Below, in pieces: positions 1 to 64,000 of a stretch of DNA of 64,000 bases. The DNA comes from Algoriphagus sanaruensis (GTDB taxonomy: Bacteria; Bacteroidota; Bacteroidia; Cytophagales; Cyclobacteriaceae), in the NCBI RefSeq assembly GCF_001593605.1, contig NZ_CP012836.1, positions 2,670,501-2,734,500 on the forward strand, written 5' to 3'. The translations under genes and the position numbers were made by a program. The notes below the pieces were generated by a model. The model saw only the letters and a list, made by a program, of their open reading frames with translations. It was not told the DNA's origin and ran no database searches. Numbering within the stretch: the first letter of the stretch is position 1; each line of letters opens with the position of its first letter.

Positions 1-1
1 A

Positions 2-538
2 AAAGTAAATCAAGCCGATGCTTATTTTGAGAGAGGTCAATATGAATTAGCCGCTCAAACTTATTCTGAAAATCTAAAAAGCAACCCTGGAGACGTAAAA
101 ATGATTTACAATAGAGGGAGGGCTTTTCAAGAAATGGGGAATTTGGAACAGGCCCAAGCTGATTTTGAAAAAGCTTTTGAAATCGAGCCAAACAATACCC
201 AAGTACTTTTAAGTTTGGCCGCTATTCAACTTGAGCAGAAAAATTTTGCAAGCGCCTTACTTTATGCAACCAAGGCTGAGGAAATCGCAGGTGCACCTGC
301 AATGGCATCCTATTTAAAGGGCAGATCACTTCATGGTTTAGGAATGCCAGAAGATGCGCTAAAAGCTTATGGAACAGCGATCCAACTTGATAAGGAATTT
401 GGACAAGCATATTTCACGCGAGGAATGTTGAAAGTTGCCTTAGAGCGAAAAAAACAAGCTTGTGAAGATTTTCAATTAGCAACCTCACTGGAATATCCAG
501 GAGCTAAAGATGCTCTCGCCAAATATTGTAAACGATAA
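2..538 (+). CDS. TPR-repeat protein, 5' end cut by the window
   Basis: The frame is open to the left edge of the window, so the gene begins upstream; the first ATG inside the window (position 101) is internal to the repeat array. The protein is built of degenerate tetratricopeptide repeats, recognised by helix-turn-helix pairs with the usual Gly/Ala/Tyr/Pro spacing (for example around 'RAFQEMGNLEQA', 'FEIEPNNTQ' and 'AIQLDKEFGQAYFTRG'). It ends with a Cys-containing segment (ACEDFQLA...KYCKR) typical of TPR proteins in Bacteroidota. TPR arrays are protein-interaction scaffolds; no catalytic domain is visible and the partner is unknown. It converges on the next gene across a shared hairpin terminator. 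Confidence 0.85.
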   Translation, partial: KVNQADAYFERGQYELAAQTYSENLKSNPGDVKMIYNRGRAFQEMGNLEQAQADFEKAFEIEPNNTQVLLSLAAIQLEQKNFASALLYATKAEEIAGAPAMASYLKGRSLHGLGMPEDALKAYGTAIQLDKEFGQAYFTRGMLKVALERKKQACEDFQLATSLEYPGAKDALAKYCKR

Positions 539-542
539 AAAA

Positions 543-569
543 AAGCCCGATTTCGGGCTTATTTTTTTT
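543..569. terminator. Bidirectional rho-independent terminator
   Basis: A perfect stem AAGCCCGA/TCGGGCTT with a 2-nt loop lies at 543-560. It has a T-run on its right for the plus-strand TPR gene and an A-run on its left, which becomes a T-run for the converging minus-strand gene. The stop codon of the minus-strand gene (559-561) sits in the foot of the stem. Confidence 0.8.
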
Positions 570-1272
570 CCTGCTCTTCGTGGTCGTGGTGATCACAAAG
601 AACCTCTCCAGTTACTCTTCCTGCTCCTAAGCAAGTTTTACATTCGCTTACTTGTTTTCCAGTTCCTTGGCATTCAGGGCAGGTTAGTCTACCTTTTGCA
701 TTGCATCGCTCACATTCAAAAATTTCAACCTGATTAAAAACATTGATTTTTTTGATCATACCAGTTGCTGCACACTTGCTACAACCGACAATCGTTTTTC
801 CTTTGCAATAGTCGCAGGTTTGTTCTTGCTTTTTCTGCCCCATACATGTGGCACAAACCTCATATCGGTAACCTTTAGAATCACAAAGTCCACAAGCAGA
901 AATTTCAGCCAAAGGCTTTGTCAATTTTTGTTTCAGTTCTTTTGCTCCTTGAAGATTTCGACCAGTTTGTCCGGTGAGCTCGAGGTACTTATCCAGAAAG
1001 TTTTTGCTATTATTAAATTGGCCTAATTCAAATAAAGTCTCAGCAAAATAATAGGGCATTTCTTCAGGGAGTGGTAGCCCAGATTCAATCAGACTTCGGA
1101 ACAATTCATTTGCCGTTTGATAATCTTTTCGTTCGATCGCTGCCAAGGCACCTTGCATCCAGCGATCTGTTTGTCCCAGGTTTGGAATTCCTTGAGCCAT
1201 CCCTTTCCAACCGAAAAGAAGTTGGAAAATAGAAACAATCAGGAATACAGAAATATTATGAGTTGGTTTCAA
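559..1272 (-). CDS. Exported cysteine-rich protein with DnaJ-type zinc-finger motifs
   Basis: A 237-residue protein with a hydrophobic signal sequence (about residues 8-26, cleavage likely after 'GMAQ'). A helical, TPR-like stretch follows (about 35-120). The C-terminal half carries seven CxxC pairs (Cys127/130, 140/143, 153/156, 164/167, 187/190, 198/201, 211/214), several followed by Gly as in the CxxCxGxG zinc finger of DnaJ. There is no J domain, so it is not a DnaJ chaperone. A zinc-binding envelope protein is the best reading. The only plausible start is TTG at 1272, because no in-frame ATG lies between the upstream stop and the signal peptide. Function is unknown. Confidence 0.7.
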   Translation of the reverse strand: MKPTHNISVFLIVSIFQLLFGWKGMAQGIPNLGQTDRWMQGALAAIERKDYQTANELFRSLIESGLPLPEEMPYYFAETLFELGQFNNSKNFLDKYLELTGQTGRNLQGAKELKQKLTKPLAEISACGLCDSKGYRYEVCATCMGQKKQEQTCDYCKGKTIVGCSKCAATGMIKKINVFNQVEIFECERCNAKGRLTCPECQGTGKQVSECKTCLGAGRVTGEVLCDHHDHEEQEKK

Positions 1273-1364
1273 GTTGATTTGCTTTATGAATTCTAGTTCT
1301 TAAAGAAAGAAGAGCTTTGCAAGTTAAAATATGTAATTGAAAAAATGGTTTGAAAAGAGGCTGT

Positions 1365-1949
1365 CTAAATTTTTTCCAAACGACGAAAATCTTCCTCAGT
1401 GTCTATATCTAAGGCTCCAAGTGGAAAGTTCAATGGTATAGTGTCTTCAGAATTTTCAAGGATTACTTTTTTCGCTCCTTCAGAGCCTTTAAGATTTAAC
1501 AGGTCTTGGAAATATTTCTGATCAAAAATCGCCGGAACACCTAGTGTTCCAGAATAAAACGAGGCGACGATCCCTTTTCCTGAACTTTCTTTTTCAATAA
1601 TCAAATTGTCTAATAATTGATGATTGACAAAAGGCTGGTCGCAGAGCATCAAAATCACTTGGTTAATCCCATCTTTTTTTATTAAAAATCGAAGCCCAGT
1701 CTGCATGCTGGAAGCCATACCTTGCTCCCAATTTTCATTAATCACATAAGAAACAGTCTCTGAATCAAATCCTGTTTTGATTAATTCTGGATTCCAACCC
1801 AGGACGACTACACAAGATTCACTGCTACTTTTTTGAGCCTTTTCAATCGCTCTTTGAATTAATTTTTTGCCTTGAAATTCAAGTAGTTGCTTTGGCCTAC
1901 CTAATCTTGAAGATGAGCCGGCGGCAAGGATAATTAATCCAGTTTTCAT
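1365..1949 (-). CDS. mocA: MocA-type nucleotidyltransferase (molybdenum cofactor cytidylyl/guanylyltransferase family)
   Basis: A 194-residue NTP_transf_3 protein. The N-terminal nucleotide-binding loop LAAGSSSRLGRPKQLL (about residues 8-23) and the MLCDQPF metal/nucleotide motif (about residue 100) are diagnostic of the MocA/MobA-like family. MocA enzymes add CMP to the molybdopterin cofactor for xanthine-dehydrogenase-type enzymes. The start overlaps the end of the upstream xdhC-like gene by 4 bp, so the two are translationally coupled. That pairing supports cofactor supply to a molybdo-hydroxylase, but no such enzyme is in this window. Substrate (CTP or GTP) cannot be told from the sequence. 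Confidence 0.85.
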   Translation of the reverse strand: MKTGLIILAAGSSSRLGRPKQLLEFQGKKLIQRAIEKAQKSSSESCVVVLGWNPELIKTGFDSETVSYVINENWEQGMASSMQTGLRFLIKKDGINQVILMLCDQPFVNHQLLDNLIIEKESSGKGIVASFYSGTLGVPAIFDQKYFQDLLNLKGSEGAKKVILENSEDTIPLNFPLGALDIDTEEDFRRLEKI

Positions 1950-3064
1950 GAGACCTTTTCGTGAATAGGCCCTTGCTTATCTCGTAAAAAAATGGGCTGC
2001 TTTTTATTTAATACTGCCTTTATTTCCGCTAAAATAGAAAGAGCTATTTCTTCGGAGGTTTCAGCTCCAATTTCCAAACCAATCGGAGCGAAAAGATTTT
2101 CCATGGCGACTCGGATTCCGTTTTTCTCAAGTCTTTGGATTAGCTTTTCTGTCTTTCGCTTGGGGCCCAAAATCCCAATGTATGGAATCATACAGGTTTG
2201 AAGCTTTTCAAGTACAATGACCTCATACTCAAAATTATGGGTCATCAACAAGGCCACTGTATTCAGATCAGTTTCAAGCTGATGTACAACTTCCTCAGCA
2301 GGCCCTTGAATGATTTGCTTAGCAGTTGGAAAACGAGCTTGAGTCGCAAGATTTTTTCTTCCGTCGATTAAAATCAATTCAAAGCCTAGGATATCAGCAA
2401 TTTTAGCAACAGGAATCGTGTCATTTCCAGCTCCAAATAATAAGATTCGAGTAGCTGGTTTAATGACTTCGAAAAAGACAGAGGCTTGTTGATATTCAGA
2501 AAAAGATTGAATCAGATTTTGAGGTGAATCAAATTCAAGAATCTCTTTTTCTAAAACCTGCCTAAAGTCCGATGGTACCTTAGCTAGACTTCCAAAATCT
2601 TGATTTCCTTTCTTCAAATAGATCGTGCCTATTTGCTCTGACTTAGAATTAGGGACTGAAAATAGGGTAAGTAGGAGGCAAGTCTCCCGATCGGAAAGTG
2701 CCTTTTTGATTAATTCTACTGGATTTTCGGGATTTCCAAAGTCGACAGGTTCAATCAAAACATGAATGATTCCATTGCATCCCAAGCCTACGCCAAATTT
2801 CTGATCATCCTCATCGGTGGTATCATAGGTGACCAGCATTGATTTTTGCTGAAATATCACCGATTGAGCTTTTCGAAGCGCATCTCCTTCCAAACAACCT
2901 CCACTGATTGCTCCGGTTAGGTTTCCTTCTTGAGTAACCAACATCCGTGCACCGGGTCGGCGATAGGCAGATCCATCTACTTGAACTACGGTTGCTAGCG
3001 CAGCGGAGCTATTTTCAGATTTGCAAACTTCGTAAGCTTGGATGATTTGCTGGAGTTCTTTCAT
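1946..3064 (-). CDS. XdhC/CoxI family protein, molybdo-hydroxylase maturation factor
   Basis: A 372-residue protein using the ATG at 3064. A longer frame to 3130 exists but would overlap the upstream gene, so the ATG 10 bp after that gene's stop is preferred. The N-terminal XdhC_CoxI domain shows ATVVQVDGSAYRRPGARML and SGGCLEGD. The C-terminal Rossmann domain shows LLFGAGNDTIPVAKIA. XdhC proteins bind the molybdenum cofactor and help sulfurate and insert it into xanthine-dehydrogenase-like enzymes. The partner mocA-like gene follows directly. Confidence 0.88.
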   Translation of the reverse strand: MKELQQIIQAYEVCKSENSSAALATVVQVDGSAYRRPGARMLVTQEGNLTGAISGGCLEGDALRKAQSVIFQQKSMLVTYDTTDEDDQKFGVGLGCNGIIHVLIEPVDFGNPENPVELIKKALSDRETCLLLTLFSVPNSKSEQIGTIYLKKGNQDFGSLAKVPSDFRQVLEKEILEFDSPQNLIQSFSEYQQASVFFEVIKPATRILLFGAGNDTIPVAKIADILGFELILIDGRKNLATQARFPTAKQIIQGPAEEVVHQLETDLNTVALLMTHNFEYEVIVLEKLQTCMIPYIGILGPKRKTEKLIQRLEKNGIRVAMENLFAPIGLEIGAETSEEIALSILAEIKAVLNKKQPIFLRDKQGPIHEKVS

Positions 3065-3074
3065 GGATTTGAGA

Positions 3075-4334
3075 TCAATTGGCAAGTTGGAAGTCGATTT
3101 TTCGGAAGGAATACCAAATCGATAATCCAACCGAAATCACCAAGTATCCAACAAAAATATAGATCGATCCAGGTAAAAACTTATTCAAATCAAACCAGTC
3201 TCCAGAAGTAACTACGAAATAGAAGGCATAAACAGCCTTTATCAATTCCCAAACCCAAGCATTCGGATTGCGATCCATTAATTCTGAATAGGCATACACC
3301 GTCAAAAAGACAAAGCCTCCGTAATAAAAAATCCCAGGGGTGCCAATTGCTGCCAGATTTCCAAACAAATAACTAATGAGAAGCAATAAGACAATCAACT
3401 GGCAAAAACTCCAAAATAACATGCCTTGGCTGAGGTGAGAATTGTATTTGTCAAAGTGGTATACATCCTCAATTTTGGAAACTGGATATTTTTGGGCAAC
3501 ATCGGCGGGTCTCCACCCCAATGGCATAAACCAGATTTTGAGTTTATCAGACCATTTTTGAGCTCTCCAAGCATCCTTGATCAAGAGCCAAAGGTGCATA
3601 AAATTGATCTTTATTGGATTCCAAGTTTGAACAGGGCGAGTGACGCCATAAATCGCTGGAATTTCAGGTTTCTCTTCCTGATAAGTGCCAAACCATTTAT
3701 CCCAGAAAATAAAAATCTGACCATAGTTTTTATCTAAGTATTCCGGATTGATCGCATGATGCACACGATGATGGGAAGGAGTGACGATGATCTTTTCCAA
3801 AAATCCCATTCTACCTATGTGGCGGGTATGATACCAAAATTGGGCAAACAAATGCAGGGGTGCTACTACTGCTATGACTTGTGGTGGAACTCCCAAAAGT
3901 GCTGCAGGAATCAGAAAAACCGCAAAAATCTTTACAATCGAAGAAATACTCTGCCTTAAGGCACAAGCAAGATTAAATTCCTCGCTACTATGGTGGATGA
4001 TGTGATTGTTCCAAAAGATATTGTATTCATGTGCAATACGATGGGTCCAATAACCAGCAAAGTCCAATGCAAAAAATGCGATCACGTAAACGAGCCAAGA
4101 GGCTTCTATCTGAAAAAATGAAAACTTTTCGAACAACCAACCATAGGAAATTACCACGATACTGAGTCCCAAAACATCCTTGGTGACATTGGTGATACCA
4201 GAACTTAAACTGGAAATCATATCTGTCACGGGCACTGTATCTTGACCTTTCCAAACGCCCCAAAACTTTTCAAACAAAACCAGCACAAAAAAGGCCGGCA
4301 TCGCAATCAGTAAAATCTTTCCGTAGGTTTCCAT
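3075..4334 (-). CDS. Sterol desaturase / fatty acid hydroxylase superfamily membrane protein
   Basis: A 419-residue multi-pass membrane protein. The catalytic half holds the three di-iron histidine clusters of the superfamily: HRIAHE, HIIHHSSEEFN and HHRVHH, followed by 'NYGQIFIFWDKWFGTY'. The C-terminal third (about residues 300-419) adds several more membrane segments, a layout shared with alkylglycerol monooxygenase-like members. It probably oxidises a lipid carbon using O2 in the inner membrane; the substrate is not predictable. It sits 10 bp upstream of the xdhC-like gene and may be the first gene of that run, although no functional link is evident. Confidence 0.88.
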   Translation of the reverse strand: METYGKILLIAMPAFFVLVLFEKFWGVWKGQDTVPVTDMISSLSSGITNVTKDVLGLSIVVISYGWLFEKFSFFQIEASWLVYVIAFFALDFAGYWTHRIAHEYNIFWNNHIIHHSSEEFNLACALRQSISSIVKIFAVFLIPAALLGVPPQVIAVVAPLHLFAQFWYHTRHIGRMGFLEKIIVTPSHHRVHHAINPEYLDKNYGQIFIFWDKWFGTYQEEKPEIPAIYGVTRPVQTWNPIKINFMHLWLLIKDAWRAQKWSDKLKIWFMPLGWRPADVAQKYPVSKIEDVYHFDKYNSHLSQGMLFWSFCQLIVLLLLISYLFGNLAAIGTPGIFYYGGFVFLTVYAYSELMDRNPNAWVWELIKAVYAFYFVVTSGDWFDLNKFLPGSIYIFVGYLVISVGLSIWYSFRKIDFQLAN

Positions 4335-4442
4335 ATTGGGTTTAACATTCGAGTGCTAAACTTAACCAATAACCCCATTTGTTTCAATGGTAGTTTTAAA
4401 AACCAGAAAAGGAAAAACTAGATTACGATGCCGGCAAACCTT

Positions 4443-6482
4443 TTAGGAAATTGCTTTCGCTTCATTCACCAAATCCTGATTCTCATCAGAAAGGCAGGAA
4501 GCCAAAAACTGATCTATCGATTCTGTTCGGGTTTGCCCATTTTTCAATAGTACTCCCAAAGTTATCACGACTCCAATTCGAGTTCCGACTTTCTTGGCAG
4601 CAGTACTAAATAATGGTTCCAATTCCTCCAGACTCACTTCTTCAGCCAATCGCTGAATATCTGCTTTTGCTTCTTCCAGTTTCGAACCAGAAAGGTTGGT
4701 GTATTTTTTTGCAATTTTCTGAATCTCAGTCAGTGCATTTCTAGTTCCAGTATTTTCAACAACCACAGTCTTTTGAGCGGAGGGGGCAGGAGCATTTTCT
4801 TTTTGCTCAACTTTTGCCCAAGTATCTCGAAGACCAACCGTCTTATTAAAAACCAGATTGGATGGATCAGAATCTTTATCGAGGGTGAAATAGCCAAGAC
4901 GCTGAAATTGGAACTTATCTCCAACTTTGGCTCCAGCCAAGTAAGGTTCCAAATAGGCGTTTTTAATCACCTTCAAGGAATCTGGATTCAAGAACTCCAA
5001 GAAATTCCGATCTTCATGGGCATCTGGTGCTTCATCTAAAAACAAGCGATCGTATTCTCGAATCTCAGCAGTGATCGCATGAGCAATTGAAACCCAATGA
5101 AGTGTTCCCTTCACTTTCCGCATACTGGCTTCAGTTCCACTTCCTGATTTAGAATCCAAATCTACGGTACAATGAATCTCAAGAATATTCCCTTCGGAAT
5201 CCTTTACTACTGAATCCGCTTTGATGATATAGGCGCTTTTTAAACGCACTTCATTTCCCAGAGACAGTCTGAAAAACTTACTTCCACCTTCTTCTTTGAA
5301 GTCTTCGCGCTCGATATATAATTCCCGTGAGAAAGGTACCTCATGCGTTCCCGAATTGGGTTCTTCTGGATTATTCTCCAAATGCAAAATTTCGGATTTT
5401 CCTTCCGGATAATTGGTCAAAACCAATTTCACAGGATCCAAAACTCCCATGACACGAGTAGCCGTCTTATTAAGGTCTTCGCGGATGCAAAACTCAAGCA
5501 ATGAAACATCCGTCACGTTGTCCCGCTTGGCAATACCTGCCAAATCACTGAATTTACGGATAGCAGCAGGAGTATAACCTCTTCTTCTCAAACCAGAGAT
5601 GGTTGGCATTCTAGGATCATCCCAGCCAGAAACCACCTTTGAATTAACCAAGTCAAGCAATTTCCGCTTGCTCATGACCGTGTAGCTCAGGTTTCTTCTT
5701 GCGAATTCCCGCTGCTTAGGTCTGATCGTCTTCCCGGTATAAATTTGATCTAAAAACCAATCGTAAAGTTCACGGTGAGGTTTAAACTCCAACGTACACA
5801 AGCTGTGGGAAACCTCCTCGATGTAATCTGATTCTCCGTGGGCCCAATCATACATTGGATAGATGCACCAGTCGGTACCTGTTCGATGATGAGCTTTGTT
5901 GACAATTCGATACAAAATCGGATCACGCATTAGCATATTCGGAGAAGCCATGTCAATTTTTGCCCGCAACACATAGGTTCCTGGCTCAAATTCTCCATTT
6001 TTCATCCGCTCAAATAGGGCGAGATTATCCTCCACCGAGGTATTTCGATAGGGGCTATCTACCCCAGGAGTAGTAGGAGTACCTTTTTGTTCGGCCATGG
6101 CCTCGGAGCTTTGACCATCTACATAGGCCTTGCCTTCTTTGATAAGTTGAACCGCCCAATCGTACAATTCCTGGAAATAATCCGAGGAATAGCACTCTTT
6201 GGCCCACTTGAATCCAAGCCATGCTACATCATTTTTGATGGCATCCACATATTCCTGCTCTTCCTTGGCAGGGTTAGTATCATCAAATCGAAGATTAACA
6301 GGAGCATCGTATTTTTCGCCCAAACCGAAGTTTAAGCAAATGGACGCTGCATGACCAATATGAAGATAACCGTTTGGCTCAGGAGGGAATCTAAATCGAA
6401 GTTTATCTTTTGAAAGACCTGCCGCCAGATCTTCTTCTATAATTTGTTCAAGAAAATTGAGTGATTCGGTATGCTCTTTCAT
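4443..6482 (-). CDS. glnS: Glutaminyl-tRNA synthetase fused to a YqeY-like domain
   Basis: A 679-residue class I synthetase that charges tRNA-Gln. The HIGH signature appears in [11 protein letters not shown] (His41-His44) and the KMSKS loop as VMSKR (about residues 269-273). The anticodon-binding beta-barrels follow to about residue 540. The last ~130 residues, after an Ala/Pro-rich linker (APAPSAQ), are a YqeY/GatB-tail-like helical domain, a fusion known in several bacterial GlnRS lineages and thought to add tRNA affinity. ATG 6482 was chosen over the upstream TTG at 6503. The presence of GlnRS means that the indirect GatCAB route is not the only source of Gln-tRNA. Confidence 0.96.
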
Positions 6483-6500
6483 TAGGCGAAATTTGAAAGC

Positions 6501-6531
6501 CAAAAATACGTCAAAAGCCTAGTTAAACAAT
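6501..6531 (-). promoter_or_regulatory. Putative glnS promoter
   Basis: On the minus strand, TATTTTTG (complement of 6501-6508) fits the Bacteroidota -7 consensus TANNTTTG. An ATTG (6528-6531) lies 19 bp upstream at the -33 position. The predicted start of transcription falls a few bases before the ATG at 6482, giving a very short leader. Confidence 0.45.
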
Positions 6532-6705
6532 CAATTCTCTAAGTAGAACTCCCTTTGAAGATCTTTTTTTTCAATAAATCTCATGGTTCTTTTTCAATAA
6601 TTAAATTAGGTAAAGATTCTTTTGAATTGCTTGAATTGAGAAGTAGTAGCATGATTGAGATGCTTCTTGATCTTCAATAATACTTCGGCTAGCACATTTA
6701 TTTTA

Positions 6706-6713
6706 TACTTTTG
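6706..6713 (+). promoter_or_regulatory. Putative -7 box upstream of the nag cluster
   Basis: TACTTTTG matches TANNTTTG and lies 33 bp before the ATG at 6746. No convincing -33 box is visible at the right distance. If real, it would drive the 6746 gene and perhaps nagB and the following genes. Confidence 0.3.
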
Positions 6714-6745
6714 AAAGTAGGACCCTCTGGCAAACGATCTGAAAA

Positions 6746-7219
6746 ATGGAAATACCCTCTTTAGCATTGATTAAGAAAGAATTGGCCTTTTTGAGCGAAA
6801 AAGAGCTGATTGAATTGATTTCTGATTTGGCCAAATTCAGCAGGGACAATAAAGCTTTCCTTTATTTCAAATTGAACGAACGTGATTCCCCAAGCCTGTT
6901 TGTGGATTCTGTAAAGGAAGAATTGGATGAATTATTTCAAACTGCCAATACCAAGAATTACCATTTAGCTAAAAAGGCTGCTCAAACCATCCGTAGAAAG
7001 TTAAACAAAGCACTCAAATTGAGTAAGAATAAGGCAGATCAAGCCGATTTGATTTTGTATTTCTGTGAAATGATGAAGCAATATGGATATCTTAAGTTTC
7101 GTCATCCTGTAATATCCAATCTGTTTGAAGTTCAAATTGGTAAAGCGAAAAAACTGATTTCAGCCCTCCACGAGGACCTTCAAAGTGACTTTTCCTATCG
7201 AATCGAAGAACTCGAATAA
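6746..7219 (+). CDS. Small conserved helical protein, possibly DUF6155
   Basis: A 157-residue soluble protein, mostly charged alpha helix, with no signal peptide or membrane segment. The N-terminal pattern (LSEKELIELISDLAKFSRDNKAFLYFKLN) resembles the DUF6155 family as I remember it; I could not check this. It lies 9 bp upstream of nagB on the same strand and is likely co-transcribed with it. No catalytic motif can be recognised. A regulator of the amino-sugar genes is conceivable but unsupported, because no DNA-binding fold is apparent. Confidence 0.7.
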   Translation: MEIPSLALIKKELAFLSEKELIELISDLAKFSRDNKAFLYFKLNERDSPSLFVDSVKEELDELFQTANTKNYHLAKKAAQTIRRKLNKALKLSKNKADQADLILYFCEMMKQYGYLKFRHPVISNLFEVQIGKAKKLISALHEDLQSDFSYRIEELE

Positions 7220-7228
7220 ACCCAACCT

Positions 7229-7969
7229 ATGACCATTTCCATTTACTCAAACCCAATTGAATTGGGTCAAAACGCCGGAAAAACCGGAGCCGAATTAATA
7301 CGAAAAGCGATCGATACCCAAGGATTTTCGAATATCATTTTGGCAACCGGAACTAGCCAATTCGAAACCCTCAAGCAACTTTTGACTGAAAAAGACATTG
7401 ACTGGAGCAAAGTCACTGTCTTTCATTTAGATGAATACATTGGTCTTTCGATCACTCACCCGGCTAGTTTTCGAAAATATCTATTGGAAAGATTCTTCAA
7501 TCACGTTCCACAGCTCAAAGCCTATCATTTGATCGACGGAGAAAATGACCCAGAAAAAGAATGTGCTCGTCTTTCGACCTTGATTCAAAATCATCCCATC
7601 GATGTGGCTTTTGTGGGAATCGGGGAAAATGGTCATTTGGCTTTCAATGATCCACCTGCCGATTTTGACACGGAATCTCCCTACATCCTTGTGGATTTAG
7701 ATCATGCTTGTCGTATGCAACAATACGGTGAGGGTTGGTTTGCTAGTATTGAAGCTGTGCCAACTCAAGCCATCAGCATGTCGATTCGTCAAATTATGAA
7801 ATCAAAATACATCATCTGCTCAGTTCCTGATTTGCGAAAAGCGCAGGCTGTTTCGAACTGCTTGGAAGGCGAAATCTCAAATCTTCACCCGGCTTCAATC
7901 CTCCAAAGTCATTCCGATTGTCAGATTTTTTTAGACAAACCCGCTTCATCCTTACTTTCCAACCATTAA
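7229..7969 (+). CDS. nagB: Glucosamine-6-phosphate deaminase
   Basis: A 246-residue protein of the NagB/6-phosphogluconolactonase fold. HLDEYIGL carries the catalytic acid (Asp68) and GIGENGHLAFNDP carries the conserved His136 of the active site; the N-terminal ATGTSQ loop binds phosphate. It converts glucosamine-6-phosphate to fructose-6-phosphate and ammonia, the last step of GlcNAc breakdown. It is followed by a sugar transporter and nagA. The length is typical of the short bacterial enzymes lacking the long allosteric C-terminus. Confidence 0.93.
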   Translation: MTISIYSNPIELGQNAGKTGAELIRKAIDTQGFSNIILATGTSQFETLKQLLTEKDIDWSKVTVFHLDEYIGLSITHPASFRKYLLERFFNHVPQLKAYHLIDGENDPEKECARLSTLIQNHPIDVAFVGIGENGHLAFNDPPADFDTESPYILVDLDHACRMQQYGEGWFASIEAVPTQAISMSIRQIMKSKYIICSVPDLRKAQAVSNCLEGEISNLHPASILQSHSDCQIFLDKPASSLLSNH

Positions 7970-8065
7970 TCGGAAAAGTTTTGGAAGGGTGACATAAAAT
8001 TTGGTATTTATAGGCAAAGGTAAATCAAATGAGATTTCCTTTTGCTAAAAACCCAAAAGCCACCT

Positions 8066-9391
8066 ATGTCAACACCTTCTGCTGCGGTACGCGCGGACCA
8101 GCTAAGCCAAAAGGATACTTGGATTTCGATCGGAATTATCGGAATGCTATTTTTCATTTTCGGTTTTGTTTCTTGGGTCAACGCGATCCTGATTCCTTAT
8201 TTCAAAATCGCCTTTACCCTTAGCAACTTCGATTCCTACCTGGTTGCCTTCGCTTTTTACATTTCTTACCTCGTCATGTCTGTTCCTTCTTCCTATCTAC
8301 TCAAAGCAGTAGGATTCAAGAAAGGAATGATGTTTGGCTTCTTCGCGATGGCCATAGGTACATTTATTTTTGTTCCTGCAGCGATGAGTCGAACCTATGA
8401 GATTTTCCTATTGGGTTTGTTTACGCTGGGAACAGGTTTGGCTGTACTTCAGACCGCTGCCAATCCTTATGTGACCGTTTTGGGGCCGAAAGAAAATGCC
8501 GCCCAACGCATCAGCGTGATGGGTATTTTCAACAAGGGAGCTGGAATTTTGGCTCCTATTCTTTTTGCTGCCGTCATTTTAAGAGTAGGGGATAATGAGC
8601 TTTTTCAGCAGTTAGACTCCATGTCTCGAGAGGCTAAGGATGCCGCTTTAGATGAATTGATTCGTCGGGTAATTTTGCCTTATTCGATAGTCGGAACCGT
8701 CCTTTTGTGTCTAGGAATCTTTGTGCGGTTTTCGCCATTACCGGAAATCGACACGGAACATGAGACCGCTGAAGTAGCTGAAGCCAACTCAGGAAAAACG
8801 TCCATTTTTCAGTTTCCACACTTGATTTTAGGTGCAATAGCGATTTTCCTACATGTGGGAACTCAGGTAATTGCCATTGATACGGTAATTCCTTATGCCA
8901 ACTCCTTTGGGATAGGATTGATGGAAGCTAAGGTCTTTCCATCTTACACGCTCGCATTTACAATTTTGGGCTATTTGATTGGAATTTCCTTGATTCCAAA
9001 GGTGATTTCGCAAGTGAATGTGCTTCGGATTTGTACGCTTTTAGGTACAGGATTCACCCTGTTGATCATTTTTACCTCAGGTCAAGTGACGATTTTAGGA
9101 ATCACGACGGATATTTCGATTTGGTTTGTGGTGTTATTAGGCTTGGCCAATTCTTTGGTTTGGGCTGGGATTTGGCCCCTAGCATTGGATGGCTTGGGCC
9201 GCTTCACTAAACTGGGCGCTTCCATCATGATTATGGGATTGTGCGGAAATGCCATTATGCCACTGGCCTATGGAGCCGTGGCTGACGCGGTTAATGTGCA
9301 ACAAGCCTATTGGGTACTTTTCCCTTGCTACCTGTATTTGGTGTTTTATGCAGTTCAAGGTCATAAAATCAGAAAATGGAAACTCGCCTGA
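8066..9391 (+). CDS. MFS sugar permease of the FucP/NagP type
   Basis: A 441-residue, 12-helix major facilitator protein. The ATG at 8066 (MSTPSAAVRADQ) was preferred to the upstream in-frame TTG at 8042. The first helix region 'FFIFGFVSWVNAILIPYFK' and the 'LQTAANPYVTVLGP' segment are hallmarks of the FHS/FucP sugar:H+ symporters. The position between nagB and nagA, overlapping nagA by 16 bp, makes N-acetylglucosamine the likely cargo, as for NagP carriers. This specificity is inferred from context. Confidence 0.88.
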   Translation: MSTPSAAVRADQLSQKDTWISIGIIGMLFFIFGFVSWVNAILIPYFKIAFTLSNFDSYLVAFAFYISYLVMSVPSSYLLKAVGFKKGMMFGFFAMAIGTFIFVPAAMSRTYEIFLLGLFTLGTGLAVLQTAANPYVTVLGPKENAAQRISVMGIFNKGAGILAPILFAAVILRVGDNELFQQLDSMSREAKDAALDELIRRVILPYSIVGTVLLCLGIFVRFSPLPEIDTEHETAEVAEANSGKTSIFQFPHLILGAIAIFLHVGTQVIAIDTVIPYANSFGIGLMEAKVFPSYTLAFTILGYLIGISLIPKVISQVNVLRICTLLGTGFTLLIIFTSGQVTILGITTDISIWFVVLLGLANSLVWAGIWPLALDGLGRFTKLGASIMIMGLCGNAIMPLAYGAVADAVNVQQAYWVLFPCYLYLVFYAVQGHKIRKWKLA

Positions 9392-10524
9392 TCGGAAAGT
9401 CTTTTTGGGATGGAAAGCCTATGGAAATTTGTGTTTCCGAAGGAAAGATCAAGTCTGTTTCATCTGTCGGAACCAGTCCTGAAAATCTCTGGATCGGCCC
9501 TGGATTTACAGATATTCAAGTCAATGGCTATGGAGGTTTGGATTACAATTCACTTCAATCCGATATTTTGGCTTTGGGTCAAATTTCCAAAAAACTGCTT
9601 AAATGCGGAGTAACCAGCCATTTTCCCACCATCATCACCAATTCGCCGGGAAATATCTCAACCTTGATTCAACAGGTGGTTCAGCTTAGAAAAATGGATC
9701 CCGTAGCTGCTTCCTGCATTTCAGGAATTCATATCGAGGGGCCTTTTATTTCTCCCGAAGACGGACCAAGAGGAGCCCATTTCAAGGAATTTGTACAAGG
9801 TCCGGATTGGGATTTGTTCCAAAAGTGGATCGAAGAAAGCGAAGGACTGATCCGAATGATTACTCTTTCTCCAGAATGGGAGGGAAGTTCCGAGTTTATC
9901 GAAAAATGTGTAGAATCCGGCATTTTGGTTTCCATCGGTCATACCAATGCAACTCATTCTCAGATTCAGTATGCTCAAAAAGCAGGAGCAAGGCTTTCCA
10001 CCCATTTGGGAAATGGAATGCATGGAGTCATCACTCGTCACCCCAATTACCTCTGGTCTCAACTAGCTTCCGAAAGCCTTTCAGCAACTATTATCGCCGA
10101 TGGATTTCATCTTCCTGCTGAAGTGATTCAGGTATTTAAGAAAGTGAAAGGGGAAAAGCTGATGCTGGTGAGTGATTCGGTAGCACTGGCCGGAATGCCT
10201 GCTGGGGATTATGAAGCAGAAGTAGGAGGAAAAGTGACCTTGACTCCTGAAGGGAAACTCCACCTTTTCGGAAATCCCAACATGCTTGCGGGATCGGCCA
10301 TGAATATCCTCCAAGGAATTAATTTTCTGCTTAGAAATAACCTAGCAGATCTACCCGAAGCTTGGCAAATGGCTTCCATACGACCTCAAAGGCTTTTTGA
10401 ACCCACTTTTGATCCTTTTCAAATCGGTCAAAATGCGGACTTGATTTTAGCAGAACAGCAACCTAATCTCGGTTTAAAAATTCTCAAAGTCCTAAAAAAC
10501 GGGGTAGAAATACCTCTCGATTAA
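9376..10524 (+). CDS. nagA: N-acetylglucosamine-6-phosphate deacetylase
   Basis: A 382-residue amidohydrolase. The first metal-site strand reads DIQVNG (the QxN variant seen in E. coli-type NagA). Metal and catalytic residues are visible as HIEGPF (Glu121), GHTNAT (His189), STHLGNGMHG (His210) and VSDSVALAG (Asp267). It removes acetate from GlcNAc-6-phosphate to give the substrate of NagB. The start codon lies inside the end of the transporter gene, so the two are translationally coupled. No GlcNAc kinase is present in the cluster. Confidence 0.93.
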   Translation: METRLIGKSFWDGKPMEICVSEGKIKSVSSVGTSPENLWIGPGFTDIQVNGYGGLDYNSLQSDILALGQISKKLLKCGVTSHFPTIITNSPGNISTLIQQVVQLRKMDPVAASCISGIHIEGPFISPEDGPRGAHFKEFVQGPDWDLFQKWIEESEGLIRMITLSPEWEGSSEFIEKCVESGILVSIGHTNATHSQIQYAQKAGARLSTHLGNGMHGVITRHPNYLWSQLASESLSATIIADGFHLPAEVIQVFKKVKGEKLMLVSDSVALAGMPAGDYEAEVGGKVTLTPEGKLHLFGNPNMLAGSAMNILQGINFLLRNNLADLPEAWQMASIRPQRLFEPTFDPFQIGQNADLILAEQQPNLGLKILKVLKNGVEIPLD

Positions 10525-10548
10525 CCCAAACTCAGAAACCATAGCACT

Positions 10549-11886
10549 ATGAAAAATAACCTTAACCGCCGCCATTTCATCAAAACCGCCGCAACCGGAG
10601 CCTTGGGGCTCAGTGCTGCAACATCTGCTTTTTCTTTTAATATCCTTTCCCAATACCCGCTTAAGGACAAATACCGTGTTGCCGTGATTGGCGTCAACAG
10701 TCGGGGTTCACAACATATTCAGGCATTCGCCAAAATCCCGAATGTGGAAATTGCCTACATCTGTGATGTGGATTCCAGTGCAAAGGAAAGAGGAATTGCC
10801 TTGGCATTGAAAGAAGGCGTAAAAACAGCTCCAACAGGATTGGTTGATTTTAGAAAGGCTTTGGAAGACAAAACCCTGGATGCAGTCTCGATTGCCATGC
10901 CAGATCATTGGCACACACCTGCTGCTATGTTAGCCCTGCAAGCTGGAAAACATGTGTATTTAGAAAAACCAGGTTCACACAACCCAGCAGAATCCGAACT
11001 ACTTGTCGAAGCCACCAAAAAATATGGGAAAATCGTCCAAATGGGCAATCAGCGCAGATCCTGGCCTAGAGTGCAGGAAGCAATGAAAGAGCTACACTCA
11101 GGTGCAATTGGAAAGGCCTATTATGCCCGCGCTTGGTATACAAATACCCGAAAATCCATCGGTTATGGAAAGCCCGCTTCCTTTCCGGAATGGCTGGATT
11201 TCGAGCTTTGGCAGGGGCCTGCGCCACGGGCAGAATTCAAAGACAACCTAATTCATTACAACTGGCACTGGTTCTGGCACTGGGGCACGGGAGAAATCGT
11301 GAATAACGGTGTGCACTTTTTGGATTTGGCAAGATGGGGATTGCAAGTAGACTATCCCGAAAAATGCTATTCCAGCGGAGGGCGCTACCACTTTCAGGAC
11401 GATTGGGAAACGCCTGATACTCAAATTGCTTCATACAATTTCGCTAATGGAAAATCAATCCTGTGGGAAGGTCGCAGTTGCAATGCCCGCGACATCAACG
11501 CGATGGGTTCAGGAGTTTCATTCCATGGAGAAAACGGAACACTCGAACTCCTAAACAACTCTTACAAAATCTACGACAATGCCAATAAGCTGGTGAAATC
11601 TGCCGAGCCAACGACCAATACCGTGGTGGATCAACGCGGCGCTGGTTTTGACATGGACATCGCCCATTTCACCAATTTTATCAATGCCATCGATAAGGGA
11701 GAAAGTCAGATTTCCCCTTACCCTGAAATTCAAAAAAGCGTGTTACTATGCCATTTGGGCAATATTTCATACCGAACCGGCAGAGCTTTAGAAATTGACC
11801 AAAATTCAGGAAAGATCCTTGGTGATAAGGAAGCTATGAAACTGTGGGGCAGGGAGTACCAAAAAGGTTGGGAACCTAAACTCTAA
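10549..11886 (+). CDS. Exported Gfo/Idh/MocA-family oxidoreductase
   Basis: A 445-residue protein beginning with a twin-arginine signal (RRHFIKTAATGALGLSAA). A Rossmann NAD(P)-binding domain follows, with VAVIGVNSRGSQH and the EKP motif 'VYLEKPGSHN' (Lys near residue 140) typical of the family. The C-terminal alpha/beta domain contains 'NWHWFWHWGTGEIVNNGVHFLDLARW'. Tat export suggests the protein folds with its nucleotide bound and works in the periplasm. Family members oxidise or reduce sugar hydroxyls or hydrolyse glycosides through a 3-keto intermediate. The position between nagA and the nagX-like gene points to an amino-sugar-containing substrate; this is inference. Confidence 0.88.
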   Translation: MKNNLNRRHFIKTAATGALGLSAATSAFSFNILSQYPLKDKYRVAVIGVNSRGSQHIQAFAKIPNVEIAYICDVDSSAKERGIALALKEGVKTAPTGLVDFRKALEDKTLDAVSIAMPDHWHTPAAMLALQAGKHVYLEKPGSHNPAESELLVEATKKYGKIVQMGNQRRSWPRVQEAMKELHSGAIGKAYYARAWYTNTRKSIGYGKPASFPEWLDFELWQGPAPRAEFKDNLIHYNWHWFWHWGTGEIVNNGVHFLDLARWGLQVDYPEKCYSSGGRYHFQDDWETPDTQIASYNFANGKSILWEGRSCNARDINAMGSGVSFHGENGTLELLNNSYKIYDNANKLVKSAEPTTNTVVDQRGAGFDMDIAHFTNFINAIDKGESQISPYPEIQKSVLLCHLGNISYRTGRALEIDQNSGKILGDKEAMKLWGREYQKGWEPKL

Positions 11887-11890
11887 GCGT

Positions 11891-13045
11891 ATGGATAAGG
11901 AATCCTTCTTCCAACCCTCCAAGGGTTCTGAAGCCCTTGGAGGGTTAAAATCCAATCGATTAGTCAGCATCGATGCGCTTCGAGGCTTTGACATGTTGAT
12001 GATCTGCGGAGCGGATGCTTTTTTCCGAAGCTTCGAAGGCAAAACTTCAACGGATTGGCTGAATGGATTGGCTCATCAATTTGAGCATCCAGAGTGGATA
12101 GGCTTTACCTTTTACGATTTCATTTTCCCGCTTTTCCTGTTTGTGGCCGGGGTTTCTATTCCTTTTTCTTTGGGAAAATTAAAAGAAGCCAATGCTCCTA
12201 AAAGCCAAATTTACCGAAAGGCATTCTGGAGGATGATGATTTTGATCGGCTTGGGAATCTTGGATAAGAATGCACCTTTTCCGTTTTTTGATTGGGATCA
12301 AATCCGCTTGGGAAGTGTGCTGGGAAGGATTGGGATTGCTGGTTTCGCTACGGTAGTGTTATTCTTGAATTTCAACACCGCAAAACGATTGATTATCGCC
12401 GGAGGTATTCTCTTGGTGTATTATGCCGCTATTTTTCTGGTTCCGGTACCGGGAATTGGGGCAGGCGATTTGACTTTCGAGGGAAATTTGGTAGGATGGT
12501 TTGATCGGACTTTTCTACCTGGAAGGCTACTACAAGGACAATTCGATGAATTGGGAATACTGACCACCTTTCCGGCGATTTGCCTCACAATTTTAGGCGC
12601 TCATGCTGGTGAAATTCTTAGAAAAGTAACTGCATCCGAAAACCAAAAACTGAAAGAGTTACTGGTTACGGGACTGATTTGCATTGGAATAGCCCTGATT
12701 TGGAACCTTCACTTCCCGATTTTCAAGCGCATGTGGACGAGTTCTTTTATTATGCTCACTTCGGGTTTGGCATTTCTGTCTTTAAGCCTATTTTACCTGA
12801 TTATCGACATACTCAAATTCCAGAAATGGGCTTTCTTCTTTGTCGTCGTTGGGATGAATAGTTTGACGATCTACATGATCTATCGCTTTGTCAATTTCAG
12901 GTATACCTCGAAGCTTTTGTTTGAGGGGCTTTACAAACCTTTAGGAGAAAATTGGATGCCGGTGATGGAAAGTTTGGGCGCTTTGGGGTTGGTTTGGCTG
13001 TTCCTGTATTTCCTTTATCGAAATAAGATTTTCTTCAAGGTTTAG
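11891..13045 (+). CDS. nagX: NagX-like membrane acyltransferase (heparan-alpha-glucosaminide N-acetyltransferase family)
   Basis: A 384-residue polytopic membrane protein. The family signature appears as SIDALRGFDMLMICGADAFF (about residues 26-45), followed by 'FTFYDFIFPLFLFVAGVSIPFS'. This is the DUF1624/DUF5009/HGSNAT fold, whose bacterial members in GlcNAc clusters are called NagX. They are thought to act on glucosamine or chito-oligosaccharide ends at the membrane. The first 21 codons are not conserved in type and contain a perfect 13-bp inverted repeat (11913-11946). No alternative start lies between the repeat and the conserved core, so the repeat must be translated. The gene starts 5 bp after the preceding stop. 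Confidence 0.85.
   Translation: MDKESFFQPSKGSEALGGLKSNRLVSIDALRGFDMLMICGADAFFRSFEGKTSTDWLNGLAHQFEHPEWIGFTFYDFIFPLFLFVAGVSIPFSLGKLKEANAPKSQIYRKAFWRMMILIGLGILDKNAPFPFFDWDQIRLGSVLGRIGIAGFATVVLFLNFNTAKRLIIAGGILLVYYAAIFLVPVPGIGAGDLTFEGNLVGWFDRTFLPGRLLQGQFDELGILTTFPAICLTILGAHAGEILRKVTASENQKLKELLVTGLICIGIALIWNLHFPIFKRMWTSSFIMLTSGLAFLSLSLFYLIIDILKFQKWAFFFVVVGMNSLTIYMIYRFVNFRYTSKLLFEGLYKPLGENWMPVMESLGALGLVWLFLYFLYRNKIFFKV
11913..11946. repeat. Perfect 13-bp inverted repeat inside the nagX-like gene start
   Basis: AACCCTCCAAGGG (11913-11925) and CCCTTGGAGGGTT (11934-11946) are exact reverse complements separated by 8 nt. The repeat occupies codons 8-19 of the nagX-like gene, upstream of its conserved core. 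It looks like an interspersed palindromic repeat that landed in frame. Confidence 0.8.
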
Positions 13046-13071
13046 GTAAACTGATTTCCAAACGATTAAAT

Positions 13072-13280
13072 ACAGATCGCACCTTTGGTGCTCTTAGAAA
13101 TGGAATGAATTCATAGCCCCAAATTGAACTTGGGGCTATTACGGCTTGCTCCTTCAGAGCAAATTAGAATTCAAGCGACTGATTCAAAGCGCTGAAAGCG
13201 CGTTCTATACTAGCCCAAAATTCAATTCTGGGAATTTTGAGAAAATGATTTTACCAAAAGTGCTAAAAGCACGATCTGTA
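13072..13280. repeat. Composite island of short palindromes (two unit types)
   Basis: This 299-bp gap (13046-13344) contains no gene. It holds at least six small hairpins: GCACC-TTT-GGTGC (13079-13091), ATAGCCCCAA/TTGGGGCTAT (13113-13139), TTGCTC/GAGCAA (13146-13162), GCGC-TGAAA-GCGC (13189-13201), CCCAAAATT/AATTCTGGG with one mismatch (13214-13232) and GTGC-TAAAA-GCAC (13260-13272). The first is an inverted copy of the last, including flanks (TACAGATCG... versus ...CGATCTGTA). The GCGC and GTGC hairpins are variants whose two arms changed together. The two TAGCCC hairpins are likewise related. Confidence 0.75.
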
Positions 13281-13344
13281 TTTTCTAAAAAATCAAAAAT
13301 TTAAAACAATAAAAACAGTATAAACCCCATTCTACCAAGACTAT

Positions 13345-14349
13345 ATGAAACCTTCTCGTCGATCATTTATAAAAAAAACCACTGCTCTCGGAGCGGCTGC
13401 CAGTCTGAGTTCATTACCTTTTTCACTCCTTGGAAATACCAAAGCAGACATTATAAAAATCGGAATTATCGGTTTGGATACTTCACATGCACCTGCTTTT
13501 ACCAAGCTTTTCAATGCTGAAAATCCAAAGCCAGAACTTTCAGGATTTCGAGTGGTGGCAGCTTATCCTTTTGGCAGCCGAGATATCAAATCGAGTATGG
13601 ACCGAATTCCAGGTTACATCGATCAGGTGAAAGAACTCGGTGTGGAAATCGTGGATTCCATTGATGCCTTACTACAAAAAGTGGATGTGGTGCTTCTGGA
13701 AACAAATGATGGAAAACCTCATTTGGAGCAAGCACGAGCAGTATTCAAGGCTAAAAAACCCGTATTTATTGATAAGCCGGTTGCGGGTTCTTTTTCTGAT
13801 GCCTTGAAAATTTACCAAGAAGCAGAGGCAGCAGGGGTTCCTATGTTTTCTTCCTCTTCGCTTCGCTACCAGAAGAATGTCCATGCGGTTCGGCATGAAA
13901 ACAAAATCGGTCAAGTATTAGCCTGTGATGCCTTCAGTCCAGCAACCTTGGAACCTAGCCATCCGGATTTGTTTTGGTATGGGATACATGGGGTAGAAAT
14001 TCTGTTTACTGCGATGGGAAAGGGATGTGAATCAGTGACACGTTTTTCGACTCAGGATGCCGAAGTGGTAATAGGAACATGGAAAGACGGAAGAATCGGT
14101 ACTTTTCGAGGAATGCGATCTGGAAAGCACGACTACGGTGGAACTGCCTTTGGAACAGAGGGAAATCTTTTCTTTGGTCCTTTTGAAGGATATGAACCTT
14201 TGGCAATCCAAATCGCTGAGTTTTTCCGCACCAAAAAGCTACCTGTTGAACCGCGAGAAACCTTGGAAATCTATGCCTTCATGGAAGCCGCAGATGAAAG
14301 TAATCGCCGCGGTGGAATTCCCATTCGCATCGATTCAATTTTAAAATGA
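13345..14349 (+). CDS. Exported Gfo/Idh/MocA-family oxidoreductase, short form
   Basis: A 334-residue protein with a twin-arginine signal (SRRSFIKKTTALGAAASLSS). The Rossmann domain contains IGIIGLDTSHAPAF and the family Lys in 'KPVFIDKPVAGSF'. The substrate domain is shorter than in the 10549 gene. 'LDTSHAPAFTKLFNAE' replaces the usual Gly-rich nucleotide loop, so cofactor binding may differ from that of standard members. It is separated from the nag cluster by the palindrome island and followed by its own terminator, so it probably forms a single-gene unit. Substrate unknown. Confidence 0.83.
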   Translation: MKPSRRSFIKKTTALGAAASLSSLPFSLLGNTKADIIKIGIIGLDTSHAPAFTKLFNAENPKPELSGFRVVAAYPFGSRDIKSSMDRIPGYIDQVKELGVEIVDSIDALLQKVDVVLLETNDGKPHLEQARAVFKAKKPVFIDKPVAGSFSDALKIYQEAEAAGVPMFSSSSLRYQKNVHAVRHENKIGQVLACDAFSPATLEPSHPDLFWYGIHGVEILFTAMGKGCESVTRFSTQDAEVVIGTWKDGRIGTFRGMRSGKHDYGGTAFGTEGNLFFGPFEGYEPLAIQIAEFFRTKKLPVEPRETLEIYAFMEAADESNRRGGIPIRIDSILK

Positions 14350-14355
14350 TCCAGA

Positions 14356-14389
14356 GCCTTCCAAGTTTTGAAATCTTGGAAGGCCTTTT
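14356..14389 (+). terminator. Rho-independent terminator after the short Gfo/Idh gene
   Basis: Stem GCCTTCCAAG (14356-14365) pairs with CTTGGAAGGC (14375-14384), 10 bp with a 9-nt loop, followed by a T-run. Confidence 0.8.
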
Positions 14390-14442
14390 TATAACTTATT
14401 CAGCTATTTTAGAAGCTTCAATCTCCCTTAAACTCACTTTAC

Positions 14443-16635
14443 ATGCGTTTATCAACTCTTTTTAAAGGAGTTATTCTTCTCCTTTTTCTCGTCTGTGCAA
14501 AAAGTCCCGTTATTGCTCAAGAAATTAAATGGGATTTGAATGGTGATTCATTTTACCAAATTCAGGAAGGGCAGATTCTCAAAATTAATCTCCCGGATCA
14601 AAGCCCGGAAGTATTTATCTCGAAAGCCGATTTGACTCCAAATGCTGGAACAGCCCTCCAAGTTCGGGACTTTACTTTTTCCCAAGACCGAAAAAAAATA
14701 GTGATCTACACGAATACCAAACGGGTTTGGAGACTTGACACACAGGGTGATTATTGGGTACTCGATTTGGAAACAAAAGAGTTAAAGCAAGCAGGGAAGG
14801 GGCTTCCTGAGTCCTCATTACGATTTGCTAAGCTTTCTCCTGATGGTAGCAAAATCGCCTATGTCAGTGAATTTAATCTCTATGCTGAAGATTTGGATAG
14901 CGGTCAAATCACCGCATTAACGCAAGATGGTAACCGAAAGCTGATCAACGGAACTTTCGATTGGGCTTACGAGGAGGAATTCGCCTGCAGAGATGGGTTT
15001 CAGTGGAGTCCAGACAGCAAGCGGATTTCTTTTTGGCAATTGGATGCCAATCAGATTCGTGATTATTACATGATGAATTTTACCGATTCTGTTTATTCTA
15101 AAGTAGTTCCGGTGGAATATCCGAAAGTAGGTCAATCGCCTTCACCAGCTCGAATTGGAGTGATCGAACTTGACTCAAAAAAGCTTTCGTGGTTAAACAT
15201 TCCAGGGGATCCACAGCAGCACTATTTACCTAGAATGGAGTGGAATAGCCCTGAATTACTATTGGTTCAGCAACTCAACCGAAAGCAAAATCACAGTAAG
15301 ATTTATTCCGTAGACGTAGCAAAAAATGAAGCGAAGGTCATTTCAGAAGAGCAAGATGAGGCTTGGATTGATGTGCTTTCCAGCTGGGAAAATGTCTATG
15401 GGATTACCTATCGCCATGAATTTAAGTGGATCAATGGAGGTAAAGAATTTCTCTGGTTTAGTGAAAAAGACGGCTGGAGACATTTGTACCGAATGGATTT
15501 GACTGGAAAAGAGACTCTAATTACTGCAGGGGAATATGACGTGATCAACTTGCTTCATGTCAATGAAAAAGAAAACATGATCTATTTCCACGCTTCACCC
15601 TCAAATGCTACCCAAAAATACCTTTACAAAACTCGTCTGGATGGAAAAGGAAAAGCAGAACTGGTAACACCTATGGATCTCCAAGGAACCCATTCCTATG
15701 TGATTTCCCCATCAGGCAAGTTTGCCATCCACCAATTTTCAAATACCTACACTCGACCATCTTCCGAATGGATCAGTTTACCCAATCATAAACCACTCGA
15801 TGCTTCAAAAAGCATCGCTGCAAATTTGGCTCAGAATCAGGGAGAAAAAACGGTTGAGTTTTTCAAAATCATCACTACAGATGGAGCGGAATTGGATGGC
15901 TGGATGGTTAAACCCAAAAACTTTGATCCTAGCAAAAAGTATCCAGTAGTCTTCTTCGTGTACACCGAACCTTGGGGAGCAAATGTCCGGGATTCCTACG
16001 GGATAGCGAGAAACCGAAATTACGATGGTGATATGGCAGAAGATGGCTATATCTATATTTCTATAGACAATCGAGGTACCCCAGCTCCAAAAGGTCGAGC
16101 TTGGCGAAAAAGTATTTACCGAAAAATCGGAAGATTAAATATTTCCGATCAAGCAGAAGCAGCTGCTCAAATTATCAAATGGGATTTTGTAGATCCAGAG
16201 CGAGTAGCCGTTTGGGGACATAGCGGAGGAGGTTCGGCCACCCTAAACTTAATGTTCCAACATCCTGAAATCTACAAAACAGGGATTTCATTGGCAGCGG
16301 TAGCTAATCAGCTGACCTACGATAACATTTATCAGGAGCGCTACATGGGACTTCCGCAGGAAAATTTGGAAGATTTCGTGGCAGGATCACCGATCACACA
16401 TGCCAAAAATCTACAGGGAAATCTTCTATACATCCACGGCACGGGAGATGACAACGTTCATTATGCCAATGCCGAAATGCTAATCAATGAATTGATTAAA
16501 AATGGGAAACTCTTTCAATTTATGCCTTATCCTAATCGATCCCATGGAATCGGAGAAGGAGAGGGAACAACAGCCCATTTGAGAAAATTGTATACCGACT
16601 TCTTGAAGAGATATTGTCCTCCAGGAGGAAAGTGA
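14443..16635 (+). CDS. S9 prolyl oligopeptidase-family peptidase, DPP4-like
   Basis: A 730-residue exported peptidase with a signal peptide ending near 'VIAQ'. The N-terminal beta-propeller (DPPIV_N) includes DWAYEEEF (Glu177-179), matching the double-Glu motif that binds the substrate N-terminus in dipeptidyl peptidase IV. The C-terminal alpha/beta hydrolase domain has the triad Ser594 (GHSGGG), Asp in HGTGDDNVHY (about 669) and His701 (NRSHGIG). Such enzymes remove dipeptides, often X-Pro, in the periplasm. The nucleophile elbow GHSGGG differs from the usual GWSYGG. It is the first of three consecutive exported peptidase genes. Confidence 0.92.
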   Translation: MRLSTLFKGVILLLFLVCAKSPVIAQEIKWDLNGDSFYQIQEGQILKINLPDQSPEVFISKADLTPNAGTALQVRDFTFSQDRKKIVIYTNTKRVWRLDTQGDYWVLDLETKELKQAGKGLPESSLRFAKLSPDGSKIAYVSEFNLYAEDLDSGQITALTQDGNRKLINGTFDWAYEEEFACRDGFQWSPDSKRISFWQLDANQIRDYYMMNFTDSVYSKVVPVEYPKVGQSPSPARIGVIELDSKKLSWLNIPGDPQQHYLPRMEWNSPELLLVQQLNRKQNHSKIYSVDVAKNEAKVISEEQDEAWIDVLSSWENVYGITYRHEFKWINGGKEFLWFSEKDGWRHLYRMDLTGKETLITAGEYDVINLLHVNEKENMIYFHASPSNATQKYLYKTRLDGKGKAELVTPMDLQGTHSYVISPSGKFAIHQFSNTYTRPSSEWISLPNHKPLDASKSIAANLAQNQGEKTVEFFKIITTDGAELDGWMVKPKNFDPSKKYPVVFFVYTEPWGANVRDSYGIARNRNYDGDMAEDGYIYISIDNRGTPAPKGRAWRKSIYRKIGRLNISDQAEAAAQIIKWDFVDPERVAVWGHSGGGSATLNLMFQHPEIYKTGISLAAVANQLTYDNIYQERYMGLPQENLEDFVAGSPITHAKNLQGNLLYIHGTGDDNVHYANAEMLINELIKNGKLFQFMPYPNRSHGIGEGEGTTAHLRKLYTDFLKRYCPPGGK

Positions 16636-16685
16636 AATTAGTGAAAGGTTATTTGTAAAAAGTTATCAGAAAAAACCCCCGGTTT

Positions 16686-18317
16686 ATGAGATCAAAAATT
16701 CTACTTGGAATATTTGCCTTGCTACTTTCACTCTCTTCGAGTTATTCCCAAAAATCCTTTACTCGGGCAGATACCCTACGGGGAAGCATCACTCCAGAGC
16801 GAGCTTGGTGGGATTTGAATTACTATCATTTGGCGATAGAAATTTTCCCGGAAACAAAATCTATAAAAGGCTCAAATACAATTCGATACCAGGTAAAATC
16901 TGAACATCAAGTTTTACAACTTGACTTACAAGAACCCTTGAAAATTACCTCAATAATCCAAGCAGGCGAGGAGCTTTCGTTCAAACGCGATGGTGCTGCT
17001 CATTTTGTCACCTTGAAGAAACAACAGGTACCTGGTACGATTGAAGAATTGGTGGTATCCTATGAAGGGCAGCCCAAAGAAGCAATTCGTCCTCCTTGGG
17101 ATGGGGGAATTACTTGGACCAAGGACAGCATTGGAAAACCATTTATAGCATCATCCAACCAAGGAATTGGGTCTAGTATTTGGTGGCCACTCAAAGACCA
17201 TCCTGCAGATGAAGTAGATAGCTTGAAAATCAGTGTCACCGTTCCTGAAGGTTTAATGGATGTATCCAATGGTAGATTGGTCGAAATAGAAATTGGTCAG
17301 GACAAAAACACGTATCACTGGTCGGTAGTCAATCCAATCAATGACTACGGCGTGAATATCAATATTGGCGATTATGTCCATTTTGGTGAAAAATTCGAAG
17401 GTGAAAAAGGCACGCTGGATATGGATTATTTTGTTCTGAGAGAAAATTTAGAGAAAGCCAAAGTTCATTTTCAAGATGCTGGACGAATGATGAAGGCCTT
17501 TGAACATTGGTTTGGTCCTTATCCATTTTATGAAGACGGCTTTAAACTCGTCGACGCACCTTACTTAGGCATGGAGCATCAAAGCTCGGTCACTTATGGT
17601 AATGGCTACCAAAATGGTTATCGTGGCAGGGATTTGAGCGGTACAGGCTGGGGACTAAAATTTGACTTCATCATCATTCATGAAGCTGGGCACGAATGGT
17701 TTGCCAATAACATTACCTATAAGGATGTGGCAGACATGTGGATTCACGAAAGCTTTACTAATTACTCAGAAAGCCTCTTTTTGGAATTTCATTATGGAAA
17801 AGAAGCTGGTCAGGAGTACGTAAGAGGCACTCGTATGAATATTGCAAACGATCGTCCGATTATTGGAACTTATGGATTGAATCAGCGTGGCTCCGGCGAT
17901 ATGTATTATAAAGGTGGAAACCTGCTCAATATGCTTCGTGAAATCCTGAACGATGACGAAAAGTGGAGACAGATTTTACGGGGATTAAATGAAGAGTTTT
18001 ACCACCAAACTGTTACGACCGATCAGGTAGAGCATTATATCGCCATGGGGATAGGAATAGATCTAAGACCTGTTTTTGACCAATATTTAAGAGATTCCCA
18101 AATTCCAATTTTGGAATATTACTATTCGGATAATCAGACCCTTAATTATCGATGGATCTCTTGTTTACCTTCATTCACTATGCCAGTGGATGTGACAATC
18201 GGTGAAGAGAAGATCCGAATTCAACCTAAAACTACTTGGTCCCAGCTGAAAGTAAAGACACAAGAAGACCTGGAAGTCGATCCCGATTATTATGTAGGAG
18301 TAAGTCGAATGAGATAA
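16686..18317 (+). CDS. M1-family zinc metallopeptidase (aminopeptidase type)
   Basis: A 543-residue exported protein with a signal peptide ending near 'SSYSQ'. The gluzincin zinc site HEAGH (His332, His336) is followed 19 residues later by the third ligand Glu355 (WIHESFTNYSE). The upstream 'YLGMEHQSS' corresponds to the GAMEN substrate-binding loop of M1 enzymes. The C-terminal helical domain is short, as in many Bacteroidota M1 members. It probably trims N-terminal residues from peptides in the periplasm, complementing its DPP4-like and M13 neighbours. Confidence 0.92.
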   Translation: MRSKILLGIFALLLSLSSSYSQKSFTRADTLRGSITPERAWWDLNYYHLAIEIFPETKSIKGSNTIRYQVKSEHQVLQLDLQEPLKITSIIQAGEELSFKRDGAAHFVTLKKQQVPGTIEELVVSYEGQPKEAIRPPWDGGITWTKDSIGKPFIASSNQGIGSSIWWPLKDHPADEVDSLKISVTVPEGLMDVSNGRLVEIEIGQDKNTYHWSVVNPINDYGVNINIGDYVHFGEKFEGEKGTLDMDYFVLRENLEKAKVHFQDAGRMMKAFEHWFGPYPFYEDGFKLVDAPYLGMEHQSSVTYGNGYQNGYRGRDLSGTGWGLKFDFIIIHEAGHEWFANNITYKDVADMWIHESFTNYSESLFLEFHYGKEAGQEYVRGTRMNIANDRPIIGTYGLNQRGSGDMYYKGGNLLNMLREILNDDEKWRQILRGLNEEFYHQTVTTDQVEHYIAMGIGIDLRPVFDQYLRDSQIPILEYYYSDNQTLNYRWISCLPSFTMPVDVTIGEEKIRIQPKTTWSQLKVKTQEDLEVDPDYYVGVSRMR

Positions 18318-18335
18318 ACCAAAAGACAATTACAC

Positions 18336-18362
18336 GGATGGGTCAAGAGCTCATCCTTTTTT
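18336..18362 (+). terminator. Weak terminator after the M1 peptidase gene
   Basis: A short stem GGATG/CATCC (18336-18340 and 18352-18356) precedes a run of six T. The stem is only 5 bp, so termination may be partial. Confidence 0.45.
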
Positions 18363-18392
18363 AGTTTAATTTCCTTTCAAATTCGATCAATC

Positions 18393-20414
18393 ATGAATTA
18401 TAAAATCCTTGTTGCTTTACTAACCCTCGCAGCCTGTACCTCCAAATCTCCAAATGAAAATCCCGAACCAAGACAATTTGTAGACTTAGCGGGATTGGAC
18501 TCTACGATCCGACCTGGTGATAACTTCTTTATGCACGTCAATGGAAAATGGTATAATTCTGTAGAAATCGATGCCGATCAAGTAGGAGTGGGATCATATT
18601 CATTTTTGAATATCCCTCAAAAAAAGCTTCTCGAAAGTATCCTTACTGAAGTCTCTGCCACTCAGCATCCGAAGGGAAGCATTGAGCAAAAAGTTGGGGA
18701 TTTTTATGCTTCTGGTATGGATACAACAGCCATCAACTCACGAGGAGCTGATCCGATTAAGCCGATTTTAACACGAATTCAAGACATTCAAAATCTGAGG
18801 GATCTTCAGAAATTCATTACCTCTGAACTCGGACGTAACAATCAATCCGTGGTAAGTCTTCGCATTTCTCCAGATGATCAAAACAGCACGATCAATATAA
18901 TCCACCTTAGCCAAACCGGCTTAGGTCTTCCCGATCGCGATTATTATTTTAAAAGTGATTCTTCTTCTTTAAGCATCCAAAATGCTTATAAAAACTACCT
19001 CTCCACACTTTTTACGCTTACGGGTTCTTCCTCTACAGAAGCTGAGCAAGCGGCGAATTCTGTTTATAACTTGGAAAAGAGTCTGGCTGAGTCTCACAAA
19101 ACACGAATCGAACGACGAATCGTGAAAGAAAATTACCATAAAGTTGCCCTCAATGACTTGAACCAAAAGCATGAGAATATTGGATGGAAAGACATTCTGG
19201 GAGAATTAAAACTAACTACGGATTCATTGGATATCCGTCAACCTGCCTATTACGATAAATTGAATTCGCTTTTGGGAAGCCAACCACTGAATGATTGGAA
19301 AACATATCTTAAAGCCCATGCTTTGACCAGCTATGCAAACTTTTTAAGTTCTGACTTTGAAAAAGCCTCTTTCGAATATAATAAAGCCGTTTCAGGACAA
19401 TCCAAACCTTTGACTCGAGCGCAACAAATGGTGCAACAAGTGGATCAGCAACTTGGCTTTGATCTTGGTCAATTGTATGTAAAACGTTATTTCGATGAGA
19501 ATGCCAAGCAAAAGGTCTTAGACCTGGTCAATAACCTTCAAAAAGCATTTGAACAGCGAATCAATAAGTTGGACTGGATGAGTGACAGTACCAAAACTCA
19601 AGCAAAGGAGAAATTATATGCTATCACCAAGAAAATAGGTTATCCTGATAAATGGAGGGAATATCCGGTTGAGATAGAAAGAGATGCCTATTTTGAAAAT
19701 GTCTTACAATTGAAGAAAGACGAAGCGAAGTATCAGTTCAATAAACTAGGCAAAACTCCAGACAAAACAGAGTGGGGGACCACCCCAAGTACCGTAACAG
19801 CTTATTACAATCCATCACTGAATGAAATTGTCTTTCCTGCTGGGATTCTTCAATATCCGTATTTCGACCCAAATGCTGATGATGCAATCAATTATGGAGG
19901 TATTGGAATGGTGATCGGTCATGAACTTACGCATGCCTTTGATGATCAGGGCGCCCAATTTGATAAGGAAGGAAACCTTAAAAATTGGTGGACAAAGGCT
20001 GATTATGAAAAGTTTAAGGATAAGACCCAGTTGCTGATAGACCGATACGACACATTTACTGTCCTTGATTCTGTACCTGTAAAAGGTGCCATGACCATTG
20101 GAGAAAATACCGCTGACAACGGGGGAATTTACATCGCATATGATGCGTTCAAACTTACTCAGCAAGGCCAAGACACTACTCGGATTGATGGATTTACCCC
20201 AGATCAACGATTTTGCTATTCCATTGCCAGAATCTGGAGAGTGAAAACCAGAGATGAATACATGAGAACCTATGTGAATACCAATTCTCATTCTCCAGCA
20301 ATGTGGAGAGTCAATGGACCATTAATGAATTTTGAGCCATTCTATGCTGCTTACGGGATTCAGCCTGGAGATGCTAATTATCGAGCGCCTGAAGAACGTA
20401 TTAAAATCTGGTAA
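18393..20414 (+). CDS. M13-family metallopeptidase (neprilysin/PepO-like) lipoprotein
   Basis: A 673-residue protein with a lipoprotein signal (LLTLAAC, lipidated Cys about residue 15). The zinc site HELTH (His510, His514) and the third ligand Glu571 in ENTADNGG are the M13 hallmarks, together with 'AFDDQGAQFD'. C-terminal 'AMWRVNGPLMN' is the substrate-binding segment of the family. M13 enzymes cleave oligopeptides. Anchoring to a membrane by the lipidated Cys fits a role in periplasmic or surface peptide degradation next to the two upstream peptidases. Confidence 0.94.
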   Translation: MNYKILVALLTLAACTSKSPNENPEPRQFVDLAGLDSTIRPGDNFFMHVNGKWYNSVEIDADQVGVGSYSFLNIPQKKLLESILTEVSATQHPKGSIEQKVGDFYASGMDTTAINSRGADPIKPILTRIQDIQNLRDLQKFITSELGRNNQSVVSLRISPDDQNSTINIIHLSQTGLGLPDRDYYFKSDSSSLSIQNAYKNYLSTLFTLTGSSSTEAEQAANSVYNLEKSLAESHKTRIERRIVKENYHKVALNDLNQKHENIGWKDILGELKLTTDSLDIRQPAYYDKLNSLLGSQPLNDWKTYLKAHALTSYANFLSSDFEKASFEYNKAVSGQSKPLTRAQQMVQQVDQQLGFDLGQLYVKRYFDENAKQKVLDLVNNLQKAFEQRINKLDWMSDSTKTQAKEKLYAITKKIGYPDKWREYPVEIERDAYFENVLQLKKDEAKYQFNKLGKTPDKTEWGTTPSTVTAYYNPSLNEIVFPAGILQYPYFDPNADDAINYGGIGMVIGHELTHAFDDQGAQFDKEGNLKNWWTKADYEKFKDKTQLLIDRYDTFTVLDSVPVKGAMTIGENTADNGGIYIAYDAFKLTQQGQDTTRIDGFTPDQRFCYSIARIWRVKTRDEYMRTYVNTNSHSPAMWRVNGPLMNFEPFYAAYGIQPGDANYRAPEERIKIW

Positions 20415-20437
20415 AAGCCTGAATTAAAAAATTTCGC

Positions 20438-20473
20438 AAAAAGGGTTTGAATTGATTTATTCAAACCCTTTTT
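20438..20473. terminator. Bidirectional terminator between M13 peptidase and TolC-like genes
   Basis: AAAAAGGGTTTGAA (20438-20451) pairs perfectly with TTCAAACCCTTTTT (20460-20473) around an 8-nt loop. The A-run and T-run flanks serve both converging genes. Confidence 0.85.
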
Positions 20474-21699
20474 TAGTTGGTAATCCAATCAGAACCTAAA
20501 TAATTAACGATGGGTCTTTGCTGCAAAGCATCGGTCAAACTTAAATATTCGATAAATGCCGCATAAATATCTCTCTGGTGTCTTGCGAGAATATTTTTTG
20601 ACTTTAAAAGATTCCGTTGAAATCTGAGATTAACAGCAGGATTATTTGAAGAAAGCGTATTCAGATTTTTTTCGATTGAAATTAAATCCAAGTCCTCGAG
20701 CTGATTCTGAATGGAAAAATAATTTTCACATAAACCAACGAGTTTCGATTTGACCAGTTCAACTTCAGCTACATGCTCATTTTGAACCTGGGTTAAATTC
20801 CCCTCCGCTTCAAAGATGTCAAGCTTTTTCTCAGCCATTTTCCCTTTGTTTGGATTGAAAATAGGAAGTCTAATTCCCAGACCGATGTTCCATGGTTTCC
20901 TATCCTGAGCCAATCTGAATTGCTGATATTGTGCCTGAAGAAAACCGATATTCAAATTTGATTTTTCCAATTCCCATTCAGCTTTGGATAACTCAACAAG
21001 TTTACGATGATAGGTGACTTCTTCACTTTCAATTTGAGCTTTATGGGTTTCAATCCAATTTGAAATACGTTCGATGGAAACCAAATCATCCAAATTCCAA
21101 TCGAGATTTTTGGATTGTGCGTCTGGTAAAAAAGACACAATTCGCTGCATTAATACATCTTCTTCCAGCATCAAATCCTGTAATTCAGCCTGTTTTTCGA
21201 TCAAATCGATCTTCAATTCCGCATAATTTTCAGGATCAAAAAAACTTGAATTTCGCTGGGCTTCCAGGATTTCGATCAATAACCTGATCGTTTTAATTTC
21301 TTCATCCTTAAGACTTTTACGGTCTTGTAAATAGACCCAATCGATAATCAAATCGTATCGTAATTGAATCAGTTTCTTGATTTGTCGGATTTGACCTAAA
21401 TCAATCACCTCCTGGTATTTTTCAAAATAGGCATTGTTGCGGTTGATTTCCCATGGATTCGCAGGGCTAATTCTCAATGCAAAATCTTGTCGTTGAGGAT
21501 CCAGTTGGTTTGATTCTGTCCTAAACTCAAGTCCTCGAATAGGAGCCATCTTGTACGAACCAGATTCCAAAAATCCTTTTTGTTGATCAATTTGCCTTAT
21601 TTGAATGCTTTCAAAGGCAGATTCTAGAAACTCTTCCATTGAAACTTGCCCAAAAGAAGCAATAGGCAGAAGGAAACACCAGATAATTAAAGCGCGCAT
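20473..21699 (-). CDS. TolC-like outer-membrane efflux/secretion channel
   Basis: A 408-residue exported protein (signal peptide ending near 'IASFGQ') with long amphipathic, Glu/Gln/Lys-rich coiled-coil helices and the duplicated layout of the outer membrane efflux protein family. 'WNIGLGIRLPIFNPNKGKMAE' matches the conserved membrane-proximal segment found in TolC-like channels. It lies 4 bp downstream of an HlyD-like adaptor gene in the same operon, so it likely forms the outer-membrane exit for that system. No inner-membrane ABC or RND pump is encoded nearby. Confidence 0.85.
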   Translation of the reverse strand: MRALIIWCFLLPIASFGQVSMEEFLESAFESIQIRQIDQQKGFLESGSYKMAPIRGLEFRTESNQLDPQRQDFALRISPANPWEINRNNAYFEKYQEVIDLGQIRQIKKLIQLRYDLIIDWVYLQDRKSLKDEEIKTIRLLIEILEAQRNSSFFDPENYAELKIDLIEKQAELQDLMLEEDVLMQRIVSFLPDAQSKNLDWNLDDLVSIERISNWIETHKAQIESEEVTYHRKLVELSKAEWELEKSNLNIGFLQAQYQQFRLAQDRKPWNIGLGIRLPIFNPNKGKMAEKKLDIFEAEGNLTQVQNEHVAEVELVKSKLVGLCENYFSIQNQLEDLDLISIEKNLNTLSSNNPAVNLRFQRNLLKSKNILARHQRDIYAAFIEYLSLTDALQQRPIVNYLGSDWITN

Positions 21700-21703
21700 G
21701 GAA

Positions 21704-22690
21704 TTATCGGATCAATATTTTTTCCCCATTGAAGTAGGTATTTTCATCGGGGATTTCGATAAACAACTCCTGACCAAATGCCTTGGTTGCAGTAGATTTT
21801 TGAAGTATTTCCGGCAATTCACTGACCGAGCCATATCCTATTACTTTTCCTTCTACTGTATTTCTTCTTTGATCATAAGAAGACACTGTTACCAATTTCC
21901 CAACCGGAAAGTCAACGGTTTTTTTCCCTACCAAATAGGCCACGACAATGGTGGGATGAAGAGGATTGATTTCTAAAAGAGGGGTAAAGGAATCTACTTG
22001 TTCTCCAGGCTTGACATACACTTTATTGACAACTCCGGAAGCAATTGCATATTTATTGAGATTTTTCTGCTCTGTTTCTAGGAGTGATAATTCGAGCATA
22101 AGAAGCTCAATTTGACTTTTAAGTGTTTGTTGCTCAGCTTTACTTTCCTGGTTCACATTACTGATTTTAATATTCATGGCATCCAGGTGCATTTTCTTTT
22201 GCTCATTTAGCGAATTGATTTTCAGAACGGTAGGAGAGTTCATCACTTCCGAATTGGTAATTGTCAAACTTTTGGTGAGTGCACCATTTAATTGAATTTC
22301 ACTTTCCAGTTCCTGAATTTTTGATTCTAATTCCTCCAGAACGAGTTGGTTTTGAGCTTTGATATAGGCAATTTCTGATTCTGCTAACTTGGATTTCTCG
22401 ATAAGTTCAGATTTGGATACGGCTATTCGATTTGAAAGCTTCAGGATATCCATTTCCAGAGATTCGCTGGTCAATTCTACCAATAGTTGACCAGCTTTCA
22501 CTTCCATTCCTGGGATGACATGGATAGCTTTTACTTGAGCCGCCTTTTCTGAATTGATCTTGTATTCTGAAGTCTGAGCAATCCCAATAGAAGATTCTCC
22601 ACTTCCTTTAAAGTAGATTGCACTGATATAGAGCATGATACCAAACATCATGATTATCAATACATAAAACCAATTTGATTTAAGTTTCAT
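21704..22690 (-). CDS. HlyD-like membrane fusion / periplasmic adaptor protein
   Basis: A 328-residue protein starting at ATG 22690, 4 bp after the upstream stop; a longer frame to 22759 would overlap that gene. One N-terminal membrane anchor (about residues 5-24) is followed by a lipoyl-like half (VIPGMEVKAGQLLVELTSE), a long coiled-coil hairpin, and the second lipoyl half (ASGVVNKVYVKPGEQVDSFTPLLEI). This is the layout of HlyD/EmrA-type adaptors that bridge an inner-membrane transporter to a TolC channel. The transporter here is either encoded elsewhere or is the unusual DUF4956 neighbour. Confidence 0.88.
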   Translation of the reverse strand: MKLKSNWFYVLIIMMFGIMLYISAIYFKGSGESSIGIAQTSEYKINSEKAAQVKAIHVIPGMEVKAGQLLVELTSESLEMDILKLSNRIAVSKSELIEKSKLAESEIAYIKAQNQLVLEELESKIQELESEIQLNGALTKSLTITNSEVMNSPTVLKINSLNEQKKMHLDAMNIKISNVNQESKAEQQTLKSQIELLMLELSLLETEQKNLNKYAIASGVVNKVYVKPGEQVDSFTPLLEINPLHPTIVVAYLVGKKTVDFPVGKLVTVSSYDQRRNTVEGKVIGYGSVSELPEILQKSTATKAFGQELFIEIPDENTYFNGEKILIR

Positions 22691-22694
22691 GCCT

Positions 22695-23360
22695 TTAGAC
22701 CAGTTCGTTAGAAGAGAATTTAAGCTGAGAAACGCCTTCAATCGAAAGTAAGGAATCAACCAATTTTTCTTTTGAAATAGTGCCCTTTAAAGTAAGTCCG
22801 AAATGGTATCGAAGGCCTTTATCCAAGGTATTTTGGATAGAAATAATTCGAACCTCAGTCCCAAATTCCTGAATGACTGTGTTGACTTGTTGAAGAATAG
22901 ATGAATCTTGAATCGTCACATACAGGTGATTGGGATGCGAATAACTTCTAAAGGGAGAATAATGCAACAGAACCGCGACTAAACAGAATAGGATTGCGCC
23001 AACAAAAGAAATAGTAAATCCATAAACGCCAATGGCTAGGCCAGTACTTAAGGCGGCAAACAAAAAGAGAACATCCCGGGGATCATCAATTCGAGTTCGA
23101 AATCGAATTATAGCCATTGCGCCAAATACACCTAAACCTCTAGCCAAACTATCACCAATAGCCAACATGACCATCGTGGTCACTACAGCTCCAAGGACTA
23201 AGGATTGAAAGAAGTTTTTCGGGTAGTAATCTCCAGTAAAGGTTAATTTATGAGTGATCGCAATTATCGAGGAAAGAACAAATGCCCAAAGGAAAGAATA
23301 TGTGATATTTATTAACTGTGGATATTCATAGATAGGTTGATCTGGGAATAATTCAAGCAT
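22695..23360 (-). CDS. DUF4956 integral membrane protein
   Basis: A 221-residue protein with four predicted membrane helices and a soluble C-terminus (about residues 145-221). The core 'DSLARGLGVFGAMAIIRFRT' with 'DDPRDVLFLFAALSTG' is the conserved DUF4956 signature; it is reminiscent of the MgtC/SapB arginine-containing helix. The C-terminal part looks like a small alpha/beta regulatory (ACT-like) domain. DUF4956 proteins have no established biochemical role and often sit near VTC-type polyphosphate polymerases. Here the gene leads an operon with a HlyD adaptor and a TolC channel, which suggests export or envelope function. Confidence 0.85.
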   Translation of the reverse strand: MLELFPDQPIYEYPQLINITYSFLWAFVLSSIIAITHKLTFTGDYYPKNFFQSLVLGAVVTTMVMLAIGDSLARGLGVFGAMAIIRFRTRIDDPRDVLFLFAALSTGLAIGVYGFTISFVGAILFCLVAVLLHYSPFRSYSHPNHLYVTIQDSSILQQVNTVIQEFGTEVRIISIQNTLDKGLRYHFGLTLKGTISKEKLVDSLLSIEGVSQLKFSSNELV

Positions 23361-23661
23361 GAAATTTTCGAGAGATAAATAAACGGTGATGTGAACAGCA
23401 ATTTTTTTTGATGCCTTGAATATCTCAAGAATTTTGGTTGAATCAAGAATCTTTTGAATCCTGAACCAATCAAATCACCATGGAATTCTTGAATTGAGCA
23501 TATTCAATTGAATTAGCCCCATTTCGATTATCTATGGCTATATGTTTTATAATTTATATTATGTTAAATATAAATTTTTAGAACCTGTTCGTTAATCTTT
23601 GATATCTTACCCACGGTATTGAAAACCCATAACCCCATTTACCACCCGCATCTACCTTTCA
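23361..23661. other. Divergent intergenic region, no gene seen
   Basis: An AT-rich 301-bp gap between the divergent DUF4956 and SLC13 genes. It contains several short TTGAAT/ATTCAA-type repeats, including an ATTCAATTGAAT palindrome near 23506, that could be operator sites. No clean TANNTTTG promoter could be assigned. Confidence 0.5.
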
Positions 23662-25128
23662 ATGAATAATTGGATTTCCCGTATCGGCCTCTTTCTAGGT
23701 CCTATTGCATTTTGTGTGATTCTAGGAATTGTGGAATCACCCGGATTAAATTCTGAAGGTCTAGCCATGCTTGCCCTTACGGTATGGATGGCTATTTGGT
23801 GGATTACTGAAGCCATGCCTATCGCTGGAACTGCCATCCTTCCTTTAATCCTAATGCCACTTCTGGGAATTTTAAAAATTGATTTGGTATCAGCCAATTA
23901 CATGCATCCCACCGTTTTACTTTATATGGGTGGATTTTTATTGGCTACTGGAATTGAAAAATGGAATCTACATCAACGAATCGCACTTAACATAATAAAT
24001 TTATTAGGCACTGACCTACGCAAAATTGTTTTGGGATTTATCCTCGCCACAGGATTTTTATCCATGTGGATCTCCAATTCAGCCACTGCATTGATGATGC
24101 TTCCTATCGGACTTGCTGTAGTCAACCAGTTTAAAGTACAACTGGGAACTTCTCAGCTTAAATTATCCGAAAACCTCGGGAAAAATATCATGTTGGGAAT
24201 CGCCTATTCTGCTTCTATTGGAGGAATGGCGACTTTAATTGGAACTCCAACAAATGCCATATTAGCCGCAGTAGTCAAGGAAATGTATCAATATTCGATT
24301 CCATTTGATAAATGGATGCTTTTTGGACTTCCATTCTCCTTGATTTTGCTAGGAATATGTTGGTATTACTTAGTTTCTTTTGGAAATCCACTTCCCAAAA
24401 AGTTTCAACTGGGTGACGCAAAAACAGTCATTTCTGAGCAATTAAAGTCCCTAGGAAAAATAACTTTTGAAGAAAAAACCGTTTTGATCGTTTTTGGCTT
24501 GGTTTGTTTTTCATGGATAAGTAGAAGTTTCTTTTTGGCAAAATTGATTCCTGGTATTGACGATACCATCATCGTCCTCACAGGGGTAGTTTTATTATTA
24601 CTTCTCCCCTCCTCCAAATCTGGAGAACGAATCTTGGACTGGAAAACTGCCGAAAAAATACCCTGGGGAGTGTTGATCTTATTTGGAGGCGGGTTGGCTT
24701 TGGCGGAAGGATTTAAAGAAACCGGTCTTGCAGATTGGATCGGTCAAAAATTCACCCTAATCGAAGGAGTAGGATTTTTCATTCTCTTATTAATCATCAT
24801 TGCTTCAGTCAACTTCCTCACTGAAGTCACTTCAAACGTTGCCACGGCATCCATGCTTCTGCCCATCCTTGCTGCAGTCGCTTTGAAGTTGGACTTACAT
24901 CCTTTTGGATTAATGATTGGTGCCACACTTGCCGCGAGTTGCGCATTTATGTTACCTGTAGCTACACCTCCCAATGCTGTTGTTTTTGGTTCAGGTTATC
25001 TACAAATGAAAGACATGGTCAAAGCTGGTCTCTGGCTCAATATTCTTTCCATTTTGATCATTACACTGATGGTCTACTTTATCCTTCCATGGCTTTGGGG
25101 GATCGAACTTGAGACTTACCCATTTTGA
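23662..25128 (+). CDS. SLC13/DASS-family sodium:anion symporter
   Basis: A 488-residue polytopic membrane protein. It has the two internally repeated DASS hairpin motifs: WISNSATALMMLPI (about residues 138-151) and TSNVATASMLLPI (about 392-404). The C-terminal TPPNAVVFGSGY segment is also conserved. These bind substrate carboxylate and sodium in the family. It likely imports C4-dicarboxylates, citrate or sulfate; the sequence does not tell which. It is a single-gene unit divergent from the DUF4956 operon. Confidence 0.92.
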   Translation: MNNWISRIGLFLGPIAFCVILGIVESPGLNSEGLAMLALTVWMAIWWITEAMPIAGTAILPLILMPLLGILKIDLVSANYMHPTVLLYMGGFLLATGIEKWNLHQRIALNIINLLGTDLRKIVLGFILATGFLSMWISNSATALMMLPIGLAVVNQFKVQLGTSQLKLSENLGKNIMLGIAYSASIGGMATLIGTPTNAILAAVVKEMYQYSIPFDKWMLFGLPFSLILLGICWYYLVSFGNPLPKKFQLGDAKTVISEQLKSLGKITFEEKTVLIVFGLVCFSWISRSFFLAKLIPGIDDTIIVLTGVVLLLLLPSSKSGERILDWKTAEKIPWGVLILFGGGLALAEGFKETGLADWIGQKFTLIEGVGFFILLLIIIASVNFLTEVTSNVATASMLLPILAAVALKLDLHPFGLMIGATLAASCAFMLPVATPPNAVVFGSGYLQMKDMVKAGLWLNILSILIITLMVYFILPWLWGIELETYPF

Positions 25129-25538
25129 TAACTCTAGCATCCAAAATTTTCCTACCCAGCAGATTCCATCCCTAGAATAGCCAGATTCGTCACATTTTTT
25201 TGCCTCAGGATTAGGCTTCGGTTAAGCTTGTTGAAAATTTTAATTCAACAGCTAAACCAACTATTTTATGGTCATCTGCCCTTCTTTCCAAACAATCAGA
25301 AAAAGCATTTTAAAAGATTCAAAGCAACCTGAAACTTTAATAAATTCAGATTTTGCACCTCTTGGCATTTGATTAATACACCTTGAAATGTCAAACTCAA
25401 AAGGAAATTCTCAGAAAATCATCTTCTATCTGCTTATCCTTTGCGGCTTGGTCTATAACCTTATTCTGGTTTTGAATTGACCCAATTCATTTTCCAAAAC
25501 ACTAAAAATCCATCTAATTTCCTCCTTATCTTCCTCCC
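25129..25538. other. Intergenic region upstream of the LytS-like kinase
   Basis: A 410-bp gap with no conventional gene. It holds a 30-codon frame (25388-25480) listed separately and a 34-codon ATG frame at 25268 without recognisable features. Otherwise the sequence is AT-rich, and no hairpin terminator is obvious after the SLC13 gene. Confidence 0.5.
25388..25480 (+). CDS. Possible 30-residue small membrane protein
   Basis: An ATG frame encoding a basic, polar N-terminus (MSNSKGNSQK) and one hydrophobic helix (IIFYLLILCGLVYNLILVL), then a stop. The shape is that of a single-pass mini-protein. It lies 58 bp before the sensor kinase gene on the same strand. No homologue is known to me and no ribosome-binding signal decides the case, so it could be chance. 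Confidence 0.3.
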   Translation: MSNSKGNSQKIIFYLLILCGLVYNLILVLN

Positions 25539-26966
25539 ATGAAATCCAAAAGTCTTGATTTTCGACAAATAGAATGGTGGATTGTCACCAGTGCGACTTT
25601 GACTGCCTTTCTCTTTATCCTCTTTGGATATCGACCTCAATTCTACAATGATTCAAGTTTTGAAATCTTTACTTATGCCAGCAGGCTATTGATCTTAGCT
25701 TCGCTATACACGGTTTTTCATCTGATTCACCAGGTTTATCTTCCTCAATTTTCTGAAGCGGTCAAAAAATGGAAGATCATTTTGAAAATCCTACTCGCCG
25801 GCGCTGTGGCATTTTTCATAAGTGCCTTATTTGGCTATCAATCTGAATTAATCAAAACGCCATTTCCTACCTTCTTTTTGGGTGTCTTGGTGCTGTTCGT
25901 TTGTTATCAGATAGCTGCGCATTTGTTGGAACAAGCATTGACCCCTCCCCGGCTCCGGGACTTCCAACTTTACAACATATTCCGATTGATCTTGGGGTAT
26001 TTATTTACGTTCTTCTTTTTGATTCTCCTTGAACCAATCACAAATAATGGTCCTGCCATTGTATTTGGAATGTTTATTCCTGTAATCTTGATCGCTAGCC
26101 TTTTCAATTTCTATTTGGTCTATGGCAAAAAGAAACAAGGAAAAATCAAGCAATCCAGATGGTACAATTGGAGTTTGATGGCCATACTTTTATTGATATT
26201 CCTGATCATCTCAGCAGAATCAAATCAAGAAGAGATTTTCTTTGTTGGTGGATTGGGTACAGTTACCTTTATTCAATTGATATTCTTCCCTTTAACTTCC
26301 CTGATCTTCAAGAAATACGATTCATTTTTGGGTCAAATTTCATCCCTCTCCACCCAAGTCGATCAAGGAAATGCAAGCTTTGATTTTTTAAGATCGCAAA
26401 TCAATCCGCATTTTCTGTTCAATGCGCTGAACACGCTTTATGCCAGTGCACTAATCGAAAATGCAGAAAAAACCTCCGATGGGATTCAAAAATTGGGAGA
26501 TATGATGCGCTTTATGCTTCATGAGAATCAACTTCCCCGAATTCCTCTTTCCAGAGAAATTGACTATTTGAGAAACTACCTTGATTTACAGCTTTTACGA
26601 TTTGGAGCTCAGACAAATCTTGATTTGGACATCCAGATCAACGATGCACAATGTCAGGGTGAAATTTCACCTATGCTCATTATCCCTTTTGTGGAAAATG
26701 CTTTTAAACACGGGATTTCTGCGAAAGAAAAATCCTGGATTAGACTCAATCTTCGCTGCATTTCAGGGTCTGTTCACTTAGATTTGGTCAACAGTGTACA
26801 TCCAGAAAAGCCTGTCAATGAAAAATCTAGAGAAGAATCAGGAATTGGTCTTGAAAATGTCAAGAAGCGCCTCGCCCTACTCTATCCCGATCAGCATCAA
26901 CTGAGCATTATTTCAAATGACACTGATTTCTTTGTTCATCTTTCTGTACAAATCCAAAATCCATGA
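25539..26966 (+). CDS. LytS/YehU-type membrane sensor histidine kinase
   Basis: A 475-residue protein. The N-terminal ~270 residues form about eight membrane helices. The His_kinase (LytS) module then begins with RSQINPHFLFNALNTLY, where His291 is the phosphoacceptor. The HATPase part shows MLIIPFVENAFKHGI (N box) and GIGLENVKKRL (G box). Its stop overlaps the start of the LytTR regulator gene by 4 bp, so the two form a cognate two-component system. The signal is unknown; there is no extracellular ligand domain, suggesting sensing within the membrane. Confidence 0.93.
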   Translation: MKSKSLDFRQIEWWIVTSATLTAFLFILFGYRPQFYNDSSFEIFTYASRLLILASLYTVFHLIHQVYLPQFSEAVKKWKIILKILLAGAVAFFISALFGYQSELIKTPFPTFFLGVLVLFVCYQIAAHLLEQALTPPRLRDFQLYNIFRLILGYLFTFFFLILLEPITNNGPAIVFGMFIPVILIASLFNFYLVYGKKKQGKIKQSRWYNWSLMAILLLIFLIISAESNQEEIFFVGGLGTVTFIQLIFFPLTSLIFKKYDSFLGQISSLSTQVDQGNASFDFLRSQINPHFLFNALNTLYASALIENAEKTSDGIQKLGDMMRFMLHENQLPRIPLSREIDYLRNYLDLQLLRFGAQTNLDLDIQINDAQCQGEISPMLIIPFVENAFKHGISAKEKSWIRLNLRCISGSVHLDLVNSVHPEKPVNEKSREESGIGLENVKKRLALLYPDQHQLSIISNDTDFFVHLSVQIQNP

Positions 26967-27643
26967 TTAAGGCAATTGCCATAGACGATGAATCTTTAGC
27001 TCTGGAGGTGATTAAATCACACGCCTCCAGAGTTCCATTTTTAACACTTGAATCGACTTTCACTGATGCCGTTTTGGGATTGGAATTTCTAAAAAACAAT
27101 CCAGTAGATCTGATATTTCTGGATATCAATATGCCAGATATTTCAGGGATTGACTTGGCTGCATTGGTGCCAAAAAATACGCTGATTGTGTTCACTACCG
27201 CCTATTCCGATTACGCAGTAAAAGGCTTTGAACTTGATGCCTTGGACTATTTACTCAAACCTTTCAACCTAAGTCGATTTATTAAAGCCTGCCAAAAAGC
27301 CCAAGAATGGATCAGCTTACAACCTTCGCAAGAGCCTGTCTCCATTTTTGTCAAAACATCCCAAGGGCAGGTTCGAGTAGATTTTTCTGAATTGCTGTAT
27401 TGCGAGGCTCAGGGAAATTATGTGACTTTTCAGTTAGAGCAGGAAAAAATCCTGAGCAGAATGACGCTTTCAGAAACTGAAAAGCTTCTTCCTTCTTACT
27501 TTATCCGCACCCACCGTTCATTTTTAGCCAATAAAAATCAGGTTAAAGTAGCCGAGCGACATCAACTTCGATTTGGAAATTTTTGGGTGCCAATTAGTAG
27601 CTCCTATTTAGAAGAAGTGATGGAAAAAATTAAGCTGGACTAA
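26963..27643 (+). CDS. LytTR-family response regulator
   Basis: A 226-residue regulator. The receiver domain (1-115) has the acidic pocket IDDES, the phosphoacceptor Asp54 in IFLDINMPD, Thr in 'VFTTAYS' and Lys in 'LLKPF'. The LytTR DNA-binding domain (about 125-226) includes 'LLYCEAQGNYVTF', 'RTHRSFLAN' and the terminal 'VPISSSYLEEV'. The ATG lies inside the kinase stop (4-bp overlap). It converges with, and overlaps by 4 bp, the following AraC gene. Confidence 0.94.
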   Translation: MIKAIAIDDESLALEVIKSHASRVPFLTLESTFTDAVLGLEFLKNNPVDLIFLDINMPDISGIDLAALVPKNTLIVFTTAYSDYAVKGFELDALDYLLKPFNLSRFIKACQKAQEWISLQPSQEPVSIFVKTSQGQVRVDFSELLYCEAQGNYVTFQLEQEKILSRMTLSETEKLLPSYFIRTHRSFLANKNQVKVAERHQLRFGNFWVPISSSYLEEVMEKIKLD

Positions 27644-28524
27644 GTCACTGCAAGAAAGGATTCCATAAACTCCTTGCGATATTCCAAAGGTGTCTTTTGA
27701 ACCCGATCCCGAAACAAGCGATTAAAATTAGAAAGTGTAAAAAATCCACATTCATAGGCGATCTCGCTCACATTGAGATCGGTTTCGTGCAATAATTTGC
27801 AAGCATGAGAAATTCGAACGTCGGTCAGAAAGTCTGAAAAGGACTTATTTACGCGGCTTTTGAAAAATCGACTAAACGCAGAAACCGATAAATTCGAAAT
27901 TCGGGCCGCCTCTTCCAGCGTCACTTTCTCCTGAAAATTCTGCATCACGTATTCGTATACCTGGCCCATCCGGTCCTTTTCAGATTCCTTATTGGTATTA
28001 ATATAGCCCGCATTTGCTATCAAATGACAATCTGGACTATCAACCATTAAGTTTAAGATTTTCAACAACTGAATGATACTTTCTGCCCCTTTCATGTGAA
28101 GCATATCCTTCATCATTTGGGTGATCTGTTGATTGGCCTTTCCGGTGACTTCAATCCCACGTTCGGATTTCCGAAGCATCTGTGCAATTCCTTCAAATTC
28201 TTCCAGTCGAAATACAGATTCCCTCAAAAAATTATCAGGAAAATAAATCACGATTCCATGGGTTTCCAATCCATTTTCAGGATCATGATAGGCCTTATCA
28301 TTTTTCCAAAGGTGTGGCAAATTTGGCCCGGTAAGCACCATATCCCCTTCTCGAAATGCCTGCATATGGTCTCCAATAAATCGAGTACCTCGGCCTTTCA
28401 AAACCACAAAAAGCTGAAATTCAGAGTGAAAATGCCAATTCACATCAAAAAACGGAGCGATTAGCTCACGGATGATAAAAGCATTATTTTCTGGAATTCG
28501 AGATTTTTGAAGGGGTTTTTTCAC
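27640..28524 (-). CDS. AraC-family transcriptional regulator with cupin sensor domain
   Basis: A 294-residue regulator. The N-terminal cupin (about 15-100, 'FDVNWHFHSEFQLFVVLKGRGTRFIGDH') resembles sugar-sensing AraC proteins. The C-terminal pair of helix-turn-helix motifs (about 190-290) ends with the signature 'ISHACKLLHETDLNVSEIAYECGFFTLSNFNRLFRDR'-like pattern, followed by P-x-EYR. It is divergent from the ThuA-fusion gene with a 130-bp gap, so it is the natural candidate regulator of that sugar-oxidation locus. Confidence 0.92.
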   Translation of the reverse strand: MKKPLQKSRIPENNAFIIRELIAPFFDVNWHFHSEFQLFVVLKGRGTRFIGDHMQAFREGDMVLTGPNLPHLWKNDKAYHDPENGLETHGIVIYFPDNFLRESVFRLEEFEGIAQMLRKSERGIEVTGKANQQITQMMKDMLHMKGAESIIQLLKILNLMVDSPDCHLIANAGYINTNKESEKDRMGQVYEYVMQNFQEKVTLEEAARISNLSVSAFSRFFKSRVNKSFSDFLTDVRISHACKLLHETDLNVSEIAYECGFFTLSNFNRLFRDRVQKTPLEYRKEFMESFLAVT

Positions 28525-28654
28525 TGTATTTTTTTCTTTATGCGAAACAATGCTCTTAAAATCTGCAAAATTCAGTCATTATTCAAGTAAATACAGTGAG
28601 AATTTGAGGTGTTCAAATGAGAATATTACCTTCCAAAAAAAGTAAACCCAAAGC

Positions 28655-31600
28655 ATGACCCAATCCTTATCCTTGCGAAGTTTTACACTTCTATTTCTGG
28701 TGGTGGTTTTCTCTTTTTCCTGCGGAAGAAAGAAACCTTTCCTATCCATGACCGAGCCACGAAGGGTGGAAATCCTCGTCTTAGGCCACGAAAGTGAGCA
28801 TCATAATTCGGAGAAATTGATGATGTATCTCGGCACACCTTTATTCCAAAAAGGTATTAACCTGACGTACACCACAGATCCTAATGACCTAAATGAGGAG
28901 GTGCTGTACAATTACGACGGCTTGATGATTTATGCCAATCATGATTCCATAAGCCCAAGTCAAGAATCCGCACTTAAAGACTATGTGCAGAGTGGAAAAG
29001 CACTTATTCCACTTCACAGTGCATCTTGGTGCTTCCGCAATTCTGACTGGTATGTGCAGACAGTAGGTGGACAGTTTAAATCCCACGGTGAAGAAAAGTT
29101 TACAGCCAAAATCGTAGATGCCGCACATCCAATCATGCAAGGCATTGAGGAATTCGAAACATGGGATGAAACCTATGTGCATTCTCAACTCAATCCCAAC
29201 ATGCATGTCTTGATGCAGCGTGATCAAGAGCCTTATGCTTGGACTTTGGAAGAAGGTGATGGCCGAGTGTTTTACACTGCCTATGGACACAATGAGGAGA
29301 CATGGAAACAACCTGAATTTCAAGAGTTGGTAGCAAATGGTATCCTTTGGGCTGTTGGTGATAAAGTGAATGAATTGTTGACGGAATATCAGATTCCAAC
29401 GCCTCAGTTTCAGGATGCTGAAATTCCAAACTACGAAAAAAGAGACCCTGCTCCTCGATTCCAGCTTCCACTTTCTCCAGAAGAAAGCATGAAACTGGTT
29501 CAATTACCGATTGAATTCGAAATGGAGCTTTTCGCCAGCGAACCAATGATTATCAATCCTATGGCAATGGTTTGGGATGAGCGAGGAAGACTGTTTGTAA
29601 TTGAAACAGTAGATTATCCAAACGAAGTCCGTACTGAAGGAGGCAATGACAAAATCAAAATCTTAGAAGATACAGATGGAGATGGAAAAGCGGATAAAGT
29701 CACTGTATTCGCAGACAATCTAAATATTCCGACCTCTATCATGGCCGTCAATGGTGGAATCTTAATTTCCATGGCTCCAGACTTTGTGTTTTTAAAAGAC
29801 ACAGATGGAGACGATGTCGCAGATGTAAGAGAGGTAATCATGACTGGATGGGGAAAAAGCGATACCCATGCTGGACCTTCCAATCTAAAATATGGCTTTG
29901 ACAATAAGATTTGGGGTGTTTTAGGATACTCCGGATTCAATGGAGAAGTAAGCGGAAGAAGACATTCCTTTGGACAAGGAGTGTATCGATTTGACCCAAG
30001 TGGAGAGAATCTACAATACCTCGGAAATACCTCCAACAATACTTGGGGACTTGGATTTACCGAAGATTTCGAAACCTTCATTTCTACCGCAAATGGGCAG
30101 CACAGTGTGTACTTCTCAATGGCTAATAATTACTTGAGAAGACCTATTTTCCAAGGTTCTGCCAATACGGTACACGGAATTGATAGCCATTACGACATGC
30201 CACATTTGACTCCGTTCTTGCGTCAAGTTGACTGGCATGGAAGTTATACTGCGGCTGCCGGACACAATTTTTACACAGCTAGAAGCTTCCCTGAAAAGTA
30301 TTGGAACAGAATTGCTTTTGTCGCGGAACCAACTGGTCGAGTGCTCCATAATGCCATTATCAATGAAGATGGCTCTGGATTTAAGGAGAAAAATGGGTTT
30401 AACATTTTGGCGAGCTCTGATGAATGGTTTTCACCTGTGCATGCTGAAGTAGGACCAGATGGAGCACTTTGGGTAGCGGATTGGTACAATTTCATCATTC
30501 AACACAATCCTACTCCAAGAGGATTTGAAAATGGCGCAGGTAATGCTTACATCAACCCACTTCGGGATAGCCAACATGGTCGAATCTACCGAATCAAATA
30601 TAAAGGTGCGGATGATGCAGAGACCTTTGACCTGAAAGACGCATCAGGTGATGAACTCATTGAAGCCTTGGAAAGTGATAACATGTTTTGGAGACTCACC
30701 GCCCAACGATTGATTGTTGAAAAGCAAGACAAATCCGTGATTCCTGACTTGTTCCGACTGATCGCAGATCAAAAAGTGGATCAAATTGGATTAAATGGTC
30801 CAGCTATCAACGCACTTTGGGCACTTCATGGATTGGGTGAATTGAGTGGAGAAAACTCCGAAGCCAATGCAGCGGTGGAAAAAGCACTCTCCCACCCTTC
30901 TGCTGCAGTTCGTAAAAATGCCCTTCGAGTACTTCCAAAATCTGAAGCTTCACTCTCAGCGATTTTAAGCTCCGGCGTGATCAATGACCCAGATTTACAT
31001 ACTCGAAAATATGCCTTCTTGGCAATTTCTGATATGCCATATTCTGAGGAGGCGGCAAAAGCACTCCTAGCCGCTGCTGGAAATGAGGAAAATGGAAAAG
31101 ATGCCTATTTACCGCAGGCAGTATTTGCCGCTGTTCTTTCGCATCCAACAGAATTTGCCAAGCGTGACAACACCAAAGCATTACAGGCAAATGGAGAAAC
31201 CGAGCTTTCCCTTGCAGATCGAATCAGTCGAAGCTTGGTGGCCGAGCAATATCCCTTGGATCAGCGAAATAGTATTCTTTTCCCACCTGATGTTGCTGGA
31301 AAAGAGATTGCCTTAAAAATGATTATTTCGAAAGCTCAAAATCCTCTTGAAGGCGTATTGGTTGCTCAAGGAAATAATACAAACGGCTATAGCTTATACA
31401 TCTATCAGGATGCCTTGCACTTTGCAGTAGCACAAGATGAAAAACTAACCATTCTCAGCTCCAAAAAAGCTCTTCCTGAAGAACAATTTATCATTGATGC
31501 CAGCTTAGTGGCAGATGGAAGCCTGAGCTTGAAAATCAATGGTGAGGAAATTGCAAAAGGTAAAACTGCAGGACTATTCACCAAGCCATTGACTCCTTCA

Positions 31601-32140
31601 AGAGTTCGCGTAGGGTCAAATGATAGCCGAAATGTCGTTGGAAAATATGAAGGAACGTGGTGGTTTGGTGGTCGATTAAGCAATAAATCGACCCTTTCAC
31701 TTCGTAAACCTGGAACTTCACTCGCAGAAGAAAATAGCATCGCGGAAGCTGCAAAAGCCAATGGAACTTCTTATGTGAAACTGGGAGTAATTGCCCACGA
31801 GATGAAGTTTGACAAGGCTACATTCACCGTCAAAGCGGGATCTCAAGTGACCATTGACTTTGAAAACCTTGACTTTATGCAGCACAACTTGGTCATTGGG
31901 CAAAAAGGAACCATGGAGGAGATTGGAAAAGCAGCAGACGAACTAGCTCGAGATCCAAAAGGCTCTGAACAAAACTTTGTACCTAAGATTCCTCAAATCA
32001 TTGCAGCTACTCGATTGGTAGATCCGGAAGGAAGAGAATCTTTGGTTTTCGTAGCTCCTACAGAACCTGGGGAATATCCATTTGTGTGTACTGTTCCTGG
32101 TCACTGGAGAATCATGAACGGAATCATGAAAGTTGAATAA
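28655..32140 (+). CDS. Giant lipoprotein: ThuA + PVC-type propeller + HEAT + LamG-like + cupredoxin domains
   Basis: A 1161-residue lipoprotein (lipobox FSFSC, Cys about 23). Domains in order: a ThuA glutamine-amidotransferase-like domain (about 35-240, 'YTAYGHNEETW'); a beta-propeller of the membrane-bound dehydrogenase (PVC/DUF7133) type with Ca-binding-like DTDGDGKADK motifs (about 285-650); HEAT-like repeats (about 665-840); a LamG/concanavalin-like domain (about 870-1020); and a C-terminal blue-copper domain with ligands His1077 (MQHNLV), Cys1145, His1150 and Met1154 (C-TVPG-H-WRI-M). This suggests sugar oxidation coupled to a copper electron carrier at the cell surface or periplasm. The exact reaction is unknown. 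The downstream isomerase gene starts 3 bp after the stop. Confidence 0.88.
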   Translation: MTQSLSLRSFTLLFLVVVFSFSCGRKKPFLSMTEPRRVEILVLGHESEHHNSEKLMMYLGTPLFQKGINLTYTTDPNDLNEEVLYNYDGLMIYANHDSISPSQESALKDYVQSGKALIPLHSASWCFRNSDWYVQTVGGQFKSHGEEKFTAKIVDAAHPIMQGIEEFETWDETYVHSQLNPNMHVLMQRDQEPYAWTLEEGDGRVFYTAYGHNEETWKQPEFQELVANGILWAVGDKVNELLTEYQIPTPQFQDAEIPNYEKRDPAPRFQLPLSPEESMKLVQLPIEFEMELFASEPMIINPMAMVWDERGRLFVIETVDYPNEVRTEGGNDKIKILEDTDGDGKADKVTVFADNLNIPTSIMAVNGGILISMAPDFVFLKDTDGDDVADVREVIMTGWGKSDTHAGPSNLKYGFDNKIWGVLGYSGFNGEVSGRRHSFGQGVYRFDPSGENLQYLGNTSNNTWGLGFTEDFETFISTANGQHSVYFSMANNYLRRPIFQGSANTVHGIDSHYDMPHLTPFLRQVDWHGSYTAAAGHNFYTARSFPEKYWNRIAFVAEPTGRVLHNAIINEDGSGFKEKNGFNILASSDEWFSPVHAEVGPDGALWVADWYNFIIQHNPTPRGFENGAGNAYINPLRDSQHGRIYRIKYKGADDAETFDLKDASGDELIEALESDNMFWRLTAQRLIVEKQDKSVIPDLFRLIADQKVDQIGLNGPAINALWALHGLGELSGENSEANAAVEKALSHPSAAVRKNALRVLPKSEASLSAILSSGVINDPDLHTRKYAFLAISDMPYSEEAAKALLAAAGNEENGKDAYLPQAVFAAVLSHPTEFAKRDNTKALQANGETELSLADRISRSLVAEQYPLDQRNSILFPPDVAGKEIALKMIISKAQNPLEGVLVAQGNNTNGYSLYIYQDALHFAVAQDEKLTILSSKKALPEEQFIIDASLVADGSLSLKINGEEIAKGKTAGLFTKPLTPSRVRVGSNDSRNVVGKYEGTWWFGGRLSNKSTLSLRKPGTSLAEENSIAEAAKANGTSYVKLGVIAHEMKFDKATFTVKAGSQVTIDFENLDFMQHNLVIGQKGTMEEIGKAADELARDPKGSEQNFVPKIPQIIAATRLVDPEGRESLVFVAPTEPGEYPFVCTVPGHWRIMNGIMKVE

Positions 32141-32143
32141 GGG

Positions 32144-33004
32144 ATGGCATTACAGGTAACCTTTGGGGTCAGTACATGGCTCTGGACTTCTCCCTTCAAT
32201 CGGGACACCGTTTCGCTTTTTCCCAAGATCAAATCCTACGGCTATGATGCTGTTGAGATTCCTGTCGAAGACCCCGAATTAATTGACTTAAACTTAGTAA
32301 AGGCTGCACTGGCAGATAATGGGCTCAAACCCATTATCTGCGGCGCCTTTGGTCCTACTCGGGATTTGACACATGAAGATCCTGCTTTTCACCAAACTTG
32401 CTTCGATTACTTAGATGCCTGTTTCCAAATTGCATCAGAATTGGGTGCTGGATTTGTAGCAGGCCCCATGTATTCAGCAGTGGGTAAAGCCAGGCTTGTA
32501 TCTCCCGAACAAAAGAAAATCGAATGGAATCGAGCGGTTACTAACCTCCAAAAAGTAAGTAAACGAGCTGGGGAATTTGGATTGGAAATCGCAATCGAAA
32601 CCCTTAACCGATTTGAAACTGACTTGATCAATACCGCGGAAGAACTGATGCAATTAATTCAGGATATCAATGAACCCCAAGCGAAGGCCATTTTAGACGG
32701 GTTTCACATGAATATTGAAGAACCCGATATCGAATCGGCTATTCGTCGAGTTGGGGAAAAATTAATCCATGTGCAGGTTTCCGAAAATTACAGAGGAACT
32801 CCAGGAACCGGTCAAACCAATTGGGATGCTTGGAAACGTGGTCTAGAAGCCATCAACTACCAAGGGACTATTTCTATCGAAAGCTTTACTCCCAACGTCA
32901 AAGAATTAGCTGGAGCAGTCTGCATCTGGAAGCCACTCGTGCCCAGTCAGGACGGATTTGCTAAAGAAGGCTTGGAATTTCTCAGAAAGTGGGCCGCTGA
33001 ATAA
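32144..33004 (+). CDS. TIM-barrel sugar isomerase/epimerase
   Basis: A 286-residue AP_endonuc_2 fold protein. Metal ligands of the tagatose/psicose 3-epimerase type are visible: Glu in IAIETLNRFE (about 151), Asp in AKAILDGFHMN (about 184), the following His, and Glu in TISIESFTP (about 246). These enzymes interconvert keto-sugars or 3-keto-glycosides. It is 3 bp downstream of the ThuA-fusion gene, and a Gfo/Idh enzyme follows, so it likely processes the oxidised sugar made upstream. Confidence 0.88.
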   Translation: MALQVTFGVSTWLWTSPFNRDTVSLFPKIKSYGYDAVEIPVEDPELIDLNLVKAALADNGLKPIICGAFGPTRDLTHEDPAFHQTCFDYLDACFQIASELGAGFVAGPMYSAVGKARLVSPEQKKIEWNRAVTNLQKVSKRAGEFGLEIAIETLNRFETDLINTAEELMQLIQDINEPQAKAILDGFHMNIEEPDIESAIRRVGEKLIHVQVSENYRGTPGTGQTNWDAWKRGLEAINYQGTISIESFTPNVKELAGAVCIWKPLVPSQDGFAKEGLEFLRKWAAE

Positions 33005-33009
33005 GCGAG

Positions 33010-33214
33010 AAGATGGAAGACAGGAGACCGAAGAACTGGAAAACTTCCACCGAAATCCGAATCTTACCTAGAATAATCAAACCCAAAAAAATTAAATCTA
33101 AAAATCTAAAAAATAGAAATGGACTTACCGAAGGCAGCTTATCGATACTTCGCATTTCATACCTCATCGTTATGAATTTGAATCTTCTGTCTTCCGTCTT
33201 CGGTCTTCCATCTT
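33010..33214. repeat. Inverted GAAGAC-type microrepeat bracket
   Basis: AAGATGGAAGAC (33010-33021) and GTCTTCCATCTT (33203-33214) are exact inverted copies. Each is extended by further GAAGAC/GGAAGAC-like units (for example CGAAGA next to the first, and GTCTTCCGTCTTCGG before the second). The 180 bp between them is AT-rich and contains no supported gene. Confidence 0.6.
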
Positions 33215-33233
33215 TTTTAAAAACTAAATACCC

Positions 33234-34352
33234 ATGAGCAAAAAACCAATCAATATCGCCATCATCGGATTAGGCTTTGGAGCGGAATTTATTCCTATCT
33301 ATCAAAAACATCCATTGGCCAACATGTATGCGATTTGCCAACGGAACAAAGAAAAAGCTGAGGAAATTGGCAAAGCCTTTGGCATCGAAAAAGTCTACAC
33401 CGACTACGATGAATTGCTAAAAGACCCCAACATTGATGCTGTCCATATCAATACTCCGATTCAAAACCACGCGGAACAATCCATAAAAGCACTCAAAGCC
33501 GGCAAGCATGTAGCTTGTACAGTTCCGATGGCAACTACTGTAGAGGAGTGTCGCCAAATTGTGGAATTATGTGAGGAGACAGGGCTAACCTACATGATGA
33601 TGGAAACGGTGATCTACAGTCGTGAATTCCTTTTTGTCAAAGAGATGTATGAAAATGGCGAGTTAGGTAAAATTCAATTCCTTCGTGCCTCTCATCAGCA
33701 AGAAATGGCAGGTTGGCCGGGGTATTGGGAAGGGCTCCCTCCCATGCATTATGCCACGCATTGCGTAGGACCCGTTTTGGCATTACCCAAAGGCCAAGCT
33801 GAATATGTGTCTTGCCTTGGCTCAGGTCGAATTGACGAAAACTTGATTCCAAAATACGGTTCTCCGTTTGCAATTGAAACCTGCCATATCAAACTGAAAG
33901 ATTCTGACTTAGCTGCAGAAGTGACCAGATCCCTGTTTAATACCGCAAGGCAGTATCGAGAAAGCTTCGATGTCTATGGCTCCAAAAAATCCTTTGAATG
34001 GACCCTAATCGAGCATGAAGATTCTGTCATTCATACCGGAGAAGTACCTGAGCGAGTCAAAATCCCAGATTATGCCCATTTGCTTCCTGATGAAATTGCT
34101 TCCTTCACCATGCAGGGAGTCTATGATTCGGATGAAAATCAGCACCTCTCCTTTATCCAAGGTTCGGGCCATGGAGGATCTCATCCGCACTTGGTAAATG
34201 AATTTTTGAATGCGCTTGTAGAAGAAAGAGCCCCTTATCCAGATGCTCGGCAGTCAGCCAATATTACCTGTGTGGGGATTTTGGCGCATGAGTCAGCCAT
34301 GGAAGGCGGAAAAATCAAACATCTACCCGAATTCACCTTATCGAAAAAATAA
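33234..34352 (+). CDS. Cytoplasmic Gfo/Idh/MocA-family oxidoreductase
   Basis: A 372-residue protein without a signal peptide. The Rossmann domain begins IAIIGLGFGAEFIPIY and has the family motif region 'AGKHVACTVPMATT', in which the usual EKP is replaced by TVP, so the catalytic Lys is missing at that spot. The C-terminal domain contains 'HYATHCVGPVLALPKGQAEYVSCLGSGR'. It belongs to the sugar-oxidation locus after the TIM-barrel isomerase and is closed by a strong terminator. A non-redox role (for example glycoside cleavage) is possible because of the motif change. Confidence 0.85.
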   Translation: MSKKPINIAIIGLGFGAEFIPIYQKHPLANMYAICQRNKEKAEEIGKAFGIEKVYTDYDELLKDPNIDAVHINTPIQNHAEQSIKALKAGKHVACTVPMATTVEECRQIVELCEETGLTYMMMETVIYSREFLFVKEMYENGELGKIQFLRASHQQEMAGWPGYWEGLPPMHYATHCVGPVLALPKGQAEYVSCLGSGRIDENLIPKYGSPFAIETCHIKLKDSDLAAEVTRSLFNTARQYRESFDVYGSKKSFEWTLIEHEDSVIHTGEVPERVKIPDYAHLLPDEIASFTMQGVYDSDENQHLSFIQGSGHGGSHPHLVNEFLNALVEERAPYPDARQSANITCVGILAHESAMEGGKIKHLPEFTLSKK

Positions 34353-34358
34353 ATAAGA

Positions 34359-34390
34359 AAGGCCTGGAATTCTTCCAGGCCTTATTTTTT
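34359..34390 (+). terminator. Strong rho-independent terminator
   Basis: AAGGCCTGGAA (34359-34369) and TTCCAGGCCTT (34373-34383) form an 11-bp stem with a 3-nt loop, followed by ATTTTTTT. Confidence 0.88.
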
Positions 34391-34439
34391 TGTTGTGTTA
34401 AGTTTTATAGCTAGCGACTTATAGCTTATTTCTTCCCGA

Positions 34440-34817
34440 TTACTTTACTTTCTTCGCTTCTGCTGTAAACATATCCATCAGAGAACCAGCCGCATTTTCA
34501 TCATCCACTTTCTTAAGGTTCAAGTAAACATCGTAGCCTTGAATAGTGAAATATGCGGTCAGAGCCCCTTCACTAATAGAAACGGAAGACATTTCAATTT
34601 CAGTCCCTGAAGCATCCTCCATAAAATAGCCTTTTGTTTTACCGTCCACCGTTTCGAAACGCATCGGAATAGTAGCAGTACCCTGAGGAGTGTCCAGCAC
34701 AGTTACTGCCCATTTTCCTTCAAAATATTCAGGAGTAAAGGCCTTAAAACTGGATAATCCAAGGCTAGCTCCAAAAACGAAAAGGGTAATCAGGAGGATA
34801 TTGGTTAATTTTTTCAT
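34440..34817 (-). CDS. Small exported protein of unknown function
   Basis: A 125-residue protein with a clear signal peptide (about residues 1-26, ending near 'SSFKA'). The mature part is beta-rich, with a pattern 'FEGKWAVTVLDTPQGTATIPMRFE' that resembles small secreted lipocalin-like or calycin-like domains in Bacteroidota, but I cannot assign it. It stands alone on the minus strand between the Gfo/Idh gene and the cytochrome-propeller gene. Confidence 0.75.
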   Translation of the reverse strand: MKKLTNILLITLFVFGASLGLSSFKAFTPEYFEGKWAVTVLDTPQGTATIPMRFETVDGKTKGYFMEDASGTEIEMSSVSISEGALTAYFTIQGYDVYLNLKKVDDENAAGSLMDMFTAEAKKVK

Positions 34818-34912
34818 GGTTATAAAGAGTTAGAATGTGTGAAAATTTAGGAAAAAACCTTCAATCTGGAAGAATGAGCTAAAAGAAAATCATTTTTTCT
34901 CTCCTTAAAAAA

Positions 34913-34945
34913 AACAGCCGATTCAAGGAATTGAAATCGGCTGTT
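34913..34945 (-). terminator. Terminator of the cytochrome-propeller gene
   Basis: AACAGCCGATT (34913-34923) pairs with AATCGGCTGTT (34935-34945), an 11-bp stem. The A-run on its left reads as a T-run for minus-strand transcription. It lies 50 bp after the stop of the 34995 gene. Confidence 0.82.
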
Positions 34946-34994
34946 CCATTATTTGAAAATTAAAGGTCTGAGCTGGGAATTGATATCCTAAAAA

Positions 34995-37688
34995 TCACCT
35001 AGCATATAGGGTCAAATTTTTCATTGCCCATGGATGTTCCCCTTTGCTCTCTGATTCTATTTTTAAGAACTTGAACTTGTCTGTGACTTCCCAACTTGCA
35101 GAATTTACACCTAACTGTCCTATTCCTTGGGCTACTTGAGTCCAATTTTTCCCATCTGTACTTAAGGAAACGGTATAAGACCCAGAAAATCCATTCTTCC
35201 CTGCATCAAATTGAATTTCAGAAATTGCTTGTGGACTTGGCAATTGAACCATAAACCACATTCCGGGAACTTGTGGAGTTTCTGTTTTCCAGCCTTTAAA
35301 AGAAAATGCATAGCCAGGATCTTTGGACGATCCAACTCCTTGAAGTGCCGTGCTGCTTGCAGTCACCTTCCAATTGTCTTGAAAAGTCAATGCTTTTGGA
35401 ATCTCTCCAACCAACTCCTCAAAAGAATAAGCTTCCTTTCTAGACTCGGTTTCTGTTCTGATTTTAGCCACAAAAGAGGGCTTGATAAAAGAACCAGTAT
35501 TCCCAAAATCATTACGGATATAGGAAAGCACCGAAGCAATGTACTCATCAGTATTGGTTTTCATGGAGATCATTACCCCTTCATACTCTTTATTTTCAAT
35601 CGCTCCCTTCAATCCATGAAGCATAACTTTGGTTGCATATTCGGGATGTCCAAGGATTCTGGGTGAACCTGAAAAAGGAGGTGCAATCAAACGACCTTCA
35701 CCAGCCGGTGAACCCAAACCTTTGGGTCCATGGCAGGTCGAGCAATAACTGTCAAAGATCGACTTACCCTTTACAAATAATGCCATCTCTTCTTTTTCAA
35801 ACTTGTTTTCGGCTGCTTTTTTGGCTTCTTCCAGCTTGTCTAGAAGTTGAGTTCCTACTGTTTGAATTCCAAAAGATGGATTTTTTTGGAGTACCTCTTT
35901 GATGAGAAGATCAATCTTGTCCAAGTTGAGCACATAGGCACTTAATAAGGCCTGAATGGCAATTTCAGGATTAGCATCCAAAGCAGCAGAAGTGAACAGT
36001 GCCGCTAGGGATTTTTCACCGTATTTATACAAAGTCTCTGCAGCTCTCAAGCCTTGCATCTTGATTTTTGGATTGGAATCAGCAACGAACTTTTTGACCA
36101 GATCTGAGCTTAATCCATCCAAACCTTCCAAGGTCCAAAGAGCATGAATCCTTGCCAACTCATTTTTTGATGAGCTCGCTAATGCCACCAAATCTGGAAT
36201 AACCGATTTATCCTGATTCAAAATCAGAGTCTGCTGCGCCATATCTCTCCACCAGCCATTAGGATGCTCCAAGTGGCGAATTAGTTCCTTGGAGGTTTCC
36301 TCATACATTCGAGGTTTTTCGGTATTTCTAGACATACCCTCATAACTCAACCTCCAAATCCGCCCATTACCGATGACATCATCCATTTGGTATTGTTGGA
36401 TTTTGGTGCGTAGATAGCTGCCATTCTGAGTCCACTCTCCTTCCTGGATGATTCCTCGATACATATCTACTATATAGAGTGTCCCATCAGGAGCTGTAGC
36501 CATATCAACCGGCCTAAACAAAGGATCTGTGGATTGAATAAATTCTGATTCCTCGCTGATGTACTTGTTTTGGAGATAGGAAAGCCCTTCTACTTTTTCA
36601 GTGACCACACGTCGCACGATTCGACCTACCGGCTCACCATAAATATAATCTCCCACGAGATCCTTAGGCAGACGGTCCCCACGAAACACATCATTTCCCG
36701 CCGCACCGGTTACATTGGCCAAGGAGCCGTCTGGCTTGGCCTCTTGCATTCCCGGTTGGAAGTCTGCTAATTTCACCAAGCTGTATGGAATCCGAAATCC
36801 CTCTTTAAGCGCACCTTTGATAGAAAAATTGCCATAGACAATCGGAAATTGAAAACCTTGGGGAACTCCGCCAGCTCCGTCTTGAAAAAAAATTGTCCCA
36901 TAATTATCCTGGGTCACCCCCCACTGTCCCCATGGATTCCCACTATTTTCCTGGATTACCCCGGTTGGTGTCCATCGAATGCGCTTATTATTATAGGTAC
37001 TATACATCCAGTTATCCAAAGCCCATGTAAGGAAACTTGTCTGATGCTCCACATTTCCTGATCGACCCAATCCAGAAGCAAAAACCTCCTTTTTATCAGC
37101 TTTACCATCCCCGTCGGTATCTGTAAATCGATAGACATGGTCCTCATTGGATTCCATGGAAAGAATGCTGTTTGGTCCAAAAGGAACCACATAGCGAGGA
37201 AAAACCAAACTATCTAAAAATACTGTCCCAGTTTCATAAACTCCGTCGTTATCCAAATCCTCCCATCGGGAGATCCTTGAGGTGGGCAAAAGCTCACCCG
37301 TCGCATCCAGATCCTGCATATATGTTCGAAGTTCCAGCACATACATGCGTCCATTTCCATCAAACTGTATCGCCGCAGGTTCTCGTATCTGTGGTTCAGA
37401 AAGTACCGGTTCAATCGAAAATCCTGGTTTTAGGACAAATGACTTTTTTTGCTCATTGGCAGAAACGGGTACTACAGGAGGCTTTGGACTCAAGTCAATA
37501 CCTTTCCAAATCGGGGACTCCAAGTCTATTCCTTCAGGAAGAGAAATGCTCGGAAAGGGCTCCTGCAAGCGAGTGGGATCCATAGACTCCGCAGGAGATA
37601 TTTCAAATGGTGATCGCTCTGGGCTGTGGCAGGCAAAAAGAAGAAGACAAGCACACAAGCTTAACAGGGAATTCAAAGTCAATCTCAT
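34995..37688 (-). CDS. PVC-type propeller lipoprotein with HEAT repeats, cytochrome c and discoidin-like domains
   Basis: An 897-residue lipoprotein using ATG 37688 (lipobox LLFAC); the longer frame to 37721 would spoil the signal peptide. Order of parts: beta-propeller of the membrane-bound dehydrogenase family (about 55-440, with 'DTDGDGKADKKEVFASG'), HEAT repeats (about 450-600), a class I cytochrome c with CSTCHG haem site (about residue 648) and downstream Met candidates such as 'MISMKTN', and a C-terminal F5/8 type C-like carbohydrate-binding domain (about 770-897). It likely passes electrons from a sugar oxidation to a respiratory acceptor, and it resembles the propeller in the ThuA-fusion gene 3 kb away. 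Confidence 0.88.
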   Translation of the reverse strand: MRLTLNSLLSLCACLLLFACHSPERSPFEISPAESMDPTRLQEPFPSISLPEGIDLESPIWKGIDLSPKPPVVPVSANEQKKSFVLKPGFSIEPVLSEPQIREPAAIQFDGNGRMYVLELRTYMQDLDATGELLPTSRISRWEDLDNDGVYETGTVFLDSLVFPRYVVPFGPNSILSMESNEDHVYRFTDTDGDGKADKKEVFASGLGRSGNVEHQTSFLTWALDNWMYSTYNNKRIRWTPTGVIQENSGNPWGQWGVTQDNYGTIFFQDGAGGVPQGFQFPIVYGNFSIKGALKEGFRIPYSLVKLADFQPGMQEAKPDGSLANVTGAAGNDVFRGDRLPKDLVGDYIYGEPVGRIVRRVVTEKVEGLSYLQNKYISEESEFIQSTDPLFRPVDMATAPDGTLYIVDMYRGIIQEGEWTQNGSYLRTKIQQYQMDDVIGNGRIWRLSYEGMSRNTEKPRMYEETSKELIRHLEHPNGWWRDMAQQTLILNQDKSVIPDLVALASSSKNELARIHALWTLEGLDGLSSDLVKKFVADSNPKIKMQGLRAAETLYKYGEKSLAALFTSAALDANPEIAIQALLSAYVLNLDKIDLLIKEVLQKNPSFGIQTVGTQLLDKLEEAKKAAENKFEKEEMALFVKGKSIFDSYCSTCHGPKGLGSPAGEGRLIAPPFSGSPRILGHPEYATKVMLHGLKGAIENKEYEGVMISMKTNTDEYIASVLSYIRNDFGNTGSFIKPSFVAKIRTETESRKEAYSFEELVGEIPKALTFQDNWKVTASSTALQGVGSSKDPGYAFSFKGWKTETPQVPGMWFMVQLPSPQAISEIQFDAGKNGFSGSYTVSLSTDGKNWTQVAQGIGQLGVNSASWEVTDKFKFLKIESESKGEHPWAMKNLTLYAR

Positions 37689-37882
37689 AAAATCCAATTT
37701 ATCAAAACTATCTATGATCAAATCTAAGATACCAGCTACCTCCTAACCCACGATTATTGACATTTCTAATACAGGGTTGATCAAGAATGATATCGTAAGT
37801 TAAAAATATTTGCTTTTTGCTATTTTTTAATTTTTTTTAAAAAGTAATTTCACATTTATAGAAAATTTCAAACAAGATCTTT

Positions 37883-39121
37883 ATGTTTTTCAGATTCCCC
37901 ATATTTTCATCCCTATTTGTATTGGGTTTAGGTTTGCTATTTTCTTCCTGTGAAAAACCCTACTCCCCAGATTCGACCTCTGTGGATTCCAGCTTCCATC
38001 CACATCCTGGCCCGGTGGTTATGGCCTACTACGTGCCTGAGCGGGATTACCAACCCGAGAAAATACCTGTAGAAAAACTCACCCATATCATTTTTTCCTT
38101 TACAAATGTCATTGATGGAGAAATGAAGTTCCGGAAACCGGAAGAAGCTGGCCCTAAACTAGAAGCCTTGGTCAAGCAAAAAGAACGAAATCCTGACCTC
38201 AAAGTGATGATCGCATGCGGAGGCTGGGGAGCTGATGGATTCTCTGACATGGCATTGACTGCAGAAAGCCGAACCAAATTCATCCAAAGTGCCCGATCCT
38301 TTATCGAACGCTACCAACTCGACGGAATGGATATGGATTGGGAATATCCTGGAATCTCAGGAGCCGGCACTATGGCTAGACCCGAAGACACTCAAAATTT
38401 CACAGCATTGATGAAAGGGCTCCGTCAGATGCTCGATACCTTTGAATCACCCAAGATCCTAACCTTCGCTTCTGCAGGTTGGGAGCGGTATTACGATTTT
38501 ATCGAGGTGGAGGAAGTGATGAATTATGCCAATTTCATGAATATAATGACCTATGACCAGGTTACGGGCGTATCGATTTATACTGGACACCATACCCCGC
38601 TCGGCCGAGCTTCTCAAGAGGATCTTGCAGGAACACCGTTTCAGAGCCACTTGGATAGCCTATACCTTGCCAAAGAAGAGATCGATACAGAGCCTCATTC
38701 GGTAGAAAAAATTGTTGATTTCCTGATTAAAAAGGGAGTAAAACCTGCTCAGATGATCATCGGATCGGCATTTTACGGACGAGTTTGGAAAGGAGTCCCT
38801 GACGATCATCAGGGTCTTTACCAAAAAAGTAAAGGCATTCATATCGGATGGTATGCCTATCACGAGATTCGTTCAAAATATGAATTAGACAGCAGTTTTG
38901 TAAGGTATTGGGATGAACATGCCAAAGCGCCTTACATGTACCAAGCCTCAAATGGCCTTTTTGTCTCCTACGATGATACGGTCTCCGTAGCTTTGAAAAC
39001 AAGGTATGCCATAGACATGCAGTTGGGAGGAATTATGTTTTGGGAATTGGGAAATGATACCAAAGAACCGGGCAGCCTTCTTGACGCGATCTATAAAGAG
39101 GCGAAAAAGGGAGAAAAGTAA
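37883..39121 (+). CDS. Glycoside hydrolase family 18 (chitinase-like) lipoprotein
   Basis: A 412-residue lipoprotein (lipobox FSSC, Cys about 23). The TIM-barrel GH18 signature DGMDMDWEYP is present, with catalytic Glu154 and the preceding Asp150/Asp152. Upstream 'KVMIACGGWG' is the second family motif, and 'MNIMTYD' the substrate-assisted segment. It has no separate carbohydrate-binding module. GH18 enzymes cut chitin or related GlcNAc polymers; the nag cluster earlier in the window could use the product. Confidence 0.92.
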   Translation: MFFRFPIFSSLFVLGLGLLFSSCEKPYSPDSTSVDSSFHPHPGPVVMAYYVPERDYQPEKIPVEKLTHIIFSFTNVIDGEMKFRKPEEAGPKLEALVKQKERNPDLKVMIACGGWGADGFSDMALTAESRTKFIQSARSFIERYQLDGMDMDWEYPGISGAGTMARPEDTQNFTALMKGLRQMLDTFESPKILTFASAGWERYYDFIEVEEVMNYANFMNIMTYDQVTGVSIYTGHHTPLGRASQEDLAGTPFQSHLDSLYLAKEEIDTEPHSVEKIVDFLIKKGVKPAQMIIGSAFYGRVWKGVPDDHQGLYQKSKGIHIGWYAYHEIRSKYELDSSFVRYWDEHAKAPYMYQASNGLFVSYDDTVSVALKTRYAIDMQLGGIMFWELGNDTKEPGSLLDAIYKEAKKGEK

Positions 39122-39665
39122 TTTTTGGAATTAGATTTTGGCGGGAAATGGTTTATGTTTTCAGACTTAGACTGCCCTTCTTGAACATATACCCGTGCTC
39201 AACTCCATTCGGGGTCTTTAACCCTTCAATCTCTACAATACCACAAAAAGACCACGAAGTGGTCAAAATTCTCAATAGCCCTAGGTGACCCCGATAGCCT
39301 CCGGGGCGGGGGAAAATGAATGGATTTCAAATTCGATTTTGCCAACCCCTAATGAGCCCGTCCCGATGAGCGCAGCAATTTCGGGAGGTTGAACATGTGT
39401 GAAAAAACCGACCCGGTACGGGTCAGATAGGGGTAAAAAATTCCAATACCTAATATAATCCGATCCGCCGCGGCGGATTCGAATAAATACGGGTGTCCAA
39501 TTTTTACTACCCAGATGACATCCCTACGGGATGAAAGAGAATTATAAATTCCTAGTAATGAAAAAGCGTAGATCATTCTACGCTTAGTCCACGGCCCACA
39601 TAATTCTTCCAAACGGGAAAAATCCGAGTCAAACAAACGGTATACAAAAACAAACAACAAACTCC
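39122..39665. repeat. Hairpin-rich intergenic island, no gene
   Basis: This 544-bp gap holds at least seven separate short palindromes: GACCAC-gaa-GTGGTC (39250-39264), CCCCG/CGGGG (39289-39306), TCCCGA/TCGGGA (39361-39386), GACCCG-gta-CGGGTC (39410-39424), ATCCGCCGCGGCGGAT (39463-39478), CATCCC-tac-GGGATG (39519-39533) and the terminator hairpin at 39564-39585. Reading frames crossing it are short and have no protein-like character. Base composition is more GC-rich than the flanks around the palindromes. Confidence 0.75.
39559..39585 (-). terminator. Terminator after the GAF-PAS-HisKA gene
   Basis: AAGCGTAGA (39564-39572) pairs with TCTACGCTT (39577-39585), a 9-bp stem with a 4-nt loop. The A-run on the left gives a T-run in the minus direction. 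Confidence 0.65.
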
Positions 39666-40760
39666 CTAGTGATCCTCTTCTAAACCACTGACTAAGTTCG
39701 AGTATTCATGATTGAGCTGGAAAAGAACTTGATCCAATTCCTCGGCACTTTGAAATAAGAAGGGAGTCAGCTCAAGGGTGTTTTCTGGAGTATTTTCATC
39801 AGAAATAAGGTGCAGCACACCCTTCATTTTAGCAACTGGAGCTCTCAGCTTATGGGAAATATCAAACAGAAACTTTTTCAGGGATTTCAAATGAGCAATT
39901 TTTTGACTGACGTCCTGAATGGTTCCATAGAAATTGATTTTGCCACCTTCAAATTCAGGACGGGCCTTGATCCAAAGCCAAATTCGTTTTTGACCGGGAA
40001 GCTGAACGGGAATATCCATCTCAAAAGAACTGCTATTCTTGGTGGAGTTGATAAACTTCCTAAAAAGCTTTACCCGGAATTTGGGATGAACCCAGCGAAT
40101 AAACACAGCCGGATTTTCCAAAATCTCTTCCTGACTCAAGTTTGGAATCAATCGACTAATTCCACCTCCCAAAAAGTCAAGGCTTAATTCCTTGGTCCAT
40201 GGGTCAGTAATGATTTTAAATAAGGCTCCCGGAGATAATTCAGTCAGATTTTTCAACTTTTCCCCAAAGAGCTCAATTCGCTTATTTTGGTCTCGAAGTA
40301 TCTTTCGAGTTTCAAGAGAAATCGAAACCCGCTTCGCCAAAAGACGAAGCGCTTCCAGCTGGGATTTATGCACTTCATGAGCTTCACTATCCCAAGTACA
40401 GACCGTCCCCAATACATTTCCCAAACTGGAAACAATCGGGGCACTGACATAAAACCGAATTCCATCCTCTGCCAAAACATAGGGATTTTGTGAAACCCGT
40501 TCATCGTGCTGGGGATCCAATATTAACAGGACATCCTCAGGTTGATCAAGGGTAAATCTACAAAAGGTGTCTTCTAAGGGAACTTCTGACCATTTCACAC
40601 CTAACTTGGCCTTGTACCACTGACGACGATCATCGATAAAGGAAACGACAGAAATGGGCGTGTTGAAAATCGCATTGGCCATCTGGGCAATTTCATCCAT
40701 TTCTACCTCAGGGTCCGTATCCAAAATGGCATGGGACCTTAACTCTTCCAGTCGATCCAT
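39666..40760 (-). CDS. GAF-PAS-HisKA signalling protein lacking an ATPase domain
   Basis: A 364-residue cytoplasmic protein. The GAF domain (about 20-155) has 'FCRFTLDQPEDVLLILDPQHDERV' and 'FYVSAPIVSSLGNVLGTVC'. A PAS domain follows (about 175-285). A HisKA-type dimerisation helix then carries the phosphoacceptor His303 in FDISHKLRAPVAKM. Only about 60 residues follow, so there is no HATPase_c domain. It may be a phosphotransfer or decoy partner of another kinase, or a truncated kinase whose ATPase end was lost next to the repeat island. No response regulator is adjacent. Confidence 0.85.
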   Translation of the reverse strand: MDRLEELRSHAILDTDPEVEMDEIAQMANAIFNTPISVVSFIDDRRQWYKAKLGVKWSEVPLEDTFCRFTLDQPEDVLLILDPQHDERVSQNPYVLAEDGIRFYVSAPIVSSLGNVLGTVCTWDSEAHEVHKSQLEALRLLAKRVSISLETRKILRDQNKRIELFGEKLKNLTELSPGALFKIITDPWTKELSLDFLGGGISRLIPNLSQEEILENPAVFIRWVHPKFRVKLFRKFINSTKNSSSFEMDIPVQLPGQKRIWLWIKARPEFEGGKINFYGTIQDVSQKIAHLKSLKKFLFDISHKLRAPVAKMKGVLHLISDENTPENTLELTPFLFQSAEELDQVLFQLNHEYSNLVSGLEEDH

Positions 40761-40859
40761 GATAAAAAAAGTTGTTGTTATTTAAGTTATCGATAAGATT
40801 TTGAAATGAAAAAGAATATCGGGTGAAAAAGGTAACACATTTTGATCCAGGAAGGCTAT

Positions 40860-40885
40860 TTTTTGGAGCCCCTTTGCTGGGATCG
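40860..40885 (-). repeat. Degenerate copy of the tRNA-Thr 3' end
   Basis: These 26 nt match the 3' end of tRNA-Thr, including its CCA and the T-arm strand, with one inserted T and one C-to-T change. The copy lies 329 bp downstream of the real tRNA end in the same orientation. The rest of the tRNA is absent. Confidence 0.75.
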
Positions 40886-40937
40886 TTCTCCACATTAGCT
40901 ATGGGGGTTATCCGTACAAAGACCTACAAATTCTATT

Positions 40938-41032
40938 TTAATTATTGGGTAAAGAACTTTTTGAAATTTTAGGATAGGCGATAAGATCCTCCAAATATTT
41001 CTTCTTTTTGGCTTATTTGATTTGATATTTTC
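40938..41032 (-). pseudogene. Possible decayed C-terminus of a GIY-YIG nuclease gene
   Basis: Reading the minus strand from 41032 gives ENIKSNKPK and, after a frameshift, KKYLEDLIA and a stop at 40938. This recalls the C-terminal 'E-IKS-K-SRKYIEDLI' pattern of small GIY-YIG proteins. It lies between tRNA-Thr and a copy of the tRNA-Thr 3' end, the same place as the intact GIY-YIG gene beside tRNA-Met. The catalytic N-terminal half is not recognisable, so the call is tentative. The rest of this 432-bp gap (40761-41192) holds no other gene. Confidence 0.3.
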
Positions 41033-41167
41033 AATAAATAAGGCCTGTTAGCGTGAGGAAAATTTAATAGTAAAAAACAAACTCAATCTGAATATCTAAC
41101 GGTATACGAAACCTTATTTCGATGTAGCCAAAAAAATTACATTTTTCTATTTTGCTATAAAACAAAA

Positions 41168-41191
41168 AAACCACTCATTTCTGAGTGGTTT
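41168..41191 (-). terminator. Terminator of tRNA-Thr
   Basis: AAACCACTCA (41168-41177) pairs with TGAGTGGTTT (41182-41191) around a 4-nt loop. The A-rich left flank is the T-run in the minus direction. It directly abuts the tRNA 3' CCA. Confidence 0.85.
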
Positions 41192-41192
41192 T

Positions 41193-41268
<76 letters not shown>

Positions 41269-41287
41269 GTTCCCTGTTTAGGTGGTG

Positions 41288-41318
41288 CAAATATAGACTT
41301 TCGAAGTTTTATCCCAAA
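41288..41318 (-). promoter_or_regulatory. Promoter of tRNA-Thr
   Basis: On the minus strand, TTTG (41315-41318) is followed after 19 bp by TATATTTG (41288-41295), a full match to the Bacteroidota housekeeping promoter. The tRNA 5' end is 20 bp further on. Confidence 0.75.
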
Positions 41319-41378
41319 CCCAAAACCTGAGAAATTTCATAAAAAACGCTATCTCTCAGATTTTGAGCGGGAAAAATT

Positions 41379-43346
41379 TTAAAATTCCCGAAGAATCGTC
41401 AGCTTCTTTTTCAACTTATCGATCTCTTCCTCCGCCTTTTGGATTTTTACATCAAACTGATCGCGAAGTTTATCCGCAGTCTTAGAGGCTGCAAAAAACT
41501 CCAGGTTATTTTTCCAAAGGGTAATGCTATTTTCCAAATCCGCAATCTGCTTACGGATGCCATGTTCTTTTTTATTCAAGGTTTTTATGGCATTTGGATC
41601 ACTTTGAATCTTGTTTAGATTCAATCGGAACATAAAGTCATCCCGATCCGAACCAGAAGGATTCATTTTTTCCAAATATGCATCTACAACCGTTTTAAAC
41701 TGATTTTGAATTTCCTTGACGTTTTTACGTGGTACAAAACCAATTTCATTAAATTCAGCTACAAACCCTGACAATTCTTCTTCAGATAAGCTTTCACCTG
41801 CAGTCGCATCTTTGATTCGCTTCATCAAATCAAGTTTCAATCCCAAGTTGGTCTCATATTCCGAATTTGCTTGCTTATTGGAATTGCGTCTGTTATCGAA
41901 GAACGTATCGCAAGCGGTCTTAAATTTCTTATACAAGGCATCCCGGTGCTTTTCAGGAGTTGGTCCCAGTTTTTTCCATTCTTGCTGAAGTTTGACCAAT
42001 TGATTCGCAGTGCTTTGCCAATCCGTATTATTCATTAATTCTTCCGCTTGAGCAATCAATTCTTCCGCTTTCTTCAAATTGGAAGCTCTGATCTCATCTA
42101 ATTCTTTGAAGAATAGATTTTTATTGTGGAAAAACTCTTTGAAAGCCGCCCAAAAGGCTTTGTTGATATCCTTACCGCTTTCTTTTGGAACCGGTCCGAT
42201 TTTCTCCCACTCCTTCTGAATATCTAAAATTTCCTTGGTTTTAGTATTCCACTCTTTAATACGATCCGCTTTAAACCCTCCAAAGCTGCTCAATTTATCA
42301 ATCAAGGCTTGCTTGGCATCAGCATTCTGCTTGAATACTTCTTTTTGACTGTCATAGAAAGCCTTTCTTCGATCGTATACGGCATCTGATGCTGCTTTGA
42401 ATCGTTGCCAAAGGTTTTCTTGCTCGTCTCTAGGCACAGGACCGATATGCTTAAACTCCTCGTGTAAATCGTTGAGGTGCTTGATAGCTTCTTTAAGGTC
42501 TTTGACTTCTTTAAGGCTTTCAGCTTTCTCGCAAAGCTCAATTTTGCTTTCCAAGTTCTTCTTACGATCCAGTTCTTTTAGCTCAAAATAGATGCTTCGA
42601 TTGTCATAAAAGCGATCCATCAAGGCATTAAAGCTTGCCCAAAGATTTCTGTTTTGTGAAGCTGGTACCGGACCAATGGATTTCCATTTTTCTTGAATAC
42701 TTTTTACAGCATTCATACTTAAGGTCGTTTCCTCTCCATCTACCAACTCCCGAAGCTGATCCAGCAATTCGTTCTTGGCCACTAGGTTTTTTTCCTTCAG
42801 ACGCTCCGCCTCTTTGCGCTGCAGATTGATCTGATATCGGAAATCATTAAAAGTCTTATTAAAGTCCCGTTCTTCATCATGAAGACGGTATTCAAAATCA
42901 TCTTCTACTCCCCCTTCGGCTAAGAACTTATTTAAGGCTTCCTCTTTATCCTTTGACACGAGCTCATCGAAAGCAGCTTTGATTTCATGGGCCAGCTTAT
43001 CCAATTTAAGGATCGAACCATGAGCAATCTTTTCTTTAAGCAGATGTGTAAGTTGGGACTTAGATAAACCTGAAAGCTCTATATGCTCCTCTTCTTCCTC
43101 TTCTTGGGATTCAGATTCATCTGAATTGGAAGCATCTTCCGATTCAGCAAGTTCAGCCTGAACTTCCTCAGTAGCTTCCGCGATAGGGGTTGGTGTTTGG
43201 ACTTCTTCGGAAGAGGCTTCTTCCGCCACTTCTGATACTTCAGAAGGAGTCACATTTTCTTCATTTGAATTGTTACCCTTTACCTCTTCATTCGAGGCTT
43301 GGGTCACCTTGTCCTGCTCAGACATTTCGTTACTTCTCTCAGTCAT
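41379..43346 (-). CDS. DUF349-repeat protein
   Basis: A 655-residue, highly charged, helical protein without a signal peptide. The first ~110 residues are an acidic Glu/Ser-rich disordered tail. It then carries at least five DUF349 units recognised by 'W-x-IGPVP' turns (EKWKSIGPVP, EEFKHIGPVP, KEWEKIGPVP, QEWKKLGPTP, AEFNEIGFVP). The end is a coiled coil (about 600-655). DUF349 proteins are common in Bacteroidota and of unknown function. It is a single gene upstream of tRNA-Thr. Confidence 0.9.
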   Translation of the reverse strand: MTERSNEMSEQDKVTQASNEEVKGNNSNEENVTPSEVSEVAEEASSEEVQTPTPIAEATEEVQAELAESEDASNSDESESQEEEEEEHIELSGLSKSQLTHLLKEKIAHGSILKLDKLAHEIKAAFDELVSKDKEEALNKFLAEGGVEDDFEYRLHDEERDFNKTFNDFRYQINLQRKEAERLKEKNLVAKNELLDQLRELVDGEETTLSMNAVKSIQEKWKSIGPVPASQNRNLWASFNALMDRFYDNRSIYFELKELDRKKNLESKIELCEKAESLKEVKDLKEAIKHLNDLHEEFKHIGPVPRDEQENLWQRFKAASDAVYDRRKAFYDSQKEVFKQNADAKQALIDKLSSFGGFKADRIKEWNTKTKEILDIQKEWEKIGPVPKESGKDINKAFWAAFKEFFHNKNLFFKELDEIRASNLKKAEELIAQAEELMNNTDWQSTANQLVKLQQEWKKLGPTPEKHRDALYKKFKTACDTFFDNRRNSNKQANSEYETNLGLKLDLMKRIKDATAGESLSEEELSGFVAEFNEIGFVPRKNVKEIQNQFKTVVDAYLEKMNPSGSDRDDFMFRLNLNKIQSDPNAIKTLNKKEHGIRKQIADLENSITLWKNNLEFFAASKTADKLRDQFDVKIQKAEEEIDKLKKKLTILREF

Positions 43347-43376
43347 AAAAACGCTACAATTTCAAAGCAATATGGG

Positions 43377-43384
43377 CAAAAGTA
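43377..43384 (-). promoter_or_regulatory. Putative -7 box of the DUF349 gene
   Basis: The complement reads TACTTTTG, fitting TANNTTTG, 31 bp before the ATG at 43346. No clear -33 element was found. Confidence 0.35.
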
Positions 43385-43394
43385 GGAATTTTGC

Positions 43395-43964
43395 CTAATT
43401 TAATCTTGGGTCAAGTGGATAATTTGCAATTACCTTAAATTCGCCTCCCATGTTTTTTAAGATGGATTTCCAAAGGTTTCCTGTCGAATCATGGATTAGA
43501 TTAGCGTCTAACTTTTCCTCAGAGATAATCCAGGTATTATCCTCGAGTTCATCGGAAAGTTGACCAGGACCCCAACCGCTATAACCGATGAAAAACATCA
43601 CTTGTTCTGCTGAAAGTTGACCAGTTTTCAAAGCTTCAACCAAGGAATCAAAATCCCCACCCCACCAAATATCCTCGCCGATAGAGATACTTTCTGGCAA
43701 GGGTTCTGGGTGAAAAAAAATGAAATGAAGCGTATTTTGTTCAACAGGTCCACCTACAAAAACGTCCTTTTCTAAAAATGACAACTCCTCGATCAATTCC
43801 TCGAGATGTAAAATGGAAGGCTTATTTAATACTAAACCAAAACTTCCTTCCGAATTATGCTCGCAAAGTAACACCACAGACCGTACAAAATTCTCATCCT
43901 GCAAAAAAGGCTCGGAGATCAATAGATTGCCTGGCTTCGGGATATTTTTATTCGGTTGAATCAT
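43395..43964 (-). CDS. yqgE: YqgE/AlgH family protein
   Basis: A 189-residue DUF179 protein. Diagnostic stretches are 'PGNLLISEPFLQDENFVRSVVLLCEH', split by the family's FxRSV motif, then 'GSFGLVLNKPS', 'VFVGGPVEQN' and 'FIGYSGWGPGQL'. The fold is known but the biochemical function is not. It is transcribed toward the DUF349 gene and divergent from pdxH. Confidence 0.93.
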   Translation of the reverse strand: MIQPNKNIPKPGNLLISEPFLQDENFVRSVVLLCEHNSEGSFGLVLNKPSILHLEELIEELSFLEKDVFVGGPVEQNTLHFIFFHPEPLPESISIGEDIWWGGDFDSLVEALKTGQLSAEQVMFFIGYSGWGPGQLSDELEDNTWIISEEKLDANLIHDSTGNLWKSILKNMGGEFKVIANYPLDPRLN

Positions 43965-44062
43965 AAAAATCAGCTTTTTGATAGGAAAAATATAGGTTTA
44001 AATTTTAAAAAATCAATACCGGTGTTAGCTTTAAATCCTCGTATGATTTGATTTCCCTACTT

Positions 44063-44698
44063 ATGAATCTTTCTGAAATTAGAAAAGAATACACGCTTAA
44101 ATCATTGGATATCAAGGATGTTAGTCTAGATCCTTTAAGGCAATTCTCGCATTGGTTCCAAGAGGCAATCGATGCTGAAGCTCTGGAAGTCAATGCAATG
44201 TGCCTTTCTACCCTAGGAATTAATGGATACCCAAATGGCCGAATTGTACTCTTAAAAGAAGTGGACCATGGGTTTGTTTTCTTTACGAATTATGAAAGTG
44301 AAAAAGGCCAAGAAATAGCAGCATTACCCAAAGCTTCACTGACATTCTTTTGGGCAGAATTGGAGCGACAAGTACGAATATCAGGAGACTTGGAAAAGAT
44401 TTCATCAGCTGAATCAGATGCTTATTTTTTCTCCAGACCTTTAGGAAGTCAAATAGGTGCATGGACTAGTCCACAAAGCAAGGCTATTCCCGATCGTGAT
44501 TTTTTAGAAAAAAGACTTCATGAAATGGAACAAAGGTTTTCTGAAGAGAAACTTTCAAGACCTCCTCATTGGGGAGGATACCGCTTAAATCCGATTCAAA
44601 TTGAGTTTTGGCAAGGAAGACCAAGCCGACTTCATGACCGAATCAGGTATGAAAAAAGCGAGTCTGAAAATTGGATCATTTCTAGACTCGCTCCTTAA
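44063..44698 (+). CDS. pdxH: Pyridoxamine 5'-phosphate oxidase
   Basis: A 211-residue FMN enzyme that oxidises pyridoxamine or pyridoxine phosphate to pyridoxal phosphate (vitamin B6). Family motifs include 'NGYPNGRIVLLKEVDHGFVFFTNY' (split across the FMN site), 'SRPLGSQIGAW' and the C-terminal substrate motif 'RLHDRIRYE'. ATG 44063 (MNLSEIRKEY) was chosen over the in-frame TTG at 44048, because family members begin about 10 residues before the RxEY motif. It is a single-gene unit, divergent from yqgE. Confidence 0.95.
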   Translation: MNLSEIRKEYTLKSLDIKDVSLDPLRQFSHWFQEAIDAEALEVNAMCLSTLGINGYPNGRIVLLKEVDHGFVFFTNYESEKGQEIAALPKASLTFFWAELERQVRISGDLEKISSAESDAYFFSRPLGSQIGAWTSPQSKAIPDRDFLEKRLHEMEQRFSEEKLSRPPHWGGYRLNPIQIEFWQGRPSRLHDRIRYEKSESENWIISRLAP

Positions 44699-44721
44699 TA
44701 TTTAGCTGGTAAATCTTTCTT

Positions 44722-45444
44722 CTATTTAAGGTCGAAAAGATCTTTCACTCCAATATACCTTTCCACAGTAAATCCTTCCCCGTATTTTGTCATAATCCGG
44801 TGCCCCATTTCCCTTGATCTAGATTCAATAAATGGAAGAAATTCAGGAGAGGAAATGAAACTTGAAGGCTCGGCACTGTTAGGATCGAAAAATTGGGATT
44901 TAAATGCCATAATACTCGCAATTTTGGTATCCCAATAGTCCGTGATGTCAAAAATAAAATCGGGCTCGATGTAATTGTTTTGGATATAGTGATAGACATA
45001 CTTAGGTCTCCAAGGAGCTTGTTGCACTCCGTCTAATTCTGTCTCTATCCTTCTCAACCCACTCATAAAGCAAGCATTTGACGCTAAGGAACTTCCCTTA
45101 CCATGATCGGGATGACGATCAGTTACTGCATTCGCTAACACGATTTCGGGCTGGTATTTTCTAATCATCCGAATGAGTTGATGCTGGTGCTCCTCATCAT
45201 CTTTAAAATAAATATCTTTAAAGCCCATGTTTTCTCGGGCTGAAAGTCCAAGAATTCGGGCAGCTTCGGTTGATTCCTCAATTCTGATTTCGGGCGTTCC
45301 CCGAGTACCCATCTCGCCTTTTGTCAAATCTACAATTCCTACTTTATGCCCTTTGGCAACGTGTGCGGCTATGGTACCAGAACAAGCAAGCTCTGCATCA
45401 TCCGGATGAGCTGCAATGACAAGGATATCTAATTTGTTCATCAT
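44722..45444 (-). CDS. bshB1: Bacillithiol biosynthesis deacetylase BshB1
   Basis: A 240-residue LmbE/PIG-L zinc deacetylase. The zinc motif AHPDD (His13, Asp15, Asp16) and the later 'DRHPDHGKG' motif are present, and 'GIVDLTKGEMGTRGTPEIR' is characteristic of BshB1. It removes the acetyl group from GlcNAc-malate in bacillithiol synthesis. Bacillithiol is the low-molecular thiol of many Bacteroidota. bshA and bshC are not in the window. ATG doublet at 45444/45441; either may be used. Confidence 0.93.
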   Translation of the reverse strand: MMNKLDILVIAAHPDDAELACSGTIAAHVAKGHKVGIVDLTKGEMGTRGTPEIRIEESTEAARILGLSARENMGFKDIYFKDDEEHQHQLIRMIRKYQPEIVLANAVTDRHPDHGKGSSLASNACFMSGLRRIETELDGVQQAPWRPKYVYHYIQNNYIEPDFIFDITDYWDTKIASIMAFKSQFFDPNSAEPSSFISSPEFLPFIESRSREMGHRIMTKYGEGFTVERYIGVKDLFDLK

Positions 45445-45448
45445 TTAT

Positions 45449-46495
45449 TTATTTGACTCTTAGATTTTGACCTACTCTAAGGATGCTTCGAGTGCTAATC
45501 CCATTTAAACGAGTGATCTGAGAAACTGAAACTCCATAACGACGAGCTATAGCACCTAATGTATCTCCACGCTTTACACGATGATACGCTGCTGCCCTTG
45601 CTTTTGCAATATGAGAAAATAGGTCTTTGTTAATAAACAAATCTTGTTGGGTTAACTCTCCTTTTTCAAAGTCATAAACTTTTTCAGGATCAAAAGCGAG
45701 CCCTTTGTACCTCATTTCGTAATGAAGATGTGATCCTGTACTTCTACCAGTGCTACCACCTTTCCCTACAATATCACCGGCTTTAACTTCATCCCCTACT
45801 TGAGCAATCTGTTTAGAAAGATGGCCATAAAGTGTTTCAAGGCCATTTTTATGCCTAACTAACACAAAATAACCCCATCCATAACGGTCATACGCTCGTA
45901 CTCTAACGATTCCATCAAATCCTGAATAAACAGGATCTCCAGTATCTAAATCCAGGTCAGTTCCATAATGCATCCTTCCCCAACGAGCCCCAAATTCAGA
46001 AGTCTTTTTGGATTGATCTAAGGGAAATTTCCAATCTGTTCCCAAACGCTGGTCATACAGTCTTAAGAGTACACTATCCTGAAAATTTTTGATATCCAGA
46101 TTATAGATATCCACTTTCTTACTATCCCAACTGGAATAATACTCAAAAGCCGTCACCCAAATACTATCTATTTGAACTTGTTCGGAGACTTTTACCAATT
46201 GGTTGGTTGGTGCCCAAATCATAGAAAAAGGATCCTCATTAATGATGGATCGAATCCGGGCAAGATTGATGTCATTTTGAAAAAGTAAGGAATCTGTTTG
46301 ACTGGTTAAGGTTTTCAAATAGGATTCCTGATCAAACTCTCGGAGTTCGATATTTCTACGCTCAGTTGAAGTTTGAGATTGAGAAGTATTTTTTTTGATA
46401 ATCTTTGGAAAAACTTGAGCATTGGCCTGACTTAGACCAATGCTCAAGAATACTCCAAAGAGAATTTTTATAATTCGTTTATTCATCAAGTACAT
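45449..46495 (-). CDS. M23-family peptidoglycan endopeptidase with C-terminal LysM
   Basis: A 348-residue exported protein with a signal peptide ending near 'QANAQ'. The M23 (LytM) domain occupies about residues 165-265, with zinc motifs HYGTDLDL and HLHYEMR. A LysM peptidoglycan-binding domain ends the protein (about 305-348, 'YHRVKRGDTLGAIARRYGVSVSQITRLNG'-type pattern). It likely cuts peptide cross-links during growth or division. The ATG at 46495 overlaps the trxB stop as TAATG, suggesting coupling; ATG 46486 is an equally good signal-peptide start. Confidence 0.92.
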   Translation of the reverse strand: MYLMNKRIIKILFGVFLSIGLSQANAQVFPKIIKKNTSQSQTSTERRNIELREFDQESYLKTLTSQTDSLLFQNDINLARIRSIINEDPFSMIWAPTNQLVKVSEQVQIDSIWVTAFEYYSSWDSKKVDIYNLDIKNFQDSVLLRLYDQRLGTDWKFPLDQSKKTSEFGARWGRMHYGTDLDLDTGDPVYSGFDGIVRVRAYDRYGWGYFVLVRHKNGLETLYGHLSKQIAQVGDEVKAGDIVGKGGSTGRSTGSHLHYEMRYKGLAFDPEKVYDFEKGELTQQDLFINKDLFSHIAKARAAAYHRVKRGDTLGAIARRYGVSVSQITRLNGISTRSILRVGQNLRVK

Positions 46496-47439
46496 TAATG
46501 GTTTTCCTGAGCGGCCAAATATCGCTCAGCATCCAAAGCAGCCATGCAACCTGTCCCGGCGGCAGTTACTGCCTGACGATAGACGTGGTCTTGGGCATCT
46601 CCACAGGCAAAAACACCTTCCACATTGGTACGAGTAGATCCTGGGATTGTTTTGATATATCCAGCCTCATCCATTGTGATGAAGTTTTTGAATATCTCAG
46701 TGTTTGGCTGATGACCAATAGCAACAAAAAAGCCAGAAATTTTGATTTCAGAAATTTCTCCCGTTTTTGTATTTAGAATTTTAGCACCATTGACCTCCTC
46801 ATCACCCAAAATCTCCTGAGTTTCAGTATTCCATAGAACCTCGATTTTAGGATTGTTCAATACACGCTTTTGCATGATTTGAGACGCACGCATCTCATCC
46901 CTTCTGACGATCATGTAAACCTTGGAGCAAATATTAGCGAGATAAGAAGCTTCTTCACATGCAGTATCTCCTGCCCCAACAATAGCTACGTCTTGACCTC
47001 TAAAGAAAAATCCATCACAAACAGCACAAGCCGATACTCCTTTTCCATTGAGTCGATTTTCACTTTCAAGACCTAACCATTTGGCAGAGGCACCTGTACT
47101 GATGATCACTGTCTCAGCATGAATTGTTTTTTGATCATCTACAATAACCACATGTGGATTTGCTGAAAAATCAACCTGAGTAACTACACCATAGCGAATA
47201 TCCGCACCAAAACGCTCCGCTTGCTTTCTAAAATCTTCCATCATCTCAGGCCCCATAATTCCATCGGGATAGCCTGGGTAATTTTCCACGTCGGTGGTAA
47301 TAGTGAGCTGCCCCCCCGGCTGACCTCCTGTATAGAGAATTGGCTTTAATCCAGCTCTTGAGGCATAAATAGCAGCGGTATAGCCCGCAGGTCCTGATCC
47401 AATGATCAATACTTTTACTTTTTCTATTTCTTGGTTCAT
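46495..47439 (-). CDS. trxB: Thioredoxin-disulfide reductase
   Basis: A 314-residue FAD/NADPH enzyme. FAD-binding loop GSGPAGYTAAIYASRAG (about 14-30), redox pair Cys138/Cys141 in CAVCDG, NADPH-binding GAGDTACEEA, and the C-terminal FAD motif 'GVFACGDAQD' are all present. It reduces thioredoxin in the cytoplasm. The downstream M23 peptidase gene overlaps by one base. Confidence 0.97.
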   Translation of the reverse strand: MNQEIEKVKVLIIGSGPAGYTAAIYASRAGLKPILYTGGQPGGQLTITTDVENYPGYPDGIMGPEMMEDFRKQAERFGADIRYGVVTQVDFSANPHVVIVDDQKTIHAETVIISTGASAKWLGLESENRLNGKGVSACAVCDGFFFRGQDVAIVGAGDTACEEASYLANICSKVYMIVRRDEMRASQIMQKRVLNNPKIEVLWNTETQEILGDEEVNGAKILNTKTGEISEIKISGFFVAIGHQPNTEIFKNFITMDEAGYIKTIPGSTRTNVEGVFACGDAQDHVYRQAVTAAGTGCMAALDAERYLAAQENH

Positions 47440-47551
47440 TATTGCGCTAATAAACGTTCAAATTTTATGAATTCTATTGGTGATGCAAAGTTGGGAAAAG
47501 TTAAAATTCCCAAAGGTGAGTAGAATCACTGATGGTAAAGGTAGTTCAATA

Positions 47552-47575
47552 AAAAAGGGGCTTAAGCCCCTTTTT
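47552..47575 (-). terminator. Terminator of rpoD
   Basis: A perfect 24-bp palindrome, AAAAAGGGGCTT plus its mirror, lies 8 bp after the rpoD stop, ending in a T-run for either direction. Confidence 0.88.
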
Positions 47576-47582
47576 AAATTTA

Positions 47583-48446
47583 TTATCCTAGATAAGGCTT
47601 GAGTGTCTTACTTCGGGAGGTATGTCTCAATCTTCGAATTGCTTTTTCCTTGATTTGTCTAACACGCTCACGAGTAAGGTTAAATTTCTCCCCGATTTCT
47701 TCTAGAGTCATCGCATGCTCGCCATTCAATCCAAAATAAAGAGTAATAACATCAGCCTCTCTTTGGGTTAAGGTAGATAAAGCTCGTTGAACTTCCTTAC
47801 GAAGTGAATCGGTCATCAAACCATCGTCAGGCTTTTCGTCACCATCATTTTCGAGAACGTCCAATAGACTATTTTCCTCACCTTGAACAAATGGAGCATC
47901 CATAGAAACGTGTCTACCAGAAATTTTCATGGTATCCACCACTTCCGATGCAGTCACTTCTAAAACTTCCGCCAATTCTTCTGGAGATGGTTCTCTTTCA
48001 AATTTTTGCTCGAGTTCACTAAAAGTTTTAGAAATTTTGTTCAATGAACCTACTCTGTTGAGTGGCAATCGAACAATTCTAGATTGCTCAGCCAAAGCTT
48101 GCAAAATAGATTGTCTAATCCACCATACTGCATAGGAGATAAACTTAAATCCACGAGTCTCGTCAAAACGTTGGGCTGCTTTAATCAAACCAAGGTTACC
48201 CTCATTGATTAAGTCTCCCAAGGAAAGACCTTGGTTTTGGTATTGCTTGGCAACAGAAACCACAAATCGAAGGTTGGCTTTTGTGAGTTTTTCTAAGGCC
48301 AACTGATCTCCTTCACGGATTCGTTTGGCAAGAACTACCTCTTCGTCAGCGGTTAACAAATCCACTTTCCCGATCTCTTGGAGATATTTATCCAACGATT
48401 GGGACTCTCTATTGGTAATCTGTTTGCTAATTTTTAGCTGCCTCAT
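47583..48446 (-). CDS. rpoD: RNA polymerase primary sigma factor, short RpoD/SigA type
   Basis: A 287-residue sigma-70 factor. Region 1.2 is '[20 protein letters not shown]'; region 2 contains '[18 protein letters not shown]' and '[17 protein letters not shown]'; region 3 'RLPLNRVG'; region 4 '[12 protein letters not shown]' and the helix-turn-helix '[22 protein letters not shown]'. The short N-terminus (no 1.1 region) is typical of Bacteroidota primary sigma factors. These read TTTG/TANNTTTG promoters like those noted in this window. Confidence 0.96.
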
Positions 48447-48505
48447 TCAGGATTAATTTTTGAAAATTTGATGTTTAATTTGATAAGATAATCAAATGTT
48501 TTCTT

Positions 48506-50653
48506 TTACTCTTGTTCTTTTCCTGCTGGTTTTTCAGGCTTAGGTAAAAGCACTTTTCGGGAAAGCTTGAATTTTCCGGTCTTTTTATCTACGTCAATCA
48601 ATTTGACCATGATTTCTTCTCCCGGCTCAAGAACTCCTTCCATGCTTTCAAGTCTCTCCCATTTGATTTCGGAGATATGCAATAAACCATCTTTACCAGG
48701 CATAAATTCCACGAAAGCACCAAATGGTTGAATATTTTTCACCTTACCTGTATAAACTTCACCAATCTCAGGCTGTGCAACAATCGCTTTGATTCTACGA
48801 ATTGCAGCATCCATGTTGGTTTGATTTGCAGAGAAAACATTGATTTTACCCTGATTATCAACTTCTTCAATCACAATCGTGGTTGAAGTATCCTTTTGTA
48901 TTTCTTGAATAACCTTTCCACCAGGACCGATTACAGCACCAATCAATTCTTTCGGAATCCACATCATAAATGAGCGTGGTGTGTGAGGCTTAAGGTCTGG
49001 TCTTGGAGTTGCCAAAGTCTTGGTGATTTCATTTAGAATATGAAGTCTACCTTCTTTAGCTTGATATAATGCTTCTTTTAAAACAGAATAATCTAAACCT
49101 TCTACCTTAAGATCCATCTGGCAAGCAGTGATTCCTTTTTCTGTTCCCGTTACTTTGAAATCCATATCACCCAAGTGATCCTCATCACCTAAGATGTCAG
49201 ACAATACCGCATAACGTCCAGTCTTTGCATCAGAAATCATCCCCATTGCAATACCTGTAACAGGTGCCTTAATCTGAATTCCAGCATCCATCAAAGCAAG
49301 TGAGCCTGCGCAAACCGTTGCCATTGAGGAAGATCCATTGGATTCCAAAATATCGGAGACAACACGGATGGTATATGGATTTTCGTTTTCTGGAGGAAGC
49401 ACTTTTTTAAGTGCTCTCATGGCCAAATTTCCATGACCTACTTCTCTTCTACCTGGTCCACGGTTAGGCTTTACTTCACCAGTCGAAAATCCAGGAAAAT
49501 TATAATGCAAGAAAAACTTATTGTAGCCGGAGATAACTGCACCATCCACCATTTGCTCGTCCATCTTAGTTCCAAGAGTACAAGTAGTTACGGATTGTGT
49601 CTCACCTCTTGTAAATACGGCACTGCCATGAGCAGAAGGTAAATAATCTACTACCGACCAGATCGGACGAATTTCATTGAGTTTTCTACCATCTAATCTT
49701 TTCTTTTCATTAAGCGTCAAGTTTCTAGCCGCTTCTTTATGAAGCTTGTGGAAATATGGACCTATTAAACTCGCCTCAAATCCATGCTCTTCACCAAGAT
49801 TTTCTACAAAAGCATCTTTAATTGCCTTGATAATAGTAGATCTTTCGTTTTTATTCGGGATCTGCTGACTAACTGCGGCATATAATTGATCATACAACTC
49901 AGCCCGCATTTTGTCATACAATGCAGTATCAGATTTTTCGTGAGAGTATTCTCTTTTTTGTTCTTTACCAACCAATTTGGTCAATTCGACTTGCGCTTGG
50001 CAGTGTCTCTTAATTTCCTCGTGAGCAAATTGAAGGGCTTCGACCATTTCATCTTCTGAAATCTCGGAAGCTTCTCCTTCTACCATCAGAATGTATTCTA
50101 GGGAGCCTGCAACAATAAATTCAAGAGAAGCCTTTTCAAGCAATGCAGGACTTGGATTGATGACCAAATTTCCATCAATTTTTGCAACTCGAACCTCGGA
50201 AATAGGTCCATTAAATGGAATGTCTGACACAGCTAATGCAGCTGAGGCTGCTAAACCAGCAAGAGCGTCAGGTAATACTTCCTCATCGGAAGACATCAAG
50301 GTTATTGCTACTTGAGTATCTGCGTGGTAATCATCTGGAAAAATCGGTCGGATTGCACGGTCAACTAATCTAGAAATTAAAACCTCATAATCTGAAAGTT
50401 TACCTTCTCTCTTCAAAAATCCCCCAGGAATCTTTCCTGACGCGGCAAATTTTTCTTGATAATCAACTGATAAAGGTAAAAAGTCAACGCCATCCATGGC
50501 GTCTTTTTTCGCGACTACTGTGGCCAAAAGCATCGCTTTTCCCATCCGCACAACTACTGAACCGTCAGCTTGTTTGGCCAAAGCCCCGGTTTCAATTACA
50601 ATTTCTCTACCATCTACTAGGGTGATAGTCTTGGTGATTAAGTTTGGTAACAT
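48506..50653 (-). CDS. pnp: Polyribonucleotide nucleotidyltransferase (PNPase)
   Basis: A 715-residue 3'-5' exoribonuclease of the RNA degradosome. Two RNase PH cores (about 10-230 and 320-550, with '[15 protein letters not shown]' and '[16 protein letters not shown]' phosphate-site segments) are followed by a KH domain ('[16 protein letters not shown]') and an S1 domain ('[20 protein letters not shown]'). It is separated from rpsO by a terminator, the usual gene order rpsO-pnp being kept. Confidence 0.97.
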
Positions 50654-50710
50654 AAATACGTGTTAGAATTAAAGCATCTTAGGTGGAAAAATCCAATGTG
50701 TCCTAAAAAA

Positions 50711-50746
50711 GAAAAAAGTAAGGTTCTCTTCGTGAGAACCTTACTT
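50711..50746 (-). terminator. Terminator between rpsO and pnp
   Basis: AAGTAAGGTTCTC (50716-50728) and GAGAACCTTACTT (50734-50746) form a 13-bp stem with a 5-nt TTCGT loop. The A-run at its left is the T-run in the minus direction. Confidence 0.85.
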
Positions 50747-50754
50747 GGAATAAA

Positions 50755-51030
50755 TTATTTTCTGATTCCGAGCTCGGCGATGATCGCTCTATATCGCTCG
50801 ATATCTTTTCTGTGGAGGTAGTCCAATAAACTTCTTCGCTTACCAACTAACTTAAGCAAACCCAAACGGGTAGAATAATCTTTCTTGTTGATTTTCAAAT
50901 GCTCAGTCAAGTGCTGGATTCGATGAGTAAAGAGGGCAATCTGTGATTCAGGAGATCCTGTATCAGTAGCAGATTTTAACCGTCCATGATTTTTAAACAA
51001 CTCTTGTTTTTTCTCTGATGTTAAATACAT
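50755..51030 (-). CDS. rpsO: 30S ribosomal protein S15
   Basis: A 91-residue protein. '[23 protein letters not shown]' (in two parts) and '[20 protein letters not shown]' are the universal S15 motifs that bind 16S rRNA and bridge the subunits. Length and start [10 protein letters not shown] are typical of Bacteroidota. A -7-like box lies 28 bp upstream. Confidence 0.98.
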
Positions 51031-51057
51031 GTTTAGCTAAATTTAATAAAACAGTGA

Positions 51058-51065
51058 CAAAGGTA
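51058..51065 (-). promoter_or_regulatory. Putative rpsO -7 box
   Basis: The complement reads TACCTTTG, a match to TANNTTTG, 28 bp before the rpsO ATG. A -33 TTTG at the right spacing is not obvious. Confidence 0.4.
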
Positions 51066-51082
51066 GAGTTTAAATTTCAAAT

Positions 51083-52849
51083 TTAAAAGGAGCCTACAGA
51101 ATTGGTTTTATTCTCAGATCCTCTCTTAGTTAGTTTTTTCCATAATTGACCGTAAAAATCAAGTTCGAATAATCGAGCATCTTTGCGGGCTTGCCTCAAG
51201 AAGAACAATCCAAACGGCAAAAGACATAAATTGGAGAAAATCGTCCCAAAAAATGGAGAAGTAATTCCTTCTTTTGCCCATTTTTCACCAGAAATAGTCA
51301 ACATGTAAAAAACAATAAAGAATAATATTGAAACCAAAACAGGCATTCCCAATCCACCTTTTTTAATGATCGAACCCAACGGTGCTCCAATCAAAAACAT
51401 CACAAAACAGGCAATTGCTTGAGTGTATTTTTGATACCAAGCAATTTGATATCTCCTATACTCTCGTTGATGTCCCTCGATCTGGTGCATTTTGACATTA
51501 AATGTATTCTTCAGATTTCTTGAGTTGTTCAAAGCCATAGTGAGGGCATTGGAGATATAGCCACGTTGATAAAACACCGAGTCTAAATCATCCAGCTCTT
51601 TTTGAGAAAGTCTATCGGTTCTTGGCACTTTAGGCTTTACCTCTCCTACACCAGCTGTATCTACCGATGTAATTATTGAATCAGATTTAGCTAAAATTCT
51701 TCTAGTCTGAACAGACTCAATTTTCTTCCGGAACAAGGAGTCGCCCGATGGAGAAGTACTTGATTTTACAGTTACTTCCCTTTTTGCTTCAGACTCCTTA
51801 GAAATAGAATCTAGCTTTTGGTCGATTTTAAGATTGGATATTGAATCCTGAATTTCTTTTTCCCTTTGTTTTAAAACTCGTTGTTTCCTTACCGAATCAT
51901 CTTGTGCTTTTCGGTCAAGAATGTGCACTGGCGGAGTAAGTTTTCTTTTTCTGGTGAAAAATGGATAAATGCTCGAAGCTGTATTGATGTTTTGATATTT
52001 TAAATCATTGACAAGAGTGTAAATGGAATCAAGGCCAACTTTAATTTCTGATATGTTTTTAATGGCCCGATTGGTAGACCATTGATCTTCTGAAGTTCGG
52101 CTAAGCTGAAAGGTGGATAAATCAAAAACGATTACATTTTGATCAAACTGTGTTCTTGTAAATTCAACAGGAGGTTCTGAAATTCCTCTAGTTGCTCTCG
52201 CTTCCTTGTAATTCCAACCATTGAAAAGAGTGAGTTTAAGTTGAGAATCATTATTAAATGTCTCCATATACCCTGAATCAGCCAAAGTCACATTTAAATT
52301 CCCCAAGCCGTCTCCATGGTTGTAAATTATAATATCCTTCAGTCCTTTTTCCCCGATTTTTTGATTGACTTTTATTGAATAGTTTTTGATTTGACTATAA
52401 AAGACTCCCTCCTTGATATCTAATGCGGGAGTTTTCATCCTGATATCATACAAAAGACTAAAGGTTTTTAGATTGACCTTTGGAACAAGATAGTTATTCG
52501 ATAAAAAAGCTGCAATCGTCAAAATCGCCGCAAAAATCCCAATTGGCCTAAGAGCACGAACCAGGGAAATCCCACTACTTTTAATCGCAGTTAGCTCAAA
52601 ATGCTCACCAAGATTTCCAAAGGTCATCAAGCTGGATAGCAATACAGCCAAAGGCAAAGCCATAGGTGAAATGCTGATTACAAAATATCCAATCAACTCA
52701 GCATAAATCCAAAAGCCTAATCCCTTACCGAAAATCTCGTCAAAATATTTAAGCATGTTGACTATTAGAAGTATAAAGTCAACCACCAAAAAAGTAAGTA
52801 TAAACGGACCAATAAAGGAGCCGAGAATTAGCTTATCCAGTTTTTTCAT
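51083..52849 (-). CDS. LptF/LptG-family LPS export permease
   Basis: A 588-residue protein of the YjgP/YjgQ family. Three membrane helices lie at the N-terminus ('LDKLILGSFIGPF' start, 'SPMALPLAVLLSSLMTFG' conserved) and three near the C-terminus. The large periplasmic beta-jellyroll between them is interrupted by a Ser/Lys/Arg-rich charged insert (about 290-410) that is probably disordered. LptF and LptG form the inner-membrane part of the LptBFG exporter, which pulls lipopolysaccharide from the membrane. The sequence does not decide F versus G. Confidence 0.92.
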   Translation of the reverse strand: MKKLDKLILGSFIGPFILTFLVVDFILLIVNMLKYFDEIFGKGLGFWIYAELIGYFVISISPMALPLAVLLSSLMTFGNLGEHFELTAIKSSGISLVRALRPIGIFAAILTIAAFLSNNYLVPKVNLKTFSLLYDIRMKTPALDIKEGVFYSQIKNYSIKVNQKIGEKGLKDIIIYNHGDGLGNLNVTLADSGYMETFNNDSQLKLTLFNGWNYKEARATRGISEPPVEFTRTQFDQNVIVFDLSTFQLSRTSEDQWSTNRAIKNISEIKVGLDSIYTLVNDLKYQNINTASSIYPFFTRKRKLTPPVHILDRKAQDDSVRKQRVLKQREKEIQDSISNLKIDQKLDSISKESEAKREVTVKSSTSPSGDSLFRKKIESVQTRRILAKSDSIITSVDTAGVGEVKPKVPRTDRLSQKELDDLDSVFYQRGYISNALTMALNNSRNLKNTFNVKMHQIEGHQREYRRYQIAWYQKYTQAIACFVMFLIGAPLGSIIKKGGLGMPVLVSILFFIVFYMLTISGEKWAKEGITSPFFGTIFSNLCLLPFGLFFLRQARKDARLFELDFYGQLWKKLTKRGSENKTNSVGSF

Positions 52850-52920
52850 GTTCCAATTTTACTGACCAAAAGAAACGGTAAATTCCTAGTGGAGTTCAAA
52901 GTTGGTAAAAACAGAAATCA

Positions 52921-53316
52921 TTACCCACCAATAATTTCTTTGAGCTTAGAAATCAGGCCATCCCAAATCGCAATTAATTCCTCTTCGTCATAATCATTGG
53001 AATTATCGATGACTTTCAAAAAAAGTGATTGGGTCAATTCATTTTCCTCTAATTTGAATTCGATGAACTCGTGATCGTTTTTATCAAGATTTTTTGGATC
53101 AAAAAAATCGAACTTCACATGCGAATTAAATCGCATTGCACTCATCTTGGCGTAATGATCCTCATTGTCAAAATTAAAGATATAATTCTTATCCTCATCA
53201 ATTCTTACTTCATCTGCAAACCACTCTTGCAACCCACTTGCTGTACTTAAATAATTGAAAATAATTTTTCTAGAAGTATTTAATTGAAAATCAGCAACAA
53301 ACTTATTCCTTACCAT
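52921..53316 (-). CDS. START-like SRPBCC-domain protein
   Basis: A 131-residue soluble protein, one SRPBCC/AHSA1-like domain ('FQLNTSRKIIFNYLSTASGLQEWFADEV', shown in part, and the C-terminal helix 'WDGLISKLKEII'). This fold binds hydrophobic ligands or partner proteins; Bacteroidota carry a conserved single-copy member near the LptF/G gene. Specific role unknown. It lies 71 bp upstream of the lptF/G-like gene. Confidence 0.85.
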   Translation of the reverse strand: MVRNKFVADFQLNTSRKIIFNYLSTASGLQEWFADEVRIDEDKNYIFNFDNEDHYAKMSAMRFNSHVKFDFFDPKNLDKNDHEFIEFKLEENELTQSLFLKVIDNSNDYDEEELIAIWDGLISKLKEIIGG

Positions 53317-53652
53317 GATAACCTTATTTTTGAGACTAAAATTTGAACATTTTGTTAATTCCAGGCTTGCAATTCATGCAGCAAGACCCCATATTTGCAT
53401 TCCCATTTAGGGGACCCCAAAAAGGCGAGATTTATACGAAATCTAGCCCTCTATATTGAATTTTGATGGTGGAATAAGTTAACCATAAATTTCAATTTAC
53501 AATACTCAAAATTTTTCATTTTAAGGTTTGATTAGGAGGTAGTCATCTTCTTAGAAGTTAAATCGAAGAACCTTAACTGCTTATAGATTTTACCCAATTG
53601 TAAAATCTTAATGAAAATTTGGCGAGACTTATAATTTATAAAATGAATATTC
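53317..53652. other. Intergenic region before tRNA-Met, with an orphan promoter-like motif
   Basis: No gene is seen in 336 bp. CTTG (53366-53369), 20 bp, then CATATTTG (53390-53397) is close to the promoter consensus on the plus strand, but nothing obvious follows for 250 bp until tRNA-Met. A small hairpin AGATTT/AAATCT lies near 53430-53450. A promoter closer to the tRNA could not be assigned with confidence. Confidence 0.4.
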
Positions 53653-53726
53653 GGCGAGGTAGCTCAGTTGGTTAGAGCGCAGGATTCATAACCCTGAGGT
53701 CACGGGTTCAACTCCCGTCCTCGCTA
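53653..53726 (+). tRNA. tRNA-Met (anticodon CAT)
   Basis: A 74-nt cloverleaf: acceptor GGCGAGG/CCTCGCT (G1-T72), D arm GCTC/GAGC, anticodon loop TTCATAA (CAT), T arm ACGGG/CCCGT with TTCAACT loop. The anticodon stem CAGGA/CCCTG has a non-Watson-Crick A31-C39 pair. CCA is not encoded (ACAA follows). The D-loop AGTTGGTTA resembles elongator tRNA-Met; a tRNA-Ile2 (lysidine-modified CAT) cannot be excluded from sequence. The 3' end plus terminator is duplicated 367 bp downstream. Confidence 0.92.
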
Positions 53727-53761
53727 CAAAGGCTTTCTATTTTGAAAGCCTTTTTTATTTT
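53703..53761 (+). repeat. 59-bp direct repeat, copy 1 (tRNA-Met 3' end plus terminator)
   Basis: It begins at the CGGG of the T stem and runs through the acceptor strand and terminator into the T-run. It is identical over 59 bp to 54070-54128. The GIY-YIG start codon lies 7 bp after this copy. Confidence 0.93.
53728..53757 (+). terminator. Terminator of tRNA-Met
   Basis: AAAGGCTTTC (53728-53737) pairs with GAAAGCCTTT (53744-53753), loop TATTTT, followed by T-rich sequence. An identical hairpin occurs in the downstream copy at 54095-54120. Confidence 0.85.
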
Positions 53762-53767
53762 TAAGGC

Positions 53768-54040
53768 ATGGAAGATAATTTTTTCGTGTATGTACTTTAT
53801 TCAATTCCTTTTAGAAAGACCTACACGGGTATGACCTCAGACCTAATTACAAGATTTAAATTCCATAATGGAAAGTCTTTGAAAGGATTTACGGTGAGAT
53901 ATCGACCTTGGATCTTGGCTCATGTAGAATATTTTGTCTTAAAATCAGATGCCATTAAAAGAGAAAAAGAGCTTAAGTCCGGAAAAGGAAGAGAATGGAT
54001 AAAATCTGTAATTATTCCTCGAATAATCAATCTTTATTAA
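53768..54040 (+). CDS. Small GIY-YIG family nuclease
   Basis: A 90-residue single-domain protein. The first motif is Y8-V-L-Y (GIY position), the second Y19-T-G (YIG position); Arg29 and His33-Asn34 follow as in the family, and the catalytic Glu lies in the helix KREKELKSG (Glu66 or Glu68). C-terminal basic residues SGKGREWIK complete the fold. Stand-alone proteins of this UvrC-N/YhbQ-like subgroup probably nick or cut DNA, but targets are mostly unknown. It is bracketed by exact copies of the tRNA-Met 3' end, which points to a homing-type role. Confidence 0.9.
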   Translation: MEDNFFVYVLYSIPFRKTYTGMTSDLITRFKFHNGKSLKGFTVRYRPWILAHVEYFVLKSDAIKREKELKSGKGREWIKSVIIPRIINLY

Positions 54041-54053
54041 ATATGAATTCCTA

Positions 54054-54067
54054 TCCGCCGCGGCGGA
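54054..54067. repeat. GC-rich perfect palindrome TCCGCCGCGGCGGA
   Basis: A 14-bp perfect palindrome between the GIY-YIG stop and the second copy of the tRNA 3' end, 2 bp from that copy. The same 14 bp occur inside the palindrome at 39463-39478. Confidence 0.85.
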
Positions 54068-54069
54068 CG

Positions 54070-54128
54070 CGGGTTCAACTCCCGTCCTCGCTACAAAGGC
54101 TTTCTATTTTGAAAGCCTTTTTTATTTT
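54070..54128 (+). repeat. 59-bp direct repeat, copy 2 (orphan tRNA-Met 3' end plus terminator)
   Basis: Exact copy of 53703-53761 without the 5' two thirds of the tRNA, so it cannot form a tRNA. It marks the downstream end of the GIY-YIG element. Confidence 0.93.
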
Positions 54129-54176
54129 CATCCAATTGATGATCTTTTCTAATTCATCAATTCGCTAATTTCCACA

Positions 54177-55511
54177 ATGAGTAATGAGGCCTCCCCTTCT
54201 ACCCTTTTAAATCCTCCCAAATCACTCTCTAAAAAACTGACTTTCCTTGGTCCAGGATTCATTTTGTCAGCGTCAATCGTGGGTTCAGGGGAACTCATTG
54301 CCACCACCCTATTGGGAGCAAAAGCTGGATTTATTGCCCTTTGGGTAATCTTATTAAGTTGCTTTGTGAAAGTGGCAATCCAAGTCGAATTTGGTAAAAA
54401 TGCAATCCTTTTTGGGAAAAGTCTGATGACTGAAATAAACCAGCTCTCAGATAAAAAATCCACATTTTCTAATTGGAGCATTTGGGGAATTGGCATCCTT
54501 ACTTTGCTTAAAATTCTTCAATTGGGCGGAATGATTGGAGGAGCTGCCCTTGCCCTTTCATTAATTTTTCCAAGCATTTCTGTTGGGACATCTTTAGTCT
54601 TTTTAGGGGCCATTTTACCTTTCTTTTTTCTAAAAAATTATTATCCGCTGATCGAAAGAACTGCATCCATTATGGTTTTTGCTTTTTCGTTATTTACCCT
54701 TTTCTGTTTTTTATCAATTCTATTTACCCCCTATTCTTTTAACTGGGAACAAATTCGTTCTGGGCTATCTTTCCATCTTCCAAAAGAATATTTGTTTGTG
54801 GCAATTGGCGCATTTGGAATCACCGGAGTAGCCAGTGACGAAATTATAGCTTATACTTACTGGTGTCGAGAAAAAGGATATGCAAAATATACTGGGCCAA
54901 ATGACGGTAGCGACGATTGGAAGAAAAGAGCCCAAGGCTGGATCAATATTATGAAACTTGATGCTGCTGTGGCGATGATTATTTATACACTAATTACTGC
55001 AGCATTTTACATTTTGGGTGCCTCTGTACTATACGAAAACAAAAACTTGCCTGAAGGAAATGATTTGATTAGCTACTTAGCCTCAATTTATACTGAAACA
55101 CTCGGAGAGGAAGTAAAAACTATGTATTTGGTTGGGGCCTTTTTTGCTTTATACTCTAGTGTATTTGCGACCCTAGCCTATTGGACCAGACTTTTTCCAG
55201 ATATCTTAGGAACTCTTGGTTGGATTTCTGAAAGTAATAAAATCTACCTAATTCAAACCCTAGCCATATTTTTTCCAATAGCTTGGATAGCTGTTTATTG
55301 GTTTATCCAACAGCCTGCATTTTTGGTGTTAATTGGTGGATCTATTGGATCAGTGTTATTAATAATTATCAGTTACCTAGGAATTGTTTTCCATCGAAAA
55401 AATAAGACAACAGGGGTTGATTCCGGGGTAATTTCAGCATTGTTTTTTTGGATAAGTTTAGTCTCAATCCTTGGTGTTTCACTTTATGGAATCGTCCAAT
55501 CAATTCAATAA
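54177..55511 (+). CDS. Nramp-family transporter lacking the canonical metal motifs
   Basis: A 444-residue, ~11-helix membrane protein of the Nramp (LeuT-like) fold. 'FLGPGFILSASIV' opens helix 1, but the DPGN metal-binding motif is replaced by GSGE (about residues 36-39). In helix 6 the MPH motif is replaced by 'GVASDEIIAY'. Classical Mn/Fe transport needs those residues, so the substrate may be different (for example Mg2+, another cation, or an organic solute). It stands alone downstream of the tRNA-Met/GIY-YIG element. Confidence 0.85.
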   Translation: MSNEASPSTLLNPPKSLSKKLTFLGPGFILSASIVGSGELIATTLLGAKAGFIALWVILLSCFVKVAIQVEFGKNAILFGKSLMTEINQLSDKKSTFSNWSIWGIGILTLLKILQLGGMIGGAALALSLIFPSISVGTSLVFLGAILPFFFLKNYYPLIERTASIMVFAFSLFTLFCFLSILFTPYSFNWEQIRSGLSFHLPKEYLFVAIGAFGITGVASDEIIAYTYWCREKGYAKYTGPNDGSDDWKKRAQGWINIMKLDAAVAMIIYTLITAAFYILGASVLYENKNLPEGNDLISYLASIYTETLGEEVKTMYLVGAFFALYSSVFATLAYWTRLFPDILGTLGWISESNKIYLIQTLAIFFPIAWIAVYWFIQQPAFLVLIGGSIGSVLLIIISYLGIVFHRKNKTTGVDSGVISALFFWISLVSILGVSLYGIVQSIQ

Positions 55512-55514
55512 AAA

Positions 55515-55538
55515 AAGCCTTCCAAAAGGAAGGCTTTC
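55515..55538 (-). terminator. Terminator of the rplT operon
   Basis: AAAGCCTTCC (55515-55524) and GGAAGGCTTT (55529-55538) form a 10-bp stem with a 4-nt loop. The A-run to its left gives a T-run for the minus strand, so it chiefly serves rplT; the Nramp-like gene ends into it from the other side. Confidence 0.82.
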
Positions 55539-55561
55539 CGCAAAATAAGATAGTGCCGATC

Positions 55562-55906
55562 TTATTTTACTCTTTCAACTACAGCTTTGAATGCCTCTGG
55601 GTGATTCATTGCAAGATCAGCCAATACCTTTCTGTTAAGTTCGATATCTGCTTTCTTCAATAAGCCCATTAGTTGAGAATAGGAAATGCCGTGCTCTCTA
55701 GCACCTGCATTGATACGCTGAATCCACAAAGCACGAAATTCTCTTTTCTTAGCTTTTCTGTCTCTGTAGGCGTACTGAAGACCTTTCTCATACTTATTTT
55801 TTGCTACCGTCCATACGTTGCTACCTCTTCCGAAATAACCTCTTGTGGCCTTAAGCACTTTTTTTCTTCTTGCTCTTGACGCTACCGCGTTTACTGATCT
55901 AGGCAT
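55562..55906 (-). CDS. rplT: 50S ribosomal protein L20
   Basis: A 114-residue basic protein. '[26 protein letters not shown]' (in part) and '[19 protein letters not shown]' are invariant L20 motifs. It binds 23S rRNA and is essential for early 50S assembly. It is the last gene of the thrS-infC-rpmI-rplT run. Confidence 0.98.
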
Positions 55907-56009
55907 AGTGTTTTTGTTTTTTGACGCTTGGTGTCCCGATTAACTCGAGCTCTTTGTTACCAATGCACCTGGTGAATAAATAAACCTTAAATTTTGAGAA
56001 ATTTGAAAA

Positions 56010-56204
56010 TTAGATTTTCAACATATCTCTTACTCTTCCTTCGTCGGAAACGTGTACTAGACCAGCTTTGGTCAATTCACGCTTACGCTTGGTAGATTTT
56101 TTAGTAAGGATGTGGCTTTTAAAAGCGTGTTTCCTTTTGATTTTGCCGGTTCCTGTCAAAGAGAACCGCTTCTTTGCACCGGATTTGGTTTTTACTTTTG
56201 GCAT
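56010..56204 (-). CDS. rpmI: 50S ribosomal protein L35
   Basis: A 64-residue basic protein starting [14 protein letters not shown] and containing '[20 protein letters not shown]' near the middle, typical of L35. It lies between infC (24 bp upstream) and rplT (103 bp downstream). Confidence 0.97.
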
Positions 56205-56228
56205 TTTGCTGTATTTAGTTGGTTGAAA

Positions 56229-56786
56229 TTATTTTTTACCTGGCTTCGGAGCAATGAATATATTCATCCGCTTGCCTTCCAACTTTGGCATTTGTTCTAC
56301 TACTCCGTAATCTTCAAGCGCCTGGGCAAATTTTAACAAAAGCATTTCTCCTCTTTCTTTGAAGACGATAGATCGTCCCACAAAGTGAACATAGGCTTTT
56401 ACTTTTGCTCCTTCTTTAAGGAAGTTTACTGCATGCTTTAACTTGAAGTTGAAGTCGTGATCGTCCGTGTTGGGTCCGAATCGAATTTCTTTAAGAACAA
56501 CCTTGGCTGCGTTAGCTTTGATTTCCTTTTGCTTTTTCTTTTGCTCGTACTTGAATTTTGCGTAATCGATGATTTTGCAAACTGGCGGTACTGCATTTGG
56601 AGAAATCTCTACCAGATCCAGCTCATTTTCTTCTGCGATTTTTATCGCTTTTTCTACTGAAAGTACGGCATTACCGCCTTCCACGAAATCACCCACCACC
56701 CGAACTTCTCGGGCTCGAATCTTATGATTGATTCGATAAGGTTCTTCTTGTCTTCCTCTTTGTTGCTGTTGTGGTCTTTGGCTCAA
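56229..56786 (-). CDS. infC: Translation initiation factor IF-3
   Basis: A 185-residue factor that binds the 30S subunit and checks start codons. The N-domain begins '[17 protein letters not shown]' and the C-domain contains '[23 protein letters not shown]' (in part). The N-terminal extension is Gln/Arg-rich. The gene has no in-frame ATG at its start: TTG at 56786 is the best start, preceded by sense codons. A rare start codon in infC is the classical means by which IF-3 represses its own translation. Confidence 0.95.
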
Positions 56787-56869
56787 GTTAGCTAAGGTTG
56801 TTTTTTTAAAATTGACTGCAAATATCGGAATTATTTCTAATTGAAAAAACAGAATAAAATTTTATAGTT

Positions 56870-58819
56870 CTATTCTCTACTCAACGATTGAGAAATAATC
56901 CCTTGAAAATAGTGAACAAATTCAGCTACTGAAAGTGATCCTTTATCCCCTTCTCCATGTTTTCTTACGGAAACTTTACCTTCCTCCATTTCCTTTTCAC
57001 CGACTATGAGCATGAAAGGAATTTTCTTCACTTCCGAATCACGGATCTTTCTGCCTATTTTTTCATCTCGGTTATCAATATTACCTGTAATACCGGCTTC
57101 ATCAAGTGTTGCTTTGATTTGCTCGGCATAGGCAATATATTTTTCAGAGATTGGCAAAATGGTAATTTGTTCTGGAGCTAACCATAGTGGAAAATCACCG
57201 GCACAATGCTCAATAAGCACCGCAACAAACCGCTCAAGAGACCCAAAAGGTGCTCTGTGAATCATTACCGGGCGATGCTTTTGGTTATCCGAACCAATGT
57301 ATTCCAATTGGAATCGATCCGGAAGCTGGTAATCCACCTGGATGGTACCCAACTGCCATTTTCTTCCCAAAGCATCCTTCACCATGAAGTCTAATTTTGG
57401 CCCATAGAATGCTGCTTCACCTAATTCAGTTACAGTTTCCAAACCCTTCTCAGCCGCAGCCTCGATGATTGCCGCTTCAGCCTTTTCCCAAGCTTCATCG
57501 GAACCAATATACTTCTGCTTATTCTCAGGATCTCTCAAAGAAATCTGAGCAGTGTAATCTTCAAAGCCCAATGCCTTGAAAACATACAATACCAAATCGA
57601 TAACCTTGATAAATTCCTCTTTGACCTGGTCTGGTCTACAGAAAATATGTGCATCATCCTGAGTAAACCCTCTTACACGAGTCAAGCCGTGCAATTCACC
57701 ACTTTGCTCATAGCGATATACGGTACCAAATTCAGCATATCGAATTGGAAGATCTTTGTAAGATCTTGGTTTATGCTTGTAAATTTCGCAGTGATGAGGG
57801 CAGTTCATCGGCTTCAGCAAAAACGCCTCTCCCTCGTGCGGGGTAGTAATCGGCTGAAATGAATCCTTGCCATACTTCTCATAGTGACCGGAAGTCTCAT
57901 AAAGTACCTTATGGCCAATATGTGGAGTAGTCACTTGCTGATAACCAGACTTGTCTTGTGCTTTTTTCATAAAGCCAACAAGTCTTTCTCGAAGTAAGGT
58001 CCCTTTTGGTAACCAAAGCGGAAGTCCCATTCCCACTTTTTCGGAGAATGTGAAAAGCTCCAACTCCCGACCAATTTTTCGGTGATCTCGCTTCTTCGCT
58101 TCTTCCAATAATGTCAAGTAGTCTTTCAACTCTTGAGCTTTCGGAAATGTCACACCATAAATTCGAGTGAGCATTTTACGCTTCTCATCTCCTCTCCAGT
58201 ATGCACCTGCAATATTGGTCAGTTTTACAGCTTTGACAAAACCTGTATTCGGAATATGAGGACCACGGCAAAGGTCGGTGAAGTTGCCTTGCTCATAAAA
58301 GGTGATGGTGCCATCTTCCAAACCTTCCAAAAGATCTAGCTTATACTCGTCTCCCTTTTCTTGGAAATAGGCAACTGCATCTTTTTTGGAAACATCCTTT
58401 CGGATAAACTCACTTTTTTGCTTAGCGAGCTCGATCATTTTGGTTTCGATCTTTTCGAGCTCCTCTCCCTCCAGCTTGTGGTCACCAAAGTCCACATCGT
58501 AATAAAATCCTGTTTCTACAGGAGGGCCAATACCAAATTTGATTCCTGGATAAAGCGCTTCTAAAGCTTCCGCCATCAAGTGAGCTGAGGAATGCCAGAA
58601 GGTGTTTTTCCCTTCGAGATCATTCCATGTAAGCAATTGAAGTGTGGAGTCTTGTTCAATAGCTCGAGTAGCATCCCAAACCTGACCATTAACCTTGGCA
58701 GCAAGAACATTCCGGGCTAAACCCTCGCTGATACTGGCAGCAATCTGAAGTCCGGTAGTTCCTTTTTCATACTCCCTTACCGAGCCATCGGGAAGGGTGA
58801 TTTTGATAAGTTGTGACAT
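56870..58819 (-). CDS. thrS: Threonyl-tRNA synthetase
   Basis: A 649-residue class II synthetase. Domains: TGS (1-62), editing domain with '[11 protein letters not shown]' and the '[10 protein letters not shown]' zinc/editing motif (65-230), catalytic core (about 245-540; motif 2 '[15 protein letters not shown]', zinc ligand Cys in '[11 protein letters not shown]') and anticodon-binding domain (545-649). It heads the thrS-infC-rpmI-rplT gene run. Confidence 0.97.
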
Positions 58820-58927
58820 GTAATTTATATTTTCTGCCCATACAAACAGGCAGGTGGTTTAAGCTGCAAATATGCACAACCAGCTTCCAAGAGAAAAATT
58901 TTAAGGAAGAATGCTTAAAATCTTTCA

Positions 58928-61405
58928 TTACAAAATAATCTGTGCACTCACTTTTACATGGAAAGGTTTGGCCTCAGGTTGATCTAAATAAGTCATCCGA
59001 TGGAAAAAGTCTACTCGGAAAAACTTAAATATATTTTCTATGCCATAACCAAGTTCTACATAAGGCTTGCTAGGATCCAGCCTTCCAAATGTTTTGAGAG
59101 GATTTCCAAAAGGATCAATAGAAGGTACGTTTTGAATATTTTCATTCCTCACAGAGCCAAAAAGGACATTAGCATTTCCGACCATTCTCCATTTAAGTTT
59201 TTTGATGAGGGGCAAGGAATTAAGCAAAAATCCTTCAAATGATTGTCTATAACGTAAACTGACAAATTTATCAGATGCAAACTCATTAAAATTCATGGTA
59301 TTAAAAGCTGCCGTGGTGTAGAAAAAGGTCTCATTTCCTAAGTGGTTTTTCAACACCGGATATGGCACTTCTCCCCAGATTTTCCCTGCATCCAACTCAT
59401 ATCTTCCTACCCCTAATATCCCCATGGTCAGCCGTTGGTAGAGGTAAAAGTTGAGCTTAGTGTATCGAATATCTCCACCCAAGCTTTGAATTCCTTTTGC
59501 AAAATTAAGTGCAACTATTGGCCATCGATTTGGACCAAAAGATGCTCTAGTATTGTCATTTATGATAATCAATTCATCCCGACCATAGCGAATTCCTCCC
59601 CTAATTTCTGTCGTTTTGAATTGACTTTTCAGTTCATTTGATCCTTTAGCCTGATAATAAAAATCAAAAAGAGGGTCAAATTGGAAGTGATTTATCCCGG
59701 CAGTAAACAAGAATCCTTTGAAAAACTCTCGTTGAAAAACCAATCGTTGATTGGTGGACACAAATGGTCTCCTTAAAGTACCAAATCGACTAGCTGCCAA
59801 GAAAACACTGTTTCCTTCCAAATTTTCCATTTCTAAGCCAACTTGATCAAGCTCACGAGAGGAACGAACTTGAAGTGTAGTCCAGCGAATTCGATCTAAA
59901 ATATAGGTTGCAGCCAATTTATATTTCCAGCGCTGATCCACTAAACCATAGGCGGCGTATCCTTCCAAAAGCCATTTGTTGGAAAACTTGAAATTAGACC
60001 GAAGTCCCATTCCCATCCGAAGTCCTTCTACATTATTGTAATTCCCAAATTCTGTCCACGGTCCCAGATCTATTTTCTTGATCGGCAAGTATCCTGTGGC
60101 AAAAAACTTCAGGCCTTCCGAGTAAAATCGAATAATAGGAATCCGCTTTAAAGTATCCACCATTTGCAACACTGCCAGTTCCTCATCACTGAGCGGATCA
60201 GGTCTAATCGACTTCCAAAAATCGGAAGAATATGAGCTGAAGTCCGGCTTCAATTCCACTGCTTGATTGAAAAAGGAAGTAGGCTTCGGTTGATTGACCA
60301 ACACACTATCCGTAGCGGTGTAAAATTTAGCCAAAAGCCCCGCGGTATCATCTGTGATCTGCCCAATTTTCAGCAAAACTCGGGTCTTAGAAGGAATTAA
60401 TGGGCCTGCTGAAGTGTGCTCTAATTCTTGTTGAATTTTGATTCGTTCTACAAAATTTAAATTAGCGGCCTTCGGGATCGTTAAATCAACCTGCTTGAGC
60501 GAATAATCGGCCTTTTTGATCCAAATTGTCCCTGTAAATGCTAAATCCTGTTCTCGTCGCGGGTATACCTGAAGCTTGTAGCAGGAATCTTGACCGACGA
60601 GAACTGAATCCATCAAATCATAATCGTAGTAGGTTTTCCAACCATCTGCTATAGGAGAAATGAAATCCTTCTCTAAGATTCGCAGCCAATTTTTATAAAA
60701 ATTATACTCTTGAAATACCGATCCAGTGATTTGAGAGGTAGTCGATCCATCCGTAATCCCAACACCAGTCACCTTGGTTTTTTCGATGATTTCTTTTCTT
60801 AATTCAGGATTGTTTCGATAAAAAAATTGCGAAACCGTTTCAGAAAAAAATACAGGTAAAATCTTTTCTCCTTCATCATTGGTCAGCTCACGGATACTAT
60901 CCAGCACAGCAGTCACCGTACGAACTGATTTTCGCTGTCTGAAATCCTCCGAAAGGTTGTCGATGTCGACTTCTATTTTTGTATAATTTTTGGTTTGATA
61001 TGCCTCAAGGGATCGTTTGTCAAAATCCTTTCTTCGATCTGAAGCCCTCCTTATAATTTCGAAAGCAGGATTTTCTCCGGCTTCAAAAACAAAAGTCCCT
61101 AACTCAAATGCTTCTGGCCACAATTGGAAATTTATGGTCTGCTCATTCAGCTTTTGAATCTTTTTGGATTGAGTCGTATACCCTAAGTAACTTACTGTCA
61201 GGCTATCGCCTTGAGTTTGGGTTCGGATTAGATACTCCCCTTCAAAATCTGTAGTAACTCCGACAGAAGTTCCTTGAATCAAGACGTTGGCAAAAGCAAT
61301 AGGATCACCAGTTTCGGCATCTGTCACTTTTCCCTTCAGAATAAATTGGGCTGAAGAAGCCATTGAAAAAAGGAGTAAAACCCCTGTCAATAAAAAACGA
61401 TGCAT
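58928..61405 (-). CDS. DUF5686 outer-membrane protein with carboxypeptidase-like N-terminal domain
   Basis: An 825-residue exported protein (signal peptide ending near 'ASSAQ'). The N-terminal carboxypeptidase-regulatory-like (CarbopepD_reg_2) domain (about 22-105) has 'LKGKVTDAETGDPIAFANVLIQGTSVGVTTD' (in part), as in SusC-like proteins. The rest matches DUF5686, with many amphipathic strands and aromatic ends ('FFHRMTYLD...VSAQIIL') suggesting a C-terminal beta-barrel. Likely an outer-membrane protein; there is no TonB box or plug. Function unknown. Confidence 0.87.
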   Translation of the reverse strand: MHRFLLTGVLLLFSMASSAQFILKGKVTDAETGDPIAFANVLIQGTSVGVTTDFEGEYLIRTQTQGDSLTVSYLGYTTQSKKIQKLNEQTINFQLWPEAFELGTFVFEAGENPAFEIIRRASDRRKDFDKRSLEAYQTKNYTKIEVDIDNLSEDFRQRKSVRTVTAVLDSIRELTNDEGEKILPVFFSETVSQFFYRNNPELRKEIIEKTKVTGVGITDGSTTSQITGSVFQEYNFYKNWLRILEKDFISPIADGWKTYYDYDLMDSVLVGQDSCYKLQVYPRREQDLAFTGTIWIKKADYSLKQVDLTIPKAANLNFVERIKIQQELEHTSAGPLIPSKTRVLLKIGQITDDTAGLLAKFYTATDSVLVNQPKPTSFFNQAVELKPDFSSYSSDFWKSIRPDPLSDEELAVLQMVDTLKRIPIIRFYSEGLKFFATGYLPIKKIDLGPWTEFGNYNNVEGLRMGMGLRSNFKFSNKWLLEGYAAYGLVDQRWKYKLAATYILDRIRWTTLQVRSSRELDQVGLEMENLEGNSVFLAASRFGTLRRPFVSTNQRLVFQREFFKGFLFTAGINHFQFDPLFDFYYQAKGSNELKSQFKTTEIRGGIRYGRDELIIINDNTRASFGPNRWPIVALNFAKGIQSLGGDIRYTKLNFYLYQRLTMGILGVGRYELDAGKIWGEVPYPVLKNHLGNETFFYTTAAFNTMNFNEFASDKFVSLRYRQSFEGFLLNSLPLIKKLKWRMVGNANVLFGSVRNENIQNVPSIDPFGNPLKTFGRLDPSKPYVELGYGIENIFKFFRVDFFHRMTYLDQPEAKPFHVKVSAQIIL

Positions 61406-61542
61406 GGAAACTTTCTACGACTCAATTGAAATTCGGATGCAAAATACCGGTAAAATTCCTAGCCAAACTCATTTATGGTCTTTTTTCTCAAATTGGAGTA
61501 TTAGAAAGCCTTTGGAGCCATTTCTTTAATTCAGACCGTGAC

Positions 61543-61550
61543 TATATTTG
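61543..61550 (+). promoter_or_regulatory. lhgO promoter, -7 box
   Basis: TATATTTG, a full match to the Bacteroidota -7 element, lies 19 bp before the ATG at 61570. A weak TTTC at -33 (61521) is 18 bp upstream. Confidence 0.55.
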
Positions 61551-61569
61551 GTCCGAAATTAAATATCCC

Positions 61570-62769
61570 ATGCAATACGATATCGCAATAGTTGGAGGAG
61601 GAATTGTTGGATTGGCGACTGCCCACAAAGTCTTAAAAGATAGGCCTGATCTCAAGGTAGCCCTATTTGAAAAAGAAGACCAATTAGCAAAACATCAAAC
61701 TGGAAACAATTCGGGCGTAATTCACTCTGGATTGTACTATAAGCCAGGATCGTTGAAGGCAACCAATTGCATCAATGGATATCATGAATTGGTGAATTTT
61801 TGCAAGGAAGAAAAGATTCCTTATGAAATCACCGGAAAGGTGGTTGTCGCTACCCGGGTTGAGCAGATTCCATTATTAGAAAATCTATTGACTAGAGGTC
61901 TTCAAAATGGATTAACCGGGACTCGAAAAATCACTTTGGAAGAACTGAAGGAATATGAACCCCATTGTGCAGGAGTAGCAGCTATCCATGTACCTCAAAC
62001 GGGCATCGTAGATTACTATCAGGTAGCTATCGCCTATGGAAGGAAAATAATTCAATCCGGTGGAGACATATTTTTGAATCATAAAGTATTAGCAATCAAT
62101 ACCAAACCTAGCTTAGTCGAAATTCAAACTTCAAAAGGTGATTTTGAGGCAAAGCTAATTATCAACTGTGCTGGATTGTATTCTGACAAGATTGCTAGAC
62201 TTAATGATTCTTCAATCGATGATGTCAAAATCATCCCTTTCCGTGGGGAATATTATAAACTCAAAAAGGAAAAAGAGTACCTCGTCAAAAATCTAATTTA
62301 TCCCGTACCTGATCCCAATTTTCCATTTTTGGGAGTACACTTTACTCGAATGAAGAAAGGTGGTGTTGAAGCAGGGCCGAATGCAGTTTTGGCTTTTAAG
62401 CGAGAAGGGTATAAAAAATCTCAAATTAACCTGACAGAGTTAGCTGAAAGTCTGGCTTGGCCAGGATTCCAAAAAGTTGCTGCTAAGTATTGGAAAACTG
62501 GCTTTGGAGAACTTTACCGATCCTTCTCCAAAGCAGCCTTCACCAAAGCACTCCAGGAACTCATCCCAGAAATTCAAGAATCAGACTTAGTGGATGGTGG
62601 CGCAGGAGTTCGTGCCCAGGCTTGCGATCGTAGTGGAGGTCTACTCGATGATTTCGCAATTCGCGAATCTGCACAGGCGATCAATGTACTCAATGCGCCC
62701 TCTCCAGCAGCCACAAGTTCTCTTTCGATTGGGGGTACGGTCGCAGAAATGGCGCTAAAACGATTCTAA
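61570..62769 (+). CDS. lhgO: L-2-hydroxyglutarate oxidase
   Basis: A 399-residue FAD enzyme of the DAO family. The dinucleotide loop IAIVGGGIVGLATAH is at residues 5-19. 'KHQTGNNSGVIHSGLYYKPGSLKA' (in part) and the late motif 'DGGAGVRAQACDRSGGLLDDF' (in part) are specific for LhgO/L2HGDH. It oxidises L-2-hydroxyglutarate to 2-oxoglutarate, a metabolite-repair step, probably membrane-linked. The long upstream extension of the frame (to 61363) overlaps the divergent DUF5686 gene and its promoter; ATG 61570 is the right start. Confidence 0.94.
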   Translation: MQYDIAIVGGGIVGLATAHKVLKDRPDLKVALFEKEDQLAKHQTGNNSGVIHSGLYYKPGSLKATNCINGYHELVNFCKEEKIPYEITGKVVVATRVEQIPLLENLLTRGLQNGLTGTRKITLEELKEYEPHCAGVAAIHVPQTGIVDYYQVAIAYGRKIIQSGGDIFLNHKVLAINTKPSLVEIQTSKGDFEAKLIINCAGLYSDKIARLNDSSIDDVKIIPFRGEYYKLKKEKEYLVKNLIYPVPDPNFPFLGVHFTRMKKGGVEAGPNAVLAFKREGYKKSQINLTELAESLAWPGFQKVAAKYWKTGFGELYRSFSKAAFTKALQELIPEIQESDLVDGGAGVRAQACDRSGGLLDDFAIRESAQAINVLNAPSPAATSSLSIGGTVAEMALKRF

Positions 62770-62777
62770 AAACTTTC

Positions 62778-62813
62778 AAAGAGCCTTGAAATCAAAAATC
62801 AAGGCTCTTTTTT
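62778..62813. terminator. Bidirectional terminator between lhgO and the YheT-like gene
   Basis: AAAGAGCCTTGA (62778-62789) pairs with TCAAGGCTCTTT (62799-62810) around a 9-nt loop, with a T-run after it. The stop codon of the converging gene (62792-62794) lies in the loop. Confidence 0.85.
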
Positions 62814-63769
62814 TTAAGTAAAAAAGAGAGTAATTGGTTTTCTACATAGGTGTACTCTTGACCAGGAATTAAAAATCCCGTATGACCTCCTCTTTTTGGC
62901 ATTTCTAGGAAAATCTCAGCCTTTTTAGATGCAAGGGCTGTTGGATAGCAAGCCTTCCCGAGCAAGGGGTCATTAAGAGCATTGATAATTAAAGTTGGAA
63001 TTTGAATTTGCTCCATCCAGTTATCTGCACTTACCTTTTGATAAAAGTCTTGGGCATCCTTGAACCCATGCAACTTTGCCGTAAAATGAGTATCAAATTC
63101 ATCAAAAGTGTCAATTCTCTTTAGCAAATCCAGATCAATAAGTTCAGGAAATTGCTTCGCTTTAGCTTCCATTTTCTTCTTCAACTTTCCTAGAAAGCGG
63201 TTTTTATAAAATTTATTTTTGGGCCATTTAAGTGTTTCTGCACTCGAAGGCAAATTGCAAGGAGTCGAATAAACAGCCACTCTTTTAATCACCTGAGGCA
63301 AGTTAATTCCTTGTTCTCCCACATATTTTAAAGTCTGAGCTCCCCCCATGCTGATCCCTGAGAGGAAAATTTCTTCATAACCACCCTTATTCAAAACGTG
63401 TTGAACTACCGTCTCCAAATCATAACTGGCTCCGTGATGATACAAAATAGGTTTTTTATTCATTGGGCCACCACAAGTTCGATTGTTCCAAACCAGCACA
63501 TCGACTCCAGCTTGATTAAATAGTTTTACCAGGGCCTTAGCATAATGTCTTCCTGAATCTCCTTCCAAACCATGCGAAACAATCAGTAATTGATGACCTC
63601 CTACCTTCGACCAATCCAAAAGTAAAAAGTCTTCATCCGGGGTTTTGATCTCTTCCCTGGAATAGAAAACTCCTTCAATTTTTCGAAATAAACTTGGATA
63701 AATAGTCTCCAAATGGCCATTAAAAAGAAAAAAAGGCGGATTAGAATAGCTCGAATTTGAAATTGGCAT
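62792..63769 (-). CDS. YheT-type alpha/beta hydrolase
   Basis: A 325-residue protein of the AB-hydrolase YheT/ABHD1-3 family. 'FLFNGHLETIYPSLFRK' is the family's N-terminal motif. The nucleophile is Ser140 in GISMGGAQT, the oxyanion region 'VSHGLEGDSG', with Asp near 272 (NALNDPLLG) and His near 301 (RGGHTGF). A carboxylesterase acting on a lipid-like ester is probable; the substrate is unknown. The last five codons are encoded by one arm of the shared terminator. Confidence 0.9.
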   Translation of the reverse strand: MPISNSSYSNPPFFLFNGHLETIYPSLFRKIEGVFYSREEIKTPDEDFLLLDWSKVGGHQLLIVSHGLEGDSGRHYAKALVKLFNQAGVDVLVWNNRTCGGPMNKKPILYHHGASYDLETVVQHVLNKGGYEEIFLSGISMGGAQTLKYVGEQGINLPQVIKRVAVYSTPCNLPSSAETLKWPKNKFYKNRFLGKLKKKMEAKAKQFPELIDLDLLKRIDTFDEFDTHFTAKLHGFKDAQDFYQKVSADNWMEQIQIPTLIINALNDPLLGKACYPTALASKKAEIFLEMPKRGGHTGFLIPGQEYTYVENQLLSFLLKKKSLDF

Positions 63770-63782
63770 AGACGAGAAATAG

Positions 63783-63810
63783 AAAAGCAGGTCATAAAGA
63801 TCCTGCTTTT
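63783..63810 (-). terminator. Terminator of the 63840 gene
   Basis: AAAAGCAGG (63783-63791) pairs with CCTGCTTTT (63802-63810) with a 10-nt loop. The minus-strand 3' side runs into TTTTCTATTT. It separates this gene from the YheT-like gene downstream. Confidence 0.7.
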
Positions 63811-63839
63811 TGTACTTAATTAAAATTTATTGGAAAGAA

Positions 63840-63998
63840 CTAGGCCTGCTGCATGAGTGACTCTACTTCTTGAATGGCAACTTCCACCTTACCTCTAAAC
63901 TCTAGAAAATGTTTTTCAAAACTTCCTCCGAAACCTTCTGATTCTAATATTTCTTTTCCAGTTTGAAGACAATCAGCCAAATCATCAAATTCAAACAT
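63840..63998 (-). CDS. Small acidic helical protein at the window edge
   Basis: A 52-residue frame from ATG 63998 (MFEFDDLADCLQTGKE) to TAG at 63840, followed by a terminator. It is predicted to be all alpha helix, acidic, with one Cys and no signal peptide. The frame stays open to the window edge, so the start may lie upstream and the gene may be larger. No family is recognised. Confidence 0.55.
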   Translation of the reverse strand: MFEFDDLADCLQTGKEILESEGFGGSFEKHFLEFRGKVEVAIQEVESLMQQA

Positions 63999-64000
63999 GG

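Follow-up and report, generated by a model that had tools for sequence, protein, structure and literature searches.

A tRNA gene that is followed by a small nuclease gene and then by an exact copy of its own 3' end raises the question of what holds these parts together. Such a locus lies in the window, by which we mean the whole stretch of 64,000 nucleotides that was analysed. ARAGORN finds an intact tRNA-Met (anticodon cat) at 53653–53727 on the + strand, a sequence with a single match in its own genome (E 1e-8). The longest exact repeat around it is 59 bp, with 53703–53761 recurring at 54070–54128 at a spacing of 367, just as had been read from the letters; a chance origin was rejected, since an exact 59-bp repeat within 2.5 kb far exceeds what chance would give. 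The repeat consists of 25 nt of the tRNA 3' end, one more than the 24 first counted, followed by 34 nt of trailer that includes the terminator hairpin (53728–53753 behind the intact tRNA and 54095–54120 behind the second copy, all on the + strand).

Between the two copies, on the same strand, are a 90-amino-acid GIY-YIG nuclease ORF (53768–54040) and the palindrome TCCGCCGCGGCGGA (54054–54067), both of which had been noticed before. What had been overlooked is the short stretch between them at 54045–54053 (gaattccta), which by eye matches the tRNA anticodon arm (ggattcata) at 7 of 9 bases and is fuller in relatives. Because of this resemblance we read copy 2 as the 3' part of a decayed pseudo-tRNA with its own terminator, in which the 3' strand of the anticodon arm has been swapped for the palindrome, and the relatives, where the palindrome sits in the same place, show this replacement clearly. 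The GIY-YIG gene is the only ORF of at least 40 amino acids between the repeats, besides a mechanical ORF of 57 amino acids that overlaps the second one, and no integrase gene was found among such ORFs. This anatomy supports the original prediction in so far as the unit is associated with a tRNA, has no integrase, keeps the tRNA intact and has a nuclease as its sole gene. The nuclease gene is not part of any intron or intein, as the intact tRNA comes first and a separate ORF follows; a tRNA split by the element, as by a group I intron with a homing gene, was rejected on the same grounds, ARAGORN finding an intact tRNA before the ORF both in the window and in other such loci. The flanks are ordinary: a START-type gene precedes the unit, an Nramp-type transporter gene and rplT (L20) come after it, all three named by resemblance, and START, Nramp and L20 recur around tRNA-Met throughout the genus. 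When up to two mismatches are allowed, TCCGCCGCGGCGGA has two matches in the window, at 39464 and 54054, both of them exact, where shuffled sequences lead one to expect 0.04. The first of these (39464–39477) lies in a stretch without an adjoining tRNA.

The protein matches PF01541 (GIY-YIG) with E 9e-12 over residues 5–73 of its 90, and this is its sole Pfam match, so that it carries no Y1 (RAYT) transposase. The predicted structure is a single small alpha/beta domain with a mean pLDDT of 85. Residues Y8, Y19, G21, R29, H33, E66 and K70, which we take to be catalytic, are invariant across eight aligned tRNA classes, and the Met ORFs are under purifying selection (median dN/dS 0.11 in the 55 pairs with dS <3, out of 231 pairs from 22 Met ORFs without stops). 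The nearest solved relatives are the UPF0213 proteins 1ywl (E 5e-12) and 1zg2 (1.2e-11) and the SLX1 protein 7cq2 (6.5e-8), and to our knowledge neither UPF0213/YhbQ-like nor SLX1 proteins are known as tRNA-linked; SLX1 chains (183–324 residues) are also far longer than the window protein. Free-standing GIY-YIG homing endonucleases carry a separate DNA-binding part besides the catalytic domain, whereas no separate DNA-binding domain that could explain specificity was found in the 90 residues here. A search of 50,697 phage records with the window protein gave no match and a search of plasmids gave one, in Azospirillum; spread by phages or plasmids was rejected for this protein, the lone plasmid match coming from an unrelated organism.

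The arrangement is repeated within the same genome. PF01541 has nine matches there, seven above the cut-off, and two of the seven lie within frames of 602 and 471 amino acids. Four of the remaining five, all small, follow a same-strand tRNA: tRNA-Met, tRNA-Ala(ggc) and tRNA-Val(tac), the last with two in tandem, one of which has an internal stop. For the fifth (L002), 1.5 kb was read in both directions and contains no tRNA. The Ala and Val ORFs are followed by a pseudo-tRNA of the same kind in which, by eye, a hairpin replaces the anticodon arm.

In the genus, which from the named relatives we infer to be Algoriphagus, matches were found in 62 of 72 genomes. Among the matches listed we read 93 loci (4 from the genome of the window, 29 that the search returned and 60 that were fetched), and a same-strand tRNA stands upstream in 78 of them, at a distance of at most 70 bp in 55, at most 100 bp in 57 and at most 300 bp in 73. 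In none of the 93 was an opposite-strand tRNA seen within 1 kb. With two tRNAs in the 64 kb of the window, only about 0.2 percent of randomly placed points would lie behind a tRNA on the right strand and no more than 100 bp from it. At L050, L082 and L098 some altered tRNA copies were included in the count, and each of these loci also has a tRNA-Ala(ggc) upstream. The 15 loci without a tRNA at the usual place comprise four that start within 340 bp of a contig end (L022, L025, L039, L056), two with the tRNA on the opposite side of the ORF (L074, L087) and nine with no tRNA over at least 1.47 kb (L002, L040, L048, L051, L064, L068, L085, L091, L092). On the genus protein tree of 110 units, the 95 that are tRNA-linked have eight tRNA identities (Met, Ala, Asp, Leu, Val, Arg, Asn and Thr) and require seven changes, the minimum possible, with four units whose nearest tRNA is altered (three unassigned, one Ala(agc)) scored as Ala. 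A scan of named genomes with the Met clade alone as profile gave 44 Met-type loci, of which 38 have a tRNA-Met upstream; of the remainder, five start within 340 bp of the end of their stretch and one (L306) has a tRNA-Arg behind it.

The same holds well beyond the genus. We sampled the phylum, which judging from the named relatives is Bacteroidota, evenly with 198 genomes that are each at least 90 percent complete, and found matches in 126 genomes and in 71 of 102 genera, with up to 21 per genome (E 1e-8). The 67 phylum loci read (27 of the 30 returned, the other three being from the same genus, and 40 from the upper part of the list) contain 95 units, of which 63 have an upstream tRNA, at most 100 bp away in 44, adding Gly, Pro, Ser, Cys and Lys to the hosts. 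Among the other 32 there is a mirror form, in which the pseudo-tRNA comes first, then the ORF and then the intact tRNA (Ser at L230, L236, L240, L244, L250 and L257, Leu at L246, Ala at L231). Genus and phylum together give 195 proteins of at least 60 amino acids, 149 with a tRNA upstream, 14 with one downstream and 32 with none, a class that includes L074, whose frame runs into the tRNA. The 163 labelled proteins, with 13 amino-acid identities, require 27 changes compared with a mean of 110.5 and a lowest value of 103 in 100 shuffles, and the 72 phylum labels alone require 20 changes for 12 identities, where the minimum would be 11; the trees rest on 77 to 81 columns. Protein clade and tRNA identity thus correspond exactly on the genus tree, and in the phylum the correspondence, though less strict, is still strong. 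Because the other phylum loci are high-scoring matches, we also took two genomes with every match at E 1e-6 (15 and 9 matches in 10 and 5 loci), picked for being a single contig and rich in matches. An intact tRNA adjoins 10 of these 15 loci, 7 of 10 in the first genome (Asn, Asp, Cys, Pro, Ser twice and Leu) and 3 of 5 in the second (Met, with five ORFs, Ala and Phe); the remaining five have no adjoining tRNA, and some of them lie, by eye, amid dispersed repeats.

Some loci without a tRNA have surroundings of their own. At L228 and L229 (genomes G125 and G232) the RNase P RNA gene (Rfam RF00010) is immediately preceded by a small GIY-YIG ORF, and on the far side of the ORF at L228 the beginning of the RNA gene is seen by eye again, in inverted orientation; a scan of L228 for direct repeats, the only kind scanned for, found none. 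L048, L051, L068, L085, L091, L225 and L253 form a separate GIY-YIG clade without tRNA, and in several of its loci the reading past the stop resembles, by eye, a four-helix-bundle protein of the rRNA intervening-sequence type; Rfam found no rRNA in the six loci of the clade that were scanned, L068 included. At L002, L092, L313, L314 and L321 the tRNA-less gene appears by eye amid dispersed repeats like GTCATTGCGAG...GAAGCAATCTT, perhaps a REP-like partnership of repeat and nuclease.

The second tRNA copy of the window is likewise a general feature. A copy of the tRNA follows the ORF in 133 of the 156 units with an upstream tRNA, and 130 of the 133 reach the tRNA 3' end, with the threshold set at the 95th percentile of a control stretch 700 bp further on. 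This percentile was used because the control is contaminated, its top scores being array loci and one second intact tRNA; that intact tRNA is the highest control, and only 1 of the 156 units scores above it. Most of the relatives read adjoin a tRNA and carry a copy of the same tRNA, as had been anticipated. Since the insertion positions from gapped alignments proved coarse, the hairpins were counted directly: within 95 nt past the domain, in loci that passed, a perfect GC-containing hairpin of at least 6 bp occurs in 102 of 141 units (at least seven of the 102 being terminator-like by eye), compared with 7 of 133 controls further on and 10 of 141 shuffled sequences. The letters of the hairpins vary while their pairing is kept (TCCCGATTCATCGGGA, TCCCGCTAGCTAGCGGGA, TCCGCCGATTGGCGGA and so on).

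A typical unit consists of a GIY-YIG ORF and a pseudo-tRNA, is bounded by the sequence of one tRNA and stands beside an intact copy of that tRNA. In the Met pseudo-tRNA the stretch from after CAT-A to the variable loop is replaced, and in those of Ala, Asp, Val and Asn, among the units listed, it is the anticodon arm; in the same units the ORF often ends on the TAG of the pseudo-tRNA D arm as its stop codon. The 5' half of the pseudo-tRNA is gone in the window, as it is in many other Met units. At L031, L018, L038 and other Met loci pseudo-tRNA units are also seen upstream of the intact tRNA-Met, three of them in tandem at L031, and their similar spacer may hold a promoter. In these upstream Met copies the D arm is replaced as well. 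The segment that is missing is the anticodon arm where the pseudo-tRNA lies on the 3' side and the D/T loops where it lies on the 5' side. The 367-bp minimal element of the original prediction is one unit of a family that also forms tandem arrays, units without an ORF and upstream pseudo-tRNAs. Cutting of the tRNA 3' end by the nuclease, as first proposed, is probably not a sufficient account, since the 3' end is intact in both copies and it is the anticodon arm or the D/T loops that the pseudo-tRNAs lack.

The tRNA-Met locus allows the presence and absence of the element to be followed between genomes. The tRNA sequence has matches in 64 of 72 genomes and in all 50 of the best quality, with one full-length match each in nearly all; the locus was fetched from 60 genomes and the tree covers 55, with G001, G002, G025, G035, G036 and G040 left out because they lack the flanking genes. 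The order PNP-S15-LptG-START-tRNA-Met-(ORF)-(Nramp)-L20 is broadly kept, with another order in G005 and G064. Counting the 50 tree genomes with more than 400 bp after the tRNA, and scoring the ORF by a tblastn match above 35 bits, the Met ORF is present, whole or broken, in 20, which requires at least 17 changes on the tree, gains and losses together. Many Met loci without the ORF retain pseudo-tRNA arrays, and draft assemblies break at such arrays. Clean empty loci are seen by eye in G005, G009, G034, G048 and G052, so that the two findings on which the original prediction had hung, empty tRNA-Met sites in related genomes and homologues at tRNA ends elsewhere, are both in place. In the close pair G012 and G024 the inserted blocks start at the tRNA start and end where the host terminator resumes behind the pseudo-tRNA; G012 may be the genome that lost the element, because an older remnant lies further down.

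The tRNA itself also varies. Two main T-arm alleles of tRNA-Met, which is single-copy in most of the 55 genomes, require at least 12 changes on the species tree, and only three loci (G010, G014 and G044) mix both allele words, as gene conversion would lead one to expect. In G010, an allele-A host, there is an array with allele B; the intact tRNA is of allele A and stands between B-type pseudo-tRNAs, and the last pseudo-tRNA, before the trailer, is A-type. The T-arm allele was rejected as a marker of element-bearing genomes, no association being seen (ORF in 14 of 32 genomes with allele A, 7 of 20 with B and 0 of 3 with C).

Taking the same-strand adjacency, the hairpin-replaced arms, the arrays, the empty sites and the frequent gain or loss as established, we read the window unit as a member of a putative family of selfish nuclease elements on Bacteroidota tRNA genes, each sort tied to one tRNA and driven by recombination in the manner of SegB, a reading to which we give an even chance of being right. 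The bare SLX1/YhbQ-like GIY-YIG domain would nick or cut its own tRNA gene, most likely in the segment absent from the pseudo-tRNA (the anticodon arm in the 3' type, the D/T loops in the 5' type), which it would possibly meet in hairpin form. In the ensuing repair an element-bearing template would pair through its intact tRNA with the left end and through its pseudo-tRNA with the right, so that the ORF would be copied in and an intact tRNA would remain. The same pairing inside one chromosome would make and collapse arrays, and the hairpins would render the pseudo-tRNA both uncleavable and harmless. Genomes that carry the element and genomes that lack it have the same intact tRNA, so that the target would survive the insertion, which argues against textbook homing. 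This is also where the scheme is weakest, as the intact tRNA of the donor is unprotected. In addition, the A-type tRNA of G010 between B-type pseudo-tRNAs needs further conversion beyond the simple repair scheme.

SegB is a free-standing GIY-YIG homing endonuclease of T-even phages (PMC13096335, Nat Commun 2026). According to passages of that paper, SegB of phage T6 cuts within tRNA genes, with 83 sites mapped genome-wide, 23 of which carry the motif RAWTSGAAC; its catalytic activity is required for the tandem amplification of a 718-bp unit of tRNA-Tyr and segB, and the repeats of tRNA and nuclease gene arise by recombination at a microhomology between the tRNA 5' end and the 3' end of the nuclease gene (PMC13096335). 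To our eye the motif reads as the T-loop in reverse. The authors leave open by what means the donor avoids being cut, and in the same passages they point to weak cutting of donor alleles (PMC13096335). As far as these passages go, both systems have a GIY-YIG gene beside tRNA genes and form tandem units, whereas SegB is phage-borne and its authors, who surveyed viral proteins, report no preference for a tRNA isotype (PMC13096335), and the units described here lie in bacterial chromosomes with clades tied to tRNA identity. The window protein is moreover a bare domain of 90 residues and most units contain a pseudo-tRNA, while the passages on SegB show no hairpin-replaced pseudo-tRNA. The architecture of the units agrees with a process like that of SegB, and the difference that we regard as key is that the target copy carried by most of them has lost its anticodon arm or has had a loop filled.

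The alternative that survives best is an old and mainly vertical association, in which tRNA-like repeats recombine to give loss and duplication, any action of the nuclease on the tRNA gene is irrelevant and exchange between species is homologous recombination of the whole locus; we consider it unlikely, though it deserves serious weight. Distances between elements and between hosts are correlated (Mantel r 0.46 across 17 genomes, a value that none of 2000 permutations reached), and much of the history is therefore vertical, with losses. Algoriphagus also shares its Met locus with relatives from within its family (L222; Belliella, Cecembia, Echinicola, Litoribacter, Mongoliibacter), and repeats by themselves could yield arrays. 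What a purely vertical history explains poorly is the purifying selection on the ORF and the residues that stay invariant over eight tRNA classes. Outside the family, the Met-linked loci L202, L205, L212, L219, L227, L234 and L305 are found without START, LptG, L20 and Nramp, within about 1.5 kb per side or less, where diverged genes could be missed. The divergence at synonymous sites cuts both ways. The element is clearly low in dS in only two of the 14 closest pairs, and in these there has been exchange with another species at the locus. In G010–G069 the dS is 0.23 for the element compared with 0.70 for PNP, 1.42 for START and 2.63 for Nramp, so that the near flanks are far more diverged than the element itself, whereas in G004–G037 (element 0.29, PNP 1.94) the close stretch extends into Nramp (0.56) and L20 (0.29), which is what plain homologous recombination would give. 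In G039–G041 the element resembles its flanks; the element of G006–G007, with a dS of 0.75, is more diverged than PNP, START and Nramp, and in G001–G028 it has 0.18 compared with 0.03 for L20, the sole flanking gene compared.

It is more doubtful still that the nuclease or the pseudo-tRNA acts at the RNA level, on the cognate tRNA or as its mimic, and is kept for a benefit to the host, either like a toxin-antitoxin pair or as a guard against a tRNA-cutting defence, which we regard as improbable. Such a role would agree with the clades that track tRNA identity, with the same-strand place behind the tRNA and with pseudo-tRNA arms that are exchanged hairpin for hairpin. Intact tRNA copies multiply too, as at tRNA-Asp, where G012 and G024 have two and three intact tRNAs and one and two ORF units, respectively, and passages of the SegB paper describe an amplified tRNA-Tyr that overcomes a tRNA-cutting defence (PMC13096335). 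However, the solved GIY-YIG relatives are SLX1 or uncharacterised UPF0213 proteins, the 5' half of the pseudo-tRNA is lost in the window and in many Met units, and presence is erratic among near relatives. SLX1 acts on DNA.

Least probable, and in our view very unlikely, is that the nuclease is a helper of REP-like hairpins that enter tRNA-gene loops and one another, with the pseudo-tRNA as their landing site: TCCGCCGCGGCGGA is indeed dispersed (it occurs in 53 of 72 genus genomes, copy numbers range from 0 to 28 and the reversed pattern is absent from all 72), hairpins do nest inside hairpins (Val, G070, L213) and some tRNA-less small GIY-YIG genes adjoin other repeats, but the palindrome counts do not closely track the Met ORF (G023 and G027 have the ORF without an exact palindrome, G044 and G067 have 15 palindromes each without a Met ORF), and the hairpin letters vary by tRNA type whereas the place of the ORF does not. 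A palindrome pattern with the wrong spacing found nothing; it is the correct pattern that is dispersed.

A selfish nuclease element on tRNA genes, which is the reading we prefer, can also be set beside other known systems. Tyrosine-integrase elements at tRNA 3' ends leave a direct copy of that end on their far side, so that the tRNA stays whole. The far-side copy is common to both, but the present units have no integrase, carry a hairpin in their far-side pseudo-tRNA and also occur in a mirror form on the 5' side. REP sequences with RAYT combine dispersed palindromes with a single small nuclease gene, a Y1 transposase; the likeness lies in just these two components, whereas the nuclease here is GIY-YIG and its units are tRNA-bound. 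The double-hairpin elements of fungal mitochondria insert into tRNA loops. They are suggested in passages of two papers to be mobile elements (PMC5910586, PMC4618339), and their hairpins are GC-rich and look mobile like those described here, which also nest in one another; they belong to organelle DNA and no nuclease gene is named in those passages, whereas the present units are chromosomal and have one. In the open literature, outside which lie most subscription papers and all bioRxiv preprints, we found no paper on chromosomal tRNA-linked GIY-YIG elements, and phage SegB is the nearest precedent.

We suggest, with somewhat less than even confidence, that these elements are parasites of tRNA genes throughout the phylum, in which a bare nuclease would read the tRNA gene sequence or a cloverleaf-like hairpin, pseudo-tRNAs would serve as uncleavable, non-decoding templates and repair would reshape both the copy number of the tRNAs and their T-arm alleles. 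The related units next to the RNase P RNA gene suggest that structured RNA genes may be targets more generally. If this is true, the elements would make up a large unnamed class of mobile elements, here of 367 bp, housed on essential tRNA genes with each sort on one tRNA, and would be a bacterial counterpart of phage SegB. Such a class would explain many stray small GIY-YIG genes and tRNA fragments, as well as some of the assembly breaks at tRNA genes, and they would offer a compact system for how a nuclease of 90 residues discriminates between tRNA genes and coexists with its own target.
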